Below the pieces are notes generated by a model. The model had not been told where the DNA came from. It did no database searches and worked only from the letters and a program-made list of their open reading frames with translations. Both the position numbers and the translations under genes were made by a program. Shown one piece after another: positions 1 through 64,000 of a stretch of 64,000 bases of DNA. The DNA comes from Vreelandella massiliensis. Its GTDB lineage: Bacteria > Pseudomonadota > Gammaproteobacteria > Pseudomonadales > Halomonadaceae. The stretch lies in the NCBI RefSeq assembly GCF_900155385.1, contig NZ_LT699745.1, positions 1,643,561 through 1,707,560 of the forward strand, in the 5' to 3' direction. Each line of letters starts with the position of its first letter. Position 1 is the stretch's first letter.

Positions 1-309
1 TTTATGGGCATACACTTCTGGATCACTCTTTCGTGTTCCAAATTCATAAAAATTGTTATAAGAGGTCGCATCGCCGTAATCGGTGATCTCTTCATCGCCG
101 GCAAAATCCTCACGCGGCATATCCTCCGTTAACTGTTTCTTGAAGGCTTCAGACCAGGCTTCTGCTTTGGCAGGCATGAGCAACCCTGAAGGTAGCATCG
201 ATGCAGCTCCAAGCGCCGCTCCTTGACGAAGAAAGCGTCTGCGTTTTTCAAAGAGCCTTTTGGGCGTTACTTCTGATTCGGAAATAGCAGGATAGCGGTA
301 ACGAGACAT
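1..309 (-). CDS. msrP: MsrP, protein-methionine-sulfoxide reductase catalytic subunit (partial, N-terminus)
   Basis: The first 103 codons of a minus-strand gene that runs off the left edge; the ATG is at 309. MsrP (YedY) is a periplasmic molybdopterin enzyme that reduces methionine sulfoxide in envelope proteins, using electrons from the membrane haem protein MsrQ. The translation shows the family's leader, a short N-terminal stretch then KRRRFLRQG (a twin-arginine-like motif) and a hydrophobic Ala-rich segment. It is followed by the typical TSYNNFYEFGT motif near residues 83-93, which belongs to the molybdopterin-binding start of the mature protein. The catalytic Cys lies beyond the window, and msrQ would be expected just downstream. 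The gene is divergent from the cytochrome c peroxidase. It needs the Moco pathway, part of which is encoded at 37.4-39.3 kb. Confidence 0.9.
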   Translation of the reverse strand, partial: MSRYRYPAISESEVTPKRLFEKRRRFLRQGAALGAASMLPSGLLMPAKAEAWSEAFKKQLTEDMPREDFAGDEEITDYGDATSYNNFYEFGTRKSDPEVYAHK

Positions 310-557
310 TTCACTCGGCTCCTCTGATAAAGCTTTTCGATACCCGTGAGCTATATTTTTTATCTAGACGATAACGCTAGCACGTTAAACTCGTTTGCGA
401 TAAGGCAAAAACTGATACAGCTCAATGTAGGCACTTATCCGACTAATTCACTAGGTTGATTTTTATCGTCTCTTCAACCTTACTAGTTAAGTAGAGCTAC
501 GCTACATACCACCCTCCGCGCGAGAGGGGCCGTGAATAGCAAGAAAGGGGACGTTTT

Positions 558-1556
558 ATGAAAAAGCACCATGCCGTCAAAAAAATATTGCCAGCTCTAA
601 TAGCAAGTTCTGCCCTCTTACCAGCGGGTGTCGCCATTGCTGAAGATGGCCTTGAGGATTACCGCGCTCGTTTCGAGCCACTGCCCTATTTCCCCCCTAT
701 GCCTGCGGATAACTCCTTGAGCCCTGAAAAGGTTGAGCTCGGCAACATGCTCTTTTTCGAGCCAAGGATTTCCTCCAGTGGCGTTATCAGCTGTGCAACT
801 TGCCATAACCCTGCATTAGGCTGGTCAGACCGTATTCCCCGTGCCACAGGACACGATGGCCAAGTCGGTGAACGTAATACGCCGACCGTTCTGAACAGTG
901 GCTTTTTGGAAGCTCAATTCTGGGATGGTCGCGCACCCGATCTAGAAGCCCAGGCCCTCGGCCCCATTGAAGCAGGCGTCGAAATGGCAATGGATCTAGA
1001 AGATGCGCTTGAGCGATTAAATGAATTTGACCTCTATCAGCGCAAGTTTGAGGAGGCATTCCCTGGGGAGGAAAATCCCATTAATGCCGATAACCTCGCA
1101 CAGTCGCTTGCCTCATTCCAGCGGACACTGAATACGCCGCACTCACCGTTTGATCGCTACTTGCGTGGTGACATGGAGGCGATCAGTGACGAGGCGAAAG
1201 ATGGCATGGTCGCTTTTGTTGATAATGGCTGCGTTGCTTGCCACCGCGGCCCAGCCCTGACGGATAGCCAATTCCACGCTATTCAAGTCCCCGGCTCAAC
1301 GGACCTAGGTCGCTACACCGTTACCGAAGAAGAAAGCGATAAGTATCGCTTCAGGACGCCAACGCTACGCAATGTTGCCGTCACTTATCCCTACATGAAT
1401 AACGGTGCCACTGAGACATTGGAAGAAGCCATATCCATCATGGGTGAAGAAATGCTGGGTCGTGAACTTGAAGAAGGAACTATCAACGACATCACTGCCT
1501 TCTTGCATACATTAACAGGTGAGATGCCAGATTTTGATGTACCCGCCCTTCCCTAA
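558..1556 (+). CDS. Di-heme cytochrome c peroxidase (CcpA/MauG family)
   Basis: A 332-residue periplasmic di-heme peroxidase that reduces H2O2 with electrons from small c-type cytochromes. A signal peptide covers about residues 1-28 (KK-rich start, hydrophobic core, cleavage near AIA-ED). Two c-type haem motifs are visible, CATCH at 79-83 and CVACH at 225-229. The FEPRISSSGVISCATCHNP context and the later YPYMNNGA segment, which carries a candidate Met ligand, match the CCP/MauG family. The length is normal. The start is supported by the purine-rich AAAGGGGACG just upstream. It is transcribed divergently from msrP, so both neighbours deal with oxidative damage in the periplasm. A tandem repeat and a terminator follow it. 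MauG-type maturation enzymes share this fold, so peroxidase activity is inferred from the family. Confidence 0.9.
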   Translation: MKKHHAVKKILPALIASSALLPAGVAIAEDGLEDYRARFEPLPYFPPMPADNSLSPEKVELGNMLFFEPRISSSGVISCATCHNPALGWSDRIPRATGHDGQVGERNTPTVLNSGFLEAQFWDGRAPDLEAQALGPIEAGVEMAMDLEDALERLNEFDLYQRKFEEAFPGEENPINADNLAQSLASFQRTLNTPHSPFDRYLRGDMEAISDEAKDGMVAFVDNGCVACHRGPALTDSQFHAIQVPGSTDLGRYTVTEEESDKYRFRTPTLRNVAVTYPYMNNGATETLEEAISIMGEEMLGRELEEGTINDITAFLHTLTGEMPDFDVPALP

Positions 1557-1571
1557 CGAGCCATAAACCAC

Positions 1572-1627
1572 GCTTTTGAACACAAGCTTTTGAACACAAG
1601 CTTTTGAACACAAGCTTTTGAACAACA
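1572..1627. repeat. Four tandem copies of a 14-bp unit
   Basis: The unit GCTTTTGAACACAA occurs at 1572-1585, 1586-1599 and 1600-1613, with a fourth near-copy at 1614-1627 that diverges at its end. It lies between the peroxidase stop codon and the terminator hairpin, so it is in the 3' untranslated region of the mRNA. Each unit contains AAGCTT at the junction. No function is evident; slipped-strand copy-number variation is the likely origin. Confidence 0.9.
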
Positions 1628-1630
1628 ATA

Positions 1631-1659
1631 GGCCAGCTAGTCATAGCTGGCCTACTTTT
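1631..1659 (+). terminator. Rho-independent terminator of the peroxidase gene
   Basis: A perfect 9-bp stem, GGCCAGCTA (1631-1639) and TAGCTGGCC (1644-1652), with loop GTCA, is followed by TACTTTTTT. It ends the plus-strand transcript just before the convergent antiporter gene. Confidence 0.9.
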
Positions 1660-1679
1660 TTGCCTCTAAAAAGCAGGCA

Positions 1680-2654
1680 TCAAGCGCCTATAACCAGCGA
1701 CACCATGTACGCCGTGTAGGCAACAAAAAGAATGAGTAATACCCCCCCCTCTAACCGGTTAATACGCCGGGGGCGCCCACGCCAAGAAAAGGCAAACAGA
1801 ACCATTAATAGTGTCATCACGGTCATCACCACCCAATCACGAGATAAAACCTCGCTACCAGTCTGAATCGGGGTAATAACACCCGCCAGCCCCACGACGC
1901 CCAGTGTATTAAATAAATTGGAGCCAACAACGTTGCCTAGCACCATGTCGTGCTCTTTGCGTCTTAACGCGCTAATGGACGAGGCAAGCTCTGGCAGCGA
2001 GGTGCCAATGGCCACTACGGTAAGACCAATAATAAGTTCACTGACGCCGAAAGCCAGGGCAATTTCAACCGCCCCCCACACCAGAAACCTGGAACTCGCC
2101 ACCAGGAGCGCAAGACCTACCAGCGTCCATGCTATCGCTTTGCCGCGTGACATAGGATGACTTTCTAACGTAGCGGCAACTTCCTCCACCAGAGCATCAT
2201 TTTGTTCACCGCGTGACTTCACTATGCTGATGGTCATAAAGGCCAAAAGCACCAACAGCAAAATAACGGCCTCCCACCGCGCTACAAACCCATCCCACAA
2301 CATCAGGCCTGTGAGCAGCGTAACGGCAAAAAGCACCGGCATCTCTTTACGGATAACGCTAGAGTGCACCGCAAGCGGCGCCAACAGCGCAACAAACCCT
2401 AACACCAGACCAATATTGGCAATGTTGGAGCCATAGGCATTCCCCACCGCCAAACCCGGACTCCCTTGCCATGCGGCTAAAACAGAAACTGTCATTTCGG
2501 GTGCAGAAGTGCCGAAGCCAATCACCAACATACCAATAAGAAGCGGGGACAACCCTAACCAGCGCGAGGTCGCCGCCGCCCCCTCAATAAATTTTTCAGC
2601 GCTCCAAATGAGCAGTATCAATCCTCCAATGACGGAGAGTATGGGCAGCAACAT
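1680..2654 (-). CDS. Calcium/sodium antiporter (CaCA family, YrbG-like)
   Basis: A 324-residue inner-membrane cation/Ca2+ exchanger. The translation is almost entirely hydrophobic with about ten transmembrane segments in two inverted halves. Each half carries the alpha-repeat signature of the family: GFGTSAPEMTVSV with GNAYGSNIANIG near residues 47-82, and AIGTSLPELASSI with GNVVGSNLFNTLG near residues 215-250. The acidic residues in the PE pairs are the expected ion ligands. The length matches YrbG of E. coli (325 aa). Its physiological ions are not proven by sequence. It stands alone, convergent with the peroxidase and divergent from pqiA. Confidence 0.92.
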   Translation of the reverse strand: MLLPILSVIGGLILLIWSAEKFIEGAAATSRWLGLSPLLIGMLVIGFGTSAPEMTVSVLAAWQGSPGLAVGNAYGSNIANIGLVLGFVALLAPLAVHSSVIRKEMPVLFAVTLLTGLMLWDGFVARWEAVILLLVLLAFMTISIVKSRGEQNDALVEEVAATLESHPMSRGKAIAWTLVGLALLVASSRFLVWGAVEIALAFGVSELIIGLTVVAIGTSLPELASSISALRRKEHDMVLGNVVGSNLFNTLGVVGLAGVITPIQTGSEVLSRDWVVMTVMTLLMVLFAFSWRGRPRRINRLEGGVLLILFVAYTAYMVSLVIGA

Positions 2655-2799
2655 GTTATTTCCTTAAGTGGCAGCAAGCACAATGACGCGAGCATCCTTG
2701 TGCAAGCGCGCATTTGGGTCAAGTGCTTCATGCTGTTTTTACTTAGGCTTGACTCACCTGTGTAGGGCGTCATATTAGCAGCATGCATGGCAAAAACTG

Positions 2800-4221
2800 A
2801 TGAGGCGCTCATTGCGTAACATACCTCCGGATACTTCACGCTTCCCTGAAAAATACGCCGCTATTTTTCGTGCCGTGCCTGATCGATTGGCAAAACAGCG
2901 GTTATTGACACCGCCTATCTCGGACGTTGACCACGCACCGCCTGAAGCACGCACTCAGCGCCGACGCCTAAGAGCCTGCCATGAATGCGACTGGGTCAGT
3001 GCACTCCCCCCTCTCAAGCCCGGTGAAAAGGCCAACTGTCCACGTTGTGGCTATACGCTGGTAAGGCGTCATCGCTATCCAGCGCAACGCAGTATGGCGC
3101 TGGCGATTACCGCTCTGATAGCACTAATCGCCGCTATTTCTTTTCCGTTTGTGAGCTTTAATGTTAGTGGCGTAAGCAACCGCATTGAGTTAACACAAAC
3201 AGCCACCACGCTGATTGGCTTTGACCAGCCGCTCGTTGCCATTGCCGTTATCATGACCATTGTAGTGCTACCTGCCGTTTACTTAATGGGCGTGATATGG
3301 CTTCAATTTGGCTTACTGAGAGACAGCCCCTTGCCATTTAGTCGCGACATCGCACGTTCGTTATCCCACTTAGCACCGTGGCTGATGGCCGATGTATTCA
3401 TTATTGGTGCGCTGGTTAGCCTTATTAAAATCGCCAGCATGGCCCAGGTAGAGCTTGGCGTTTCTTTTTGGGCTTTCTGTGCATTTGCGGTATTACTCAT
3501 TGCCACCACCCAGTCGCTTGATGCCGACTGGATGTGGTTTTCACTCGATGATGGTGAGCCACTCGCTCCAAAAGGCACACGTACAGCAACCACTGCGGCT
3601 GCGCAAAATTTGGCCGGATGCCACACGTGCGGCTTGATCAACCCAATGCCTGCGCAAGCCAAAAAAGCACGCTGCATACGCTGTCATGAACCCCTCCACA
3701 ACCGCATACCCCATAGCTTGCAGCGAACATGGGCTCTCATTATCGCCGCGACGGTCATGTATATTCCTGCTAACCTTTACCCCATAATGATCACCACGAG
3801 CCTTGGCGACTCCTCTCCCTCTACGATTATTGGCGGTGTGGTTGAGCTCGCTCAGATGGGCTCATGGCCAATTGCGGCCGTGATTTTTATCGCGAGCGTG
3901 ATCGTTCCGGTCGGCAAACTGGTAGCCCTGGTGTGGCTTTGCCTAGTGGTGGCTCGCAGCAATGAAATTAACGCCCGCAAACGCACCGTTCTGTATCGCA
4001 TCACCGAATTCATCGGCCGCTGGTCGATGGTCGATGTTTTTGTTGTGGCCATTCTCGTCGCGTTGATACGCGCGGGCTCTCTGATGTCGATCACACCTGG
4101 CCCCGCAGCACTCGCTTTTGGCGCCGTAGTGGTTCTTACCATGCTGGCTGCCATGACGTTTGACCCACGACTTATTTGGGACACACCACCCCCGCGTTAC
4201 TCAGGAAATGTTGATGACTAA
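2800..4221 (+). CDS. pqiA: PqiA, inner-membrane subunit of the Pqi lipid-transport system
   Basis: A 473-residue membrane protein made of two homologous PqiA domains, each with a zinc-ribbon-like CxxC pair followed by four transmembrane helices. The Cys motifs are CHEC...CPRC (first half, around residues 60-88) and CHTC...CIRC (second half, around 275-300). PqiA partners with the MCE protein PqiB and the lipoprotein PqiC to move lipids between the inner and outer membranes. The first ATG gives about 55 more N-terminal residues than E. coli PqiA, and no in-frame ATG lies closer to the first Cys motif. An alternative GTG start a few dozen codons in is possible. The end overlaps pqiB, so translation is probably coupled. 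Confidence 0.92.
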   Translation: MRRSLRNIPPDTSRFPEKYAAIFRAVPDRLAKQRLLTPPISDVDHAPPEARTQRRRLRACHECDWVSALPPLKPGEKANCPRCGYTLVRRHRYPAQRSMALAITALIALIAAISFPFVSFNVSGVSNRIELTQTATTLIGFDQPLVAIAVIMTIVVLPAVYLMGVIWLQFGLLRDSPLPFSRDIARSLSHLAPWLMADVFIIGALVSLIKIASMAQVELGVSFWAFCAFAVLLIATTQSLDADWMWFSLDDGEPLAPKGTRTATTAAAQNLAGCHTCGLINPMPAQAKKARCIRCHEPLHNRIPHSLQRTWALIIAATVMYIPANLYPIMITTSLGDSSPSTIIGGVVELAQMGSWPIAAVIFIASVIVPVGKLVALVWLCLVVARSNEINARKRTVLYRITEFIGRWSMVDVFVVAILVALIRAGSLMSITPGPAALAFGAVVVLTMLAAMTFDPRLIWDTPPPRYSGNVDD

Positions 4222-5893
4222 CGAGAACTCAACACAAAAGACCAAGGATGAGACGAACCTGCACCGCGCCAAACCCACGCCACAGGCGCGGCTGTCGCCC
4301 ATCTGGATCATTCCTCTCGTTGCTATTGTCATTGGCCTGTGGCTGGTCTACGACAACTACACAAGCCGCGGCACGCTAATCACCCTTACCACGGAAAACG
4401 CAGAAGGGATCGAGGCCGGTAAAACCCTGATTCGCAGCCGCAGTGTCGAGGTTGGCCGGGTAGAAAGCGTTCAGCTTTCAGACGACTTGTCTCATGCAGT
4501 CATCACCGCGCGTATTAATCAAAACGCCGAAGCCATGCTCAATGAAGAGAGCCGTTTCTGGGTCGTCAAACCACGTATTGGGCGCGAAGGCATTAGCGGC
4601 CTTAACACCGTTTTATCAGGCGCCTATATCCAGCTTGAGCCCGGCAACAGCAATCAACCCAAACGAGAATTTAATGTTAGCGATACACCGCCTGTCGCCT
4701 CCGCTGGCATGGCGGGATTACAACTTAGACTGGTCAGTCAACTAGGTAATTCGCTGAACGTTGGCGACCCTGTTGCGTATCAAGGCTATACCGTTGGTCG
4801 CGTGGAAGAGGCAAACTTCAACGCTAGAGAGCGCACCATGCACCATCAAATCTTTATCGAAGAGCCCTATGCCAAGTTGGTCACCGATAGCACACGCTTC
4901 TGGGTGTCTAGCGGCGTCGATTTTCAACTTGACGCCGACGGTGTGAGCGTCAATCTGGCCTCTCTTGAAACCCTGCTTGGCGGTGGAGCAACGTTTGGCG
5001 TCCCTGAAGACCTACCCATGGGGGAACCCGTGGATGCCAATACCCGCTTCAGTCTCTATGCCGATGAACAGAGCGCTCGGGAAGGCACCTTTAACCGCTA
5101 TTTGGAGTACGTACTATTAGTGGATGAATCCGTGCGTGGCTTGAGCAAAGGCGCACCGGTGGAGTTTCGTGGCGTACGCGTCGGAACGGTTGCCGCAGTA
5201 CCGTGGAATTTCACCGCGCCACAGCCCGATTCCCGGGCGCGTTTTGCTATTCCCGTGCTTATCCGTATTGAACCACAGCGTTTGGGTATCGAAAGCGCTG
5301 ATATTGATTTAGAGGAGTGGGATGAGCGTTTTCAGCGCATGTTCAACACTGGCCTTCGCGCCTCTCTAAAAAGCGGCAATTTGCTTACGGGCGCGCTATT
5401 TGTCGACCTTAACTTCCAGCGTGATCGCCAGGATGGGTACCAACAAGAGACATTTGCCGGCCACACCGTTTTCCCCACAGTGGCGGGAGATTTTGCGCAA
5501 ATCCAGGCACAAATCACTGCCTTGTTGGACAAACTTAACGGGCTTGAGGTTGAACCCCTGCTAGCGGGATTAAACCGAAATTTAGAGGCCTCGGAAGCCG
5601 TGCTAGAAGAAATAAACACGCTCTCGCAGTCTCTAAATCAGCTATTGACTGACCCCGATACGCAAGCCGTCAGTGGCAATATCAATACGACGCTGAACGC
5701 GTTACGCAAGACGCTAGAAGGTTTGTCGCCTAACTCGCCGGCTTATCAAGAGCTTATCTCTACTGCCGATCGAATAGACCGAGTGCTCCGGGATTTACAA
5801 CCGCTGACGCGAACACTGAATGAAAATCCGCGGGCACTTTTATTCGATAATATCGATACTCAAGACCCCATTCCTCGTGCACCCCGTGATTAA
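4214..5893 (+). CDS. pqiB: PqiB, periplasm-spanning MCE-domain protein
   Basis: About 560 residues, close to E. coli PqiB (546). A single N-terminal transmembrane helix (LSPIWIIPLVAIVIGLWLVY) anchors the protein. Three MCE domains follow, seen as repeated patterns of the type ENAEGIEAGKT, QLGNSLNVGDPVAYQG and VRGLSKGAPVEFRGVRVG. A C-terminal helical region (about residues 430-560, rich in Leu/Asn/Glu) fits the long coiled needle described for PqiB hexamers. I place the start at the ATG at 4214, because AGGA at 4203-4206 is well spaced for it and it overlaps the pqiA stop by a few bases; an ATG at 4208 is the alternative. It works with PqiA and PqiC in envelope lipid transport. Confidence 0.93.
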   Translation: MTNENSTQKTKDETNLHRAKPTPQARLSPIWIIPLVAIVIGLWLVYDNYTSRGTLITLTTENAEGIEAGKTLIRSRSVEVGRVESVQLSDDLSHAVITARINQNAEAMLNEESRFWVVKPRIGREGISGLNTVLSGAYIQLEPGNSNQPKREFNVSDTPPVASAGMAGLQLRLVSQLGNSLNVGDPVAYQGYTVGRVEEANFNARERTMHHQIFIEEPYAKLVTDSTRFWVSSGVDFQLDADGVSVNLASLETLLGGGATFGVPEDLPMGEPVDANTRFSLYADEQSAREGTFNRYLEYVLLVDESVRGLSKGAPVEFRGVRVGTVAAVPWNFTAPQPDSRARFAIPVLIRIEPQRLGIESADIDLEEWDERFQRMFNTGLRASLKSGNLLTGALFVDLNFQRDRQDGYQQETFAGHTVFPTVAGDFAQIQAQITALLDKLNGLEVEPLLAGLNRNLEASEAVLEEINTLSQSLNQLLTDPDTQAVSGNINTTLNALRKTLEGLSPNSPAYQELISTADRIDRVLRDLQPLTRTLNENPRALLFDNIDTQDPIPRAPRD

Positions 5894-5925
5894 GGCAAGC
5901 GTTCGAAAGGGCTAAGGAAATGAAG

Positions 5926-6546
5926 ATGGATAAGGAAAAAAAACCCCAAAGGACACAATGCACTCAACCGGCGTTACTGGCTCTACTTCTCAGCCTGTTG
6001 TTGAGTGCTTGTGCAGGCAGTGTTTCACCTTCTACACGTTATGTGCTTCCGAGCACACAGACGCCAAGCTCGCCTCAAACACCTAAGGCTGAGCTGATGA
6101 GTATTAGCGCGGTGCGTTTAGCGCACTATCTCGACGTTGAGGGTATTATCATGCAACTCGACGATATCGAAATGCGCGAAGCGCGCGAACACCAATGGGC
6201 AGAAGGCCTAAACCGCCAGTTAGCGCGCAACTTACGCGATGATCTTGCTGCTATATTGGACGAGGTACAGGTGGTCAGCAGTAATGCGGGGAGTGAAGAC
6301 GCTCTCACCTTACGGCTAGATGTCGATGAATTTCATGGCCGTTACGATGGCTACGCCGTAGTGAGCGGGCAATGGCAGTTGCGCGATGGACAAAATAAAT
6401 TATTGCACCTAGACCGCTTTCAAGTACAAACAGCGTTAGAAACCGACGGTTACCCCGCGCTTGTGAGAGCGCTTAGCCAAAGTTGGACGAGTGTCGCAGA
6501 CGACATTGCCAACACGCTGATCCAAAGAGGCTATGTACCCCAGTAG
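5926..6546 (+). CDS. pqiC: PqiC (YmbA), outer-membrane lipoprotein of the Pqi system
   Basis: A 206-residue lipoprotein with a positively charged start, a Leu-rich core and the lipobox LLSAC, so Cys near residue 29 is the lipidated residue. The rest matches the ABC-type transport auxiliary (PqiC/YmbA) family, including the conserved STRYVLP segment just after the lipid anchor. Position +2 after Cys is Ala, not Asp, which favours export to the outer membrane. AAGGA at 5914-5918 is correctly spaced for the ATG at 5926 and too close for the ATG at 5920, so I chose 5926. It lies 32 bases after pqiB and completes the operon. Confidence 0.92.
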   Translation: MDKEKKPQRTQCTQPALLALLLSLLLSACAGSVSPSTRYVLPSTQTPSSPQTPKAELMSISAVRLAHYLDVEGIIMQLDDIEMREAREHQWAEGLNRQLARNLRDDLAAILDEVQVVSSNAGSEDALTLRLDVDEFHGRYDGYAVVSGQWQLRDGQNKLLHLDRFQVQTALETDGYPALVRALSQSWTSVADDIANTLIQRGYVPQ

Positions 6547-6645
6547 CCTCTCGTAAAGCCCCATGCTGGCCCTGTAGGAATCATGCTTTCAGTGTTTCCA
6601 GCATGTTATGATGATAGGCGGTTTGAGACTGCCCTCCCCTTATAG

Positions 6646-6663
6646 ACGCTGAGAGCTCAGCGT
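6646..6663. repeat. 8-bp inverted repeat upstream of rhlE
   Basis: ACGCTGAG (6646-6653) and CTCAGCGT (6656-6663) are separated by two bases, 45 bases before the rhlE ATG. It could be a protein-binding site or a small hairpin in the 5' leader. There is no T tract, so it is not an intrinsic terminator. Confidence 0.5.
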
Positions 6664-6707
6664 TACCACTTCAATAGCGTAGCCACTTTTAGCTGCGCGG
6701 AGACACT

Positions 6708-7958
6708 ATGCACGCTTCTTCCGCTTTATCCTTTTCTGAGTTATCTCTCTCAGAAGACCTATTAAAAGCCGTGAAAGCCAAGGGCTATACCCACCCTAGC
6801 CCGATCCAATCTCAGGCAATTCCCATTATTCTTGAAGGCCGCGATTTGCTCGCCAGTGCACAAACCGGCACCGGCAAAACGGCGGGGTTCACACTACCGC
6901 TGCTACAACGCCTCAGCCAGACGCCCAAACGTCGGAAACATGCCATTCGCGCGTTGGTGCTGACACCAACGCGCGAACTCGCCGCGCAAGTGGCCAAAAG
7001 TGTCCAAGATTACGGGCGTTACTTACCCCTGACATCGCTGGTAATTTTCGGTGGCGTCGGTCAACAACCCCAAGTCGACGCCCTGAAGCAAGGCGTTGAT
7101 GTGTTAATTGCTACGCCAGGACGCCTGCTTGACCTGCATCAGCAGGGGCACGTTGATCTCTCGCAAATTGAGACGCTGATATTGGATGAAGCCGATCGCA
7201 TGCTCGACATGGGCTTTATCCACGACATTAAGCGCTTGCTACGCTTGTTACCCAAACAGCGTCAGAATCTGCTTTTTTCGGCGACATTCTCCAATGAAAT
7301 CCAAACGCTGGCACAGCAGCTCCTCAACGACCCTGCCTTCATCGAAGTCGCACCACGCAACACCACGGCCGAAAGAGTCGAGCAGTCGGTGTATCGGGTT
7401 GACCGGGATAAAAAACGGGAATTACTCGCTCACCTCATTGAGAAGCATCGCTGGTTTCAAGTCCTGGTTTTTACGCGCACAAAACATGGCGCCAATCGCT
7501 TAGCAGAACAGCTTTCAAAGCAATCCATCCCCGCAATGGCCATCCATGGCAACAAAAGCCAAGGCGCGCGGACGCGGGCACTCGACTCTTTTAAAAGTGG
7601 CGACTTACAAGTTCTTGTCGCCACCGATATTGCCGCGCGCGGGCTCGACATCCATGATTTACCCCACGTGGTCAACTTTGATTTACCCAACGTCGCCGAA
7701 GATTACGTGCACCGCATTGGGCGCACAGGCCGTGCAGGCCGGGCTGGCGAGGCGGTATCGCTTGTATGCATTGATGAAAATAGCTTGCTGAAAAACATTG
7801 AGCGCCTAATCAAACAGCCACTCACGCATCATACCGAGCCTGGGTTTGAACCCGACCCTAACGCAACGCCACAGCCCATTGAGAACGGCCGCAGGCAGCA
7901 GCGCGCCCCGCGGCAACGCAAGCCGAACACGCAACCCAAAAGGCGTACAGGACGCTAG
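6708..7958 (+). CDS. rhlE: RhlE-type DEAD-box ATP-dependent RNA helicase
   Basis: A 416-residue helicase that unwinds short RNA duplexes with ATP and acts in ribosome assembly and RNA turnover. The full motif set is visible: Q motif with [12 protein letters not shown]...PSPIQ near 10-35, motif I AQTGTGKT (51-58), Ia PTREL (87-91), Ib TPGR (136-139), II DEAD (160-163) in [19 protein letters not shown] near 192, and [13 protein letters not shown] near 335. A basic tail rich in Arg, Gln and Pro (about 375-416) is typical of the RhlE group and probably binds RNA. It is monocistronic, with an inverted repeat in its leader. The subgroup call rests on the tail and overall length. Confidence 0.9.
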
Positions 7959-8000
7959 CCTTGTGGCTAGCCCTTGTATAAGGAATATGCGATGGTGTCG

Positions 8001-8028
8001 TTTACATTCCTTTTAATAATGCTATATC
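8001..8028 (+). promoter_or_regulatory. Candidate sigma70 promoter for the 8048 gene
   Basis: TTTACA (8001-8006), a 16-base spacer, then TATATC (8023-8028), ending 19 bases before the ATG at 8048. The short distance implies a very short 5' leader with GGAG at 8037-8040 as ribosome binding site. Moderate match only. Confidence 0.4.
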
Positions 8029-8047
8029 ACCACAGTGGGAGTGAATA

Positions 8048-8551
8048 ATGGCGTCGTCTCAACTCATGGCGGAGTATCGCCGCTGGCTCACGTTTCAACG
8101 CCAGGAGCAGCTAAGCCGCGAACACCAGGGCATTGAGCAGCGCGTAGCGCAGGCAAGAGTTAGCGCAGCACAAGTCGCCCAAGCCTATCGCAGCATGGCC
8201 GAAAAAGCCGCCACCGAGGGCGCCTGCTACCGCACACTATTTCTACGAAGTCTCGACAACCAAGACTCGCTGGTGTGCGAGGGCTGGCTCTTTATCAGGC
8301 GCATGTTAAGCGAAGGGAGTCAAACGCGTGTGCGCGCCACGCTTTTAGAGACGTTTACGCTCGAAGACGGCATTATGCAGCCCGGTGATAAGCCGGCAAG
8401 AAAAGTGACGTTGGAAATTTATGATCGCTTGCAAATGGGGAAAGGCATGCGTACCAGCCCAAGGGTTGACGCTGGCGAAGCGGCTGAAGGCTATCACTTC
8501 CTCACGCTAATGGATGCTGTGCGGGGCGACTTACGCCCGCACATGAAATAG
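8048..8551 (+). CDS. Uncharacterised conserved-looking protein, 167 aa
   Basis: I do not recognise this family. The reading frame starts with ATG after GGAG (8037-8040) and has codon use like its neighbours, so it is a credible gene. The first 55 residues are strongly helical and rich in Gln, Glu, Arg and Ala, with heptad-like spacing that suggests a coiled coil. The remainder (from about CYRTLFLRSLDN) looks like a mixed alpha/beta domain. It has no signal peptide, membrane segment or Cys-pair motif, so a soluble cytoplasmic protein is most likely. It ends nine bases before the MFS transporter, which suggests cotranscription, but that gives no clear functional hint. Confidence 0.75.
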   Translation: MASSQLMAEYRRWLTFQRQEQLSREHQGIEQRVAQARVSAAQVAQAYRSMAEKAATEGACYRTLFLRSLDNQDSLVCEGWLFIRRMLSEGSQTRVRATLLETFTLEDGIMQPGDKPARKVTLEIYDRLQMGKGMRTSPRVDAGEAAEGYHFLTLMDAVRGDLRPHMK

Positions 8552-8560
8552 CCGGCGCCT

Positions 8561-9760
8561 ATGTTTTCGCGACGCTCGCTGATTTTTTTACTGTTGATGG
8601 TGGTGGTTGGGCTCAACCTGCGTCCGGCGATGTCATCGGTTGCACCTTTGCTCACGCGCCTTCAGGAAACAGCGGGACTCACGGCAGCACAGGCGGGCCT
8701 GCTCACCACCCTGCCCGTCCTATTTCTGGGCTTGACGGCTCCGCTTGCGCCACTACTTGCCCTGCGTTTAGGCAGTGAACGTGCGCTAAGCACGGCGCTT
8801 ATCATACTTGCCACCGGCCTAATATTACGCGGGCTGCCACTGCCGGGGGCACTGTTCATCGGCTCCGCCATGGCTGGAGGTGCGATTGGCTTAGGCGGTA
8901 CGTTACTGCCGGCGCTGGTAAAACGTGAGCTACCGGCTAGCGCCGACTTGGTAACCGGACTTTATACCATGGCACTTTGTCTCGGCGGTGCGCTTGGCGC
9001 TGGGCTGAGTGTGCCTCTTACGGCGCTATTGGGCAGTTGGCAAGCTAGCCTCATGAGCTGGTCGCTGTTAGCCCTCGTCGCACTATTGCTGTGGCATTTC
9101 AGTATGCCTAGCCAACCCTCGGGCACCATCACCCAGCCAGAAGCCAGTGGGTTAATGAAACTATTAGGCCAACCGCTCACTTGGTATGTAATGCTCTTCA
9201 TGGGGCTACAGTCCTCGATGGCCTATGTGGTGTTTGGCTGGCTCCCTTCGCTTCTGGTCAGCCGCGGTTATACGGAAGCCGCTGCCGGGTGGACGATGGC
9301 GGTCTCCATTATGTTCCAGCTGGTATCGGCACTCACCGCGCCATGGCTTGCTCGCCTTGGACGAGACCAGCGGCCAGCGCTTCTATTCGTTCAGTGCCTC
9401 ACTGCTTCAGGGCTCTGGCTCTTACTGATGGCCCCTATGGCGTGGAAGTGGCCAGGCGCTATTCTATTAGGATTGGGCCAAGGGGGAAGTTTCAGTCTTG
9501 CTTTGAGCCTGCTGGTATTGCGCACGGCTAATTCACGCCTTGCCGGGCAGCTCTCCGGCTTGGTACAAGGCGGGGGATATACGCTCGCCTCGATGGGACC
9601 CTTTCTCGTGGGATTACAGCTTCAAGCAGGCGCAACAACCGCGACCATTACCTGGATGCTCATTACCATTCTCGCCCTATGCAGCGGATTTGCGCTCTTT
9701 GCCGGTCGTAACCTCCGGCTGGATAACCTCCATGGCCAGCTAATCGTGCAACGCTATTAG
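8561..9760 (+). CDS. MFS transporter, CynX/NimT family
   Basis: A 399-residue inner-membrane carrier with twelve predicted transmembrane helices. The N-terminus (LLMVVVGLNLRPAMSSVAPLL) is the hallmark of the CynX/YeaN group of the major facilitator superfamily: the LRP-A-SSV-PLL motif lies at the end of helix 1. Later segments such as GGALGAGLSVPL and the Gly-rich stretch near LGLGQGGSFSLALSLLVLRT also fit. Members export or import small polar compounds (cyanate for CynX, 2-nitroimidazole for NimT), but the substrate here cannot be read from sequence. It follows the unknown 8048 gene by nine bases and precedes the asparaginase gene on the same strand. Confidence 0.88.
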   Translation: MFSRRSLIFLLLMVVVGLNLRPAMSSVAPLLTRLQETAGLTAAQAGLLTTLPVLFLGLTAPLAPLLALRLGSERALSTALIILATGLILRGLPLPGALFIGSAMAGGAIGLGGTLLPALVKRELPASADLVTGLYTMALCLGGALGAGLSVPLTALLGSWQASLMSWSLLALVALLLWHFSMPSQPSGTITQPEASGLMKLLGQPLTWYVMLFMGLQSSMAYVVFGWLPSLLVSRGYTEAAAGWTMAVSIMFQLVSALTAPWLARLGRDQRPALLFVQCLTASGLWLLLMAPMAWKWPGAILLGLGQGGSFSLALSLLVLRTANSRLAGQLSGLVQGGGYTLASMGPFLVGLQLQAGATTATITWMLITILALCSGFALFAGRNLRLDNLHGQLIVQRY

Positions 9761-9794
9761 CCCGCGCTACGCCTATCAAACGGGAGTTTTTACC

Positions 9795-10865
9795 ATGAGC
9801 ATATCCTCTCCTTTAGCCGACTGCGCCCCCTCTGAAGAGCGCATCTTGATTATCTATACCGGCGGTACTATTGGCATGGAAGTCTCGTCGAAAGGCCTAC
9901 TCCCGGCGGGACATTTCGATAAACGCCTCGACCAAGCGCTGACCCAGCTGTCGCTACCCGAACGCGGGCGCCTTCCGGTGTTTGATCTTATGAGCTACCC
10001 GACCCCGATCGATTCCAGTACTGCCACACCCGCTAACTGGCAGCAGATTGCGACTGATATCGACACTCGACTGAGTGATTATCGCGGGTTCGTGATACTC
10101 CACGGCACTGATACCTTAAGCTGGACCGCCGCCAGCCTCGCCTATCAGTTGCAAGGGATAGATAGGCCTGTGGTGGTGACCGGCGCCATGCAGCCACTTG
10201 GGGTTGCAAATAGCGATGCGCTCGAAAACATACAAGGCGCGTTGCACTTTGCGGCACAGCCCGCCCTACAAGAAGTGGCCATTTATTTCGCGGGGCAGCT
10301 ATTCAGGGGGGTACGAGCCGTAAAGCAGCACACTGAAGCGCCAGAAGCCTTCGCGAGTCCCAACTACCCCCGGCTAGGCGCGCGCGTCGAAGAGGATTTT
10401 GTCTATTACCCAAGCCGGGGCCTGCCCCACCAACAGCGCGGCGCCCCTCGCTTTGAGCTGCCTAGCTACTCGCACCTTGCCCAAGGTGAGGTGATCAGGG
10501 TAACGCTTTGGCCGGGCATGGCCGCTTGGCAACTGGCAGCGTGGTTGAACGATGACCGCGTGCGAGGAGCCCTGCTGGAACTCTGGGGAGCGGGCAATAT
10601 CGCCAATGACCCTGATATCTTAGCGGCTATCGCAGCGGCAAGCGGAGAAGGCAAGCTGATCGCGGCCATTAGCCAAGCGCCTCAAGGCAGTGTTCACCTC
10701 GGGGCGTATGCTGCCGGACACGAACTCGTTGAAGCGGGCGTCCTTTCGGGCGATGGCATGACGCCTGAAGCGGCCTATACCAAGCTTATCCATTTACTTG
10801 CCCAGCCCCTCACGGAGGCTGAACGACGTCAACAGTTCGTCACTTCATTAGTCGGCGAACGATGA
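9795..10865 (+). CDS. ansA: L-asparaginase, type I (AnsA-like)
   Basis: A 356-residue enzyme hydrolysing L-asparagine to aspartate and ammonia. The two catalytic Thr motifs are present: IYTGGTIGM near residues 20-28 and ILHGTDTLSWTA near 100-111. The absence of a signal peptide and the overall length (E. coli AnsA 338 aa) indicate the cytoplasmic type I form rather than periplasmic AnsB. The N-terminus is about 15 residues longer than in E. coli. GGGAG upstream (9781-9785) supports the ATG at 9795. It is the last gene of a small plus-strand group. Confidence 0.9.
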   Translation: MSISSPLADCAPSEERILIIYTGGTIGMEVSSKGLLPAGHFDKRLDQALTQLSLPERGRLPVFDLMSYPTPIDSSTATPANWQQIATDIDTRLSDYRGFVILHGTDTLSWTAASLAYQLQGIDRPVVVTGAMQPLGVANSDALENIQGALHFAAQPALQEVAIYFAGQLFRGVRAVKQHTEAPEAFASPNYPRLGARVEEDFVYYPSRGLPHQQRGAPRFELPSYSHLAQGEVIRVTLWPGMAAWQLAAWLNDDRVRGALLELWGAGNIANDPDILAAIAAASGEGKLIAAISQAPQGSVHLGAYAAGHELVEAGVLSGDGMTPEAAYTKLIHLLAQPLTEAERRQQFVTSLVGER

Positions 10866-10999
10866 CCGCAAAAATGTTGCGTTGGGCGGTCAACATAGTC
10901 GTTAAATAGTGTAACCATAGTGGCATAAACGCATAAAAACGCTATGGTGAGAGTAACGATGGATGACACGTTATCGACTGTATCGAAAGGAGAAAACGG

Positions 11000-11239
11000 A
11001 TGGAAAAACCGGTTCATCACTTTAGCGAACTGTTTGAACAGCTAGGACTCGCCAACGATGCGGCCTCGATTGAGCGCTTTATCGAACGGCACTCCCCCCT
11101 GCCAGAAGAAATGGCCCTCGCGGATGCGCCTTGCTGGAATGAAGGACAAGCCGATTTCTTACGCGAAGCGATTGATGAAGATGCCGATTGGGCCGAGGTC
11201 GTGGATCATTTAGACGTCTCCATGCATAAAGGCCAATAG
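11000..11239 (+). CDS. DUF2789 family protein, 79 aa
   Basis: A small acidic protein matching the DUF2789 family in pattern: an N-terminal HHFSELFEQLGLANDAASIERFIERH, then a core with ALADAPCWNEGQADFLREAI and a final DADWAEVVDHLD. These short proteins are widespread in gammaproteobacteria and have no known function. A good ribosome binding site (AAAGGAGAA) precedes the ATG. It is monocistronic and ends at a terminator shared with the convergent SRPBCC gene. No catalytic residues are obvious; the high helix content and acidity suggest a protein-binding role, which is inference. Confidence 0.85.
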   Translation: MEKPVHHFSELFEQLGLANDAASIERFIERHSPLPEEMALADAPCWNEGQADFLREAIDEDADWAEVVDHLDVSMHKGQ

Positions 11240-11291
11240 GCTTGCTGTAGACAATAAGCCCTCAAGAAACGCAAATTGACTGAGGCAACTC

Positions 11292-11331
11292 GCGCTAAGT
11301 GATAGGTTTAACCTCATCACTTAGCGCTTTT
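11292..11331 (+). terminator. Rho-independent terminator between convergent genes
   Basis: A perfect 12-bp stem: GCGCTAAGTGAT (11292-11303) pairs with ATCACTTAGCGC (11316-11327), then TTTTC. The right arm contains the stop codon of the convergent SRPBCC gene. The U-rich side favours plus-strand transcripts (DUF2789). Confidence 0.85.
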
Positions 11332-11752
11332 CATTCTCTGCATTTAGCCTTGCTTCCACACGCTCCAGTATTTGCCGGCTCACCTTCCCTACTAGGGGGT
11401 TGGCGGCCTTGTTAACTGCCTTTTCTACCAGCCGATTGCGAATCTCGTAAGTTAAAGTGAGCGAGACTTCCGTACCATTCGGCACGGGCCGAAGCTGATA
11501 CCGCCCTTGGTTTTTCACACCGTCAAGCGACTTCCACGCCAGCACCTCAGGCGCTTTGGCCTCGGTGACTTCGACGTCAAACGTCCAATCCATACCGACG
11601 GCACGCACATACCAGCGATAACGATCATCGCCTAGGGGGTCAATACGCTGAATCAGATCAGAGTAGTCAGCAAAATCCTCCACCCGCCGCAGTAGGGCAA
11701 ACACTCTATCAGGGGTGGCGGTCAGGATTTCACTGTGTTGAATCGTTGCCAT
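11321..11752 (-). CDS. SRPBCC (START-like) family protein, polyketide cyclase/COQ10 type
   Basis: A 143-residue protein of the helix-grip SRPBCC superfamily. The N-terminus ATIQHSEILTATPDRVFALLRRVEDFADYSDLI is the standard strand-helix entry of the fold. WKSLDGVKNQGRYQLRPVPNGTEVSLTLTYEI gives the beta-sheet face, and a long C-terminal helix (KVSRQILERVEARL) closes the pocket. Such proteins bind hydrophobic ligands (ubiquinone for Coq10, lipids, aromatic compounds), but the ligand here is unknown. It is a single gene whose stop codon is inside the shared terminator stem. Confidence 0.82.
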   Translation of the reverse strand: MATIQHSEILTATPDRVFALLRRVEDFADYSDLIQRIDPLGDDRYRWYVRAVGMDWTFDVEVTEAKAPEVLAWKSLDGVKNQGRYQLRPVPNGTEVSLTLTYEIRNRLVEKAVNKAANPLVGKVSRQILERVEARLNAENEKR

Positions 11753-11859
11753 AAGATTATCTCGTGTTTGGCGGAGGTTCAGCGCACACTGGCCGGCTTT
11801 GTGACTCTATCTAGCGCAGCACCTCTATTGAGTCGACAGGGCATTCATCTATGCGGCGC

Positions 11860-13272
11860 TCATTTCAAATCACGCATCAACAAGGCAAACTCGATACGCT
11901 CGGGTGAGATGGCATCGCCCGGCACAGGAATACGCACCACATGACCGGAGCCTGGCGCCACACCCACTGACTCTCCGCGCTTATTCTGAATATACGCCAG
12001 CACAAAACGGCGATTGCCACCGGGTAGCATCAGCTCTACGCCATCGCCCACTTCAAAACGGTTTTTTACTTCAATCTCAAGCTCACCACGCTCGGGATCA
12101 TAGCCAATCACCTCTCCAACAAACTGCTGATGCACGCCGATCGAGTTGCCTTGTTGGTAATTCTGGTATTCGTCGTGAACATGGCGGCGATAGAACCCTT
12201 CCGTATAGCCGCGATTGGCCAAATTATCGAGCTCATCCATTAAGCGCATATCAAAGGGGCGCCCCGCCACCGCATCATCAATGGCGCGTCGATACACTTG
12301 CGCCGTACGCGCCACGTAATAGTGGGACTTGGTACGCCCCTCAATTTTCAGTGACGTTACCCCCATACGGGCCAGCTCCGGTACATGCTGAACCGCGCGC
12401 AAATCTTTGGAGTTCATGATATAGGTGCCGTGCTCATCTTCGAAGACCGGCATCAACTCCCCTGGACGCGTGCGATCTTCAATCAACGCGGAGAGCTCGT
12501 CTTGTCCTTCAACTCCCCCGGCGGTGGCGGTTGTCTCGGTGACACTGCCACTGCCTGCCGCGATTAACCCACCCTCTCCGGGAGTCCACACTCCGCTTGC
12601 CGTATGGGCGCGAGCGGAGTTAGCCGGCACAATATCCCCGGTCTCATCCTGAGCGGCGGCAACGGTGTTGTATTTCCAGCGGCACGCGTTAGTGCACGTT
12701 CCTTGGTTGGGGTCGCGGTGATTAAAGTAGCCTGAAAGCAGGCAGCGGCCTGAATACGCGATGCAGAGCGCCCCGTGAACAAAGGTCTCGATTTCTAGAT
12801 CCGGGCACTGCTCGCGGATCTCCGCGATCTCTGCAAGCGATAACTCGCGCGACAGGATAATGCGGCTAATGCCTTGTTGCTGCCAAAATTTTGCCGCGGC
12901 CCAGTTGACCACGTTGGACTGTACCGACAGATGTATCACCTGATCCGGCCAGCGCTCGCGAATCATCATGATCAAGCCGGGATCAGACATGATCAGCGCA
13001 TCCGGTCCCGCTTCGATTACCGGTTCCATATCGCGAAGATAGGTTTTCAGTTTACTATTATGCGGCGCGATGTTGGAGGCGACGTAAAATTGTTTGCCGC
13101 GCGCATGCGCGTAGGCAATGCCTTTATGCAAGTTATCAATTTTGAAGTCGTTGTTACGGACCCGCAGCGAGTAGCGCGGCTGCCCCGCATAAACCGCGTC
13201 CGCTCCATAGGCGAAGGCGTACCGCATGTTTTTAAAGGTACCGGCGGGCGAGAGTAGTTCAGGCGCTTTCAT
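11860..13272 (-). CDS. trhP: TrhP (YegQ), tRNA 5-hydroxyuridine synthesis protein, U32 peptidase family
   Basis: 470 residues; strongly similar in pattern to E. coli YegQ/TrhP, which is needed for hydroxylation of U34 in tRNAs that receive cmo5U or mcmo5U. Diagnostic segments are the N-terminal PELLSPAGTFKNMRYAFAYGADAVYAGQPRYSLR, HLSVQSNVVNW, ILSRELSLAEI, and the Cys set in FVHGALCIAYSGRCLLSGYFNHRDPNQGTCTNACRW, which fits an iron-sulfur or metal site of U32 proteins. FEDEHGTYIMNSKDLRA follows. A low-complexity Gly/Thr/Ala-rich insert (about residues 205-265) makes it longer than E. coli TrhP (453). It lies divergent from queC, another wobble-base tRNA modification gene. Confidence 0.9.
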   Translation of the reverse strand: MKAPELLSPAGTFKNMRYAFAYGADAVYAGQPRYSLRVRNNDFKIDNLHKGIAYAHARGKQFYVASNIAPHNSKLKTYLRDMEPVIEAGPDALIMSDPGLIMMIRERWPDQVIHLSVQSNVVNWAAAKFWQQQGISRIILSRELSLAEIAEIREQCPDLEIETFVHGALCIAYSGRCLLSGYFNHRDPNQGTCTNACRWKYNTVAAAQDETGDIVPANSARAHTASGVWTPGEGGLIAAGSGSVTETTATAGGVEGQDELSALIEDRTRPGELMPVFEDEHGTYIMNSKDLRAVQHVPELARMGVTSLKIEGRTKSHYYVARTAQVYRRAIDDAVAGRPFDMRLMDELDNLANRGYTEGFYRRHVHDEYQNYQQGNSIGVHQQFVGEVIGYDPERGELEIEVKNRFEVGDGVELMLPGGNRRFVLAYIQNKRGESVGVAPGSGHVVRIPVPGDAISPERIEFALLMRDLK

Positions 13273-13422
13273 CGATCATATCCCCTCAAAAGAGGGGGCG
13301 AATAGTACCAAGCTGTCCATTCACTGACTAGGCAACCCTGCCTGGCCAGATATCCGGGCATTGCGTACACTTTCCGCTTCCCAAAGCGGGCCCCATAAAC
13401 TCTCCGGCCAAGAGACGCCGAT

Positions 13423-14112
13423 ATGCCTCACTCCTCTGAAAGTACCGCCGTCATCTACTCCGGTGGCCTGGACTCCTATACCGTTCTCCATCGCGCTCTA
13501 CGCGAGGGACTCAACGTTCACGCGTTATCCTTTGATTACGGTCAGCGCCATCGTCGCGAGCTTGATGTGGCAACGCACGTTTGCCAGGCGCTTTCGTTAC
13601 CGCATCAGGTGGTCGATATCCGCGCTATCCACGGCCTGATGGACAGCTCCGCGCTGACCAACTCCCAATACGACATCCCCAGCGATGATTACGCTAGTGA
13701 GACTCTAGCCGCGACGGTCGTTCCCAACCGCAATATGGTGCTGCTATCGCTTGCCATTGCTAACGCCGTGAATATCGGGGCCACGCGGGTGGATTACGGC
13801 GCTCATGGAGGAGATCACGTGCTATACCCGGATTGTCGTCCTGCGTTTGTCGATGCCATGAACCAGGTCGCGGGTATTGCTAACTTCACGCCGGTCACGA
13901 TCCACGCGCCTTATCTTTATGCCAGCAAGGCGGATATTGTGCGCGACGGGCTCGCCATGGGGTTGGATTACGCCCACACCTGGACGTGCTACGAGGGCAA
14001 AACGCTGGCGTGCGGGGTGTGTGGTAGTTGCCGTGAACGCCTTGCCGCGTTTGCGCAAAACAGCGTTCAAGACCCCCTGCCGTATGCCTTATCCTCTCCT
14101 GGCAACTCCTGA
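13423..14112 (+). CDS. queC: QueC, 7-cyano-7-deazaguanine synthase
   Basis: A 229-residue ATP-dependent enzyme converting 7-carboxy-7-deazaguanine to preQ0 in queuosine biosynthesis. The PP-loop SGGLDSYTVL (about 13-22) and DYGQRHRREL are present, with VPNRNMVLLSLA in the middle. The C-terminal zinc-binding cysteine cluster reads TCYEGKTLACGVCGSCRERL. The length matches the family. No preQ1 riboswitch could be seen upstream. The stop codon overlaps the ATG of the next gene (TGATG), so the two are translationally coupled. It is divergent from trhP. Queuosine modifies G34 of tRNAs with GUN anticodons. Confidence 0.93.
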   Translation: MPHSSESTAVIYSGGLDSYTVLHRALREGLNVHALSFDYGQRHRRELDVATHVCQALSLPHQVVDIRAIHGLMDSSALTNSQYDIPSDDYASETLAATVVPNRNMVLLSLAIANAVNIGATRVDYGAHGGDHVLYPDCRPAFVDAMNQVAGIANFTPVTIHAPYLYASKADIVRDGLAMGLDYAHTWTCYEGKTLACGVCGSCRERLAAFAQNSVQDPLPYALSSPGNS

Positions 14113-14396
14113 TGAACGCACTCATTCAAACCGATCAAGCCCACGCGGGTTGCCGCCCTGGCTGCGGCGCCTGCTGTATCGCGCCTTCAATCACCACGCC
14201 CATACCGGGAATGCCTAACGGCAAACCGGCTGGGGTGCGCTGCGTGCAACTGGATGAAAATAACTTGTGCCGGTTATTTGGCGACACCACGCGGCCGGCG
14301 GTATGCACACGATTCACCTTTGATGCCGCACTTTGCGGCGACAAGCGCGAAGACGCTCTCGCCGCGCTTACCGAACTCGAAGGCGCGACAGGCTAA
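14112..14396 (+). CDS. YkgJ family cysteine-cluster protein, 94 aa
   Basis: A small protein with Cys residues arranged as CRPGCGACC near the N-terminus, then CVQLDENNLCRLFG and a further C in TRPAVCTRF. This matches the YkgJ/CxxCxxCC family, predicted zinc- or iron-chelating domains of unknown function. Its ATG overlaps the queC stop, so the two are probably made together. A link to queuosine synthesis or to iron-sulfur metabolism is possible but is only suggested by position. Confidence 0.85.
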   Translation: MNALIQTDQAHAGCRPGCGACCIAPSITTPIPGMPNGKPAGVRCVQLDENNLCRLFGDTTRPAVCTRFTFDAALCGDKREDALAALTELEGATG

Positions 14397-14438
14397 CACT
14401 CTCCTTGCACTTACCTTGCAATAGGGCGTAAGCGCTAC

Positions 14439-17400
14439 TCACTCGCTCTCCAAACTCTCCGTTGCTAAGCGACGGTCGAGCAAACTCACCCAACGCACCA
14501 ATACGGGCGCATCGCTATGGCTGACTTCGCTGAGCAAACGCCGGAAAGTGTCACGGGCAGCCTGATCGCCGGGCGCAATATGCGTTAACCAAAACTCCAA
14601 CGCGGCTAACTCTTGGTGACGATTGCCGTGCTCCCGGGCCTGCGCAATCGCCAGGCTCGCTAGCGCCTTGACCTCATGAGGCGTGTGCCCTAAACGCTGA
14701 CGCACGCGTGCTAAGTGAGTCGCTAACTCGGGTAAAAATAGCGTGGCGCGTTCGCGGGCAATTACCAAGCATTGATCGAGATAGTCTTCCGCTGCTTTCC
14801 ACTCGCCCAAGGCCATACACGCATCGGCGTACCACAGCACTGGCCGTTGGTAACGGTCGCGTCCATTCAGCTCGGCCATTTGATCAAGGCTCTCCTCAAT
14901 CTTCTGCAAACCGCCCCGGTCACCGCCTAGTGCTTGCTGCCAACCCAAAATGGCTTGGGCTGAAATTTGCCAGAGCTGCAGATCGGGCGTGCCGGTCATG
15001 GCTGCCGCCCGCTCTGCATGACGTGTAGCCAAATGCACATGTCCAAGCTGGCGATAAAGCGCCGAGGCAAACATCAAGGCCATGGCCAGCGTCCCCGGGT
15101 GACCAATTTTCTCCGCCAGCCGAATGGCCGCAGAGACTTGGTGTTCGGCGCGCTGATAATCACCGCGCAAACAGAGTGCCCAGCCCTGAAAGCACGCAGC
15201 CGTGACTTGCGGATGATCCGAGAAGGGAAGCCACTCGATCATCATCGATGCGTTGAGAGGATCAATCTCATCGAGATGGTCATGCGCTTGCTGAATCCGC
15301 CCCGCCCAGTACTCGCAATGCGCGCGGGCGTAATCGGCCAAACGCTGATAACGTGGATCTTCCAATTTCGCGGCAATATCGGCCAATGTCGAGGCGAGTG
15401 CGAAGGCATCTGCATGGGCGTAACGCTGACTGCGACCTACCCAAAGTCCCCACTTCACCAAAAAGATCTGCTCCAAATCCTCTGGCTCGTCGGTACTCTC
15501 CTGATCAGTGCGACGCAGAAGCTCGCGGGCGCGGACAAAGCTTTCATGCGCCGTTGGTGAGCCGTGGCCCTCCAGGGCGAAGGCTGCCTGGCCCCGCACG
15601 GTCAGCAAGCTGACCTCGCGTTCGGCCTGATGGTCAACATGGCGCAGGCTGGCAAGGCCAAAGTCAGCCATGCGGAGTGCCGTGCGGTTCGCGCTCACTT
15701 TTAGCGCCTCACGCGCGGCAAGCTCAAAGTAGCGCGCACCACGGGCGTAGTGCCCGCTTCGGCGCAGGTGTGTGGCAAAATCCCCGGGGTGGCGACTGAT
15801 CCACATGGGGAAGCGCTCTTCAATGAGGCTCACCACTTGCTGGTGGAGCTTGACCCGCACATCCCGAGGACACGAAAGGTAAGCAGCTTCTTGTAGCAGC
15901 TGGTGGCTAAACTGATACTCGGCATAATCGCCCTCTTTCTCAACCGGCTCGACGATTTCAAGCTGACGCATATGCTCAAGCGCTTGGTGTAGCGCGGGAA
16001 GCTCAACGCCACTGCACTCAGCAAGGAAATCTAATCGAAAGCGTTTCCCCAGAACGGCCGCTATATGTGCGAGATGGCGATCCTGCTCTAGCTGATCGAT
16101 ACGGCTAGCAAGCAGTCCCAACAGCCCTTTGGGCAAATCATCGAACTGAATGGTACGCCCCTCGCGACGGTCCATATCAAGCCGCCGGCAAATCTCCTGC
16201 ATGTAAAGCGGCACGCCATCGCAGCGCTCGGTAATTTGATTGCGCAGCCGAGGGCTAAGATGAATACGGTAGCGGCGCGACAACTGCGAGAGTAGCCGCG
16301 ACGACTGCAGCGCATCCAAGCGCCCGAGCGTGATCTGCTGATCCCAGTGCAGTTTGACCGGTAGCGCCTCGCGGCCATGATGGCTTGCCACCAGCATAAA
16401 GGCGGTGTTGATGGGCAAGCGCGCCTGTAGGCCGGATAGCACTTTAAACGAAGGCTCATCCAGCCACTGCAAGTCATCCAGCATTAATACCAAGGTGCGC
16501 TCTGCCGCCTGCCGCTCGATCAAGCGATGCAGCAGGCTTACCACCAGCTCTACGGCCTCACCGTTTTGCGTTAGCTGGGTGATCTCTTGAACGTCACGCA
16601 CGCCTAGCGCTTCCTCCAACAAGCGTTGGCGGGCGTCGTCGAGCTCCGGCATACCCAGGCGGGCTTGCAGCGCTTTCACCAAGTCGGTATCGGGTTCGGC
16701 ATCGAGATACCACGCCATCAGCGTGCGGGCCACGCCATACGGCTCCAACACGGACAGACGGGTAGCGGGCTGCCAGCAAATTGCGGCGTCGCGACTAAGC
16801 TCCAACTGGCGAAATCCCACCATCAGTGCGGATTTCCCCATACCGGAAGGCCCACGCACAAGCACGCTCTGGCGCAAACCGATACCTGCGCGTGCCAGCG
16901 CGTCGCGAAGCGTACGCAGCGCGGTTTCACGCCCAACCAAACTCGGCGGCATGGCATCGCGCCCGCCTTCATTTTTACCTAGCGCCAACGCACGCAGGCG
17001 CACGCGACCATCGCTTGCTACCAAGCGCGACGCTAGCCGCGGCTGCAGATCAAGAGCGGGCGGCATATGCTGACTCGCCTCTTGGGAGATCACAAGCTCG
17101 CTCCCCTCCGCTGCGCTCATTAACTCGAGCGAAACCTGCGTGACCTGCCCAAGCGGGTCGGCCAGTTGACGCTCGGGCAAATACACCACGCGACCACTGT
17201 GCAGCCCTGCCGCGAGTTCAAAACGGGGTGGTTCACCTTCCCCCGTCCACTGACGCTCACACTCTTGCGGCAAGGCGTGGCGGCAATGCTCATAGAGCGC
17301 GACCAGTTCCGCGAGCTGATGCGCTGGGCCGTGAGTACCAAAGCAAGCTAGCCCCAGCCCTCCCGTAGCGCCGGGCAACCAGAACCCGCCTAAATGGTGA

Positions 17401-18338
17401 CACTGCTGTTCCAGCCAGCGCAATAACTCTAACTGCAACGCCAGGCAACTACGGGTCGCTCCCCGGTCTTGCCAATCGCCCTGCAAACGCAAACGTATGG
17501 CCATGACCGAGAGCTGCCGAAGTTCGATCTCATCCTCGCGCAGAGGCTTACTATCGGCCGCCAACGTGCGTGAATAAGCTCCTTGTGGACTGATCATACG
17601 GGGATCGTGATGGCCATCCGACCAGTAGTTGGCAAGCTGTAAAAAACTGGGCTCTGGTTGCTGGCCCGACAGCGCCAATAGCTGCAAGTAGCTATTATAC
17701 TGTTCGTGAGCGGCGGCGAGCTGATCCTTCTCCGCCAGCTGCTTCACCAGCCTCTCATGGAAAGGCCCGTAACCGGAAAAGCGACTTACCAAGGTTTCCA
17801 GCATGACATCCGGCATATCGGTATGCGCATCAAGCACCTGCTCGGCAAAACGAATCACCCGCTGGCGCCACTCGTTACGCACCTGGACCAGCCAACGCTG
17901 GAACTCGGCGCAGTTGGTTAGCTGCAGTTCTTCGATCAAATCGCCCTGATAACACGCCAGTACATCGTCAAGCGTTGACAGGTCACGCGGGCCTTCGAGC
18001 AAACGTTGCAGCTCGTGCAGATCCACTTGCCAGCAAGAGGGAAGGTGAAAGGCGATCGTTTGGCGGGAAACGCTAAGCACCTGCTCGGCTTTATCCCCCA
18101 GCGACTGACGCAGGCAGTGCAATGCGTGCCGCAGATTCGTGCGTCCCGAGGACAATCCCTGGTCCGGCCAGAGAAGCTCGGCAAGCGCTGCGCGATTCAC
18201 CGGCTGGCGGTGAAGGAGCAGGTACACCAGCAACGCTTTCACTTTGTCATAGCTAAAGTGGGTCAGCACATCTTCGCCCTGGGTGAGAGAGAAGTGGCCG
18301 AAAAGGACCAGCTGATCAGACTCAGAAACATCGCGCAT
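14439..18338 (-). CDS. Large SARP-like regulator: wHTH-BTAD, degenerate cyclase domain, AAA ATPase, TPR
   Basis: 1299 residues from the ATG at 18338, which has AGGA eight bases upstream; another ATG lies three codons earlier. Numbering here counts from that upstream ATG. Residues ~12-107 form an OmpR/SARP-type winged helix (FGHFSL...LLVYLLLHRQPVNRAALAELLWPD...SGRTNLRHALHCLRQ), followed by a bacterial transcriptional activator domain (~108-245). Residues ~275-455 resemble a class III nucleotide cyclase homology domain (LAAGLHSGRVV...DPLGQVTQVSLELMSAAEGSELVIS), but the two metal-binding Asp positions look lost (GATGGLGLACFG in place of GDG). An AAA/STAND ATPase follows with Walker A GPSGMGKS (499-506) and Walker B LVLMLDDLQWLD (619-630). 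The C-terminal ~450 residues are TPR-like helices. The target genes and ligand are unknown. It lies directly downstream of miaE on the same strand. Confidence 0.85.
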   Translation of the reverse strand: MRDVSESDQLVLFGHFSLTQGEDVLTHFSYDKVKALLVYLLLHRQPVNRAALAELLWPDQGLSSGRTNLRHALHCLRQSLGDKAEQVLSVSRQTIAFHLPSCWQVDLHELQRLLEGPRDLSTLDDVLACYQGDLIEELQLTNCAEFQRWLVQVRNEWRQRVIRFAEQVLDAHTDMPDVMLETLVSRFSGYGPFHERLVKQLAEKDQLAAAHEQYNSYLQLLALSGQQPEPSFLQLANYWSDGHHDPRMISPQGAYSRTLAADSKPLREDEIELRQLSVMAIRLRLQGDWQDRGATRSCLALQLELLRWLEQQCHHLGGFWLPGATGGLGLACFGTHGPAHQLAELVALYEHCRHALPQECERQWTGEGEPPRFELAAGLHSGRVVYLPERQLADPLGQVTQVSLELMSAAEGSELVISQEASQHMPPALDLQPRLASRLVASDGRVRLRALALGKNEGGRDAMPPSLVGRETALRTLRDALARAGIGLRQSVLVRGPSGMGKSALMVGFRQLELSRDAAICWQPATRLSVLEPYGVARTLMAWYLDAEPDTDLVKALQARLGMPELDDARQRLLEEALGVRDVQEITQLTQNGEAVELVVSLLHRLIERQAAERTLVLMLDDLQWLDEPSFKVLSGLQARLPINTAFMLVASHHGREALPVKLHWDQQITLGRLDALQSSRLLSQLSRRYRIHLSPRLRNQITERCDGVPLYMQEICRRLDMDRREGRTIQFDDLPKGLLGLLASRIDQLEQDRHLAHIAAVLGKRFRLDFLAECSGVELPALHQALEHMRQLEIVEPVEKEGDYAEYQFSHQLLQEAAYLSCPRDVRVKLHQQVVSLIEERFPMWISRHPGDFATHLRRSGHYARGARYFELAAREALKVSANRTALRMADFGLASLRHVDHQAEREVSLLTVRGQAAFALEGHGSPTAHESFVRARELLRRTDQESTDEPEDLEQIFLVKWGLWVGRSQRYAHADAFALASTLADIAAKLEDPRYQRLADYARAHCEYWAGRIQQAHDHLDEIDPLNASMMIEWLPFSDHPQVTAACFQGWALCLRGDYQRAEHQVSAAIRLAEKIGHPGTLAMALMFASALYRQLGHVHLATRHAERAAAMTGTPDLQLWQISAQAILGWQQALGGDRGGLQKIEESLDQMAELNGRDRYQRPVLWYADACMALGEWKAAEDYLDQCLVIARERATLFLPELATHLARVRQRLGHTPHEVKALASLAIAQAREHGNRHQELAALEFWLTHIAPGDQAARDTFRRLLSEVSHSDAPVLVRWVSLLDRRLATESLESE

Positions 18339-18368
18339 GGTACACATCCTGCCTAGGCGAATGGCGGG

Positions 18369-19025
18369 TTACGCCGGGACACCGCTATGAAAACGAAACA
18401 CCGTATCAGGCGACATAATTAACGCTTGTTCACGCGCCACGAAAAACGCGATGCGCTCATCAATGCAGGCCTCGGTTTGCTGACGGGCTAGCAGAAGGTA
18501 ATCCTCGAAATGACGCCCCTCGGATTTCACCAGCGTACGGTAAAACTTAGCCAGCTCGGTATCTAAATAGGGAATCAAACAGGCAAAACGCTCACAGCTA
18601 CGCGCTTCAATTAAGGCACCAATAATCAGCACATCAATCAACCGTTCGGGTTCATTGGGCCGTACATGCCGGCGTAGTCCTTCGGCATAACGCGAGGCGG
18701 TGATATGCCGGTACGCGACGCCGCGCTTCTCCATTAGATTGACCACCTGCTCGAAGTGCAGAAGCTCCTCGCGCGCGAGCTGCGACATTTTGCTCAGCAG
18801 TAACGGTTGATCGACATACCGGTAGAGCAGACTCATCGCCGTTGAGGCGGCTTTCTTTTCACACTGCGCATGGTCGATCAGCAGTAGCTCCGGGTTTTCC
18901 AGTGCCCAAGCCAACCAGGCGCTGGGTGTAGGGCAAGCCAGGAAGTCCAGCAGGCTTTCGGGCAGCAAATCATCCGCCGTTAGGGAATGATCCGCCTGGT
19001 TTAATTCAGCGGCAGATATCGACAT
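18369..19025 (-). CDS. miaE: MiaE, tRNA 2-methylthio-N6-isopentenyladenosine hydroxylase
   Basis: A non-haem di-iron monooxygenase that hydroxylates the isopentenyl side chain of ms2i6A37 in tRNAs reading UNN codons, using O2. The ferritin-like helices carry the iron ligands: E in HAQCEKKAAS, the ExxH pair in LAREELLHFEQV, E in LIEARSCERF, and SEGRHFEDYL. I use the ATG at 19025 (218 aa); a TTG five codons upstream is also in frame. The gene ends 30 bases before the big SARP-like regulator on the same strand, so the two may be cotranscribed. The nearby trhP and queC also act on tRNA. Confidence 0.9.
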   Translation of the reverse strand: MSISAAELNQADHSLTADDLLPESLLDFLACPTPSAWLAWALENPELLLIDHAQCEKKAASTAMSLLYRYVDQPLLLSKMSQLAREELLHFEQVVNLMEKRGVAYRHITASRYAEGLRRHVRPNEPERLIDVLIIGALIEARSCERFACLIPYLDTELAKFYRTLVKSEGRHFEDYLLLARQQTEACIDERIAFFVAREQALIMSPDTVFRFHSGVPA

Positions 19026-19274
19026 AACTTCGGTACTCAAACGACTTTATCACTATTGTACAAGACGTGTATCTGAAACGTCAGCGCTGTGCAACCGCAA
19101 ACGACAGACGCGAGAGGTAATACACTCTTGATTATTGCGTCATGCTTAATCGCGACATGGTAACGCGGCGGCACTAGAATCACATCTCTTAGGCTAAGCC
19201 CACTTTCATCCTGCCATCATTATTACAAAAAGGGTTGTCGCGAAATACTTTCACTCGCATTACTTTTCCCCGTG

Positions 19275-19302
19275 CTTTCACAAAAGTACTTTCACCAAAG
19301 TA
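19275..19302. repeat. Two tandem 14-bp repeats upstream of acnB
   Basis: CTTTCACAAAAGTA (19275-19288) and CTTTCACCAAAGTA (19289-19302) differ at one base. The phase of 14 bp does not match one helical turn. They sit just upstream of the candidate -35 box of acnB, where activator or repressor sites would be expected. Confidence 0.7.
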
Positions 19303-19326
19303 CAAGGGCATTCCCTGCCCGCTCAC

Positions 19327-19355
19327 TTAACATTGTCGACAGTTTACCGTAGAAT
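19327..19355 (+). promoter_or_regulatory. Candidate sigma70 promoter of acnB
   Basis: TTAACA (19327-19332), a 17-base spacer, then TAGAAT (19350-19355). Transcription would start about 110 bases upstream of the GTG start codon, giving a leader of moderate length. Confidence 0.5.
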
Positions 19356-19472
19356 CTCGGCCACCTAACCAAGCGCTGTTTGTCAAGCGTATATCGTGTG
19401 TCTGGCCAGTGCGCTGCTAGCACATCGCAGCTCCCAGCCAGCCATCATAAAGCAAAATGAGAGGGCCCCAAC

Positions 19473-22076
19473 GTGCTTGAAGCTTACCGCCAACATGTAG
19501 AGGAACGCGCTGCTGAGGGCGTCCCACCCAAACCCCTGACCGCTGAGCAGGTTGCTGATCTTGTCGAGTTATTGAAAAACCCACCGGCGGGTGAAGAAGA
19601 GTTCATTCTGGACTTGATCACCAACCGCGTTCCCCCCGGCGTTGACGAAGCGGCTTACGTTAAAGCGGGCTTTCTCACCGCCATCGCCAAAGGCGAAACC
19701 ACTTCTCCGCTGATTGACAAGATTCATGCGGTGAAGCTACTCGGCACCATGCAGGGTGGCTACAACATCGTTTCCCTGGTCGAGCTTTTGGACAATGACG
19801 AACTTGCCAAAGAAGTCGGCGAACAGCTCAAGCACACCCTGCTGATGTTTGATGCCTTCCACGACGTGGAAGAGCGTGCCAAAAACGGCAATACCGTCGC
19901 GAAGGACGTTATTCAGTCTTGGGCTGACGCGGAGTGGTTCCTCTCCAAGCCGGCGCTAGAAGAGAAGATCACCCTGACCGTGTTTAAGGTCCCGGGTGAG
20001 ACCAATACCGATGACCTTTCCCCGGCACCGGACGCCTGGTCGCGCCCGGATATTCCGCTGCACGCCCGCGCCATGCTGAAAAACGAGCGCGACGGCATTG
20101 AGCCGGTTGAGCCCGGCAAAGTGGGCCCGCTCAAGCAGATCGAGGAAGTGAAAGCGAAAGGCTTCCCGGTGGCTTATGTAGGCGACGTCGTGGGCACCGG
20201 CTCCTCGCGCAAGTCCGCGACCAACTCCGTGCTGTGGTTCTTCGGTGACGATATCCCGAACGTCCCCAACAAGCGCGCCGGCGGCTTCTGCTTTGGCGGC
20301 AAGATCGCGCCGATTTTCTTCAACACCATGGAAGACTCGGGCGCCCTGCCGGTCGAAATGGATGTTACCCACCTTGAGATGGGCGACGTTATCGACGTTT
20401 ACCCCTATGAAGGTAAAGTGTGCAAGCACGGCACCGACGAGGTTGTCACGACTTTCGAGCTCAAGACACAGCTAATCCTCGACGAAGTTCGCGCTGGCGG
20501 TCGTATTCCGCTAATTATCGGGCGCGGTCTAACCGGCAAGGCGCGCGAATCGCTTGGCCTTGAGCCGTCTGACGTTTTCCGCTTGCCAGAACAGCCGGTC
20601 GATACCGGCAAAGGTTACACGCTGGCGCAGAAAATGGTCGGCAAGGCCTGTGGCATGGAAGGTGTTCGCCCCGGTATGTACTGCGAGCCGAAAATGACCA
20701 CCGTGGGCTCTCAGGACACGACCGGCCCCATGACCCGCGACGAGCTCAAGGATCTTGCGTGCCTCGGTTTCCAGGCCGACCTGGTGATGCAGTCGTTCTG
20801 TCACACAGCGGCTTACCCGAAGCCGGTTGACGTCGATACCCACCACACCCTGCCCGACTTCATCATGAACCGTGGCGGTGTATCACTACGCCCGGGTGAC
20901 GGTATTATCCACAGCTGGCTAAACCGCATGCTGCTGCCTGACACAGTCGGCACCGGTGGCGACTCGCACACCCGCTTCCCGCTGGGCATCTCCTTCCCGG
21001 CCGGCTCCGGCCTCGTGGCTTTCGCCGCGGCTACCGGCGTCATGCCGCTGGACATGCCGGAGTCCGTGCTGGTCCGCTTTAAAGGCAAGCGCCAGCCGGG
21101 CGTTACCCTGCGCGATCTGGTTCATGCCATTCCGCTCTACGGCATCAAACAGGGCCTATTGACGGTAGAGAAATCGGGCAAGAAAAACGCTTTCTCCGGT
21201 CGCGTTCTGGAAATTGAAGGCTTGGAAGACCTGACCGTCGAGCAGGCATTCGAGCTTTCTGATGCCTCTGCAGAGCGCTCCGCGGCGGGCTGTACCATTA
21301 CGCTAAGCGAAGAGAGCGTAAGCGAGTACCTCAAGTCCAATATCACCCTTCTGAAGTGGATGATCGCCAATGGTTACGGCGACGAGCGCACCATCAGCCG
21401 CCGCATCGAAGGCATGGAAGCGTGGCTGGCTAACCCGAGCCTGATGCGCGCCGACAAGGATGCCGATTACGCCGAAGTGATCGAAATCGACCTAAGTGAA
21501 ATCAAGGAGCCGATCCTCTGCGCCCCCAACGACCCGGATGATGCCCGCCTGCTCTCCGACGTCGCCGGCGAAAAGATCGATGAAGTTTTCATCGGCTCGT
21601 GCATGACCAACATTGGCCACTTCCGCGCCGCGGGCAAGCTGCTTGAAAAACAGCCGGCCGGCAGCCTGAAGACGCGCCTATGGCTTGCGCCGCCCACCAA
21701 GATGGACCAGCATCAGCTGACCGAAGAGGGTTACTACGGTATCTACGGCCGTGCTGGCGCGCGCATGGAAATGCCGGGCTGCTCGCTGTGCATGGGTAAC
21801 CAGGCCAGGGTCGCGGCGAAGTCCACGGTGGTGTCGACCTCCACACGTAACTTCCCCAACCGCCTTGGCGATGGCGCCGATGTCTACTTGGCTTCCGCTG
21901 AACTGGCGGCGGTTGCCGCGGTGGAAGGCCGCCTGCCCAGCGTCGAGGAGTACCAGCGCTACATGGGCGAGTTCGACGCCATGGCCGGTGAAATCTATCG
22001 CTACATGAACTTCCACGAAATCGAGGAGTATCAAAAAATGGCCTCGAACGTGATTCCGGTGGAACAGCAAGCATAA
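19473..22076 (+). CDS. acnB: Aconitate hydratase B
   Basis: An 867-residue [4Fe-4S] enzyme interconverting citrate and isocitrate in the TCA cycle (also 2-methylisocitrate in many bacteria). The domain order is that of AcnB: an N-terminal HEAT-like domain ([21 protein letters not shown]...), the swivel domain (about 170-380, with [18 protein letters not shown]), then the catalytic domains. Cluster ligands are seen as [10 protein letters not shown] and the C-x2-C in GCSLCMGNQ, and [14 protein letters not shown] is the active-site loop. The start is GTG, preceded by GAGAGG. The length equals E. coli AcnB (865). It is monocistronic and ends in a strong terminator. Confidence 0.97.
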
Positions 22077-22154
22077 GCGCCCCCACCTGACCAACATCGC
22101 CGATGCTCGCACCATCGCAGAAGCCACTGTCACGCTTCTGAGCCGATGACCGAA

Positions 22155-22191
22155 CGCCCCGTTTCTGCTTAAGCAGCCGGGGCGTTTTTTT
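22155..22191 (+). terminator. Rho-independent terminator of acnB
   Basis: CGCCCCG (22155-22161) pairs with CGGGGCG (22178-22184), with an inner CTGC/GCAG stem, followed by seven T (22185-22191). Confidence 0.92.
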
Positions 22192-22244
22192 AACCACTTC
22201 TTACCGTGTGACCCGTCTTTTTCGACAGACCAAAAGGAGCTCTT

Positions 22245-22757
22245 ATGGGCCTATCTACGCACATACCTTCGGACGATATCGTGACACCCGATATTTGCGA
22301 TCGCTACCCCGAGGTCGCCGCCGTCGAGCCGCTTTTCGCCAACTTCGGCGGCCTGGACGCTTTCGGCGGTCCGGTACGCACGATCAAGTGCTTTGAAGAC
22401 AACTCCATGGTGAAACAAGCCGTCGCCGAACCGGGAAATGGGGCGGTGCTGGTGGTTGATGCAGGTGGCTCGTACCGCTGCGCGATGCTCGGTGACATGC
22501 TCGCCGAACAGGCCGTCCAAAACGGCTGGGCGGGCGTCATCATGTACGGCTGCGTGCGCGATGTGGATATCCTCGCCACTCTTTCCCTTGGCGTGCAGGC
22601 GCTGGGCAGTCACCCGCGCAAAAGCGAAAAACGCGGTGAAGGGCAGCGCGAGGTAGCCGTGACGTTTGGCGGCATCACTATCGAACCGGGCCAGTGGCTC
22701 TACGCCGACAACAATGGCATCGTCATCGCCAAAGAGCGTTTGGAGCTACCTGCTTAA
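22245..22757 (+). CDS. rraA: RraA, ribonuclease E activity regulator
   Basis: A 170-residue protein of the RraA family, which binds the C-terminal scaffold of RNase E and lowers its activity. The fold's signature is clear: TPDICDRYP at the N-terminus, the [18 protein letters not shown] strand, [38 protein letters not shown], and the C-terminal [24 protein letters not shown] precedes the ATG. Related proteins are 4-hydroxy-4-methyl-2-oxoglutarate aldolases. The close length match to E. coli RraA (161 aa) and absence of aldolase neighbours favour the RNase E regulator, but the two can be hard to tell apart. Confidence 0.85.
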
Positions 22758-22835
22758 GGTACTCAACTTGCCAGCGGTGGCGCTCCAGTGCCACCCTGGT
22801 GGATAGCCCTAAGCATTGAGACGCATGTCTTGCCT

Positions 22836-24719
22836 ATGCAGCCACTAAAAACGCTCGGAAGATTACTGCTGAGAACGTTGCGGGACCATCTTCGCCCGCT
22901 CATCGCGTTTCACCTCTTTTTTACCCTGCTCGCTTCTACCCTTCTCCTACCCGCCGTTTTCTGGGCGCTACACACGCTGCTCGCGCGACTCAATCGGGTC
23001 GTTGTCACCACCGAAGACCTTGTCACGCTGCTCTTTAGTCCGTTAGGGCTGGCGGTATCGCTGGTGGCGCTGGGGCTTACCTTTATCGTGCTTTATTGGC
23101 AGCAGGCGGGCATGCTGCACGTGGCGATTCGACCCCGCGATAATCACTACCGCTTGGCATTGGACGCCTTGTGGCTAAGCACCCGGCGCTTGCCTGCGCT
23201 TACCGGCTTGGTGGTGCTTCAGGTAGGGGCGCACATCCTTCTGGTAGCGCCTTTTATGTTCGCTTTAGCGTGGCTTTACGATGTTTGGCTCGGCGGGCTG
23301 GACACCTATTACCTGCAGCGCGTCAAACCCGCGGTGCTATGGTATTTCATTGCCTCAGCGCTACCGCTATTCGGGGTGTGGGCGTGGCTGGCGGCCTGGC
23401 TCTATTTACGCTGGGTTTTGGCGCTCCCCCTGGTAGCACTCGAAAACATTTCGCCATTGCACGCGCTGAAACGCAGCGTTGTGCATACCCGTGGCTGGCA
23501 TCGTTCTATCGGCACGGCGGTACTGATTGTGCTGTTGAGCGTTATTGTGCTGCCGATTATCACCACGCTGCTTTTTGACCAACTGTTCACGCCGCTGCTG
23601 TGGTGGCTGCCGGAGCATAATGCCGTGCTCATGCCGGCGATGTTGGCGTATCTAACCGGGTATGTGCTCGTTACCCTAGCGATCACCTTCCTGGGTATTG
23701 CCGTTAATGCCATGCTCTCGGCCTGTTTATACATGCAACTGGCCCACCGCTCTGCGCATGCCTCTCCGCCACAAGCCTCTCACCCAGGTCGCCTCGCCTG
23801 GATGGCGGAGCTTGGCGTGCTGCTATTTGCCGGGTTACAGGCATGGTGGATACTCAATAGTTTCGAGCTCTCCGACGACATCGAGATTATTGCCCACCGC
23901 GGCAGTTCCATGGTGGCCCCCGAAAACACCATGGCAGCCATTGATCAAGCGGTGATCGACGGCGCCGACGCCATTGAAATCGATGTTCGCTTAACCGCCG
24001 ATAAGCACGTCATGCTCTATCACGACCGCACAATGGCTCGCTTAGCGGGTGACCCGCGCGAGTTTGGCGATTTAACACGTGATGAGTTAGCCCGCTTCGA
24101 TGTCGGCAGCTGGTTTGGCGATGCCTTTCAGGGTGAGCCCATTCCCGGCTTGGACGAAGCCTTGCGTGCCATGCGGGGTAAGGCCAGTTTGATGATCGAA
24201 ATGAAGCCACTCCCCGGTCAAAGCCGGCAACTCGCTGATGCCGTGATTGAGGTGCTGTTTGAGGAAAGCGAGCAACGCATCGCCTGCTGGGCACAACAAG
24301 CAGCGCCCTTGGAGGCTTACGCTCGCTGCGGCTTCCCTAATGCGTTTGCCGACATGAGCGCGGCAACGATGACACCATCGCTTCTGCGCTACTTAAAAGC
24401 GCAGGCGCCCGCCCTGCGCACGACACTTTTGGCTCAGCTTATTCTTCCCGGCACCCTCAATAGGCGCGAATTTGACGCACTGGGCCTGCGCCATAACCGC
24501 ATCACGGAACAGGAAGTACGCTTAGCGCTTTTATACGATTACGAAATTCACGCCTGGACGGTGAATAGCCGTGCACGGATGTCAACGTTGATCGATATGG
24601 GCGTCGATGCGATTATCACCGACTATCCCGATCAGTTAGCCGAGCTACTCGCCGACCGTCACGAACTCAGCGACGGCGGCCTCATGCTAGTCAAACTGCG
24701 CAATTGGTTACGCCAGTGA
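22836..24719 (+). CDS. Membrane-anchored glycerophosphodiester phosphodiesterase
   Basis: About 627 residues. The first ~350 form a multi-helix membrane domain (the glycerophosphodiesterase membrane domain family), with repeated Leu/Val-rich helices and the conserved-looking PLVALENISPLHALKRSVVHTRGW loop. The last ~260 residues are a GDPD catalytic TIM barrel: IIAHRGSSMVAPENTMAAIDQAV carries the HRG and E-N residues, ADAIEIDVRLTADKHVMLYHDRTMARLAG supplies the metal ligands and general acid, and MIEMKP the next acidic ligand. It should cleave glycerophosphodiesters to glycerol-3-phosphate and an alcohol at the inner membrane. The start is uncertain: a GTG at 22788 would add 16 residues, but the ATG at 22836 fits the protein better. 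Confidence 0.88.
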   Translation: MQPLKTLGRLLLRTLRDHLRPLIAFHLFFTLLASTLLLPAVFWALHTLLARLNRVVVTTEDLVTLLFSPLGLAVSLVALGLTFIVLYWQQAGMLHVAIRPRDNHYRLALDALWLSTRRLPALTGLVVLQVGAHILLVAPFMFALAWLYDVWLGGLDTYYLQRVKPAVLWYFIASALPLFGVWAWLAAWLYLRWVLALPLVALENISPLHALKRSVVHTRGWHRSIGTAVLIVLLSVIVLPIITTLLFDQLFTPLLWWLPEHNAVLMPAMLAYLTGYVLVTLAITFLGIAVNAMLSACLYMQLAHRSAHASPPQASHPGRLAWMAELGVLLFAGLQAWWILNSFELSDDIEIIAHRGSSMVAPENTMAAIDQAVIDGADAIEIDVRLTADKHVMLYHDRTMARLAGDPREFGDLTRDELARFDVGSWFGDAFQGEPIPGLDEALRAMRGKASLMIEMKPLPGQSRQLADAVIEVLFEESEQRIACWAQQAAPLEAYARCGFPNAFADMSAATMTPSLLRYLKAQAPALRTTLLAQLILPGTLNRREFDALGLRHNRITEQEVRLALLYDYEIHAWTVNSRARMSTLIDMGVDAIITDYPDQLAELLADRHELSDGGLMLVKLRNWLRQ

Positions 24720-24728
24720 AGGGTCCGC

Positions 24729-26525
24729 TCAATCGCCCATGACCACCCCTTCGCGGCGTGGGTCGGCACCACCGAAAAGCGAGCCATCTTCTTGGCGCAT
24801 AATCACCTGCAGCCCGCTGGTCAGTTCGCGCTCGTTGACATCATGGCCGTACGCTTCCAGCTTGTTGAGGGTTGGGTCAGGAAAGCGATCCTTCTCGACA
24901 AAAACTCCCTCGCCAAGCGTAATGGCGTGGGGAAGCGTGAGTGCTTCTTGCGCATTTAAGCCCCAATCCCGCAGTGCTACCAACGTACGGGCGGTGTAGT
25001 GAATAATCGCTGCTCCGCCGGGAGATCCCAGACTCCCCAACAAGGCTCCACTGTCGCGCTCAAAAATGAGCGTTGGGCTCATGCTGGAGCGCGGCCGCTT
25101 GCCCGCTTCAACGCGATTGGCCACCGGTTCGCCTTCCACTTCAGGTACAAAAGAGAAATCGGTGAGCTGATTGTTAAGCAGATAGCCACCCGCAAGGCCG
25201 GTGCCGCCGTCGGTGAGAATACGCGAACCAAACGCCTGCTCAATCGACGAGGTCATCGCGACCGCCTGCCCATCGGCGTCCACAATACTGATATGACTGG
25301 TGCCGTATTCCGGCTGGGAAGGCGCCAGCGCCCAACTAGTCACCAGCTCACCTGGATGACCCGGTTCCGCGCTACCCCCCATGCTTTCATTGGAAGCCAC
25401 CAGAGCAGCCCGCTTGGCCAAGTACTCAGGCGCAAGCATGCTATCCCACTCACCGCCTGGCGCTTCGACAAAGGCGGGATCGGCGATATAGCGGTTGCGA
25501 TCGGCAAAGGCGAGACGGGATACTTCTAAAAATTGATGCAACCAACCCGCACTTGGCGCCCCGTTATCAAGCGGTGCTTCTTGCATGGGCTGGTGATCCA
25601 GCATTCCGAGTATCTGCATGATGGTTAAGTGCCCCGACGAAGGCGGAGGAAAGCCACACACCTCCCATTGGCGCCAGGGGGTACACAAAGGCGCGCGCTC
25701 CAAGGCGTCGTATGCTGCCATATCTTCCAGGCTCAGTTTGCCGGGTCGTTCACGGTGCGAGCTCACCCGCTCGACCACGTCTTCCGCGACCGTTCCCGCG
25801 TAGAAGGCATCGCTACCCTCCTTGGCGATTTGGCGCAAAACTTCCGCCAATGCCGGATTTTTCAGCACCGTTCCTACGGGGAGCGCTGAATCCTTATCTT
25901 GGTAATAAAACGCTTGTGCCTGCGGATCTTTTCGCAGCGCGTCATCAGATGCGAGACTTTCGTGCAAACGCGGACTAACCGCGAATCCTGCTTCTGCCAA
26001 GGAAATCGCTGGGCTGAAAAGCACCTCCCAGTCTAATGCTCCATGCGCTTCATGCGCTTGTTTAAGCATTTTCAATGTGCCCGGCACGCCTACCGACAGC
26101 CCGCTTGCCACTGCCTCCATAAACGCTAAAGGCTCACCTTCCTCATCGAGAAAAAGGGTTTCATCGACTGCCGCTGGCGCTTTCTCCCGGCCATCGAAAG
26201 CCTGGACGTCGGTGCCGTCGTAATGCATAAGAAAGCTGCCACCGCCGATACCGCTGGACTGGGGCTCGACCAGCGTCAGCACCATCTGTACCGCCACAGC
26301 GGCGTCTATGGCATTACCTCCCGCTTTGAGCACCTGATAACCCGCATCTGCCGCGAGCGGATTGGCCGCCGCCACAGCAAACGCTTCTGCCTCCCAACCT
26401 GGCTTCTCTTCAAACCCAGAGGCGATTTCCGGTGAGATGGCGGGGGCTTCATAGCGAAAGCCGGCGGCAGTGAGTGGCAACAACAAACACCCTAGCGGCA
26501 AGACACGTTTTAAGCGAGGTAACAT
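24729..26525 (-). CDS. ggt: Gamma-glutamyltransferase (glutathione hydrolase)
   Basis: About 598 residues. A periplasmic N-terminal nucleophile hydrolase that removes or transfers the gamma-glutamyl group of glutathione. The ATG at 26525 has AGGAGC close upstream and begins a signal peptide (LPRLKRVLPLGCLLLPLTAAGF); an ATG twelve codons earlier is less likely. The catalytic Thr that becomes the new N-terminus after self-cleavage is in YGTSHISIVDADGQAVAMTSSIE. AAANPLAADAGYQVLKAGGNAIDAAVAVQMVLTLVEPQSSGIGGGSFLMHY is the family's N-terminal block (given here only as location evidence, around residues 40-90). LGSPGGAAI near the end is the Gly loop of the small subunit. Single gene, convergent with the phosphodiesterase. 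Confidence 0.94.
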   Translation of the reverse strand: MLPRLKRVLPLGCLLLPLTAAGFRYEAPAISPEIASGFEEKPGWEAEAFAVAAANPLAADAGYQVLKAGGNAIDAAVAVQMVLTLVEPQSSGIGGGSFLMHYDGTDVQAFDGREKAPAAVDETLFLDEEGEPLAFMEAVASGLSVGVPGTLKMLKQAHEAHGALDWEVLFSPAISLAEAGFAVSPRLHESLASDDALRKDPQAQAFYYQDKDSALPVGTVLKNPALAEVLRQIAKEGSDAFYAGTVAEDVVERVSSHRERPGKLSLEDMAAYDALERAPLCTPWRQWEVCGFPPPSSGHLTIMQILGMLDHQPMQEAPLDNGAPSAGWLHQFLEVSRLAFADRNRYIADPAFVEAPGGEWDSMLAPEYLAKRAALVASNESMGGSAEPGHPGELVTSWALAPSQPEYGTSHISIVDADGQAVAMTSSIEQAFGSRILTDGGTGLAGGYLLNNQLTDFSFVPEVEGEPVANRVEAGKRPRSSMSPTLIFERDSGALLGSLGSPGGAAIIHYTARTLVALRDWGLNAQEALTLPHAITLGEGVFVEKDRFPDPTLNKLEAYGHDVNERELTSGLQVIMRQEDGSLFGGADPRREGVVMGD

Positions 26526-26574
26526 AAACGCTCCTATTGGGTTCTCTTCATTGCGTCTCACTGTACCTTAGACC

Positions 26575-26599
26575 AAAACGCCCGGCACTGGGCCGGGCG
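26575..26599 (-). terminator. Rho-independent terminator of ppsA
   Basis: CGCCCGGC (26579-26586) and GCCGGGCG (26592-26599) form an 8-bp stem with a 5-base loop. On the minus strand it is followed by TTTT, ending the ppsA transcript before ggt. Confidence 0.85.
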
Positions 26600-26660
26600 T
26601 ATGCAACAGATTCGTGTCAAACAGCGCTGTAGCGCATAGAAAATGGTGCTTCCACCATTT

Positions 26661-29033
26661 TTAGGCGATTTTTTCTCCAGCGAGCATAAACCAGGTTTCG
26701 AGTACGGCATCGGGGTTGAGCGAAACCGAGTCGATCCCCTGCTCCATCAACCACTTCGCCAGGTCGGGGTGATCCGATGGCCCTTGCCCACAAATACCTA
26801 CGTACTTGCCCTGGGCTTTACATGCCTGAATCGCCATCGACAGCAGTTTTTTCACCGCTTCGTTACGCTCGTCGAAAAGATGCGCCACGATGCCCGAGTC
26901 ACGATCCAAGCCCAGGGTCAGCTGAGTTAAATCGTTAGAGCCGATGGAGAAGCCGTCAAAGTACTGCAAGAACTCATCCGCCAGCAGCGCATTGGCTGGA
27001 AGCTCGCACATCATGATGACCTTTAATCCCCAGTCGCCACGCTTCAGTCCATTGGCGGCCAACAGATCAACCACTTCGCGCGCTTCTTCGGTAGTGCGCA
27101 CAAAGGGCACCATGATTTCGATGTTATCGAGCCCCATCACTTCACGCACGCGCTTGAGCGCACGGCACTCAAGTTCAAAACAGGGCCGGAACGCTTCGGA
27201 AATATAGCGTGAAGCACCACGGAAACCGAGCATCGGGTTCTCTTCGCCGGGCTCGTAAAGCTTACCGCCAATCAGGTTTTCGTACTCATTGGACTTGAAG
27301 TCCGAAAGGCGAACAATCACGCGCTGGGGATAGAACGAGGCCGCCAGCGTCGAGATGCCCTCGACCAGCTTATCGACGTAAAAGTTGACCGGGTCGTCGT
27401 AACCCGCCGTGCGCAAATCAATAATTTGCTGCAGATCGGACGGCAGGGTGTCGTACTCAAGCAGCGCTTTGGGATGAACGCCAATCATCCGATTAATAAT
27501 AAACTCTAGGCGCGCCAAGCCAACGCCGGCATTGGGCAGGCTGGCAAAGCTGAAAGCGCGATCCGGGTTACCGATGTTCATCATGATTTTGAACGGAATG
27601 TCCGGCATTGCATCGACGCTTGTGACGTTGCGATCGAACGCTAAAAGCCCCTCGTAAACATGGCCAGCGTCGCCTTCGGCGCAGGAAACGGTCACATCGC
27701 TACCTTCGTTGAGGAGCTCCGTGGCGTCGCCACAGCCCACCACGGCCGGTATGCCTAGCTCGCGGGCGATGATCGCCGCGTGGCAGGTGCGCCCGCCACG
27801 GTTGGTAACGATCGCTGAGGCGCGCTTCATGATCGGTTCCCAGTCCGGGTCGGTCATGTCAGTGACCAGGATGTCACCATCGTGGATCTTGTCCATGTCA
27901 TCGGGACTAAGCACCACCTTGACCGTACCGCTGCCAATGCGCTGGCCGATCGCGCGACCGGTCACCAGGGTGCGCCCCTTCTCTTTCAAGTTGAAGCGCT
28001 CAAGCTTACCGCCTTCCTGCTGAGAGACCACGGTCTCGGGACGCGCCTGAACGATATAGAGCTTGCCATCGTCGCCATCGAGCGCCCACTCGATGTCCAT
28101 CGGCCGCTGGTAGTGAGCTTCAATGGTCATGGCCTGGCGTGCAAGATCCATGACTTGTTCGTCGGTGATGCAGAAACGGCCGCGGTCTTTGAGCGGCACA
28201 TCGACGGTTTCCACCGACTTACCTGCGCTTGCGTCTTCACCGTAAACCATCTTGATCAGTTTAGAGCCGAGATTACGGCGTAGCACTGCTGGTCGCCCCG
28301 CCGCCAGCGTCGGTTTGTGCACGTAGAATTCGTCCGGGTTTACCGCGCCCTGAACCACGGTCTCGCCCAGCCCCCAGGACGCGGTCACAAACACCGCATC
28401 GCGGTAGCCGGACTCGGTATCCAGGGTAAACATTACCCCAGCCGCACCGGTTTCCGAGCGCACCATTTTTTGAATACCGGCGGAGAGGGCGACGTTCTCG
28501 TGGGCATAGCCCCGATGAACGCGGTAGGAGATCGCACGGTCATTGAACAGCGAAGCGAACACCTCGTGCACCGCACGCTTGATATTGTCAAAGCCTTCGA
28601 TGTTTAGGAAAGTCTCTTGCTGACCCGCAAAGGAGGCGTCGGGAAGGTCTTCCGCGGTGGCCGAGCTGCGTACGGCAACTTTTAGCTGAGGGTGGCGCGT
28701 TTGCAGCTGCTCGTAGGCTTCACGCAGCGCGGCTTCGAAGGTAGGCGGCAGCGGCGTGTCGATAATCCACTGGCGGATGTTACGCCCGGCTTCGGTTAAC
28801 GCTTTGACATCATCCACGTCCAAGCGCTTTAGCGTGTCGTTGATGCGCTCGTTGAGGCCTTCGTGAGAGAGGAATTCACGGTAGGCATGCGCGGTGGTTG
28901 CAAAGCCGCCGGGAACAGTGACACCAACTTCGGACAGGTTAGAGATCATCTCGCCCAGCGAGGCGTTTTTACCGCCTACGCGCTCGACATCATCCATCCC
29001 CAACTGATCAAACCACAGAATGTACTCTTCCAC
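26661..29033 (-). CDS. ppsA: Phosphoenolpyruvate synthase
   Basis: 790 residues from the GTG at 29033, which has GAGGGGG four bases upstream and gives the expected [12 protein letters not shown] start. PpsA makes PEP from pyruvate, ATP and water for gluconeogenesis. Domains in order are the ATP-grasp nucleotide-binding domain ([48 protein letters not shown]), the swivelling phosphohistidine domain with [21 protein letters not shown] (catalytic His), and the C-terminal PEP/pyruvate barrel ([13 protein letters not shown]...[17 protein letters not shown], with [11 protein letters not shown] near the end). The TCHAA threonine is the site that PpsR-type regulators phosphorylate. It is divergent from ppsR, so a shared regulatory region of about 230 bases lies between them. 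Confidence 0.97.
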
Positions 29034-29264
29034 GCAACCCCCTCGCATTTAAACATCCGTACGGCAAGCAAGCCGCCACTGATTGACGCTGCTACCCTAA
29101 CACCGGTCTATGGTATTCGCCATTGGTCTAACAGCGAAGGGAGTGGAGGATATTTACAACATACGCCAGTTTTCGCCCGGTTATGTAGTCAGCCACTCAT
29201 ATTGCTAGCGGCTGCATAACGCTCGACAATAGCCGCTACTTTTTGACAGCTGAGGCGCATCAAC

Positions 29265-30098
29265 ATGACACGCACCGCGTTTTTTATCTCTGACGGCACC
29301 GGCATCACGGCCGAGAGCTTGGGTCGCAGCCTCTTGGCACAGTTTGAGAATGTCGATATCAACATGCTAACCAAGCCCTACATCGACACCTTGGAGAAAG
29401 CTCATGCGCTGGTAGAAGTGATTGAAGCAACCGCCAATCGCGATGGCGAGCGCCCTATCATCATCGATACCATCGTCGATCAGAATATTCGCGACGTTAT
29501 TCGCCAAGCATCAGGATTCAAGGTCGATATCTTCTCTACTTTTTTAGAGCCACTGGAGCAGGAACTCGATACGCACTCCTCTTACAGCGTTGGGCGCACA
29601 CACTCGATCGGCAGCGACGACGTGTACATGGACCGCATCCACTCGGTTCACTTTGCGTTGGATAACGACGATGGCGCGCGAACGCATCAATACGATAAGG
29701 CCGATATCATCTTGGTCGGAGTGTCACGCTGTGGCAAAACCCCCACATCGCTCTATCTGGCGCTACAGTTCGGCATTCGCGCGGCGAACTATCCGCTCAC
29801 CGAAGACGATCAGGATGAGGATGGCGTGCTTAAGCTGCCCAAAGCGTTGGCGCCTTATCGGCATAAACTCTTTGGTTTGACCATCGACGCCCGCCGGCTG
29901 GCCGCGATTCGTAATGAACGCCGCCCCAATAGCCGCTATAGCTCGATGGATCAGTGCTTGCAGGAAGTGGAACAGGCCGAGTCGCTCTACCGCTCGATGC
30001 ATATTCCCTACATCGACACGACGCGCTTCTCGGTAGAAGAGATTTCGACCCGCATGATTGCTGAGACCGGGTTAGCGCGGCGTTTTTCACCGCGCTAA
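29265..30098 (+). CDS. ppsR: PpsR, PEP synthase regulatory kinase/pyrophosphorylase (DUF299)
   Basis: A 277-residue bifunctional regulator that inactivates PpsA by ADP-dependent phosphorylation of a Thr next to the catalytic His and reactivates it by phosphate-dependent removal. The N-terminus [27 protein letters not shown] is typical, and the P-loop is [15 protein letters not shown]. The ending [22 protein letters not shown] is also conserved. Its length matches the E. coli protein (277). It is transcribed away from its target ppsA, the usual arrangement. Confidence 0.95.
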
Positions 30099-30120
30099 CG
30101 GACCCACCAGGCGCAATCCT

Positions 30121-30699
30121 TTAAAGACCTTTAGGGGCAAAAATGCCCGGGGCATTGCGCCAATAGCCTTTGTAATCCATGCCAAAACCAAAGACGAAAC
30201 GATCCGCGACTTCTAGCCCGCAGTAATCGGCCTTAAGCCCGGGCACTGCCTTGCGGTCGTGTTGTTTATCCACCAGCACGGCAGTACTGATGCTCGCGGC
30301 TTGCGCTTCCTTGCAGTACTCCAAGATAGCAGCGAGCGTTGATCCTTCATCCAAAATATCGTCCACAATAACAACGTGGCGACCCGCCATAGGCACTTCG
30401 GGTGAGACGCGCCAAAACAGCTCGCCACCCCGCAGTTCGCTGCGATAGCGCGTGGCGTGGATATAGTCGACTTCCAGCGGAAAACCCAGGCGCGTCAGCA
30501 GATGCCCGGTGGTAATCAAGCCGCCGTTCATCACGCAGTAGAACACCGGCAGTTTATCCCCGAGATCCCGATTAATTTCCTCCGCCATGCGGTCAAGCGC
30601 GTGCTCCACCTGCTCTTGCGTGATCAAGCAGTCAGCGTCGTCCATTAACTCGCGCATGGAGTCGAGCGATGCAAGCGCGTCTTTATCTAGCTTAGCCAT
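30121..30699 (-). CDS. Hypoxanthine-guanine phosphoribosyltransferase
   Basis: A 192-residue purine salvage enzyme of the type I PRTase fold, transferring ribose-5-phosphate from PRPP to hypoxanthine or guanine. The PRPP motif is VVIVDDILDEGSTLAAILEY, and CVMNGGLITTGHLLTRLGFPLEVDYIHATRYRSELRGG covers the catalytic and dimer-contact regions. AVLVDKQHDRK and ADRFVFGFGMDYKGYWRN complete the nucleobase-binding hood. Its length is slightly greater than E. coli Hpt (178). Together with apt and gpt at 42-43 kb it gives this region three purine PRTases. It is probably transcribed ahead of nagZ (31 bases between them). Confidence 0.9.
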   Translation of the reverse strand: MAKLDKDALASLDSMRELMDDADCLITQEQVEHALDRMAEEINRDLGDKLPVFYCVMNGGLITTGHLLTRLGFPLEVDYIHATRYRSELRGGELFWRVSPEVPMAGRHVVIVDDILDEGSTLAAILEYCKEAQAASISTAVLVDKQHDRKAVPGLKADYCGLEVADRFVFGFGMDYKGYWRNAPGIFAPKGL

Positions 30700-30729
30700 G
30701 TCTTACTTCCGAAAGTCATAAAGAAAAAT

Positions 30730-31749
30730 TTAGCAGTACTCACTGGCTAGCGCTTCTAGCTGTGCGTGAGTACGACGCCAACGCCCCAGGGCGCTGAGCG
30801 CATCGAGATCGGGTCGCGCACGCGCGTAGCGTAATTTCGCCGGTCGCTTGGCACTGATATCGGCGCAGGCTTTGACCACTTCAAGCGCCGCATCGCGGTC
30901 GTTGCATACCAGCAGCATATCGCAACCGGCTTGTAGGGCCGCTTGCGCCCGTTGTGCCGGAGCCCCCACCTCTTGGGCGCCTGCCATGCTTAAATCATCG
31001 GAGAAAATACAGCCCTTAAAGCCGAGCGATTCTCGTAGCATGCCCAGCCAACTGGGTGAAAAACCCGCGGGTCGATGATCAAAAGCGCGGTAAATCACAT
31101 GCGCAGGCATGATGCCATCCAAGTCGGCAGCAAGCCGCGCAAAGGGGATCAGGTCGTGCTGCTTGATAGCGTCCAGCGGGCGCTCGTCGACGGGGAGAGC
31201 GAGGTGCGAATCCTCCGCGACGCTGCCATGACCGGGGAAGTGCTTGCCGACCGCTGCCATGCCTGCCTCATGGAGGCCATAAATAAAGGCTTCGCCCAGG
31301 TCACTCACCTGCTCGGGGTCGGCGCCAAAACTGCGGTCTCCAATGACGCTCGATAGGCCCACGTCGATATCCAGCACCGGCGCAAAGCTGATATCGATCC
31401 CGCAAGCCGCCATCTCCATGCCCAATAGCCAACCGGCGTCTTTCGCCAACGCCTTGCCTTCTGCATACCCTGCTTGGTAGCGCTTCCCTATCGCAGCCAT
31501 GGGCGGCAGGCGTGTCACGCCCTCTTTGAGGCGCTGGACGCGCCCACCCTCCTGATCCACCGCGATCAGAAGCCCTGGCCGTTCGCGGCGGATGGCATCG
31601 CAGAGCGCTCGCGCTTGATGAGCACTTTCGACGTTACGCGCAAACAAAATGACGCCGCCCACGCCAGGCGCTTGCAACAGCTTGCGCTCCTCGCGGGTCA
31701 AGGAGAGCCCGTCAAGGTCAATCATTACCGGGCCAAAAGGGTGCGACAT
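30730..31749 (-). CDS. nagZ: NagZ, beta-N-acetylhexosaminidase
   Basis: 339 residues from the ATG at 31749 (MSHPFGPVMIDLDG). A cytoplasmic glycoside hydrolase family 3 enzyme that removes GlcNAc from anhydro-muropeptides in peptidoglycan recycling. LLIAVDQEGGRVQRLKEG is the conserved entry, and KHFPGHGSVAEDSHLALP carries the catalytic His-Asp acid/base loop. IFSDDLSMAGAQ supplies the nucleophile Asp. The upstream extension to 31806 would add a hydrophobic leader, but AGGA upstream of 31749 and the family length favour the shorter form. It follows a YkuD-type protein and psrA, matching the order known from Pseudomonas (lexA-psrA-nagZ) with one extra gene inserted. Confidence 0.95.
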   Translation of the reverse strand: MSHPFGPVMIDLDGLSLTREERKLLQAPGVGGVILFARNVESAHQARALCDAIRRERPGLLIAVDQEGGRVQRLKEGVTRLPPMAAIGKRYQAGYAEGKALAKDAGWLLGMEMAACGIDISFAPVLDIDVGLSSVIGDRSFGADPEQVSDLGEAFIYGLHEAGMAAVGKHFPGHGSVAEDSHLALPVDERPLDAIKQHDLIPFARLAADLDGIMPAHVIYRAFDHRPAGFSPSWLGMLRESLGFKGCIFSDDLSMAGAQEVGAPAQRAQAALQAGCDMLLVCNDRDAALEVVKACADISAKRPAKLRYARARPDLDALSALGRWRRTHAQLEALASEYC

Positions 31750-31821
31750 GGCGAAAGATCCTGAAAAAAGGAGCGCTAATTCTAGACAAACACTCGGCAC
31801 ATGCAACCGTTCGCTACCGCG

Positions 31822-32340
31822 CTAACCATGCAGCCACACGGGCGTTCCCGGCGGGGCGTGGTCAAATACGTAGCAAAGGTCGTCACGACGCAGGCGAATA
31901 CAGCCATGAGACCGCGCTTGCCCCATGGGCTCACTCTCCGGTGTTCCATGCAGATAAATATAGCGCCTCTGGGAATCAACGCGCCCACCACGGTTGAAAC
32001 CTGGCTCTAAGCCGCAAAGCCACAGGATGCGGCTCAGTATCCAGTCGCGCTCAGGGTGCTGCTGCCCCAGCGTGGCCGTGTAGACTTCCCCTGTCCAGCG
32101 GCGGCCACGAAATACCGCGTTTGCCGGTGCCTGCCCCCCTATCGCGGCACGCACGTAGTGCCAACCGTGAGGCGTTTTTCCGCTCCCTTCTTCCTGGCCA
32201 ATCCCGGCTTTTGCCGTCGACACCTGGCAGGAAAAAACCGTTTCGCTCCCCTTCCAGAGAGTCAGCGTCTGACACCCCGTATCAATCTCTAGCCAATAGG
32301 CGTGTGCTGGTGGCAACTCACTGAGTTTTGGGGTTCGCAT
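31822..32340 (-). CDS. Signal-less YkuD (L,D-transpeptidase-fold) protein, probable cytoplasmic L,D-carboxypeptidase (ElsL-like)
   Basis: 172 residues from the ATG at 32340, with GGAGG just upstream; an ATG four codons earlier is possible. The YkuD catalytic motif is complete, HGTPE followed by SHGCIRL with the nucleophilic Cys near the C-terminus. There is no signal peptide or membrane segment: the protein begins with a short polar stretch and WLEIDTG. The segment ILSRILWLCGLEP resembles the cytoplasmic ElsL/LdtK group, which in Acinetobacter trims tetrapeptides to tripeptides in peptidoglycan recycling. Its place directly before nagZ, another recycling enzyme, supports that reading. It overlaps the end of psrA by about 23 bases. 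The function remains inferred. Confidence 0.75.
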   Translation of the reverse strand: MRTPKLSELPPAHAYWLEIDTGCQTLTLWKGSETVFSCQVSTAKAGIGQEEGSGKTPHGWHYVRAAIGGQAPANAVFRGRRWTGEVYTATLGQQHPERDWILSRILWLCGLEPGFNRGGRVDSQRRYIYLHGTPESEPMGQARSHGCIRLRRDDLCYVFDHAPPGTPVWLHG

Positions 32341-32995
32341 ATACCTCCTCATCGACGCTGGGCGGAAGCGGCGCGTTCATCGCGGCCACCACGACGGGAC
32401 GTAACCGCCTGACAAGCGCGCGCACGGTAACGTGCTCTTGATAATCCTTTTCCGCGATATCGCGCAAGGCATCCAACCCCGAAAGGGTAAAAATGACCGT
32501 CCCCAACATGAAGTGCAAACGCCAAAAGCGCTCGGCATCGGGAAGCTCTGGCGTTGCCTGACGCACCAGTTCCGTAAAGCGCGTAAACACCTCGCCATAC
32601 TCGTCTTGGATAAAGCGCCGCAGGTGCCCTTGAGCCTGGCTATAAGCCAGTCCAAGCAAACGCATAAACACCTTCAAACTATTGCGCTCGGCAGGCACGG
32701 CAAGCACCGTGGTGGCCATGGTCTCCAATAGCTCTTCCAGGGGAATCACCTGCCCCTCGTAGCGCTTCTCCAGCTCATCAAGGGCGGAATGAAAGCGCTG
32801 CGTAAAGGGGTCAAGGTAGCGCGAGAACACGGCTTGAATCAGGGCTTTTTTGGAGCCGAAGTGATAGTTCACCGCAGCTAAATTAACCCGGGCTTTGCTG
32901 GTAATGTTGCGCAGCGATGTTTCCGCAAAACCGCGCTCGGCAAACAGCACTTCGGCGGTATCAAGTATCCGTGTCACCGTATCAGACTGAGCCAT
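32318..32995 (-). CDS. psrA: PsrA, TetR-family fatty-acid-responsive regulator
   Basis: 225 residues. The N-terminal helix-turn-helix (AQSDTVTRILDTAEVLFAERGFAETSLRNITSKARVNLAAVNYHFGSKKALIQAVFSRY, residues 2-60) closely matches Pseudomonas PsrA, which represses beta-oxidation genes and responds to long-chain fatty acids. The rest is the helical ligand-binding domain. The neighbours lexA (divergent) and nagZ (downstream) are the same as in Pseudomonas, which strengthens the assignment. A perfect AAAAC-N4-GTTTT palindrome lies 12 bases upstream of the start and fits the PsrA operator, so the gene is probably autoregulated. The 3' end overlaps the YkuD gene. Confidence 0.88.
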   Translation of the reverse strand: MAQSDTVTRILDTAEVLFAERGFAETSLRNITSKARVNLAAVNYHFGSKKALIQAVFSRYLDPFTQRFHSALDELEKRYEGQVIPLEELLETMATTVLAVPAERNSLKVFMRLLGLAYSQAQGHLRRFIQDEYGEVFTRFTELVRQATPELPDAERFWRLHFMLGTVIFTLSGLDALRDIAEKDYQEHVTVRALVRRLRPVVVAAMNAPLPPSVDEEVYANPKTQ

Positions 32996-33006
32996 GATCG
33001 CTCCAA

Positions 33007-33020
33007 AAAACGAGTGTTTT
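33007..33020. promoter_or_regulatory. Probable PsrA operator
   Basis: AAAAC (33007-33011), GAGT, GTTTT (33016-33020): a perfect 5-bp palindrome with a 4-base spacer, the geometry of the described PsrA site GAAAC-N4-GTTTC. It ends 12 bases from the psrA ATG, where it would block transcription or initiation. Confidence 0.7.
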
Positions 33021-33168
33021 AAACATGGCCAAATAGTACGCCAAGCTCATTCGAGGCTCAATGCTTGATGCAGCAAGTGCTTTTCGCAGCACAGCCTGAT
33101 AGGGATCAAACGACCTTCTACCAAAATGAGAAAAAATGCACATAATGGATGTACTGGACAGAGCAACA

Positions 33169-33192
33169 TACTGTATGCTTAATCACACAGTA
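33169..33192. promoter_or_regulatory. Inverted repeat with LexA-like half-sites upstream of lexA
   Basis: TACTGT (33169-33174) and ACAGTA (33187-33192) are perfect half-sites of an SOS box, but separated by 12 bases instead of 8. A canonical CTG-N10-CAG site was not found in this region. Confidence 0.4.
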
Positions 33193-33336
33193 ACCGCATA
33201 CCGGTTTCATTCGAGCATAGGACGGAATCAATTCGCTCGGTAAGCGCATAAACGAAAAGCGTATGTGGAATAACACCAAGCAACCTACTCGGTATTGACG
33301 TTATCGCAGCATTCACACGTCAAAAAGGAGCTAACG

Positions 33337-34005
33337 ATGTCGCGGCCTTTAACTGCTCGCCAGCAGAACGTATATGACTTCATTGTCAAAACCATGGGAG
33401 AGTTCGGCTATCCGCCGACGCGCGCCGAGATCGCCAAAGCGCTGGGGTTTCGCTCTCCTAACGCGGCTGAAGAGCACTTGCGCGCGCTAGAGCGCAAAGG
33501 CGCCATTCGCATTATCCGCAACACCTCCCGCGGCATCCGCCTGCCCGCGCCGGAAACCACCGATGTCAGCGATCTCGCCCCGGAGAATAACGCTGAAAAC
33601 ACGCCGAACGGTTTGCCGGTCATTGGCGAAGTCGCGGCAGGAAGCCCAGTCTTAGCGGCCGAGCACATTGATCGCTACTGCCCCCTGCCGCCGGAGTACT
33701 TCACGCCCAAAGCCGACTACCTGCTCCGCGTTCGCGGGCTCTCGATGAAGGACGTAGGCATATTGGAAGGCGATCTGCTAGCGGTGCACCGTACCGAGCG
33801 TGTGCGCGATGGACAAATCGTGGTTGCCCGTATTGAGGATGAAGTGACCGTCAAACGCTTTAAGCGCCAAGGCCACCAGGTTCAACTACTCGCGGAGAAC
33901 GCCGAGTTTGAGCCTATTGAAATAGACCTGCGCACCCAGGCTCTCGAGATCGAGGGAGTTGGCGTTGGGGTGATTCGTGGCGGCAATGGCCAAGCCTTGG
34001 GGTGA
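33337..34005 (+). CDS. lexA: LexA, SOS-response repressor
   Basis: 222 residues from the ATG at 33337 ([10 protein letters not shown]), which has AAGGAG upstream; the longer in-frame extension to 33295 is rejected. LexA represses DNA-repair genes and cleaves itself when RecA is activated. Residues 1-70 are the winged helix DNA-binding domain ([32 protein letters not shown]). The self-cleavage Ala-Gly bond is in [14 protein letters not shown], and the catalytic Ser and Lys are in [14 protein letters not shown] and [10 protein letters not shown]. The protein is about 20 residues longer than E. coli LexA, mainly in the linker ([10 protein letters not shown]). It is divergent from psrA. Confidence 0.95.
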
Positions 34006-34015
34006 AATCGAATAG

Positions 34016-34687
34016 TTATTGCAGATCGATATAGCGGTGGTCATTAAACGTGGCCACCCAACTTGGGTGATACACCATCAACACGCTTAACAGCATCCCG
34101 GTAAGAAAGGCTTCAGACGGCATCAGCAAGGGTAAAAAGCGGGCATACTCCCTAGCCAAATGAACCGCTTCAGGATCGGTACCCGCGGTAACAATGAGGC
34201 CCACGGCGGTTAGCCCACCCCCCAATGTCGCCAGTGCCGCGCCGAAAAAACCGCAAACAAACAGAAATATCATTAGATTATCTGGCAGCTTACGATCCAC
34301 GAAGCGCCAGATAACGCCTACCACCAAGGCAGGGACGATCCCGGTGACGAGCACATTCGCTCCGAGCAAAGCCCAATCATTGCGGCCGACTACCACCATC
34401 GCCACGTTAATCATCACATTGCTGATCAAGGCGAGAGGCGCTTTGAAAACCAGCGTCATAAGCGCCGCGAAAACCAGATGTAGGGTCAACCAATCGACCG
34501 CTTGAGCGCGTAGCTGCCACATCAACACCACCGCTAAGGTAGCGGCCATCCAACGATGCTGCAGCCCCGTATCCACGAACAGAGGCTGCCACGGCCGCAG
34601 TGCCACAACACGCGCTAGCACGGCCAGCGAAATAGCCCCACACAGCCATAATGCCCAAGGCGCCAGCACACTTTCCGCGAATGACAT
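34016..34687 (-). CDS. CbiM-like energy-coupling factor permease
   Basis: 223 residues, nearly all hydrophobic, with about six to seven transmembrane helices. The middle (HLVFAALMTLVFKAPLALISNVMINVAMVVVG...LVTGIVPALVVGVIWRFVDRKLPDNLMIFLFVCGFFGAAL) resembles the CbiM family of cobalt/nickel ECF transporters. The metal-binding N-terminal MHI/MHxxxG segment of true CbiM proteins is missing, and no CbiO ATPase or CbiQ partner is nearby. It may therefore be a solitary member with another substrate. It lies convergent with lexA and 20 bases downstream of purU. Confidence 0.75.
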   Translation of the reverse strand: MSFAESVLAPWALWLCGAISLAVLARVVALRPWQPLFVDTGLQHRWMAATLAVVLMWQLRAQAVDWLTLHLVFAALMTLVFKAPLALISNVMINVAMVVVGRNDWALLGANVLVTGIVPALVVGVIWRFVDRKLPDNLMIFLFVCGFFGAALATLGGGLTAVGLIVTAGTDPEAVHLAREYARFLPLLMPSEAFLTGMLLSVLMVYHPSWVATFNDHRYIDLQ

Positions 34688-34707
34688 AGCTACCTCAACC
34701 GTCGGAA

Positions 34708-35577
34708 TTAGCTAAATACCACCGTCTTATTGCCGTGAATCAGCACCCGATCTTCTAAGTGCCAGCGCAAGCCCCGGGCGAGTACCGCTTTTTCTACATC
34801 GCGCCCAAAGCGTACTAAATCAGTGGGTGTATGACAGTGACTCACGCGATGGATGTCTTGTTCAATAATTGGCCCTGCATCGAGCTCTTCGGTCACATAG
34901 TGGCAAGTAGCGCCAATCAGTTTCACGCCGCGCTCGTAGGCCTGATGGTACGGCTTGGCTCCGGCGAAGGAGGGCAAGAAGCTATGGTGAATATTGATCA
35001 CGCGGCCACGGTAACGCTGACATAGCGCCGGTGGCAAAATCTGCATGTAGCGCGCCAGCACCACGCAGTCGGCGTCAAGGGCTTGAATTTGCGCATCGAC
35101 GGCATCGAAAGCCGGCTGCTTATCCTGCGGGTCAACGGGAATATGGTAATACGGTATCCCGTACCACTCGGTGAGAGAGCGCATGGCATCGTGATTAGAA
35201 ATCACCCCGACGATGTCACATGCCAACTCTCCCGCTTGCCAACGATAAAGCAGATCCACCAGGCAGTGAGACTCCTTAGAGACCATCAATACAACACGCG
35301 GCTTACGCTTAGTATCGGTCAATGCCCACTGCATATTGAACTCTTGGGCTACCGGAGCAAACCCCTCGCGTAGTGCCTGCGCCGTAATACCGAGTGATTC
35401 GGCCAAAATTTCATAACGCATGAAAAAACGCCCGGTTTCTAAATCAGAGTGCTGGCTCGCCTCTGTAATAGAGCCCCCCTGCTGGGCGATAAAGCTGGAG
35501 ACACGCGCCACGATCCCCACCTGATCAGGACAGGAAACCACCAAACGATAAAAGTGTGACTGAGAGAAACTCGACAT
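34708..35577 (-). CDS. purU: Formyltetrahydrofolate deformylase
   Basis: A 289-residue enzyme hydrolysing 10-formyl-tetrahydrofolate to formate and THF, balancing one-carbon pools and supplying formate to purine synthesis. An N-terminal ACT domain (YRLVVSCPDQVGIVARVSSFIAQQGGSITEASQHSD) is followed by a formyltransferase-like catalytic domain with HHSFLPSFAGAKPYHQAYERGVKLIGATCHYVTEELDAGPIIEQD. The catalytic Asn-His-Asp set is recognisable around the INIHHSFLPSF motif and the ELDAGPI loop. The length is typical. The catalytic half is related to PurN at 54.6 kb. Confidence 0.94.
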   Translation of the reverse strand: MSSFSQSHFYRLVVSCPDQVGIVARVSSFIAQQGGSITEASQHSDLETGRFFMRYEILAESLGITAQALREGFAPVAQEFNMQWALTDTKRKPRVVLMVSKESHCLVDLLYRWQAGELACDIVGVISNHDAMRSLTEWYGIPYYHIPVDPQDKQPAFDAVDAQIQALDADCVVLARYMQILPPALCQRYRGRVINIHHSFLPSFAGAKPYHQAYERGVKLIGATCHYVTEELDAGPIIEQDIHRVSHCHTPTDLVRFGRDVEKAVLARGLRWHLEDRVLIHGNKTVVFS

Positions 35578-35755
35578 AATAAACGGACTCTATTAATCAA
35601 AACCATCCGCCGCGAGGCGGATAACGCGATTGTCACCCAGCGCAAAAGCGGGAGCATAGCCGACGGCAAAGGGCGCCTCTAACAATAAGGACGATTGTGA
35701 CACGCCCCCGCAATCCCGTATAGTAAAGGCCCAACTTTCAAGGCTTTTCATCAAC

Positions 35756-37420
35756 ATGCAAGCACCGCGCGTACACATTCGTCCTCGTCGTCGCCCCCCG
35801 TTGCGCTTACTGCCGCTTGGGGGATGTGGTGAAGTGGGTATGAATTTCACGCTATACGGCTTCGCGCAGCACTGGATCGCCATTGACTGCGGCATGATGA
35901 TACGTCAAGACTTGCCCAATACCCCGCTGCAAGTTCCCAACCTTGATACGCTCACCACGCTTAATATCACGCCCGAGGCGCTGTTTATTACCCACGGCCA
36001 CGAAGACCATATTGGCGCGGTCGCTTGGCTGTGGCCACATTGGCAGTGCCCGATCTACGCGACACCACTCGCGGCGGGGCTGTTGCGGCTCAAGTTTGCC
36101 GAACATGGGTTAAAACACGATGCCATCAAGGTGGTGGAACCGGGTGAGGCGCTCACATCGGGCCCTTTCACGCTGCGTTATCTCAACCTGACTCACTCCA
36201 TCCCCGAAAGCTGTGCATTAATGATGCTCGCCGGCGACTATCGCATCCTGCACACCGGGGACTGGAAACTCGATGCCGAGCCGTTGGTGGGCAAGCCGGT
36301 CGATGCCGCTCAATTTCGCGCCTTAGCGCCGGTCGATTTAATTGTCGGCGACTCGACCAATGCCCCCATGCCCGGCCACTCCGGCAGTGAAGGGGATGTG
36401 GCTCGCGCGTTGGCCAAAACGCTCTCCACCTGCAAGGGGCGCGTGGTGGTGTCGTGCTTTGCCAGCAATGTGGCGCGTATTGTCGCCATCGCCCGCGCGG
36501 CCCAACGCTGCGGGCGCCGCATCAGTTTAATGGGCCGTTCGATGGAGCGCATGGTAACGGTCGCGCGTGGCCTTGGGTATTTAGATGAACTGCCGCCGCT
36601 GGTACCCGCGCACGATTTGGGGTATTTACCGCCGGAAGAGGTCGTGATTATCGCCACCGGAAGCCAGGGCGAACCCCGCGCGGCACTCCAGCGCTTAGCG
36701 CAGGGGCGGCATCCGTTTGTCGATCTCCAGCCGGACGACAGCATTATTTTCTCGGCAAAAGCTATCCCGGGAAATGAGCGTCCTATTGAGCGGCTGAAAA
36801 AGCGCTTCACCCAACTCGGCGTGTCGGTTTATGACGAGTTTAACCATCCAGAACTTCACGCCACAGGCCACCCGGCGCATGACGAGCTTTGCACCATGTA
36901 CCGCTGGGTAAAGCCCAAGCATCTACTACCGGTACACGGCGAGGCGCGCCACCAGCAAGCTCACCAGGCCATCGCCACGGCGCTGGGGATTGAAGCACCC
37001 TTGGCACCGCTCAACGGCGATATGGTGCGATTCGACAGCCGCGGGCTGCAATGCGAAGCGCGCTATCCGCAGCCGCCCTGCATTGTGAACCAAAATAATG
37101 TGACACCCCACCCAGGACTTGAGGCACCAAGCCATAACCAGCGGCGCGGCAGCCTTTACCTTGCCCTGCCCGTCACCGCAAGCGAGACGGGGTGGTGGCG
37201 TATCGGTCGCTTGATGCTGGATAACGCCGGGGCAAGCCCGCTGGATGAAGACAGTTTTAGCGATTGGTTGGACGAGCAGCTAGAAGAGATTCATGCCGAT
37301 ACGCTTGCAGAGCTGCGCCAAGAATTGCAGCCAAGGATAATTGCGTGGCTTGCTGAGCATATGCAGCACCTGCCCGAGGTGCACTTGCAAATCATGGCGG
37401 CAGAAATGCCAACCTCTTGA
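35756..37420 (+). CDS. Ribonuclease J family protein
   Basis: 554 residues, the length of Bacillus RNase J1. A metallo-beta-lactamase/beta-CASP ribonuclease with endo- and 5'-exonuclease activity in the family. The zinc-binding motif is THGHEDHIGA (about 78-87), with LPLGGCGEVGMN at the start of the beta-lactamase domain, DWKLDAEP and GDSTNAPMPGHSGSE, and the beta-CASP region CKGRVVVSCFASNVARIVAIARAA. KAIPGNERPIERLKKRF and LLPVHGEARHQQAHQAIA follow. RNase J is the exception rather than the rule in gammaproteobacteria, which normally use RNase E. It lies alone between divergent purU and convergent moaE. The catalytic residues look intact. Confidence 0.88.
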   Translation: MQAPRVHIRPRRRPPLRLLPLGGCGEVGMNFTLYGFAQHWIAIDCGMMIRQDLPNTPLQVPNLDTLTTLNITPEALFITHGHEDHIGAVAWLWPHWQCPIYATPLAAGLLRLKFAEHGLKHDAIKVVEPGEALTSGPFTLRYLNLTHSIPESCALMMLAGDYRILHTGDWKLDAEPLVGKPVDAAQFRALAPVDLIVGDSTNAPMPGHSGSEGDVARALAKTLSTCKGRVVVSCFASNVARIVAIARAAQRCGRRISLMGRSMERMVTVARGLGYLDELPPLVPAHDLGYLPPEEVVIIATGSQGEPRAALQRLAQGRHPFVDLQPDDSIIFSAKAIPGNERPIERLKKRFTQLGVSVYDEFNHPELHATGHPAHDELCTMYRWVKPKHLLPVHGEARHQQAHQAIATALGIEAPLAPLNGDMVRFDSRGLQCEARYPQPPCIVNQNNVTPHPGLEAPSHNQRRGSLYLALPVTASETGWWRIGRLMLDNAGASPLDEDSFSDWLDEQLEEIHADTLAELRQELQPRIIAWLAEHMQHLPEVHLQIMAAEMPTS

Positions 37421-37426
37421 TCCCCC

Positions 37427-37879
37427 TTACCAGCGGGCGGCATCGAATTGATCAGTGTCACGCTCTTTCACCCAGTAGTCGCCTTGCTTGGCGTGCTCTT
37501 TCTTCCAGAATGGCGCCTGGGTTTTTAGGTAATCCATTATAAAATCACAGGCCTCAAACGCATCGCGGCGGTGCGCACTGGCCACGGCAACCCGGACAAT
37601 CGGGTCACCGGGCGCCAGGTAGCCAATACGGTGGACAATACGTACCCCCTGCAAGGACCAGCGCTGCCACGCTTGCTTGCCGATATCCTCTAGCGTGCTC
37701 TCGGTCATGCCTGGGTAGTGCTCAAGGGTCAACCCTGTGACATCGGGAGACTCGTTAAAGTCGCGCACCAATCCGGTAAAACTCACCACAGCGCCTATAT
37801 CGGTGCGCTGGGCAAGCAAATCGTCATAGCCATACGCCATATCGAACGGCACGGACTGCACAGTGACACGAATATCCAT
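37427..37879 (-). CDS. moaE: MoaE, molybdopterin synthase large subunit
   Basis: 150 residues from the ATG at 37879 (MDIRVTVQS); the longer frame to 37939 is inside the upstream gene and is rejected. MoaE with thiocarboxylated MoaD converts cPMP to molybdopterin. Seen are the dimer and substrate residues GAVVSFTGLVRDFN, GLTLEHYPGMTE, IVHRIGYLAPGDPIVRVAVASAHRRDAFEACDFIMDYLKTQAPFWKKE, including the conserved catalytic Lys segment near KTQAPFWKKE. It starts one base after the stop of the MoaC-MoaD fusion, so the subunits are translated in sequence. Confidence 0.95.
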   Translation of the reverse strand: MDIRVTVQSVPFDMAYGYDDLLAQRTDIGAVVSFTGLVRDFNESPDVTGLTLEHYPGMTESTLEDIGKQAWQRWSLQGVRIVHRIGYLAPGDPIVRVAVASAHRRDAFEACDFIMDYLKTQAPFWKKEHAKQGDYWVKERDTDQFDAARW

Positions 37880-37880
37880 G

Positions 37881-38687
37881 TTATCCCCCGGTGACAGGCG
37901 GAAAAAACGCCACTTCGTCATCGTCGGTGACCGGCGCACTGTCGTTGGCCATTACTTGGTTGACAGCACACAGCGTGCGGCGATCACTCAGCGCGGCAAA
38001 CACGTCGCTACGCTTCGCCAGCGCCGCTTTGAGGCCACCAATGTCACGCGTCTCCATTTCATCCAAGCCGATCACGGCCTCGCTGACGCCCAAGCGCTCG
38101 CGTAGCTCGGCGAGAAATTTCACGCGCACGCACGGTGAGGCGCAGCGCTCGCCAATACTGACTTCCCCTGTGGCACTGGTGCCGGTCACAATGGGAGAAA
38201 CAGCGTCTTCCACATCGTGGCGACGATAGTCACCGCTTTTCCCACCTTGTTTGCTCTCAAGCTGGACTGCCTCGATGCGCATCGATTTATCCACGGCTTT
38301 GCACATGTCGTAAAGGGTCAAACACGCGACCGAGACCGCCGTTAACGCCTCCATCTCAACGCCGGTTTGTCCACTCAAGCGACACATCGCTTCAACGTGA
38401 ACACACCCATGCTGCTCATCAATCTCGAAATCAATCGCGACTTTGGACAGTGCGAGCGAATGGCACAGCGGAATCAATTCATGGGTGCGCTTAGCCGCTT
38501 GAATACCGGCAATACGCGCCGTTGCAATGACGTCGCCCTTCGGCAGCGCCCCTTCCGTCAAGAGCTTGAGCGTTTGCGGCTGCATCAGAATGCGCCCAGA
38601 TGCCACGGCCTCACGGCGAGTTGCTTGCTTGTCGCCCACATCCACCATATTGGCTTCACCTCGGGCATTAAGATGCGTCAGCTGCAT
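37881..38687 (-). CDS. MoaC-MoaD fusion: cyclic pyranopterin monophosphate synthase plus molybdopterin synthase small subunit
   Basis: 268 residues. The first ~160 residues are MoaC: the fold's motifs [76 protein letters not shown] and [10 protein letters not shown] are all present. The last ~85 residues ([23 protein letters not shown]...[15 protein letters not shown]...[14 protein letters not shown]) are a ubiquitin-like MoaD ending in the Gly-Gly tail that is adenylated and thiocarboxylated. In most gammaproteobacteria these are separate genes, so this is a real fusion joined by a linker of about 30 residues. moaE follows one base downstream. moaA is not in the window. Confidence 0.9.
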
Positions 38688-38761
38688 GTAAAGTCACCTT
38701 AAATCGCTTTAGCGGATAGCATAACAGGCCCAGTGAATGCTCGGCACCCCACCCACGCTCT

Positions 38762-39340
38762 TTAAGCGTTTGCTTCTCGCGATGCCAGCGCCCACTGCTT
38801 CACCCAGAGAGAAATGGCTTCAATATCGTCAATATCGAGCCGCGTGACACCCTTTCTTAGTATGCGCCCATCTTCCGCTTTAAGCGCTGCGGCTCGCACC
38901 CACTCATTATCGAGTATGACCGACTCCCCGACGCCGTCGCGGTAGAGCACCAGCTTTGGCAACGGCCAGTCCTTAAACCCCTCAACGATCACCAAGTCAG
39001 GTTCATGCGGCACCATTAGGCTGAGCAAGTGATTAAGGTCGGGCTCCTGCTGACCAGGGGTTTCCCGCATCAGGGCAAACCGCTGATGCGAGGCAACCAA
39101 CATGGGAGACGCCCCTGCTTGGCGTAGCTCATAGCTATCTTTACCCGGCTTATCGACGTCGAAACGGTGATGGGCGTGTTTCACTACGCCCACATCAAGT
39201 CCCGACTCGCGCAAATGTGGCAATAACTGGGTGAGCAGCGTGGTTTTGCCCGTCCCACTCCAGGCGGCAACGCCCAAAACGGGGAAAGGCATAGGCGCCA
39301 CAGCGGCTATATGGGCGGATGACGAAGATGATAACGACAT
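38762..39340 (-). CDS. mobB: MobB, molybdopterin-guanine dinucleotide biosynthesis GTPase
   Basis: 192 residues from the ATG at 39340 or a nearby alternative. A P-loop GTP-binding protein that supports MobA in attaching GMP to molybdopterin. The P-loop is WSGTGKTTLLTQLLP, followed by VGVVKHAHHRFDVDKPGKDSYELRQAGASPMLVAS and LVIVEGFKDWPLPKLVLYR, all typical of MobB. It is the third Moco gene of the minus-strand run and is upstream of the moaCD fusion by about 75 bases. mobA is not in the window. Confidence 0.93.
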   Translation of the reverse strand: MSLSSSSSAHIAAVAPMPFPVLGVAAWSGTGKTTLLTQLLPHLRESGLDVGVVKHAHHRFDVDKPGKDSYELRQAGASPMLVASHQRFALMRETPGQQEPDLNHLLSLMVPHEPDLVIVEGFKDWPLPKLVLYRDGVGESVILDNEWVRAAALKAEDGRILRKGVTRLDIDDIEAISLWVKQWALASREANA

Positions 39341-39388
39341 CGTGGCAGGCTCCTGGGTTACCCTAATCAAATTTTGCCAGATAAATAA

Positions 39389-40648
39389 TTACTTATCCTC
39401 GCTAGCACCGGGCAACACCCAATTCAGCACAATACCCACCACGGCTGCAAGGCTTACCCCCTGCAGCGTGAATTGGTTGCCTCCGAACTGCATACCGCCA
39501 ATACCAAAGACCAGTATCAGCGACACCACCACCAAGTTGCGCGGCGCCGTCAACGAATGCCCAGCGCGAACCAGCGTGTTCATCCCCACTACCGCTATAG
39601 AGCCGAACAAAAGCGTCATGATCCCGCCCATTACCGGCCCGGGAATGGTCTGCAAAAGCGCGCCCAACTTAGCGACAAAGGCCAGAAGAATGGCGACAAC
39701 GGCTGCCACGATCATATACATAGGGTTAAACGCACGGGTTAACGTCACCGCCCCGGTGACTTCCGAGTAGGTGGTATTGGGCGGGCCACCAAATAGGGCC
39801 GCCACGGTGGTTGCCAAGCCATCGCCTAAAAGTGTTCGATGCAGCCCCGGTTTCTCCAGGTAGTTATTGCGTGTCACCGAGCCAATCGCGATCATATCGC
39901 CGATGTGCTCAACCGCCGGCGCGATGGCGACAGGAATCATGAACAAAATCGCCGCCCAGTGGAACTCCGGTGCGGTGAAGCTAGGTAACGCAATCCAACT
40001 GGCTTCTGCAACCGGGGAGAAATCCACCACGCCCATCATCAGCGCCAGGGCATAGCCCGTTACGATCCCGCCCATAATCGGCACCAAGCGCAGCAACCCG
40101 CGCCCGAAAACGGCGAGCACCAGTGTCACCAAAAGGCTCATCATCGACAGGACAATCGCCCGTGTATAGTCGATGTTTTCGCTCGTTTCGCCGGTGGCCA
40201 TATCCACTGCCACCGGCGCAAGCGCAAGGCCAATCACCATAATCACCGGCCCTACCACCACAGGGGGCAACAACCGATGCAACCAGCCGGTACCCTTTAG
40301 GCGTACCGCCTGGGAAATCACCACATAAACCAAACCGGCTGCCATCAACCCCCCAAGCGTTGCCGGAATACCAAAGTTGGCGATAGAGCCCTGAATAGGC
40401 GCAATAAACGCAAACGAAGAGGCCAAAAACACCGGTACGCTCTGCCTGGTGACGGCATGAAACACGAGCGTGCCCGCCCCGGCGGTAAAAAGCGCCACAC
40501 TCGGATCAAGGCCGGTTAGCAGTGGCACCAAGACTAGCGCCCCAAAGGCGACAAAAAGCATCTGGGTGCCGGTTAATAACATTTTGGGCCATGAATCGGT
40601 TTGCGCTGTCGTATCTGTCACGTGGGGCCTCCTCCGTATCGAGTCCAA
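39389..40648 (-). CDS. uraA: Uracil permease UraA (NCS2 family)
   Basis: A 419-residue inner-membrane proton symporter for uracil. The sequence shows fourteen hydrophobic segments of the NAT/NCS2 fold and the motifs VPVFLASSFAFIAPI, FGGPPNTTYSEVTGAVTLTRAFNP (helix 10 substrate loop, with conserved Glu nearby) and PGPVMGGIMTLLFGSIAVVGMNTL. Asn and Glu residues in the EHIGDMIAIG and NTTYSE segments fit uracil-contact positions. It follows upp, the enzyme that traps imported uracil as UMP, which supports the substrate call. A terminator-like hairpin lies between upp and uraA, so uraA may also have its own promoter. Confidence 0.92.
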   Translation of the reverse strand: MDSIRRRPHVTDTTAQTDSWPKMLLTGTQMLFVAFGALVLVPLLTGLDPSVALFTAGAGTLVFHAVTRQSVPVFLASSFAFIAPIQGSIANFGIPATLGGLMAAGLVYVVISQAVRLKGTGWLHRLLPPVVVGPVIMVIGLALAPVAVDMATGETSENIDYTRAIVLSMMSLLVTLVLAVFGRGLLRLVPIMGGIVTGYALALMMGVVDFSPVAEASWIALPSFTAPEFHWAAILFMIPVAIAPAVEHIGDMIAIGSVTRNNYLEKPGLHRTLLGDGLATTVAALFGGPPNTTYSEVTGAVTLTRAFNPMYMIVAAVVAILLAFVAKLGALLQTIPGPVMGGIMTLLFGSIAVVGMNTLVRAGHSLTAPRNLVVVSLILVFGIGGMQFGGNQFTLQGVSLAAVVGIVLNWVLPGASEDK

Positions 40649-40686
40649 TTAAATATCAAACCGCGTTAGATCATTATCAGGCGGGC

Positions 40687-40722
40687 AAAAAAATGCCCCC
40701 AACGCACGGGGCGAAAGGGGCA
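40687..40722 (-). terminator. Terminator-like hairpin between upp and uraA
   Basis: TGCCCC (40694-40699) pairs with GGGGCA (40717-40722); on the minus strand it is followed by a run of seven T (A tract 40687-40693). The 17-base loop weakens it, so it may act as a partial attenuator of upp-uraA read-through. Confidence 0.6.
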
Positions 40723-40738
40723 ATCGAGCTAGGTGCGC

Positions 40739-41368
40739 TTACCGCGTACCAAAAATTTTATCGCCGGCGTCGCCAAGGCCGGGGACGATATAGCCGTTCT
40801 CGTCGAGTCGCTCGTCAACAGCGGCGGTGTAAATCTCAATATCGGGATAGGACTCCTGCACGCGCTTAATACCTTCGGGTGCGGCCACCAGCACGATCAC
40901 CTTCATGCTTTCACAACCACGCTCACGCAGCATATCCAATGTCGCGACCATCGACCCTCCCGTCGCCAGCATCGGGTCGATCACGATGGCCATACGCTCT
41001 TCAATGTCGTTGGCAAACTTAGCAAAGTAAGGGACCGGCTGTAGCGTTTCCTCATCACGATAGAGGCCCACCACGCTAACACGCGCGCTGGGGATCAAAT
41101 CCGTTACGCCCTCTAGCATGCCTAAACCGGCACGCAGAATCGGCACGACCGTGACTTTTTTCCCTTTAAGACGCCGCGTGGCGATTGGCTCGCCGTTCCA
41201 GCCTTGAATTTCGTGATCTTCGATTTCGAGCCCTTGCGTGGCCTCATAAGTGAGAAGCTTTGCCACTTCGCCGGCTAACTCACGGAAGCTTTTGGTGCTA
41301 AGGCCAGCTTCGCGCATCAGCCCCAGTTTATGCTGAACAAGCGGATGATTAATGGCATGAACACTCAT
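40739..41368 (-). CDS. upp: Uracil phosphoribosyltransferase
   Basis: A 209-residue pyrimidine salvage enzyme converting uracil and PRPP to UMP. The PRPP-binding loop is [19 protein letters not shown], with [15 protein letters not shown] and the uracil-contact segment [28 protein letters not shown]. The length is the same as E. coli Upp (208). It is followed by uraA for uptake. A hairpin with T tract on its 3' side may limit read-through into uraA. Confidence 0.96.
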
Positions 41369-41463
41369 GGGACTTCCTCGCTACAGGCATTAATTCAACG
41401 ACTTTCGTCGTCTCGACACGACTACAAAATTGCGCGCCATTCTACCCACAACCGCCCCTAAGG

Positions 41464-42147
41464 TTAAGGGGTTTCTGGCAATTGCCACTCAATCTGGTCG
41501 CGTCCTTGCGATTTAAGGAATTCATTCGCTTGAGAAAAGTGACGCGAGCCAAAAAACCCCCGGTGCGCCGACAGCGGCGAGGGGTGCGGCGCCTCAAGCA
41601 CGCAATGACGCTGCCGATCGATCAAGCTTTTCTTCTGTCGCGCATGACCGCCCCACAACATAAAAACGCAAGGGGGGGCTTTTTCACTGACCACTTCTAT
41701 CACACGGTCGGTGAATCGCTCCCACCCTTTTCCGCGATGCGATGCTGCATTGCCCTGCTCAACGGTCAAGGCTGTGTTAAGCAGCAAAACGCCCTGCTTG
41801 GCCCAGGCTTCGAGATTACCGTGTTTAACGGGGTCAAACCCGACATCCGCGGCAAGCTCTTTATAGATATTGGCAAGCGATGGCGGTACCGGCACGCCCG
41901 GCTGCACGGAGAAGCAGAGCCCGTGCGCCTGGTTCGGCCCGTGATAGGGGTCCTGGCCTAAAATCACGACCTTGACCGCTTCAAGAGGTGTTAGCTCAAA
42001 AGCGCGAAACCAGTTCGATGAGTGCGGGTATATCACCTTTTTCGCCGCTTTCTCATCCGCGAGAAACTGCTTGAGCGAGTGCATATATTCAGCATGAAAC
42101 TCATCGTCTAGGGCTTCACCCCACTCACCGGGTAACGGGTTCTTCAT
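41464..42147 (-). CDS. ung: Uracil-DNA glycosylase
   Basis: 227 residues from the ATG at 42147 ([10 protein letters not shown]); the longer frame to 42174 lacks support. It removes uracil from DNA to start base-excision repair. The catalytic motif [22 protein letters not shown] (with Asp and the flipped-base pocket) and the C-terminal [21 protein letters not shown] loop are complete, and [17 protein letters not shown] gives the uracil-contact Asn. It lies between gpt and upp in a nucleobase-salvage run, an arrangement that links uracil excision with salvage. Confidence 0.95.
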
Positions 42148-42184
42148 CGCCTTGCCTTGTTCTCTATGCGCCACGGTTATGAGA

Positions 42185-42664
42185 TTACTTTTTAACCTGA
42201 TCGACGAGCGGCTCGACGTAGGCCACGCCCATATCCCAGGGGAATTGGATCCAGCACTGCTGAGCCACTTCCGTCAGGTACTGGTCGACAAGCGGCCGCC
42301 CTTCTGGCTTGGCGTAAATCGTGACAAAGTGCGCTTTAGGCAGCATTTCCCTCACGGCCTTGGCCGTTTTGCCGGTATCCACCAGGTCATCAACCAGAAG
42401 CCAGCCGTCGCCGTCATGGTCGACCCCTTTCAGCACATTCAAGCCACTCTGCTCCATGTGGTCATAGCTTTTAATGCAGACCGTATCGATCAAGCGCACA
42501 TTCAGCTCGCGGGCGATCAGCGCGGCGGGGATCAATCCTCCACGCGTAATGGCCACAATGCCTTTAAAATCGCGCTCAACCAGCTGATGACACAGTTGGC
42601 GAACATCGCGGTGGAGCTGATCCCAGGAAACCGTGAAATGCTGGTGGTAGCGGTGAGAACTCAT
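42185..42664 (-). CDS. gpt: Xanthine-guanine phosphoribosyltransferase
   Basis: 159 residues from the ATG at 42664 ([14 protein letters not shown]); the longer frame overlaps apt and is rejected. It salvages xanthine and guanine with PRPP. Features are the PRPP loop [20 protein letters not shown], the nearby [21 protein letters not shown] and the C-terminal nucleobase contact [12 protein letters not shown]. The length matches E. coli Gpt (152). It is directly after apt (7 bases between), so the two purine PRTases are cotranscribed. Confidence 0.93.
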
Positions 42665-42671
42665 AGAGGAT

Positions 42672-43217
42672 TTACTCGTCTTCGGTGAAAGAACAGACCG
42701 CGAACACACCGAAGCCTGAATCGCGAATTTTTTGCGATCCACCTAATTCAGGCAGATCAATGATGGTGGCAGTTTCCACCATGTGGCCACCGCAGCGCTG
42801 GATTAAATTCGCCGCGGCCAGCATCGTGCCACCAGTGGCAATGAGATCGTCCATTAGCAAAATACGATCGCCCTGGTTGAACGCATCGGCGTGCAGCTCG
42901 ACCTCTGAGTGGCCGTATTCCAGGGTGTAAGTTTCACTGACTGTTTTAAACGGCAGCTTCCCTTTCTTGCGTACGGGCACAAAGCTACAGCCAAGCTCAT
43001 ACGCTAACGGCGCCCCAATGATAAAACCCCGCGCGTCAATCGACGCGATGGCATCTAAGTTCATCTCTTGATAACGGTGCACGAAGCTGTCGATCAGCTT
43101 GCGAAAGGCGGCACTGTTTTGCAGTAACGGGGTAATATCGCGAAAATTTACCCCCGGTTCAGGCCAATCCGGCACCGTGCGGATAACGGACTTAATATAG
43201 TCGCCGTAGATGCTCAT
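42672..43217 (-). CDS. apt: Adenine phosphoribosyltransferase
   Basis: A 181-residue salvage enzyme converting adenine and PRPP to [30 protein letters not shown] is the family N-terminus, [25 protein letters not shown] the hood contact, and [23 protein letters not shown] the PRPP loop. ELPELGG ends the adenine pocket. It precedes gpt and follows the NCS2 permease, forming an uptake-plus-salvage set for purines. Confidence 0.96.
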
Positions 43218-43250
43218 CGCGTCTCTCGTTTGGTCGGTAAATGTCGAGTT

Positions 43251-44549
43251 TTAGTCTAAGAAGAAGAATTTAGCCACGAACAGCAGCGCCAATAACACCA
43301 CTGCAATATTCAAATCTTTAAAGCGGCCAGACAGCGCTTTAATCGCCACGTAGCTGATAAAGCCTAGCGCAATGCCTTCGGCGATAGAAAACGTCAGCGG
43401 CATGGCCAAGGCCGCAATCAAAACAGGGGCCGCCTCGGTAGCGTCATCCCAGTCAGCGTGGGACAGGCTACCCGCCATCAGTACCGCGACATACAACAGT
43501 GCACCGGCAGTGGCATAGGCGGGAATCGAGCCTGCCAGCGGAGCAAAGAAGAGGCTCAATAAAAACAGCGCCCCCACCACAACGGCCGTCAGCCCCGTGC
43601 GTCCACCCGAGGCGATGCCTGCCGTGGATTCGATATAGCTGGTCGTGGTTGAGGTCCCCAGCGCTGCGCCCGCCATCGACGCGGTACTATCCGCCATCAT
43701 CGCGCGGCCAATTCGCGGCAACTTACCGTCCTTGTCCAGCAGCTTGCCCCGTTGCGCGACACCCACCAGCGTGCCGGAAGTGTCGAAAAGATCGACAAAC
43801 AGAAAGGCAAAAATCACGCTCAGCATGGCGACATCCAACGCACCCACAAGGTCCATCTGCATCAGCGTCGGGGCAATCGACGGCGGCATCGACATGAGGC
43901 CGCCGTACTCATTATGCCCCAGTAGCATGGCGACGATTGTCACGCCCAAAATACCGATCATTACCGCACCGGTGACGTTTAGATAGGCCAAGGCGGTGAT
44001 CACAAAAAAGCCGATCAGCGCATAAATCGCCGACGGCTCGCTAAGATCCCCAAGGGCAACGTAGGTGGCTGGATTTGACACCACGATGCCGGCATTTTTA
44101 AGCGCCACCATGGCCAGGAAAAGCCCGATCCCCGCCGCGATGCCTAAACGTAGCGACAGCGGAATCGAGTTGATGATCCATTCGCGAATCTTAAAAATAC
44201 TCAGCAAAAAGAAGCAAAAGCCCGATAAGAAAACCGCGCCAAGCGCCGCTTCCCAGGTGTATCCCATCCCCAGCACGACACCGTAAGTAAAAAAGGCGTT
44301 CAACCCCATACCCGGTGCCTGGGCGATTGGATAGTTGGCCCAAATCCCCATCACCAAACAGCCGATAGCCGCGGCCACACAGGTCGCCACAAAGACGGCA
44401 CCGTAATCCATTCCCGCCTCGGAAAGGATGCTGGGGTTCACGAAGATGATATAGGCCATCGTCAGGAAGGTCGTAACCCCGGCGATCACCTCGGTTTTGA
44501 TACTCGTTTTGTGCTCAGTGAGCTTGAAGTGTTTATCAAGAAAGTTCAT
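43251..44549 (-). CDS. NCS2 family purine permease (AzgA/GhxP-like)
   Basis: 432 residues, fourteen transmembrane helices. It belongs to the AzgA branch of NCS2: ETKTSIKTEVIAGVTTFLTMAYIIFVNPSILSEAGMD-like start (here FKLTEHKTSIKTEVIAGV...), APGMGLNAFFTYGVVLGMGYTWEAALGAVFLSG, LFDTSGTLVGVAQRGKLLD and GTSTTTSYIESTAGIASGGRTGLTAV are diagnostic. E. coli members of this group carry guanine/hypoxanthine (GhxP/Q) or adenine (AdeP/Q). The exact purine is not set by sequence alone, but the downstream apt and gpt fit either. It probably starts the apt-gpt-ung transcript. Just upstream, TTATCGAAAG is repeated twice (44612-44621 and 44629-44638). Confidence 0.9.
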   Translation of the reverse strand: MNFLDKHFKLTEHKTSIKTEVIAGVTTFLTMAYIIFVNPSILSEAGMDYGAVFVATCVAAAIGCLVMGIWANYPIAQAPGMGLNAFFTYGVVLGMGYTWEAALGAVFLSGFCFFLLSIFKIREWIINSIPLSLRLGIAAGIGLFLAMVALKNAGIVVSNPATYVALGDLSEPSAIYALIGFFVITALAYLNVTGAVMIGILGVTIVAMLLGHNEYGGLMSMPPSIAPTLMQMDLVGALDVAMLSVIFAFLFVDLFDTSGTLVGVAQRGKLLDKDGKLPRIGRAMMADSTASMAGAALGTSTTTSYIESTAGIASGGRTGLTAVVVGALFLLSLFFAPLAGSIPAYATAGALLYVAVLMAGSLSHADWDDATEAAPVLIAALAMPLTFSIAEGIALGFISYVAIKALSGRFKDLNIAVVLLALLFVAKFFFLD

Positions 44550-44772
44550 AGGGTTTCTCTATCCTTCGCGCCAACGCGTCGGATCTCTAGGTGCAAGAAA
44601 AGCCGCACATCTTATCGAAAGGCACTTGTTATCGAAAGACAATTTGCGATAAGAGCGCCAAAATGCGGCCGAGCGGTTTGGGCATTTGCCCACTTACTCA
44701 TGATGAGCAAAGAGTGACTAGCAAACTTTAGGCCATTAACTAACCATTCGGTCAAGAACTTCCCAAAGCTAT

Positions 44773-45399
44773 CTACAGGCGGCTCGCCAAAACGCGCTCC
44801 ACCGTTTCCACGATCACCTGGGTTTGCGGGTCAATTTCGATGTTGACCTCATCGCCCACTTTACGCTCGCTTAGCACCGTCCGCGTTAACGTCTCAGGGA
44901 TCAGGTTGACGCTGAACTCCACGCCATCCCCCTCATTCGCGCGGCGCACGTCCCCCACGGTCAGGCTAATACCGTCCACACCAATATAGCCTTTTTCAAA
45001 AACAAACCGACTGACGCGTTCCGGTAGCGCAAACCACAGGCGACGGTTGTTGGGCGCTTCTTCTAACTCGACCATCTTAGCCATGCAGATAACATGACCG
45101 GACATGGCATGACCGCCAATCTCATCGCCAAAGCGCGCGGCACGCTCTATATTAACGCGCTGCCCGGGTGAAATTGCACCAAGGTTGGTCAACCGAAGTG
45201 TTTCCCGCATCAAGTCAAAGCTTACGTTGTCGCCCTCGATTGCCGTCACGGTCAGGCAAACGCCGTTATGAGCCACCGAGGCGCCTATCTCAAGCCCTTC
45301 GCGCATCGAAGCCGGCATCTCCACCACGTGAGTACGAAATTTATCCAGTTCGCGCACCGCAACCACAACGGCAGTTCCTTGAACAATCCCAGTAAACAT
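44773..45399 (-). CDS. ribE: Riboflavin synthase, alpha chain
   Basis: A 208-residue enzyme dismutating two 6,7-dimethyl-8-ribityllumazines into riboflavin. The protein is an internal duplication of two lumazine-binding barrels: the first half begins [13 protein letters not shown] and contains [33 protein letters not shown]; the second contains [48 protein letters not shown]. No FMN riboswitch is visible upstream. The gene symbol follows the usage in which alpha synthase is ribE (ribC in E. coli). It is a single gene divergent from the met operon. Confidence 0.94.
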
Positions 45400-45652
45400 C
45401 GCTTTCCCCTAACGGTTTGCAATCAGCAAGTTTTTAAATGACACGCCTTTCTTGCCAACACTCGGCAAAAATCGAGGCTCATTGTGCCACTTTTATGCGC
45501 CCTGCACTTCCTCGACAATGCGTGTCTGGGAATTTTTCCCAACAGGTGCCAAAGTAGCCCGCACCCAGCACCAAATGCACCCAGCAAAAGCGTATAAAAA
45601 AGAAAATAAACCTATAACAATCCTCAATCACGAAAAATAGCGCTAACAAAAT

Positions 45653-45681
45653 TTGACACGGATCGAAGGGGTCATTAGACT
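45653..45681 (+). promoter_or_regulatory. Sigma70 promoter of the met riboswitch-metNIQ transcript
   Basis: TTGACA (45653-45658), a 17-base spacer, TAGACT (45676-45681). Transcription would begin near 45688, about ten bases before the riboswitch stem, which strengthens both calls. Confidence 0.8.
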
Positions 45682-45697
45682 TTTGCCGCACATATAA

Positions 45698-45769
45698 AGA
45701 CGCCGATTTGTACCCAGATTGCGGGCGTCTACCTAGCGAGTCGTTGGGTAAAATGCAGCTAAAAGGGTG
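45698..45769 (+). ncRNA. SAM-II-type riboswitch upstream of metNIQ
   Basis: The H-type pseudoknot of SAM-II (SAM_alpha) can be traced. P1 is AGACGCC (45698-45704) paired with GGCGTCT (45724-45730). The loop starts GATTTG, carries TACCC (45711-45715) and ends ATTGC, as in the known class. The 3' part GTAAAATGCAGCTAAAAGGG (to 45767) matches the conserved TAAA-TG-AGCTAAAA-GGG segment, and GGGTG (45765-45769) can pair with TACCC to close the pseudoknot. An extra small hairpin ACCTA/TGGGT (45731-45735 with 45745-45749) is inserted between P1 and the conserved 3' part. The element binds S-adenosylmethionine in known examples. Here it sits just after a good promoter and before a terminator and the methionine transporter. 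Confidence 0.87.
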
Positions 45770-45783
45770 TGTCCAGCGTTGAT

Positions 45784-45811
45784 GGCCACCCGTTTAGGGT
45801 GGCCTTTTTTT
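45784..45811 (+). terminator. Riboswitch expression-platform terminator
   Basis: A perfect 8-bp stem, GGCCACCC (45784-45791) with GGGTGGCC (45797-45804), loop GTTTA, then seven T. It precedes metN by about 80 bases, so it must be read through for expression. CACCC in its left arm can pair instead with GGGTG at the end of the riboswitch, a possible antiterminator. Confidence 0.9.
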
Positions 45812-45892
45812 GTTTCCCGCCCTACGCTCTCCCCTCGCACTCTATTGTCGGCCCATTGATGTCTTTGGCCTCCCATAAGGCAGACGCGATTT

Positions 45893-46951
45893 ATGATCGA
45901 ACTTAAAAACGTCAGTAAAACCTACTTTACCAAAGCGCGTGGTAGCGACGCGGGCGTCGTGCATGCACTAAAAAACGCCGACTTGCACATCCCCAAGGGC
46001 ACCATTCACGGCGTAATCGGCTTGTCGGGCGCCGGTAAATCCACCTTGATACGCTGCGTCAATCTGTTGGAGCGCCCGACGGAAGGCAGCGTCGTGGTCA
46101 ATGGCCAGGAAATGACGCGTTTGAATGCGCAGGAGCTCAATCAGGCGCGACACCGCATTGGCATGATTTTTCAGCATTTTAACCTGCTCACGACACGCAA
46201 TGTGTTTGACAACGTCGCCTTGCCACTGGAGTTGATGGGGCGCTCCAAAAGCGCTATTCGTAAGCGCGTCCTGCCGCTTTTAGAGCTTGTAGGCCTTAGC
46301 GATAAAACCCGCCAGTTTCCTTCCCAGCTCTCCGGCGGGCAAAAGCAACGCGTCGCCATTGCCCGGGCACTGGCCAGTGAGCCCGCGGTGCTACTTTGTG
46401 ACGAGGCGACGTCAGCCCTTGACCCCCAAACCACCGGCTCTATTTTGGAGCTGCTGCGCGATATCAATCAAACTCTCGGCATCACCATTTTGTTGATCAC
46501 GCATGAAATGGAAGTCGTGAAGTCGATCTGTCATCGCGTCAGCCTGATTTCCGGCGGGGAGCTTGTGGAGAACGCAGTGGTCGGCGATTTCTTCACCGCC
46601 CCGCGTACACAGCTTGGCCGTGAGTTTTTGAACGACTTTCTCCAGCTCTCGCCGCCCAAAGAGCTGGTGGAGCGGTTAGAGGACACACCGAGCGAGGCGA
46701 CGCACCCGGTGGTCCGCCTCACCTTTTCCGGCGATGCCGTCTCCACGCCGCTTATTTCTCAGCTCGCGCGCGAGTGCGGCGTTGACGTCAGTATTCTTCA
46801 AGCCAAAGTGGAGTCGATTCAGGAGCGCACCCTGGGCCTGATGATTGCTGAGCTACTGGGAACACCGGAACAAACCGAACAGGCGATGAACTATCTTGAA
46901 TCTCACCAGCTACAAGTAGAGGTATTGGGTCATGTCCAGCGCAATGATTAA
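45893..46951 (+). CDS. metN: MetN, methionine ABC transporter ATPase
   Basis: A 352-residue ATPase powering uptake of methionine. Walker A GLSGAGKST (about 43-51), signature LSGGQKQRVAIARAL, and Walker B VLLCDEATSALDP are intact. The C-terminal ~90 residues form the NIL domain (VVRLTFSGDAVSTPLISQLARECGVDVSILQAKVESI...), which binds methionine and gives trans-inhibition in E. coli MetN. The gene is under the SAM-II/terminator leader and overlaps metI by 20 bases. Confidence 0.96.
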   Translation: MIELKNVSKTYFTKARGSDAGVVHALKNADLHIPKGTIHGVIGLSGAGKSTLIRCVNLLERPTEGSVVVNGQEMTRLNAQELNQARHRIGMIFQHFNLLTTRNVFDNVALPLELMGRSKSAIRKRVLPLLELVGLSDKTRQFPSQLSGGQKQRVAIARALASEPAVLLCDEATSALDPQTTGSILELLRDINQTLGITILLITHEMEVVKSICHRVSLISGGELVENAVVGDFFTAPRTQLGREFLNDFLQLSPPKELVERLEDTPSEATHPVVRLTFSGDAVSTPLISQLARECGVDVSILQAKVESIQERTLGLMIAELLGTPEQTEQAMNYLESHQLQVEVLGHVQRND

Positions 46952-47585
46952 CCTTATTCTGCAGGCAACGCTGGATACGCTCTATATGGTAGCGGTATCC
47001 GGCGTGATCTCGACGCTTCTCGGCATACCACTTGGGGTAATGCTCTATGTCACTCGGCCACAGCAAATCTTGCCTAGGCCGATACTCAATTCCGTGCTTG
47101 GGGTGATCACCAATATCGGCCGTTCGATCCCGTTTATCATCCTGATGGTGGCCATCATTCCCTTTACGCGAATGCTGGTGGGCACGTCTATCGGCATTAA
47201 CGCTGCGGTGGTCCCACTGACCATTGCCGCTATCCCTTTTGTCGCCCGCCTGGTGGAGGGCGCACTCAACGAGCTATCCCCGGGGTTGGTGGAAGCCGCA
47301 CAGGCGATGGGCGCGACACCCTGGCAGATTATTCGCAAGGTATTACTTCCCGAAGCACGCGGTGGCATTATGACGGGCCTGACGATTACGTTGGTGACGC
47401 TAGTCAGCTACTCGGCCATGGCAGGTGCTGTGGGCGGCGGTGGTCTCGGAGACTTGGGCATTCGTTACGGCTACAACCGTTTCAATCCTACTATTATGCT
47501 TATTACCGTGGTGATTTTGGTGGTCATGGTGCAAGGCTTCCAAAGCATTGGTGACTACTTGGTGCGCAAAAGTGATCGCAAATAA
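46932..47585 (+). CDS. metI: MetI, methionine ABC transporter permease
   Basis: A 217-residue inner-membrane permease with five transmembrane helices. ATLDTLYMVAVSGVISTLLGIPLGVMLYVT is the typical N-terminus, and the EAA loop VEAAQAMGATPWQIIRKVLLPEARGGI is the docking site for the ATPase. YSAMAGAVGGGGLGDLGIRYGYNRFN is highly conserved in MetI. Translation is coupled to metN through the overlap. About 90 bases separate it from metQ. Confidence 0.95.
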   Translation: MSSAMINLILQATLDTLYMVAVSGVISTLLGIPLGVMLYVTRPQQILPRPILNSVLGVITNIGRSIPFIILMVAIIPFTRMLVGTSIGINAAVVPLTIAAIPFVARLVEGALNELSPGLVEAAQAMGATPWQIIRKVLLPEARGGIMTGLTITLVTLVSYSAMAGAVGGGGLGDLGIRYGYNRFNPTIMLITVVILVVMVQGFQSIGDYLVRKSDRK

Positions 47586-47677
47586 CAATCACCAATATAG
47601 CTAAAAAGCATTAGACAGCCTGTTTTTATTACCTCAAAATAACCTTAATGCACAACGCGTTAAATTAGGAGGCACAG

Positions 47678-48475
47678 ATGAAAAAGCTTTTGATCGGCGG
47701 TCTTTCCGCTTTTGCGTTAACCCTCAACGTGGCGAATGCGGACTCACCCAGCATTAAAGTGGGTACCGTGGCGGGACCGGAAACCGATGTCATGCAGGTT
47801 GCAGCAGAGATTGCCCAGCGCGAGTACGGCCTGACTGTCGAAATCATCGAGTTCACCGACTACGTCACGCCCAACGCGGCACTCGCCGATGGCAGCCTGG
47901 ACGCCAACGCTTACCAACACGAGCCCTACATGCAGGCCATGGTCAACGACCGCGGCTATGACTTCGCCATCGCCGGCTACACCTTTGTGTACCCGATTGG
48001 TGCCTATTCGGAAAAGTACGACAGCATCGACGAATTACCCGAAGGGGCTCAAATCGCGCTACCCAACGACCCTTCCAATGAAGGGCGCGCGCTGATTCTC
48101 ATGCATAACCAGGGTCTGATTACGCTAGAAGACCCGACAAACCTGGAAGCAACCCCCATTGATATCCTCGCCAACCCCAAAAACTTCCGCTTCCGCGAGA
48201 TTGAAGCCGCGCAGCTTCCCCGCGTACTGCCGGATGTCGATTTGGCCTTTATCAACAACACCTTTGCTCAGCCGGCAGGACTAAGCCTCGATGACGCGCT
48301 GATCCAAGAGGGCCCCGAGTCCCCCTACGTCAACCTGATCGTGGTCCGCGACGGCGACGAGGACCGTGACGAAATTCGTCAACTGGTCAACGCTTACCAA
48401 ACGGAAGCCGTTGTCGAAAAAGCCTCAGAGCTTTTTGGCGGCGCTGCCGTTCCCGGTTGGGTCGACAAGCAATAA
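47678..48475 (+). CDS. metQ: MetQ, methionine-binding protein
   Basis: A 265-residue periplasmic binding protein of the NlpA/MetQ family. KVGTVAGPETDVMQVAAEIAQREYGLTVEIIEFTDYVTPNAALADGSLDANAYQHEPYM is the characteristic ligand-entry region, and AFINNTFAQPAGLSLDDAL lies in the second lobe. The signal peptide (KKLLIGGLSAFALTLNVANA) has no lipobox Cys, unlike E. coli MetQ, so it should be a soluble periplasmic protein. RBS TAGGAGG is strong. A terminator follows, before msrC. Confidence 0.94.
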   Translation: MKKLLIGGLSAFALTLNVANADSPSIKVGTVAGPETDVMQVAAEIAQREYGLTVEIIEFTDYVTPNAALADGSLDANAYQHEPYMQAMVNDRGYDFAIAGYTFVYPIGAYSEKYDSIDELPEGAQIALPNDPSNEGRALILMHNQGLITLEDPTNLEATPIDILANPKNFRFREIEAAQLPRVLPDVDLAFINNTFAQPAGLSLDDALIQEGPESPYVNLIVVRDGDEDRDEIRQLVNAYQTEAVVEKASELFGGAAVPGWVDKQ

Positions 48476-48509
48476 GCCATCGATAAGGCTTCGCTTTCAA
48501 GCACGATCA

Positions 48510-48543
48510 CCAGGCCGGCAATGCGCCGGCCTGGTGCGTTTTT
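48510..48543 (+). terminator. Terminator after metQ
   Basis: CCAGGCCGGC (48510-48519) and GCCGGCCTGG (48525-48534) form a perfect 10-bp stem with a 5-base loop, then TGCGTTTTT. It ends only about 12 bases before the msrC ATG, so msrC must depend on read-through or on a promoter inside metQ. Confidence 0.85.
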
Positions 48544-48554
48544 CAGGAAACGAT

Positions 48555-49037
48555 ATGACACACACCACCGATTACGCCTTACTTAATAAACAGCTCCACG
48601 CTCTGCTGGACACCCGCGACTGGCTGACCAATAGCGCTCAGCTTAGCGCGTTCATATTTGAGCAAATTCCTGATCTTAACTGGGTAGGGCTTTATCTACA
48701 CCGCGAACCAGAAACCCTCTGCCTCGGCCCGTTTCAAGGCAAGCCCGCTTGCCACCCTATTCCCTTTAGTAAAGGCGTTTGCGGTGCGGCGGCACGCAGT
48801 AGTCAAACCCAGCGGGTGGGTGACGTTCACGCCGTGGCCGACCACATCGCCTGCGATGCGGATTCACGCTCCGAGCTTGTGATCCCGATCGTGGCGGACG
48901 AGACGCTTTGGGGCGTACTCGACCTCGATAGCCCCAAGCTCGAGCGCTTCAGCGCAGCGGATCAAGCAGGGCTTGAGTCCCTCGTGGCTCTTTTTACCCA
49001 GCGCACAGAACTTCCGCGTTTTATCGAAGCGCCCTGA
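48555..49037 (+). CDS. msrC: Free methionine-(R)-sulfoxide reductase (GAF domain)
   Basis: 160 residues from the ATG at 48555; a longer in-frame extension upstream lies inside metQ and is rejected. It reduces free Met-R-sulfoxide to methionine with a thioredoxin-like donor. The three conserved Cys are C66 (KPACHPIP), C76 (KGVCGAA) and C100 (HIACDADS); their spacing of 10 and 24 equals that of C84, C94 and C118 in E. coli fRMsr, where the last is catalytic. The GAF fold motifs NWVGLYLHR, LGPFQGKPAC and SRSELVIPI...LWGVLDLDSP fit. It follows the methionine importer, which in other bacteria also takes up Met-sulfoxide. Confidence 0.93.
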   Translation: MTHTTDYALLNKQLHALLDTRDWLTNSAQLSAFIFEQIPDLNWVGLYLHREPETLCLGPFQGKPACHPIPFSKGVCGAAARSSQTQRVGDVHAVADHIACDADSRSELVIPIVADETLWGVLDLDSPKLERFSAADQAGLESLVALFTQRTELPRFIEAP

Positions 49038-49084
49038 CTAAGCCATCTACAGCCATCTACAAACAAATGCCCTGTGCAAACACA

Positions 49085-49115
49085 AACGCCCCAACCGCAT
49101 AGCGGCTGGGGCGTT
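49085..49115 (-). terminator. Hairpin terminator of the tRNA-Val pair (bidirectional)
   Basis: AACGCCCCA (49085-49093) pairs with TGGGGCGTT (49107-49115), and inner CCGC (49095-49098) pairs with GCGG (49102-49105). On the minus strand it is followed by TGTGTTTG and can end the tRNA transcript; on the plus strand it lies after msrC. Confidence 0.7.
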
Positions 49116-49119
49116 ATCT

Positions 49120-49196
49120 TGGTAGGACCAGGCGGATTTGAACCGCCGACCTCCACGATGTCAACGTGGCGCTCTAACCAACTGAGCTATGGTCCT
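49120..49196 (-). tRNA. tRNA-Val (anticodon GAC), copy 1
   Basis: 77 bases with encoded CCA. Read on the minus strand: acceptor AGGACCA pairing with TGGTCCT, D-arm TAGCTCAGTTGGTTAGAGC, anticodon stem CCACG/CGTGG with loop TTGACAT (anticodon GAC), and T-arm GGCGGTTCAAATCCGCC. Base-for-base the same as the second copy. Confidence 0.96.
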
Positions 49197-49243
49197 GAAA
49201 ACGGGTTGCAGCAAAGACTTGCCTGCCAAAGGAGCTATCCTAT

Positions 49244-49320
49244 TGGTAGGACCAGGCGGATTTGAACCGCCGACCTCCACGATGTCAACGTGGCGCTCTA
49301 ACCAACTGAGCTATGGTCCT
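49244..49320 (-). tRNA. tRNA-Val (anticodon GAC), copy 2
   Basis: An identical 77-base gene with CCA, 47 bases upstream (in transcription) of copy 1, so both are likely processed from one precursor. The anticodon GAC reads GUC and GUU codons. Confidence 0.96.
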
Positions 49321-49415
49321 GCCGCTCCACAACGGATGCGTATTCTACGGCTTTATGACTGAAATGCAAGCACTTTGCGCTTGGCTTTGTCAGCACTCAT
49401 CCATGAAAGGCAAGC

Positions 49416-50792
49416 TCACTCCGGCACGCCCCCTTCGGTCAGTTTTTTCGGGTCGAGTAAGCGCTCAAGCGTAGGCCGGTCAAGGTCCGTCTCCTCCTCG
49501 GCGACGTCGATAATCGGGCGTCCGGCTTGATACGCTTTTTTGGCAATCGCCGCCGCCGCGTTATAGCCGATGGTGCTATTGAGCGCAGTGACCAAAATCG
49601 GGTTTCGAGCCAACGGCTCACGCAGTTGATCTTCCCGCACGTTAAATGTCGCAATCGCCCGATCCGCCAGCAAGCGCGCCGTATTGCTCATCAGCGTAAT
49701 GGAGGTCAGCAAATTCGAGGCCACCAACGGTAGCATCACATTGAGCTGAAAATTGCCGCTCTGCCCGGCCACGGTGATCGCCGTATCCAGACCGATCACT
49801 TGCGCCGCCGCTTGCGCCGCCGACTCCGGAATCACGGGGTTGACCTTGCCCGGCATAATGGAGCTTCCCGGCTGCAGCGCTTCAAGCTCAATTTCGCCCA
49901 GCCCGGCAAGGGGGCCGGAATTCATCCAGCGCAAATCGTTGGCGATCTTCATCACCACACAGGCTAGCCCTTTCAGTTGGCCAGAAAGCTCTACCGCCGC
50001 ATCCTGCGACGCGAGGCTGGCGAAATAGCTATCATTGGGCACAAAGCGTAATTCGGTCTGTTCGCTCAAATGCTCGGCCATCATGGCACCGAACTCCGCC
50101 GGGGCGTTAATACCGGTCCCTACCGCGGTTCCCCCTTGGGCCAAGCGTTGTAGGCGCGTCATGGCGCTCTCGATACGCTCAATCGCTTGGCTTAACTGGC
50201 TCACCCAGGCACCCAGCTCCTGAGCCATGGTGAGCGGCATGGCATCCATCAAGTGCGTGCGACCGGTTTTGACCACGTCTTCCAACTCGCTGGCGCGCAG
50301 GCCAATTGTCTGGCGTAAATGTGTTAGGGCCGGCAGAAGCTGGTGGTCAAGTGCAATCGCTGCGGATACATGAATCGCCGTCGGAATCACATCGTTGCTC
50401 GACTGCCCCATATTGACGTGGTCGTTGGGCAGCACCTCTACGCCCGAGCGGCTCGCGAGATTGGCCACGACCTCATTGACGTTCATGTTGCTTGAGGTGC
50501 CGGAGCCTGTTTGAAATACATCCACCGGGAAGTGCTCGTCATGCTTGCCGTCGATGACCTCCTGCGCGGCGTCTTTAATAGCGCTGGCACGCGCCTCATC
50601 GAGCAACCCCAGCGCATGGTTGGTGTGGGCCGCCGCGAACTTAATCCGCGCGATGGCATGGATAAACGCGGGCGGCATGGGCTGATGCGATACAGGGAAA
50701 TTATTCACAGCGCGCTGGGTCTGGGCGCCATAAAGCGCGTCACTGGGAACGCTCAACTCGCCCATACTATCGCGCTCGGTACGTGTCGACAT
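49416..50792 (-). CDS. fumC: Fumarate hydratase, class II
   Basis: 458 residues from the ATG at 50792, with AAGGAG upstream; 56 more upstream codons are open but lack a start signal. An oxygen-stable, iron-free enzyme converting fumarate to malate in the TCA cycle. GSGTSSNMNVNEV, KTGRTHLMDAMPLTMAQE and the signature GSSIMPGKVNPVIPE are complete, including the catalytic Ser of GSSIMPGK. It belongs to the class II superfamily with aspartase and argininosuccinate lyase; the length and GSGTSSNMNVNEV fit fumarase. Divergent from the phasin gene. Confidence 0.94.
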   Translation of the reverse strand: MSTRTERDSMGELSVPSDALYGAQTQRAVNNFPVSHQPMPPAFIHAIARIKFAAAHTNHALGLLDEARASAIKDAAQEVIDGKHDEHFPVDVFQTGSGTSSNMNVNEVVANLASRSGVEVLPNDHVNMGQSSNDVIPTAIHVSAAIALDHQLLPALTHLRQTIGLRASELEDVVKTGRTHLMDAMPLTMAQELGAWVSQLSQAIERIESAMTRLQRLAQGGTAVGTGINAPAEFGAMMAEHLSEQTELRFVPNDSYFASLASQDAAVELSGQLKGLACVVMKIANDLRWMNSGPLAGLGEIELEALQPGSSIMPGKVNPVIPESAAQAAAQVIGLDTAITVAGQSGNFQLNVMLPLVASNLLTSITLMSNTARLLADRAIATFNVREDQLREPLARNPILVTALNSTIGYNAAAAIAKKAYQAGRPIIDVAEEETDLDRPTLERLLDPKKLTEGGVPE

Positions 50793-50927
50793 GGTGCACT
50801 CCTTTTCCTCAATGAAACGAACAGACGTCACTCTCAGCCTAACGCGCTTACCCCAGTAAGCAAATGTGCCGTGAACCGCTTGGCTCTGCCTCTTATTCGG
50901 CGATTTAAGATCACACCGCAAATAATG

Positions 50928-50956
50928 TTGCACTGCACAAAATAACCCTCTATACT
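50928..50956 (+). promoter_or_regulatory. Sigma70 promoter of the phasin gene
   Basis: TTGCAC (50928-50933), a 17-base spacer, TATACT (50951-50956), 87 bases before the phasin ATG. The -10 box is close to consensus, suggesting strong expression. Confidence 0.7.
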
Positions 50957-51043
50957 GCAACGCAACATGACGAGGATTGAATGGATCTGCCCATCACAAC
51001 CTTCGTCTTAACGCCACAAACGATCGCCCTAGGAGGGTTTATC

Positions 51044-51418
51044 ATGCGCACTATTAACACTAACGAAATGACTCAGCAGTTCGACAATATGTTCATGGCC
51101 CCGGCTCGCGCTTTCGCTGCCTTGAATGTCGATTTCGCTGAAAAGATGTTCAACGCTCAGCTCGACGCCAGCAAAGCCTACTTTGACAACAGCGTTGCCC
51201 AGGCGCGCAGCTTCATGAACGTTAAAGACGCTGAAGGCCTGCGTTCTTACATGGAAGGTCAGCAGAAAGTCGCTAAAGAGCTCGCCGAGCGAGTCAAAAG
51301 CGATGCCGATAAAGCCGTCGAACTTCAGCAGGACTTCATTCAGAAGAGCCAGAAGCTGACCGAAGATAACGTCAAGCAAGCGCAGGAAACCGCGAGCAAG
51401 ATGAGCAAATCCGCTTAA
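51044..51418 (+). CDS. Phasin family protein, 124 aa
   Basis: 124 residues from the ATG at 51044, preceded by TAGGAGG. Phasins coat polyhydroxyalkanoate granules or act as general amphipathic helix proteins. The sequence is almost wholly helical: FDNMFMAPARAFAALNVDFAEKMFNAQLDASKAYFDNSVAQARSFMNVKDAEGLRSYMEGQQKVAKELAERVKSD with regular hydrophobic spacing, ending Lys/Ser-rich. No pha synthase is in the window. A strong promoter and a strong terminator flank it, fitting a highly expressed single gene. Confidence 0.87.
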   Translation: MRTINTNEMTQQFDNMFMAPARAFAALNVDFAEKMFNAQLDASKAYFDNSVAQARSFMNVKDAEGLRSYMEGQQKVAKELAERVKSDADKAVELQQDFIQKSQKLTEDNVKQAQETASKMSKSA

Positions 51419-51440
51419 TCTTCAAGCCCCGCGCTTCAAA

Positions 51441-51473
51441 ACCGCCAATGGCCCCGCCGTTGGCGGTTTTTTT
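51441..51473 (+). terminator. Rho-independent terminator of the phasin gene
   Basis: ACCGCCAA (51441-51448) pairs with TTGGCGGT (51460-51467), followed by TTTTTT. It also separates the phasin gene from the convergent hda. Confidence 0.92.
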
Positions 51474-51481
51474 GTGCTTCC

Positions 51482-52186
51482 CTACCAGCCAAGTGCTTGC
51501 TTCACAAAGGGGATGGTCAGCTTTCGTTTTGCAGACAGCGACGCCTGATCCAGGGTCTCCAGCGCGCGGCACAGCTCGCTGAGCTGGCGCGGGCCGCGGT
51601 GTAAAATATAGCGCCCAACATCGTCGGGCAGCTGCATCCCGCGACTTTTCGCCCGCAGTTTGAGCGCCTCCAGGCGCTCGTCGTCGTCCAAGGGGTGAAT
51701 ATGGAACGTCACCCCCCAGGTGAGCCGCGAAGCAAGGTCGGGTAGCACAACCGGTAGCTGGCGCGGTGGCGCATTGGCGGCAATCACTAAGCATTTGCCC
51801 GCATCGCGCAAACGATTAAATGCGTGGAACAGCCCCTCTTCCCAACGCTTACGCCCCGCCACACACTCCAAGTCGTCGATCACCACCACATCTAAGCGCT
51901 CAATCTCTTCCAACATAAGCGGTGGAAAGTGGCCCAAATCGGCCAGGGGTAAATACAGGGCGCGTTTATCATGATCGGATGCGGCGTGACACGCCGCTTG
52001 AAGCAGGTGACTTTTACCGCTGCCGGCACTCCCCCAGAGGTACAGATACGGCTCTCCCTGAGCGTCTACTTGGCTCACTAAGGCTTGAACCAGCGTGGCA
52101 TTCGGCTCGCTGGTGTAATAGTTCTCGAAGGTCGCATCGTCGCGTAAACCGACGCCCAAGGGTAACTGTGCCGGCGCTCGGCTCAT
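51482..52186 (-). CDS. hda: Hda, DnaA regulatory inactivator
   Basis: A 234-residue AAA+ protein that, with the loaded sliding clamp, stimulates ATP hydrolysis by DnaA and prevents re-initiation of replication. A clamp-binding motif sits at the very N-terminus (QLPLGVGL, about 7-14). The P-loop is WGSAGSGKSHLLQAAC, Walker B VVIDDLECVAG, and sensor II region DVGRYILHRGPRQLSELCRAL. Its ATG overlaps the stop of the AI-2E transporter gene (ATGA), so the two are coupled. Confidence 0.94.
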   Translation of the reverse strand: MSRAPAQLPLGVGLRDDATFENYYTSEPNATLVQALVSQVDAQGEPYLYLWGSAGSGKSHLLQAACHAASDHDKRALYLPLADLGHFPPLMLEEIERLDVVVIDDLECVAGRKRWEEGLFHAFNRLRDAGKCLVIAANAPPRQLPVVLPDLASRLTWGVTFHIHPLDDDERLEALKLRAKSRGMQLPDDVGRYILHRGPRQLSELCRALETLDQASLSAKRKLTIPFVKQALGW

Positions 52187-53301
52187 GGTGACTCCCTATC
52201 GTCATAAAGATCCTGATTGAGCTTGCGCTTCTCTGATGCCCCGCTTTCAGATACCGCTTTGGCATCATAGAGCGAGCTGCTCATATAGCGGTCATAAGCT
52301 TCGCGCAAGAGCACCATAATCACCGCGGCGGCAGGCAGTGCTAACAATACACCGATAAAGCCAAACAGCTCCCCGCCGGTCAGCACGGCAAAGATCACCG
52401 CTACGGGATGCAGGCCAATTTTGTCGCCTAGCAGTTTGGGCTGAAGCACAACGCTCTCGATCACCTGACCTATCGAAAACACCACGATGACGCCCAATAT
52501 CGCCCAAAAAGTACCCATCTGAAAAAGAGCCACGATCAAGGCAATGCTCATCCCGACGATAAAGCCCAAAAACGGCACAATGCTGGCCAACCCGGAAATA
52601 AAACCAATCAAAAGGCCAAAGTTTAACCCCATTAAACTCAAACCTAGCGCGTAAATAATGCCCAAACAGAGCATAACCAACAGCTGCCCGCGTAAAAATG
52701 CCGAAAGCACTTCATCACAGCGGGCGACCAGTCGGTGGGTATCTTCGACCCATTGGCGGGGAATTAGGTTGGCGATATTATCAATGAGCCGGTCCCAGTC
52801 GAGCAGTAGGTAAAACGTCACGACGGGAATCAATGCCACGTACGTGACCCATGAGACAAGCGCCATGCTAGAACGCCCTACCTGCCCTAGCGCCTGGGCG
52901 AGATAGCCCCCCGCATCCTGCCAGTTCTGAAGCAGCGTTGCGCGTACATTGGCGATTTCCGTCTGCAAATCGTAGCCCGTCCAGTCGCGCAGTTTAGGGG
53001 CTAATACCGTTTCCACCCACGCCAAAATGGAAGGCAGGGCTTCGCCGAGCTGTTTCACCTGCTGAACAATCAGTGGCACCACAATCAGCAAACTTACGAG
53101 CAGAATCAGAAAGAGCACGAGAAAGACACTCGTCACGGCCAACGGACGCTTCATCCCCCAACGCTCAAAGCGATTGGCCAATGGGTCGGCGAGATAGGCG
53201 AGAATCATGCCAGCGACAAACGGCATGAGAACCGCGTCGAGCAAATAGATCATTCCCGCTATAGCAACTAACAGCAGGACTCCCCACCAAGAATGACGCA
53301 T
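52183..53301 (-). CDS. AI-2E family transporter (PerM-like)
   Basis: 372 residues with seven to eight transmembrane helices. The C-terminal part FISGLASIVPFLGFIVGMSIALIVALFQMG...GQVIESVVLQPKLLGDKIGLHPVAVIFAVLTGGELFGFIGVLLALPAAAVI is the characteristic block of the AI-2E/PerM family. Family members include the autoinducer-2 exporter TqsA and Na+/H+ antiporters, so the substrate is open. It lies directly upstream of hda in one operon, an arrangement common in gammaproteobacteria, opposite purM. Confidence 0.9.
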   Translation of the reverse strand: MRHSWWGVLLLVAIAGMIYLLDAVLMPFVAGMILAYLADPLANRFERWGMKRPLAVTSVFLVLFLILLVSLLIVVPLIVQQVKQLGEALPSILAWVETVLAPKLRDWTGYDLQTEIANVRATLLQNWQDAGGYLAQALGQVGRSSMALVSWVTYVALIPVVTFYLLLDWDRLIDNIANLIPRQWVEDTHRLVARCDEVLSAFLRGQLLVMLCLGIIYALGLSLMGLNFGLLIGFISGLASIVPFLGFIVGMSIALIVALFQMGTFWAILGVIVVFSIGQVIESVVLQPKLLGDKIGLHPVAVIFAVLTGGELFGFIGVLLALPAAAVIMVLLREAYDRYMSSSLYDAKAVSESGASEKRKLNQDLYDDRESP

Positions 53302-53517
53302 GCGTCGACTCCTCCGTGAACAAAAGGCTGATTTAGCCTGGCGCGTAATACGGCTTACGGCGATATGGCTTGCAGCGATGCGGCTTTCGCCACTGGGTGT
53401 TACAATCCGCCCCGTTATCGCATCGGCGCTGGCGCTTTGCCGGCATTAGCATGGTGACTTACCTCGCGACGCTCACCACGACTTTCACCGCTAATTATTT
53501 GCTCCACAGGACCTGCT

Positions 53518-54585
53518 ATGACCGAGACCTCCTCTTCATCCACCAAGCCCTCGCTAAGCTACAAGGATGCGGGCGTTGATATTGACGCCGGCAATGCCCT
53601 TGTTGAGCGTATTAAGCACGTAGCAAAGCGTACCTCACGCCCCGAGGTCATGGGTGGCCTAGGTGGTTTTGGCGCCCTGTGTGAGCTGCCCAAAAACTAT
53701 AAAGAGCCGGTATTGGTCTCAGGCACCGATGGCGTGGGCACAAAATTACGCCTTGCGATGGACCTTGGCAAACACGACACCATTGGTATCGACCTTGTCG
53801 CCATGTGCGTCAACGATCTGATTGTCGCCGGCGCCGAGCCGCTGCTCTTTCTTGACTACTATGCCACGGGAAAGCTCAACGTGGATATCGCCGCCGATGT
53901 GGTCGAAGGCATTGGCGCCGGTTGTGAGCAGGCAGGCTGCGCGCTCGTCGGTGGTGAAACCGCCGAAATGCCGGGCATGTACGAAGGCGATGATTACGAT
54001 CTCGCGGGGTTTTGTGTTGGCGTTGTTGAGAAAGCCAACATCCTGGATGGCAGCCGCGTCAGCGAAGGCGACGTGCTTTTAGGACTTGCCTCTTCGGGCC
54101 CCCACTCCAACGGCTACTCGCTGATTCGCAAAATTCTGGATGTCAGCGAGGCACCACTCGACACCGTTGTTGACGGCAAAGCCTTAAGCGATGCCCTGAT
54201 GGCGCCGACGCGGATCTACGTCAAGCCGCTGCTCTCCTTGATGCGCGAAACAGATACCCCCGTGCACGCCCTCTCGCACATCACCGGCGGCGGGCTTTTG
54301 GAAAATATTCCACGCGTGCTTCCCGATCACTTGGCCGCGCATATTGATATCGCCAGCTGGCAACGACCGGCGGTTTTCGACTGGTTGAAGCAACAAGGTA
54401 ACGTCGACGAAACCGAAATGCACCGCGTGCTTAACTGTGGCATCGGGATGGTGATTGTGGTCCCGCAGGCACACGCTGATAAAGCCCGAGCCCACCTGCA
54501 AGCCCAAGGGGAGAGCGTGTATACCTTGGGGCGCATCGTGGCCCGCGAAGGCGAGGCCGTGACGCTGGAGAACCTGCCGGCATGA
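53518..54585 (+). CDS. purM: PurM, phosphoribosylformylglycinamidine cyclo-ligase (AIR synthetase)
   Basis: A 355-residue purine biosynthesis enzyme closing the imidazole ring to form [23 protein letters not shown] is the usual start, [52 protein letters not shown] the ATP and Mg region, and [24 protein letters not shown] the following loop. [13 protein letters not shown] and [16 protein letters not shown] are also present. The end overlaps purN by four bases (ATGA). Confidence 0.97.
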
Positions 54586-55328
54586 GCAGCACCGACGACA
54601 CCAATGACACGCTCAATGCGTTTCAGCCCGAACCCATGGACACTCGCCGCGTTGTCGTGCTGATTTCCGGCAGCGGCAGCAACCTACAAGCGTTGATCGA
54701 GGCGCAGTCTCACGACCGCCTGGGCGGCGACATCGTCGCGGTGATCTCCAACGAGCCGGACGCCTTCGGATTAAAGCGCGCCCGCGACGCCGGCATCGAT
54801 GCGGTGGCGCTACCACACCGCGAATACGATAGCCGCGAGGCTTACGACGGCGCACTCATCAAAGTCATCGAACGCCACGAGCCGGATCTTATCGTGCTGG
54901 CGGGCTTTATGCGCATCTTGACCCCCCGCTTTGTGCAGCGCTTTCTCGGGCGGATGCTGAATATCCATCCGTCGCTGCTGCCCGCCTATCAAGGCTTGAA
55001 CACCCACGCCCGCGCCCTGGCGGACGGTGTTTCAAAGCACGGTTGCAGCGTTCACTTTGTGACCGAAGAGCTCGATGGCGGCCCGGTGGTGATACAGGCT
55101 GAACTCAACGTCAGCGCCGACGACAGCGCAGAAACCCTGAAAGAGAAAGTCCACGCCCGTGAACACTTGATACTGCCAATTGCCGTTAACTGGTTTTTAG
55201 ATGGCCGCCTGCAATATAGCGGCACGGGCGCCACGCTAGATGGCACTCCGCTACCCCCGCAGGGCTTACAGTTAAGTCACGAGGACGCGGCCGAAGAGCT
55301 GGATGAACTCAGCGACGAGAGTGAATAA
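54582..55328 (+). CDS. purN: PurN, phosphoribosylglycinamide formyltransferase
   Basis: A 248-residue enzyme transferring a formyl group from 10-formyl-THF to [86 protein letters not shown] contain the conserved Asn-His-Asp catalytic set. It is about 35 residues longer than E. coli PurN, with an N-terminal extension ([17 protein letters not shown]) before the fold and an acidic C-terminal tail. A later start such as the Met at residue 19 is possible. Coupled to purM. Confidence 0.95.
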
Positions 55329-55354
55329 CGCGCGCTAACATCAGCGCATAAAAA

Positions 55355-55390
55355 AAACGGCGCCTATTGTTAATGACATAGGCGCCGTTT
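55355..55390. terminator. Bidirectional terminator between purN and dcd
   Basis: AAACGGCGCCTAT (55355-55367) and ATAGGCGCCGTTT (55378-55390) form a 13-bp perfect stem, with A tract on the left and T-rich sequence on the right, so it works for both convergent transcripts. Confidence 0.93.
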
Positions 55391-55415
55391 TATTTTCACG
55401 ACTGCTTAGCTTTTC

Positions 55416-55982
55416 TCAAGTGCGCGGCAACGTCACTCCTAGCTGCCCCATATACTTGCCGCCCCGATCTTTATACGACGTCTCACAAATCTCATCGGAC
55501 TCCAGAAAGAGCATTTGCGCCACGCCTTCATTGGCGTAGATTTTCGCCGGCAGGTTGGTGGTGTTGGAGAATTCCAGCGTGACATGCCCTTCCCACTCGG
55601 GCTCAAGCGGTGTCACATTGACGATGATGCCGCAGCGCGCGTAGGTCGACTTCCCCAAGCAGATGGTCAGCACGCTGCGCGGAATACGAAAATACTCCAC
55701 CGTCCGCGCCAAGGCGAAGGAGTTGGGCGGAATCACACAAACATCGCCTTTCACATCGACAAAGCTTTTATCGTCGAATCCTTTAGGGTCTACCACCGCC
55801 GAGTGAATATTGGTAAATACCTTAAACTCATCGGCGCAGCGCACGTCGTAGCCATAGCTTGATGTACCGTAAGAAATCACCCGCTGGCCGTTAACATAAC
55901 GCACCTGCTCCGACTCAAAAGGCTCAATCATGGCGTCGCTTGCCGCCATGCGACGAATCCATTTATCCGATTTAATGCTCAT
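55416..55982 (-). CDS. dcd: dCTP deaminase
   Basis: 188 residues from the ATG at 55982 ([13 protein letters not shown]); the longer open frame overlaps mrp and is rejected. It deaminates dCTP to dUTP, the main source of dUMP for thymidylate synthesis. [75 protein letters not shown] and the Ser/Arg/Glu active residues match Dcd. It lies 10 bases after mrp, a conserved pairing in gammaproteobacteria. Confidence 0.95.
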
Positions 55983-55992
55983 TGCTTCGCTA

Positions 55993-56793
55993 TCACTCAC
56001 TAAAAGAAATCGTCGGGCCCTGCTCGGCGGCGGCATCAACCTGTTTTGCCACCCCTTTAGCAATCTCGGCAAATGCTTGGCTCACCGCGCTGTCCGGCTC
56101 GGAAACCACGCTTGGATTGCCGGAATCGGCCAATTCGCGAATCGAAAGGCTCAGCGGCAAACGGCCCAACACCTGTGTTTCGTACTCATCGGCGATGCGT
56201 TCCCCACCGCCGGTACCAAAAATAGGCGCTTCGTGACCGCAATTTTCGCAGTGGTAGGTGCTCATGTTCTCGACAATACCCAGCACCGGCACATTGACCT
56301 TGCGGAACATCTCGATGCCCTTGCGTGCATCAAGCAGCGCAATATCTTGTGGCGTGGTGACGATCACCGCACCGGAAACCGGTACCCGCTGAGAAAGCGT
56401 CAACTGAATATCACCGGTGCCGGGCGGCATATCGATGAGCAGGAAATCCAAGTTATCCCACTTCGTCTGGGTTAATAGCTGCTGGAAAGCCCCCACCACC
56501 ATGGGGCCGCGCCATACCATGGGTTCCCGGGTGTTGACCAGAAACGCCATCGACATGGCTTGAATGCCGTGGGCCTCAAGGGGGAAAAATGTATCCTCCC
56601 CGGCGGCCTGCGGGCGGGCGCCCTCTTTCACGCCGAGCATTTGCGCCTGACTCGGGCCGTGGATATCGGCGTCCAATACGCCCACGCGGTAGCCTTGGGC
56701 AGAGAGCGCTAGCGCTAAATTGACCGTTACCGTGGATTTACCCACGCCGCCCTTGCCCGAGGCAACGGCGACGATATGTTTTACCCCTTCCAT
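55993..56793 (-). CDS. Mrp/ApbC, iron-sulfur cluster carrier ATPase
   Basis: 266 residues from the ATG at 56793, which has GGAG eight bases upstream. It carries Fe-S clusters to target proteins. The deviant Walker A is [20 protein letters not shown] with [15 protein letters not shown] next, [15 protein letters not shown] is Walker B region, and the cluster-binding CxxC is [11 protein letters not shown]. coli Mrp has an extra N-terminal MIP18/DUF59 domain of about 100 residues, which is absent here. Followed by dcd. Confidence 0.92.
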
Positions 56794-56892
56794 ACGTGGC
56801 ACTCCTCGTCATTTGGTAAAGCGTTCCACTGCGATGATACGCGCAAGCGGTAGATTCATAAACTACGAACGCGTTTGACGAGGCGGCGGTGG

Positions 56893-57699
56893 TCAGCGCC
56901 GCTTTTTCTCCATGCTCTCCAGCATCTTGTTTACCGCTTCCAAATGCTCCGGCTCGTTATGGCACATGCCTTGGAACGTCGCGCACACATCAAGAAAGGC
57001 TTTCAGCTGCATATCGGGCGCCATCTTCATCAGCCGCTTGGTCAAGCGTGTGGCTTTGGGCGGCTGCACGGCAATCCGCTCGGCGTGCGCCATGGCGACA
57101 TCCATCAGCGCCTCGGGTTCGGCTACCTCCAGCACAATGCCATACGCTTTGGCTTCTTCCGCGTCGATGACACGCCCGGAGAGCGTAAGCTCAAAGGCAC
57201 GCTGATAGCCGATCAGACGCTGCATGAACCAGGCGCCGCCATCGCCGGGAACAATCCCCAAATTGAGAAATGTTTCGCCAAACTTGGCCTTGGTTGAGGC
57301 AACGCGGATATCGGCCATGTTCGCCAAATCAAAGCCCGCTCCAATCGCCGGGCCGTTAACCGCCGCGATGACGGGCACTTCCACCGCCGAAAGCGCCAGC
57401 GGCATGCGCTGAATACCGCGCCGGTAGCGCTCGGCTACCTCGGCGACGTTACCGGCAAAGTCACCGCCGCGGTTCGCCATGTCTTTGATATTGCCGCCAG
57501 CAGAGAACGCGGACCCCGCGCCGGTGATCACTAACACCGACACATCGTCGCAGCGGTTGACCCACTCGGCCACCGCGACGATATCGTCAACCAGCGCCGT
57601 GCCGGTCAAGGCATTACGAACATCGTGACGGTTAAGGGTTAACGTCGCGATACGCCGGTCAAGGGTTAACGTGGCGTCGTGTAACGTTGGCAGGGTCAT
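56893..57699 (-). CDS. Enoyl-CoA hydratase/isomerase family protein
   Basis: 268 residues of the crotonase superfamily. The oxyanion-hole segment is GAGSAFSAGGNIKDMANRGGDF, and VIAAVNGPAIGAGFDLANMADIRVASTKAKFGETFLNLGIVPGDGGAWFMQRLIG covers the second Gly-Ala loop and the position of the catalytic residue. The position normally holding the second catalytic Glu reads GIVPGDGG, with Asp, which occurs in several non-hydratase members. The ATG overlaps the stop of the acyl-CoA synthetase gene (ATGA), so the two are coupled. The exact substrate is unknown. Confidence 0.88.
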   Translation of the reverse strand: MTLPTLHDATLTLDRRIATLTLNRHDVRNALTGTALVDDIVAVAEWVNRCDDVSVLVITGAGSAFSAGGNIKDMANRGGDFAGNVAEVAERYRRGIQRMPLALSAVEVPVIAAVNGPAIGAGFDLANMADIRVASTKAKFGETFLNLGIVPGDGGAWFMQRLIGYQRAFELTLSGRVIDAEEAKAYGIVLEVAEPEALMDVAMAHAERIAVQPPKATRLTKRLMKMAPDMQLKAFLDVCATFQGMCHNEPEHLEAVNKMLESMEKKRR

Positions 57700-59861
57700 A
57701 AAGGCTCCTCAACAATAATGCGCGCATCCACCACGGCGTAGCCGTCGGGATAGGCAATCACCGGATTCAAATCGAGTTCAGCAATGTGGGGGTAGGCCTC
57801 TACGATACGCGAAACGCTCAATAGAAGCGCCACGAGAGCCTCTTTATCGATCGCCGATGCGCCGCGCACGCCCTCGAACACTTTTTTCGCTTTGATCTGC
57901 TCCACCATGGAGGCGGCATCAAAGCGGCTCAGCGGCACCGCACGGAAGGCGACGTCTTCAAGAATCTCAACGAACACGCCGCCCAGACCAAACATCAGTA
58001 CCGGACCAAAAATAGGGTCGCGCATCATGCCGATGATCACCTCAACGCCCTTTTCCGCCATGGGGGTGACCAGTACGCCCTCGATCTCCGCCTGTGGGTC
58101 GTAGTCGTGGGCCGACGCCACGATCTGCTCGAAACCCGCTTTCAGCGCCGCCTCTCCCACGAGATTTAGCTTAACGCCGCCCGCGTCGGATTTGTGCAGA
58201 ATATCCTTGGAGACCACCTTCATCGCCAGCGGCTGTTGACCAAACTCGCGGGCGATGTCGGCTAGCTCCTCGACGCGACGAGCAACACGCTCATCGGGCA
58301 CGCGAACCCCGTGCTCGGCGAGTAGCGCCTTGGCCTCAAACTCCAGCAAATTGCGCCCCTGGGTTTGCGCTTGAAGCAGGAGCATTCGCCCTTTTTCCGT
58401 CGCCTGAACCGGCTCTTTGGCTTCCACGACATCGCATTGCGCTAGATACTCGCCTCGCTCCCCGAGTGCGGCGAGGACGCGTACCGCGTGCTCGATCGAG
58501 GCATAAATTGGCAGCCCCGCTTCGTGCAAGCGCCGCAGCGCCGGCGGCTTCACCGGTGCATAGAGGCTATAGACGACCAGCGGTTTCGTCGTTTTATGCG
58601 ACAGCTCCACCATCGCCTCCGCTCCGCGCATCTCATCACCCAGCAGGGATTCCGCAAAGCGCAGGCTGTAGCCGCCAAACATACCCACGAGGAAAACGCT
58701 GTCGACGTTATCGTCGGCGGCGACAGTCTCCATACAGGTGGCAAGTAGCGATGGGTTGGCATCGGACGAGCCCGCCACGTCTACCGGGTTAGCGGTGGCG
58801 GCTTGCGGGAGCAGAATTTCGCGCAACTTGGCGCGTGTGTCGTCAGAGAGCTCGGCGAGTGTCAGCCCGGCTTCGGCCAAGCGGTCGGAGGCGATGGTGG
58901 CCTGACCGCCGCCGTCGGCAATCACCGCCACGCGCTTGCCGTGGGCTTTCTGCAACAGGCCCAAGCCTTCCGCGACGGGCAGAATTTCATCGGAGTACTG
59001 CACGACACTCACGCCCGACTGGCGCAGCAGGTCGACCGTCATTTGATAACTCCCCGCAAGCGCACCGGTATGGGAGCTAGCGGCCTTCTGCCCTTGCTCG
59101 GTGGAGCCCGATTTGTACACCACCACCGGCTTCATCGCGGTGACATCGCGGGCGACTTGAAGGAATTTGCGCCCGTCACGGAAACCTTCCACATACAGCG
59201 TGGCGACCCGGGTATGCTCATCTTCGCCTAGGTAGCGCAGGTAGTCGTTAAAGCCGATATCGCTCTGGTTACCCGGGCCAATGTAAGTACTAAAGCCCAC
59301 TTGACCATTGTGCTGCGCCTCTAGCGCCAGCGAGAGCAGCATGTTGCCCGACTGCGAGACAATACCTATATCACCCGGTTTGACATGATCCAGCGCCAGC
59401 AAATTGACCCGGTGATGGAGGTTGAATATCCCCGAGGTGTTGGGGCCGATAATGCGCACGCCGTGGGCGCGCGCTTTGGCCATCATTTCCTGCTCAAGGC
59501 TCGCCCCGGCCTCTCCCATTTCGCCAAAGCCGCTGGCGAGAATCACCGCTCCTTTAATCCCACGCCGGCCACACTCGGTAATTAACTCCGGCACGCTGGC
59601 CGCCGGGGTACAAATCAGCGCAAGTTGCGGATTGCCTGGTATCGCCGCGATCGATGGCCAGGCTTTCACCCCCAAAATCATATCGGCCTTGAGGTTAACC
59701 GGGTAAATCTCTCCCCGGTAACCGTCCTTAATCAGCCCCACCATGGCTTTGTAGCCACGTTTTGTGGGGTCGGCGGAGGCCCCCACCACGGCGATACCGG
59801 AAGGCGCTAAAATATCGTGAAGCGGACTACGTACGGGAAGATGCCCTTCAATCGGATTCAT
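57696..59861 (-). CDS. ADP-forming acyl-CoA synthetase (acetate--CoA ligase family, fused alpha-beta)
   Basis: 721 residues. The N-terminal half is the CoA-binding and ligase part (PSGIAVVGASADPTKRGYKAMVGLIKDGYRGEIYPVNL; VSQSGNMLLSLALEAQ), with the phosphohistidine motif SSHTGALAGSYQM. The C-terminal ~220 residues are an ATP-grasp domain (FEAKALLAEHGVRVPDERVA...QPLAMKVVSKDILHKSDAGGVKLNL...FGPVLMFGLGGVFVEILEDVAFRAVPL). These enzymes activate short or branched acids to CoA thioesters, making ADP and phosphate, or run in reverse to make ATP. It is coupled by ATGA overlap to a downstream enoyl-CoA hydratase, with a second hydratase just upstream. The acid used is not clear. Confidence 0.9.
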   Translation of the reverse strand: MNPIEGHLPVRSPLHDILAPSGIAVVGASADPTKRGYKAMVGLIKDGYRGEIYPVNLKADMILGVKAWPSIAAIPGNPQLALICTPAASVPELITECGRRGIKGAVILASGFGEMGEAGASLEQEMMAKARAHGVRIIGPNTSGIFNLHHRVNLLALDHVKPGDIGIVSQSGNMLLSLALEAQHNGQVGFSTYIGPGNQSDIGFNDYLRYLGEDEHTRVATLYVEGFRDGRKFLQVARDVTAMKPVVVYKSGSTEQGQKAASSHTGALAGSYQMTVDLLRQSGVSVVQYSDEILPVAEGLGLLQKAHGKRVAVIADGGGQATIASDRLAEAGLTLAELSDDTRAKLREILLPQAATANPVDVAGSSDANPSLLATCMETVAADDNVDSVFLVGMFGGYSLRFAESLLGDEMRGAEAMVELSHKTTKPLVVYSLYAPVKPPALRRLHEAGLPIYASIEHAVRVLAALGERGEYLAQCDVVEAKEPVQATEKGRMLLLQAQTQGRNLLEFEAKALLAEHGVRVPDERVARRVEELADIAREFGQQPLAMKVVSKDILHKSDAGGVKLNLVGEAALKAGFEQIVASAHDYDPQAEIEGVLVTPMAEKGVEVIIGMMRDPIFGPVLMFGLGGVFVEILEDVAFRAVPLSRFDAASMVEQIKAKKVFEGVRGASAIDKEALVALLLSVSRIVEAYPHIAELDLNPVIAYPDGYAVVDARIIVEEPL

Positions 59862-59921
59862 AACTCACCCTTTTTACCTTGTGCAAACCAGCGTCTCTTT
59901 TGGTGTCGCTAACCAAGGGCG

Positions 59922-60776
59922 CTACTGCCCTTTAAAGCGCGGCTTGCGCTTTTGGGCGAAAGCGTCCACGCCCTCCTGCCAATCATCGGTGGTCGAGCAG
60001 GTGAAAACGGCATCTAGCTCCTGCTGTAGATGACTGTCGATATCATTGGCGCTGGCAAGGTTGACCAGCCGCTTGAGCATGGCCATCGATACCGGCGCTT
60101 GCTCGGCAAGCCGCGCACCTAGCACATGCGCCTCCTTTAGCAATTGATCCTGGGGGTAAGCGGCTAATGCCAGTGCAATACGCACGGCTTCCACACCGTT
60201 AATTTTCTCGCCAGTGAAAAGCAGCCGACGCGCCTGGGTAAGCCCGACAATCTGGGGCAATATCTTGGACACACCGCCACCGACGCAGGTGCCAATGCTG
60301 GTTTCGGGAAAGCCGATCAGCGCGTCTTCGGCCATGATGATGAAATCGCAGGCAACGGCCATTTCAGCCCCTGCGCCCAAGGCGTAGCCATTAACCGCTG
60401 CCACGACGGGCTTTTTCAGCCGGTAGATCGCTTCACAAACATCGTTGCCTAGCTGCAAATACTCACGACGCTGGTAAAGAGTACGCGCGGCGCCGCCATG
60501 CTCTTTCATGTCCGCACCAACGCAGAATGCCCGCCCCTGGCCGGTTAACACCACCGCACGCACGTTTTCTGCCTGCTCGGCCAATCCGAGCGCATCGATC
60601 AACTCGGTATAAAAGGTCTCGACCACCGCGTTTAGCCGGTGTGGCCGGTTGAAACGGATTTCGAGCACCTGCTCTTGCAGAGAAACCAGCAGCGTTTCAT
60701 AGGCGGGAAGTGCTTCAGCCGTTAGCGTAAAGCGGGAAGAGGCAGCGGAGAGGGTCGAACGCGACATGATAGTCAT
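59922..60776 (-). CDS. Enoyl-CoA hydratase-related protein (crotonase family)
   Basis: 284 residues from the ATG at 60776 (MTIMSRSTL); an ATG at 60767 is equally possible, and the frame opens with a TTG at 60788. VVLTGQGRAFCVGADMKEHGG and VVAAVNGYALGAGAEMAVACDFIIMAEDALIGFPETSIGTCVGGGVSKILPQIVG are the two oxyanion-hole regions of crotonases. FPETSIGTCVGGG carries a catalytic Glu candidate, unlike the other hydratase at 56.9 kb. It is 60 bases upstream of the acyl-CoA synthetase, so the three genes likely form one operon for a CoA-dependent degradation step. An imperfect inverted repeat lies just upstream. Confidence 0.87.
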   Translation of the reverse strand: MTIMSRSTLSAASSRFTLTAEALPAYETLLVSLQEQVLEIRFNRPHRLNAVVETFYTELIDALGLAEQAENVRAVVLTGQGRAFCVGADMKEHGGAARTLYQRREYLQLGNDVCEAIYRLKKPVVAAVNGYALGAGAEMAVACDFIIMAEDALIGFPETSIGTCVGGGVSKILPQIVGLTQARRLLFTGEKINGVEAVRIALALAAYPQDQLLKEAHVLGARLAEQAPVSMAMLKRLVNLASANDIDSHLQQELDAVFTCSTTDDWQEGVDAFAQKRKPRFKGQ

Positions 60777-60832
60777 CAAAGCTTGCAACAGATGGGAAAG
60801 CGGTAACGTGCGTATAGCGAGCGCACAGCGTT

Positions 60833-60877
60833 AAAACATTTGTGCCAATAAATATAAAAAATGAGCACATACGTTTT
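60833..60877. repeat. Imperfect 13-bp inverted repeat upstream of the acyl-CoA operon
   Basis: AAAACATTTGTGC (60833-60845) and GCACATACGTTTT (60865-60877) match at 11 of 13 positions in inverted orientation around a 19-base AT-rich spacer. It lies in the shared region of the acyl-CoA operon and the RpiR gene, a likely place for an operator. Confidence 0.6.
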
Positions 60878-61051
60878 GTACGGATAATAGTTAAGACCTT
60901 ACTTTACGTCAACACGCCTGTACCGATATTTTCACCATTAAGGAACAAATGTATCAGCTGTATGCAATACGACGCCGCGCTGCCCTCTACCCTGAGCGTA
61001 GGTTACAATGCACGCGTTTTCGCATGCTGCTAAAGGAGTGAGGAGCCGTGC

Positions 61052-61978
61052 ATGTCAAACCCTACTCAGCATGATCCGACGGAAACTCCGTCAGAAACGC
61101 CCCCGTCTGCCCGCCTCGATGAGATTAATCAACAACTGGCAGAGGCATATCCTGACCTTAGCCCTCAGCTCAAGCTGGCGGCGGGCTATGTACTCGAACA
61201 CCCGATGGACATTGCCTTTCAATCGATTCGTAAATCCGCGGCGGCGGCAGCGGTTACCCCCTCAACCCTCGTCCGCCTCGCCAAGCGGTTAAACTTTGAT
61301 AGCTACGAGCTATTTCGCGAAGTGTTTCAGTCGGCGGTACAGGCGGGGCCCGTTGAGCTCTCCGGGCGTGCCAGTAAGTTACGCAATTTGGCAAGCCACA
61401 CCGATGATCAGGTGTTTCTCGATGTGGGCGATGCGGCTTTCGATAATATTGGCCGCTTGTTCACCGCCGATAATCAGTCGCGCGTTCGCGACGCCGCCAA
61501 GATGATTCTGGGCGCGCGTAAAGTCGCGGTAGTGGGGTTTCGCGATACGTTTGCTTGCGCCTACCACTTCGCTTACGTAGGCCGCATCGCCATGCCGGAG
61601 ATTCATCTCATTCGCGGCTTGGAGGGAGGCCTTTTGACCGAACTTGACCGCTTCGATGAAAACGATGTGGTGGTCGCCTTTGGCTTTGAGCCCTACTGCG
61701 GCGAAACGGTCAGAGCCCTTGAAGTCACCCGTGCCAACGGGGTGAAAGCCATCGTTGTCACCGACACCATGCGCTCGCCGCTGGTGCCGGGTGCGCAGAT
61801 CACCTTCAACGTGGCCAACGCCACGCCCCACTTTTTCCCGTCGATTCTGTCCGCAATTACGCTGATTGAAGCTATTCTGGCGGAGTGCGTCGCCTTCGGG
61901 CCGGATAACCTCGTCGACAACGTCTCGCAATTTGAGCAGCGGATGCGCCACATGGGGGCCTATGTCGACGTCGATTAG
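61052..61978 (+). CDS. RpiR/MurR family transcriptional regulator
   Basis: 308 residues. The N-terminal ~95 residues form the RpiR helix-turn-helix (DLSPQLKLAAGYVLEHPMDIAFQSIRKSAAAAAVTPSTLVRLAKRLNFDSYELFREVFQ). The rest is a SIS domain (AAKMILGARKVAVVGFRDTFACAYHFAY...DVVVAFGFEPYCGETVRALEVTRANGVKAIVVTDT), which binds phosphosugars or related compounds. It is divergent from the acyl-CoA operon and upstream of a TRAP transporter in the same direction, and may control either or both. The ligand is not predictable. Confidence 0.88.
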   Translation: MSNPTQHDPTETPSETPPSARLDEINQQLAEAYPDLSPQLKLAAGYVLEHPMDIAFQSIRKSAAAAAVTPSTLVRLAKRLNFDSYELFREVFQSAVQAGPVELSGRASKLRNLASHTDDQVFLDVGDAAFDNIGRLFTADNQSRVRDAAKMILGARKVAVVGFRDTFACAYHFAYVGRIAMPEIHLIRGLEGGLLTELDRFDENDVVVAFGFEPYCGETVRALEVTRANGVKAIVVTDTMRSPLVPGAQITFNVANATPHFFPSILSAITLIEAILAECVAFGPDNLVDNVSQFEQRMRHMGAYVDVD

Positions 61979-62081
61979 TCGACGAAAATGCTGGCACTTC
62001 TAATGGTGACCTTCGTCATACTATCGTCGAGCGTTGAAAATATTAATTGGCTCTAAACTCAGGACTGGCTAAATTCTGTCT

Positions 62082-62120
62082 AGGTAAAGCCATGCTTTGG
62101 CGTAAAGCATGGCTTTACCT
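62082..62120. repeat. 17-bp perfect inverted repeat upstream of dctP
   Basis: AGGTAAAGCCATGCTTT (62082-62098) and AAAGCATGGCTTTACCT (62104-62120) pair perfectly around a 5-base loop GGCGT. No T tract follows on either strand, so it is not a simple terminator. It lies 88 bases before the dctP start and 103 after the RpiR gene. Confidence 0.9.
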
Positions 62121-62208
62121 GTGCCACAGGGAATGCCTTAGTGGTGCAATGTCCAATACGGGAATACCAAAAACAATTCGTGGTACCACCACTGCTGGAG
62201 CTTCCGAG

Positions 62209-63393
62209 ATGCCCAATAATAAGCACGACATTAATACAGAAACGTCTATTTCCACTTCTACCGAGCTGCCCTCTTCTATTACCAACGCATCTAAGGCCCC
62301 CACCTCGCGGCGTAATTTTTTGAAAACCGCCGCTGTCGGTTCAGCCGCTGCGGTTGCCGCTCCGTGGATCGGCAATGTTCAGGCACAGGAAGGTATACGC
62401 ATCCGGATGCAGTCCTCCTGGCAACCCGGCACGACGGGCTACCGAATTTTTGAGCAGTGGGCGGCGGGCGTTGCCGAGGCAACAGGGGGAGAAGTCAACA
62501 TTGAGCCCTTCCCCGCCGGTGCGGTCGCGGGCGCTTTTGAAGTGGCCGACGCGGTTCGCAACGGGGTGCTGGACGGCCAAAACTGGTTTACCGTCTATTG
62601 GCCAGGCAAAATGCCCGCCGGCGTTTTCCTCACCGCCTACCCCATGGGCCTTTCTGTTCCCCACCAGTGGGACATGATGTTCGGCGCTTACGGTGGCATG
62701 GGCATCGCCAAGGATCTCTACCGCAAGCAGGGCCAAGAGCTTCTCGGCTATGTGCATCACGACATGAACCTCATCCACTCCAAAGTACCGTTGCGCAGCT
62801 TCGACGACTTCAAGGGCGCAAAGATTCGCATGCCCGGGGGGATTGTGGCCGAAACCTTTGCCTCGATTGGCGCCCAAACCACGCTGCTACCGGGGTCAGA
62901 GGTTTACCCGGCACTTGAGAAGGGCACCATAGATGCCGCCGATTACGTTGGTGCCGCCGTTAACTACGAGCTAGGCTTCTGGCAGGTCGCCGACTACATC
63001 ATCATGGGCCCGCCTTCTACGCCTTGCTTGCACCAAGCGGTCGACCTCATGGATATCTCCGTTAACCGCCGCACCTTCGAGCGTATGTCACCGCAGACCC
63101 AAGACTTAATGCACGATTTAGTGGCGGCCTACTCCCGGGAGCACTACGCAGCGATCCAGAAGGCCAACGCCGAAGCGTGGCCTAAGTACCGCGAGAAAGG
63201 CGTGGAGATCATCCACCTGTCCGAAGATGACGCGACCCGCTTCCGCGACGCCGCCATTCCGCTGTGGTTCAAGTGGGCCAACAAAGACCCCGACGCCGCA
63301 CGCCTGTTTAAAGCCCACCTTGATACCATGATGGACCCTGCGGTGGCACTGATCACCGAGGAGGACATTCAGGGTTACGAGCTTAATCTCTAA
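62209..63393 (+). CDS. TRAP transporter substrate-binding protein (DctP family)
   Basis: 394 residues from the ATG at 62209, with GGAG eight bases upstream; an ATG at 62149 is in frame but has no good binding site. A Tat signal (SRRNFLKTAAVGSAAAVAAPWIGNVQA) exports the folded protein. IRIRMQSSWQPGTTGYRIFEQWAAGVAEATGGEVNIEPFPAGAVAGAFEVADAVRNGVLDGQNWFTVYW and GAKIRMPGGIVAETFASIGAQTTLLPGSEVYPALEKGTIDAADYVGAAVNYELGFWQVADYIIMGP are typical of the group that binds 2-oxo acids and aromatic or chloroaromatic acids. It should feed the TRAP permease that follows. A hairpin lies just after the stop codon. Confidence 0.92.
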   Translation: MPNNKHDINTETSISTSTELPSSITNASKAPTSRRNFLKTAAVGSAAAVAAPWIGNVQAQEGIRIRMQSSWQPGTTGYRIFEQWAAGVAEATGGEVNIEPFPAGAVAGAFEVADAVRNGVLDGQNWFTVYWPGKMPAGVFLTAYPMGLSVPHQWDMMFGAYGGMGIAKDLYRKQGQELLGYVHHDMNLIHSKVPLRSFDDFKGAKIRMPGGIVAETFASIGAQTTLLPGSEVYPALEKGTIDAADYVGAAVNYELGFWQVADYIIMGPPSTPCLHQAVDLMDISVNRRTFERMSPQTQDLMHDLVAAYSREHYAAIQKANAEAWPKYREKGVEIIHLSEDDATRFRDAAIPLWFKWANKDPDAARLFKAHLDTMMDPAVALITEEDIQGYELNL

Positions 63394-63427
63394 TAAGGCG
63401 TAACGCTTGGTATTGCGTGCTCAAAAG

Positions 63428-63462
63428 CGGGTGTTGCGAGACGAAATCGCAGCACCCGTTTT
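63428..63462 (+). terminator. Terminator-like hairpin between dctP and dctQ
   Basis: CGGGTG-T-TGCGA (63428-63439) pairs with TCGCA-G-CACCCG (63447-63458), with one T-G wobble, followed by TTTTAG. The T run is short, so read-through into the permease genes is likely and the binding protein would be made in excess. Confidence 0.7.
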
Positions 63463-63548
63463 AGCCAATACTCACTATTTTCCGTATCCCCTCGACTCGA
63501 TGATCCGGAGCCCTTGCCGTTAGGCGATGGTGTCACGGAGGAGTGTCC

Positions 63549-64000
63549 ATGAACCTGAATATCGATTTTGTTCTTCCCCACTGGCTCTACTGGTCAGTGC
63601 TGATCTTTCTGCCCCTGGTGGTGATGTTTTTTGTCGACCGTAGCTTTCGCCGTGGGGCTACCGTAGACGGTGGCGACACCGCCGAAATCCCCGCGGGCGA
63701 AGAGAGTGAGGCCGCTTACAAGCCCCCGGGCAATGTATTCACCACCGTTGTTGACCGTATCTCCGGATTTTCCGGCCGCTATGTGGCCTACTGGGCGTTG
63801 ATCGCCCCCTTCATCTTTGCTTACGAAGTGCTTGTACGCTACGCCTTCAACTCGCCGACTAACTGGGTCCATGAGTCGATGACGTTGATGTTCGGTATGC
63901 AATATTTGATTGCCGGCGCCTACGCCCTTCGCGAAGGTGGGCATGTGCGTGTCGACATTCTCTACAGCCGTGCCAAGCCGCTTAACAAAGCCGCACTGGA
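63549..64000 (+). CDS. TRAP transporter small permease subunit (DctQ family, partial)
   Basis: The first 150 codons; the gene continues past the right edge. An N-terminal hydrophobic helix (HWLYWSVLIFLPLVVMFFVD) and an acidic linker (about residues 36-60) precede the DctQ domain: YWALIAPFIFAYEVLVRYAFNSPTNWVHESMTLMFGMQYLIAGAYALREGGHVRVDILYSR, whose conserved W-E and HVRVD motifs define the family. The extra N-terminal helix and linker make it longer than minimal DctQ proteins. The large permease DctM should follow outside the window. Confidence 0.93.
   Translation, partial: MNLNIDFVLPHWLYWSVLIFLPLVVMFFVDRSFRRGATVDGGDTAEIPAGEESEAAYKPPGNVFTTVVDRISGFSGRYVAYWALIAPFIFAYEVLVRYAFNSPTNWVHESMTLMFGMQYLIAGAYALREGGHVRVDILYSRAKPLNKAAL

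Follow-up and report, generated by a model that had tools for sequence, protein, structure and literature searches.

What controls the methionine transporter operon metNIQ of Vreelandella massiliensis, and why is the leader in front of it missed by the covariance model of the RNA class that it resembles? Our analysis concerns a stretch of 64,000 nt from this genome (the window), in which a promoter, an aptamer-like region and a terminator lie upstream of metN (Table 1). We conclude, with a probability of about 0.88, that this leader is a SAM-II riboswitch bearing an extra hairpin, P3, and that it serves metNIQ as a transcriptional OFF switch. That the target is metNIQ, as an earlier note made from the sequence had proposed, is borne out by family searches, which name metN, metI and metQ downstream, TIGR02314 being by far the best family for metN. 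The start of metN lies 124 nt downstream of GGGTG, beyond the terminator, and the GAF-domain gene is possibly the last gene of the operon; we assume that its product may be a free methionine-(R)-sulfoxide reductase. MetJ was not found in this genome by a search that matched E. coli as positive control, and we propose the leader as the regulator of metNIQ in a bacterium without MetJ. A single clear copy of the element is present in the genome; two further matches, at E 0.5–0.8, were taken as chance.

Table 1. Features of the metN leader and of the genes behind it, in window coordinates.
Feature	Position	Strand	Basis or score
Sigma-70-type promoter, TTGACA - 17 nt - TAGACT	45653–45681	+	10/12 consensus letters
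Promoter hexamers TTGACA; TAGACT	45653–45658; 45676–45681	+	read directly
P1 5' strand GACGCC	45699–45704	+	read directly, covariation
GATTTG, third strand of SAM-II triplex, predicted ligand-contact region	45705–45710	+	
Predicted P2 pseudoknot 5' strand TACCC	45711–45715	+	
ATTGC, SAM-II core	45718–45722	+	
P1 3' strand GGCGTC	45724–45729	+	
Inserted hairpin P3, TACCTAGC-GAGTC-GTTGGGTA, 8 bp, 21 nt, at P1 3' end	45730–45750	+	
AAATGCAGCTAAAA, SAM-II 3' core	45751–45764	+	
AAATGCAGCTAAAAGGGTG, 3' core plus GGGTG	45751–45769	+	read directly
GGGTG, predicted P2 3' strand or else antiterminator 5' strand	45765–45769	+	
Proposed antiterminator GGGUG.G.CCA / UGGCCACCC	45765–45791	+	−10.6 kcal/mol
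Intrinsic terminator GGCCACCC-GTTTA-GGGTGGCC, then T7	45784–45804; 45805–45811	+	−17.5 kcal/mol
metN, methionine ABC transporter ATPase with NIL domain	45893–46951	+	TIGR02314 473 bits, below curated 499.7
metI permease	46932–47585	+	NF008049 above cut-off
metQ / NlpA lipoprotein	47678–48475	+	PF03180 and TIGR00363 above cut-offs
GAF-domain protein	48561–49037	+	PF13185/PF01590; no NCBIfam match

The promoter, core motifs, pseudoknot partners, terminator and T7 tract that the earlier note had named all lie where it placed them, as read directly. Sites comparable to the promoter are expected 0.5 times in shuffles of the region, and in relatives TTGACA-like and −10-like hexamers precede the leader, as judged by eye. 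The terminator alone is no proof, because a simple scan gives 0.8 such sites in shuffles. The pattern GATTTG..TTGCGGGCG..GCTAAA occurs once in the 64-kb window and in none of 100 shuffles, and the whole leader folds with z = −4.57 (0/200 shuffles equally stable), the aptamer part alone giving z = −1.95 (9/200 shuffles as stable). The letters GATTT, TTGC and GCTAA are the same in all 38 rows (37 with P3, one without), and so are the first two A residues after P3, at the start of AAATGCAGCTAAAA; the ligand-contact residues are those given in PMC11508383, with their register mapped onto the leader in the present analysis. P1, drawn previously as the seven pairs of AGACGCC/GGCGTCT, stands as a helix of 6 bp, because relatives do not conserve the seventh pair, A45698–T45730, which would also be in competition with the hairpin; in 44 leaders 98.9% of its cells are paired and two of the six pairs show changes on both sides. 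The leader element is real and well explained, and no artefact. The segment TGTCCAGCGTTGAT (45770–45783) is almost invariant across the family, beyond the needs of the proposed antiterminator.

The comparison with the Rfam SAM-II model, RF00521, that the earlier note had suggested gave only a partial match of 11.8 bits for the window leader (model positions 10–43, E 9), below the gathering score of 36. At Rfam gathering cut-offs the whole window yielded two tRNAs and nothing else; weak cmscan matches to NsiR9, isrD, SpR20, MicA, Phe_leader and ZFAT-AS1, all below their own cut-offs and most of them resting on the terminator, were discarded. Over the whole genome RF00521 found 14 weak places, none above cut-off, and all 14 control genomes also match at E ≤ 10. 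We consider the low score most likely to be due to the inserted P3-like hairpin, which lies between P1 and the 3' core and had been overlooked in the earlier note. The metN leaders of genera g391 and g401 lack the hairpin but keep both the core and the GGGTGTGTCCAGCGTTGA-CCACCC platform, and the one from g391 (L137, same family) reaches 36.9 bits with RF00521, above the cut-off. Three metN leaders from family f8 of the same order (L046, L067, and L068), also without hairpin, are reported by RF00521 at 27.7–34.8 bits, below the cut-off. Because these P3-less leaders match RF00521, the element in the window is a homologue of SAM-II, hidden above all by its insert; the invariant core letters and the score of L137 likewise uphold the assignment to a SAM-II-type aptamer. 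RF00521 was listed in none of 15 P3-bearing loci (L009, L016, L022, L040, L041, L042, and L044, scanned at E ≤ 10; L061, at E ≤ 1; L188, L194, L200, L207, L210, L229, and L237, at E ≤ 5) and in all seven P3-less loci scanned (L046, L064, L067, L068, L070, L137, and L148), one of the seven above cut-off; the bare window stretch, which did list the partial match, is separate from the 15. These counts suggest that the model has a blind spot for P3-bearing SAM-II elements.

The hairpin at 45730–45750 is a real helix. In a MAFFT alignment of 22 genus leaders, which was not fitted to the structure, seven of the eight P3 pairs show changes on both sides, and P1, P2 and P3 together reach a covariation of 0.212, against 0.099 in shuffles (0/500 reaching the observed value) and no more than 0.056 when the three helices are slid. 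With 44 leaders aligned by model, an alignment that is for this reason biased toward the structure, both-side changes were found in all eight P3 pairs and 94% of cells were paired; 3 of 500 shuffles match the count of double-change pairs and none of 500 the covariation score. P3 varies freely in sequence and length (about 13 to 40 nt as parsed), and the 80 distinct parsed inserts fold better than shuffles overall (mean −7.6 vs. −4.2), with only 34 of the 80 reaching 5% individually and those of L252, L263, and L249 folding no better than shuffles. The parsing itself was imperfect, as L070, which has no insert, was mis-parsed, and L200 and others were shortened. Not every hairpin-sized insert, then, is a proven helix.

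The leader was found upstream of metN in all 37 genus genomes of the first draw, V. massiliensis included, although in one (G035, leader L044) only with a looser pattern, and the P3 hairpin is present in all 37. In a later draw from the family, a search model built from the 22 genus leaders matched at E ≤ 0.01 in 162 of 201 genomes and 21 of 24 genera; among the 162, the match in G723 looks like chance, that in G841 is a remnant, and some are extra copies away from metN. The G723 match (L147, 21.6 bits) and three others (L063, L073, and L152) apparently lie inside coding sequence and were taken as chance. One genus genome of the later draw (G802, L281) has a decayed metN leader consisting of a core remnant and a broken terminator, and in G720 (L282) and G841 (L146) the metN leader is reduced to a P1 remnant without 3' core or terminator. 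By terminator scan, a terminator is present in all 30 genus leaders that bear an aptamer and in none of the seven family metN leaders whose aptamer is lost or decayed (L281–L286 and L146). The terminator is thus lost together with the aptamer while metN stays.

When 54 MetN proteins were placed in a tree, a single supported group of 39 (96/84) took in 32 of the 33 leaders with a hairpin, the other seven members of the group having lost the leader; the remaining hairpin-bearing leader, L291, sits at an open base, and leaders without the hairpin fall outside the group. If the P3 label is scored against every other row it needs seven changes, because lost leaders count as changes. The tree has long branches and kept 54 of 73 rows, after removal of 18 genus rows and of L303, whose MetN runs off the fetched sequence, and L139, L142, L145, and L302, which carried no MetN, were left out. 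As a lead more than a proof, the tree suggests that P3 was probably gained once in the Halomonadaceae and that the whole leader was lost repeatedly. Among named records, Halomonas getboli (L237), H. ventosae (L255), and H. salipaludis (L270) have a like leader before metN, their MetN proteins being 78, 84, and 75% identical to that of the window, about the level seen between genera of the family.

Some genomes depart from this arrangement. Genus g25 has SAM-II elements whose P3-like hairpin is short and which do not lie directly before metN (L139/L302 in G792; L142/L303 in G755); in G755 what we take to be a TetR-like gene stands between element and metN, and no MetN was found in the 2.25 kb fetched at the element of G792. 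Two further g25 genomes, G165 and G710, have metN without the leader. In one genome of the same genus as the window (G005:C1:2603775–2604829) metN is split over two frames with stops between, behind an intact leader, which reflects either a sequencing error or a pseudogene. The phage collection gave no match to the element.

How would this leader act? P1 and P3 would fold first. When SAM is abundant it would bind the triplex core formed by GAUUU, AUUGC and GCUAAA, and GGGUG would be held in P2 with UACCC, which would leave the left arm of the terminator free, so that the terminator would form and transcription would end before metN. When SAM is scarce, GGGUG would instead pair with CACCC (45787–45791), extended by CCA/UGG, which would delay the terminator and allow RNA polymerase to read into metNIQ; without SAM the antiterminator should outcompete P2, whose energy as a duplex alone is about −7.3 kcal/mol. 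Because the terminator (−17.5 kcal/mol) is more stable than the antiterminator (−10.6 kcal/mol), the switch would be kinetic and not at equilibrium; over 40 rows, one of which is a spurious opposite-strand match, the mean energies are −15.9 and −10.3 kcal/mol, respectively. The OFF logic proposed here and the partners named for P2 and the antiterminator agree with those of the earlier note. By analogy with SAM-V, P3 would most likely stack under P1, on the side away from the ligand, and steady the fold, and the occurrence in the same family of metN leaders with and without P3 permits a direct test of this role.

The two strands of P2 are complementary in the window, and CCC/GGG is nearly invariant in the genus, within which P2 has no compensatory change: two pairs never vary and three depart by mismatches only. 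In the f8 metN leaders the P2 letters read, by eye, CUU/AAG. Over 224 distinct elements, some of which are perhaps chance, each element's own partners beat shuffled ones (0/2000), and after collapsing to 165 distinct combinations 31 of 2000 shuffles pair as well; alignment A3 was left out of the P2 analysis because the register of P2 differs from family to family. The antiterminator could follow the same logic in relatives with other letters, since by eye a possible one arises from the core in L064 and L066 (GCTAAAG with CTTTAGC of the left arm) and in L070 (GCTAAACAG with CTGTTTAGC), and another possible one in family f8 pairs GGUUU with AAACC.

The alternative partner of GGGUG might, however, be a long helix of GACGC-GAU-UACCC (within 45699–45715) with GGGUG-GUC-GCGUU (within 45765–45780), which would open P1 and for which the near-invariant TGTCCAGCGTT would be kept. 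This helix is the minimum-energy fold of the whole leader when pseudoknots are left aside, a fold in which P1 is broken and the terminator is present all the same, and it would explain why the antiterminator loop GCGTTGA is nearly invariant without evident need in the antiterminator pairing. We nevertheless think it unlikely: by leaving the terminator free it does not on its own provide an ON state, inspection by eye revealed no compensatory changes in it (a change of A to G in P1 is met by G-U only), and in leaders with CGCGCC P1 strands (L138 and L139) it loses one pair. It is more doubtful still that the terminated leader is mainly a small RNA acting in trans, a role suggested for RZ from S. 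meliloti metZ, which derives from a SAM-II leader (PMC9373788), and for other such leader RNAs. The strong terminator would be in keeping with such a role, whereas conservation tracks the aptamer and the downstream met gene, and leader and terminator are lost jointly while metN stays.

The P3 hairpin might also be taken as the mark of a SAM-V riboswitch or of a separate new SAM class, a reading that we regard as very improbable. The account of SAM-V on which we rely is, we take it, that of Huang and Lilley. In it a stem-loop, P3, begins where P1 ends on its 3' side, and behind it come stacked A residues that face P1 (PMC6061858), a layout that speaks for SAM-V. However, the SAM-V model RF01826, which the earlier note had also proposed to run, found no match in the V. 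massiliensis genome at E ≤ 10, in a search that matches by chance in 9 of 14 controls, and no SAM_V row appeared in any cmscan of the window leader or its relatives. The closest P3-less relative, L137, passes RF00521, an indication that the core belongs with SAM-II, and the platform here is a terminator whereas that of SAM-V is translational (PMC6061858). A leader-peptide attenuator, encoded by ATG/GTG CAG CTA AAA GGG TGT GTC CAG CGT TGA (MQLKGCVQR) overlapping core and platform, would have a frame that is open in the window and in many genus leaders, but we rejected it as barely conceivable because L015 and L041 keep the core although changes of one base in length disrupt the frame in them, L137 has no start codon for it and the peptide has no run of Met codons.

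Relatives of this element also occur outside the family. Named genomes searched for the pattern GATTTG-N-TTGCGGGCG-N-GCTAAA gave at least 119 stretches holding at least 120 elements, and genes within 700 nt downstream were identified by blastp, with six reference proteins taken from the window and the scanned loci. At E < 1e-8, 87 of the 120 listed elements precede metX (49), a PLP enzyme of Cys/Met metabolism of the metZ/metY/metB kind (21), metN (10), or metH (7); at E < 1e-40 the figure is 79 of 120 (49, 18, 9, and 3, respectively). One metN match, L192 at 25% identity, is probably another ABC protein, and 33 of the 120 were matched to no met gene, some for want of sequence. metN is thus a recurrent target of SAM-II-like elements here. 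A hairpin-sized insert is found in 19 of the 120 listed elements, all 19 before met genes, although a few of these inserts fold poorly; among the matches listed, the genes behind them are metN in six cases (three Halomonas and three Legionellaceae), metX in 11 (Burkholderiales and other beta- or unclassed proteobacteria), and a PLP enzyme and metH in one each. By eye, the hairpin replaces the linker in Halomonas, whereas in Burkholderia hairpin and linker are both present, and this difference in the join suggests separate gains of P3.

Neither the host nor the platform, both of which the earlier note had singled out, sets this leader apart. A gammaproteobacterial host is unremarkable because RF00521 finds a match at E ≤ 0.01 in 135 of 369 class genomes (30 of 369 above cut-off; 0 of 14 controls), with none in V. 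massiliensis or the two other family genomes of the draw. The class as defined by GTDB (Gammaproteobacteria) includes the beta-proteobacteria. Gamma-proteobacterial examples of SAM-II were reported in 2007 by Barrick and Breaker (PMC2258182), who also give termination as the mechanism that SAM-II uses most often in alpha- and beta-proteobacteria; the majority of SAM-II switches are considered to work in this way (PMC2258182; PMC1273637; PMC6061858). In the open-licence PMC literature we found neither SAM-II, riboswitch and metN together nor "SAM-II riboswitch" and Halomonas together, both weak negatives; SAM-II with "additional hairpin" returned one paper, on NMR shifts by its title.

Several other arrangements were noted during these scans. 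SAM-II-like tandem aptamers about 112 nt apart occur in genus g24 (L148/L156, L149/L158, L150/L155, L151/L154, L153/L160, and L145/L161), and Halomonas urmiana (L189) has such a pair at 4241 and 4353. A terminator-like sequence follows the first aptamer; the second, GCCGATTTAAGCACCAACTTGCGGGCGG..GCTAAAGCGGCG, is nearly identical in all pairs seen and is followed by a Shine-Dalgarno sequence and short ORFs, several of which share the motif DDIVRPELRxDAIL, in one case with an AzlC protein (PF03591) behind. Two further proteins had no Pfam match, no met gene was recognised among the ORFs behind these pairs, and the plasmid collection, searched for the tandem g24 element, gave one 19% match. One genome, G831, has up to seven element matches. 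On the strand opposite two SAM-II elements, RF02424 (Bp2_287, a Burkholderia sRNA; cut-off 70) was matched at 37.4 bits (L148:1463–1576, + strand) and 25.2 bits (L188:3849–3999, + strand), and to judge from these overlaps Bp2_287 may be the antisense strand of a SAM-II leader. In family f9, SAM-II-like elements with a terminator-like sequence (L062:871–926 and L065:1501–1556) precede not a recognised methionine gene but an AAA ATPase, which we presume to be of the MoxR/CobS kind.

Compared with known systems, the window leader shares with SAM-II (SAM_alpha, RF00521) P1, the GAUUU..UUGC..GCUAAA core, the predicted P2 partners, a promoter a few nt before P1, a terminator after the aptamer and a met target, as these are described in PMC1273637 and PMC2258182; it differs in its 21-nt hairpin at the 3' end of P1, in falling below the RF00521 cut-off, an operational and not a structural criterion, and in having metNIQ as its target. 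The SAM-II element of S. meliloti metZ, the source of sRNA RZ, is likewise predicted to end transcription on SAM binding, but it is alpha-proteobacterial and controls a biosynthesis gene, and P3 does not figure in the relevant passages of PMC9373788. A further likeness is to metXZ, an orphan RNA element of beta-proteobacteria with a pseudoknot of regions 1–4 and 2–6 and a terminator behind, which stands before metXW or else, in three members of the Methylophilales and in Nitrosospira and Thiobacillus, before metZ (Leyn et al. 2014, PMC4239095). Its ligand is left open in the passages that describe it, where SAM_alpha is given by Rfam scan for Rhizobiales and Rhodobacterales only (PMC4239095). 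Our elements from Novimethylophilus (L164) and Nitrosospira (L177) precede a PLP enzyme of the metZ/metY/metB kind, 35 and 33% identical to the reference, and among the matches listed Burkholderiales elements often precede metX. Layout, genes and lineages are thus common to metXZ and the SAM-II elements found here, the comparison being one of architecture and gene context and not of letters, and on these grounds the metXZ element is probably a SAM-II RNA, which would suggest a ligand for this orphan.

With SAM-V the window leader has in common a hairpin in the P3 position directly after P1, followed by invariant A residues. It differs in having no RF01826 match, its nearest P3-less relative belonging to RF00521, and in having a terminator in place of control over a ribosome-binding site, there being no Shine-Dalgarno sequence of metN in or next to the aptamer. 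P3 is stated to be absent from SAM-II (PMC6061858); we take the hairpin described here to qualify that statement and not the membership of the leader in SAM-II, because L137, which lacks P3, has the same core and platform as the leader. The hairpin thereby does away with one of the structural differences said to separate SAM-II from SAM-V. We lean slightly toward the view that P3-bearing SAM-II RNAs form a subclass bridging SAM-II and SAM-V, invisible to the Rfam model and including part of metXZ, in which P3 would have arisen separately in several lineages of proteobacteria (Halomonadaceae metN, Legionellaceae metN, and Burkholderiales metX). If so, SAM-II and SAM-V would make up one structural superfamily in which P3 comes and goes.
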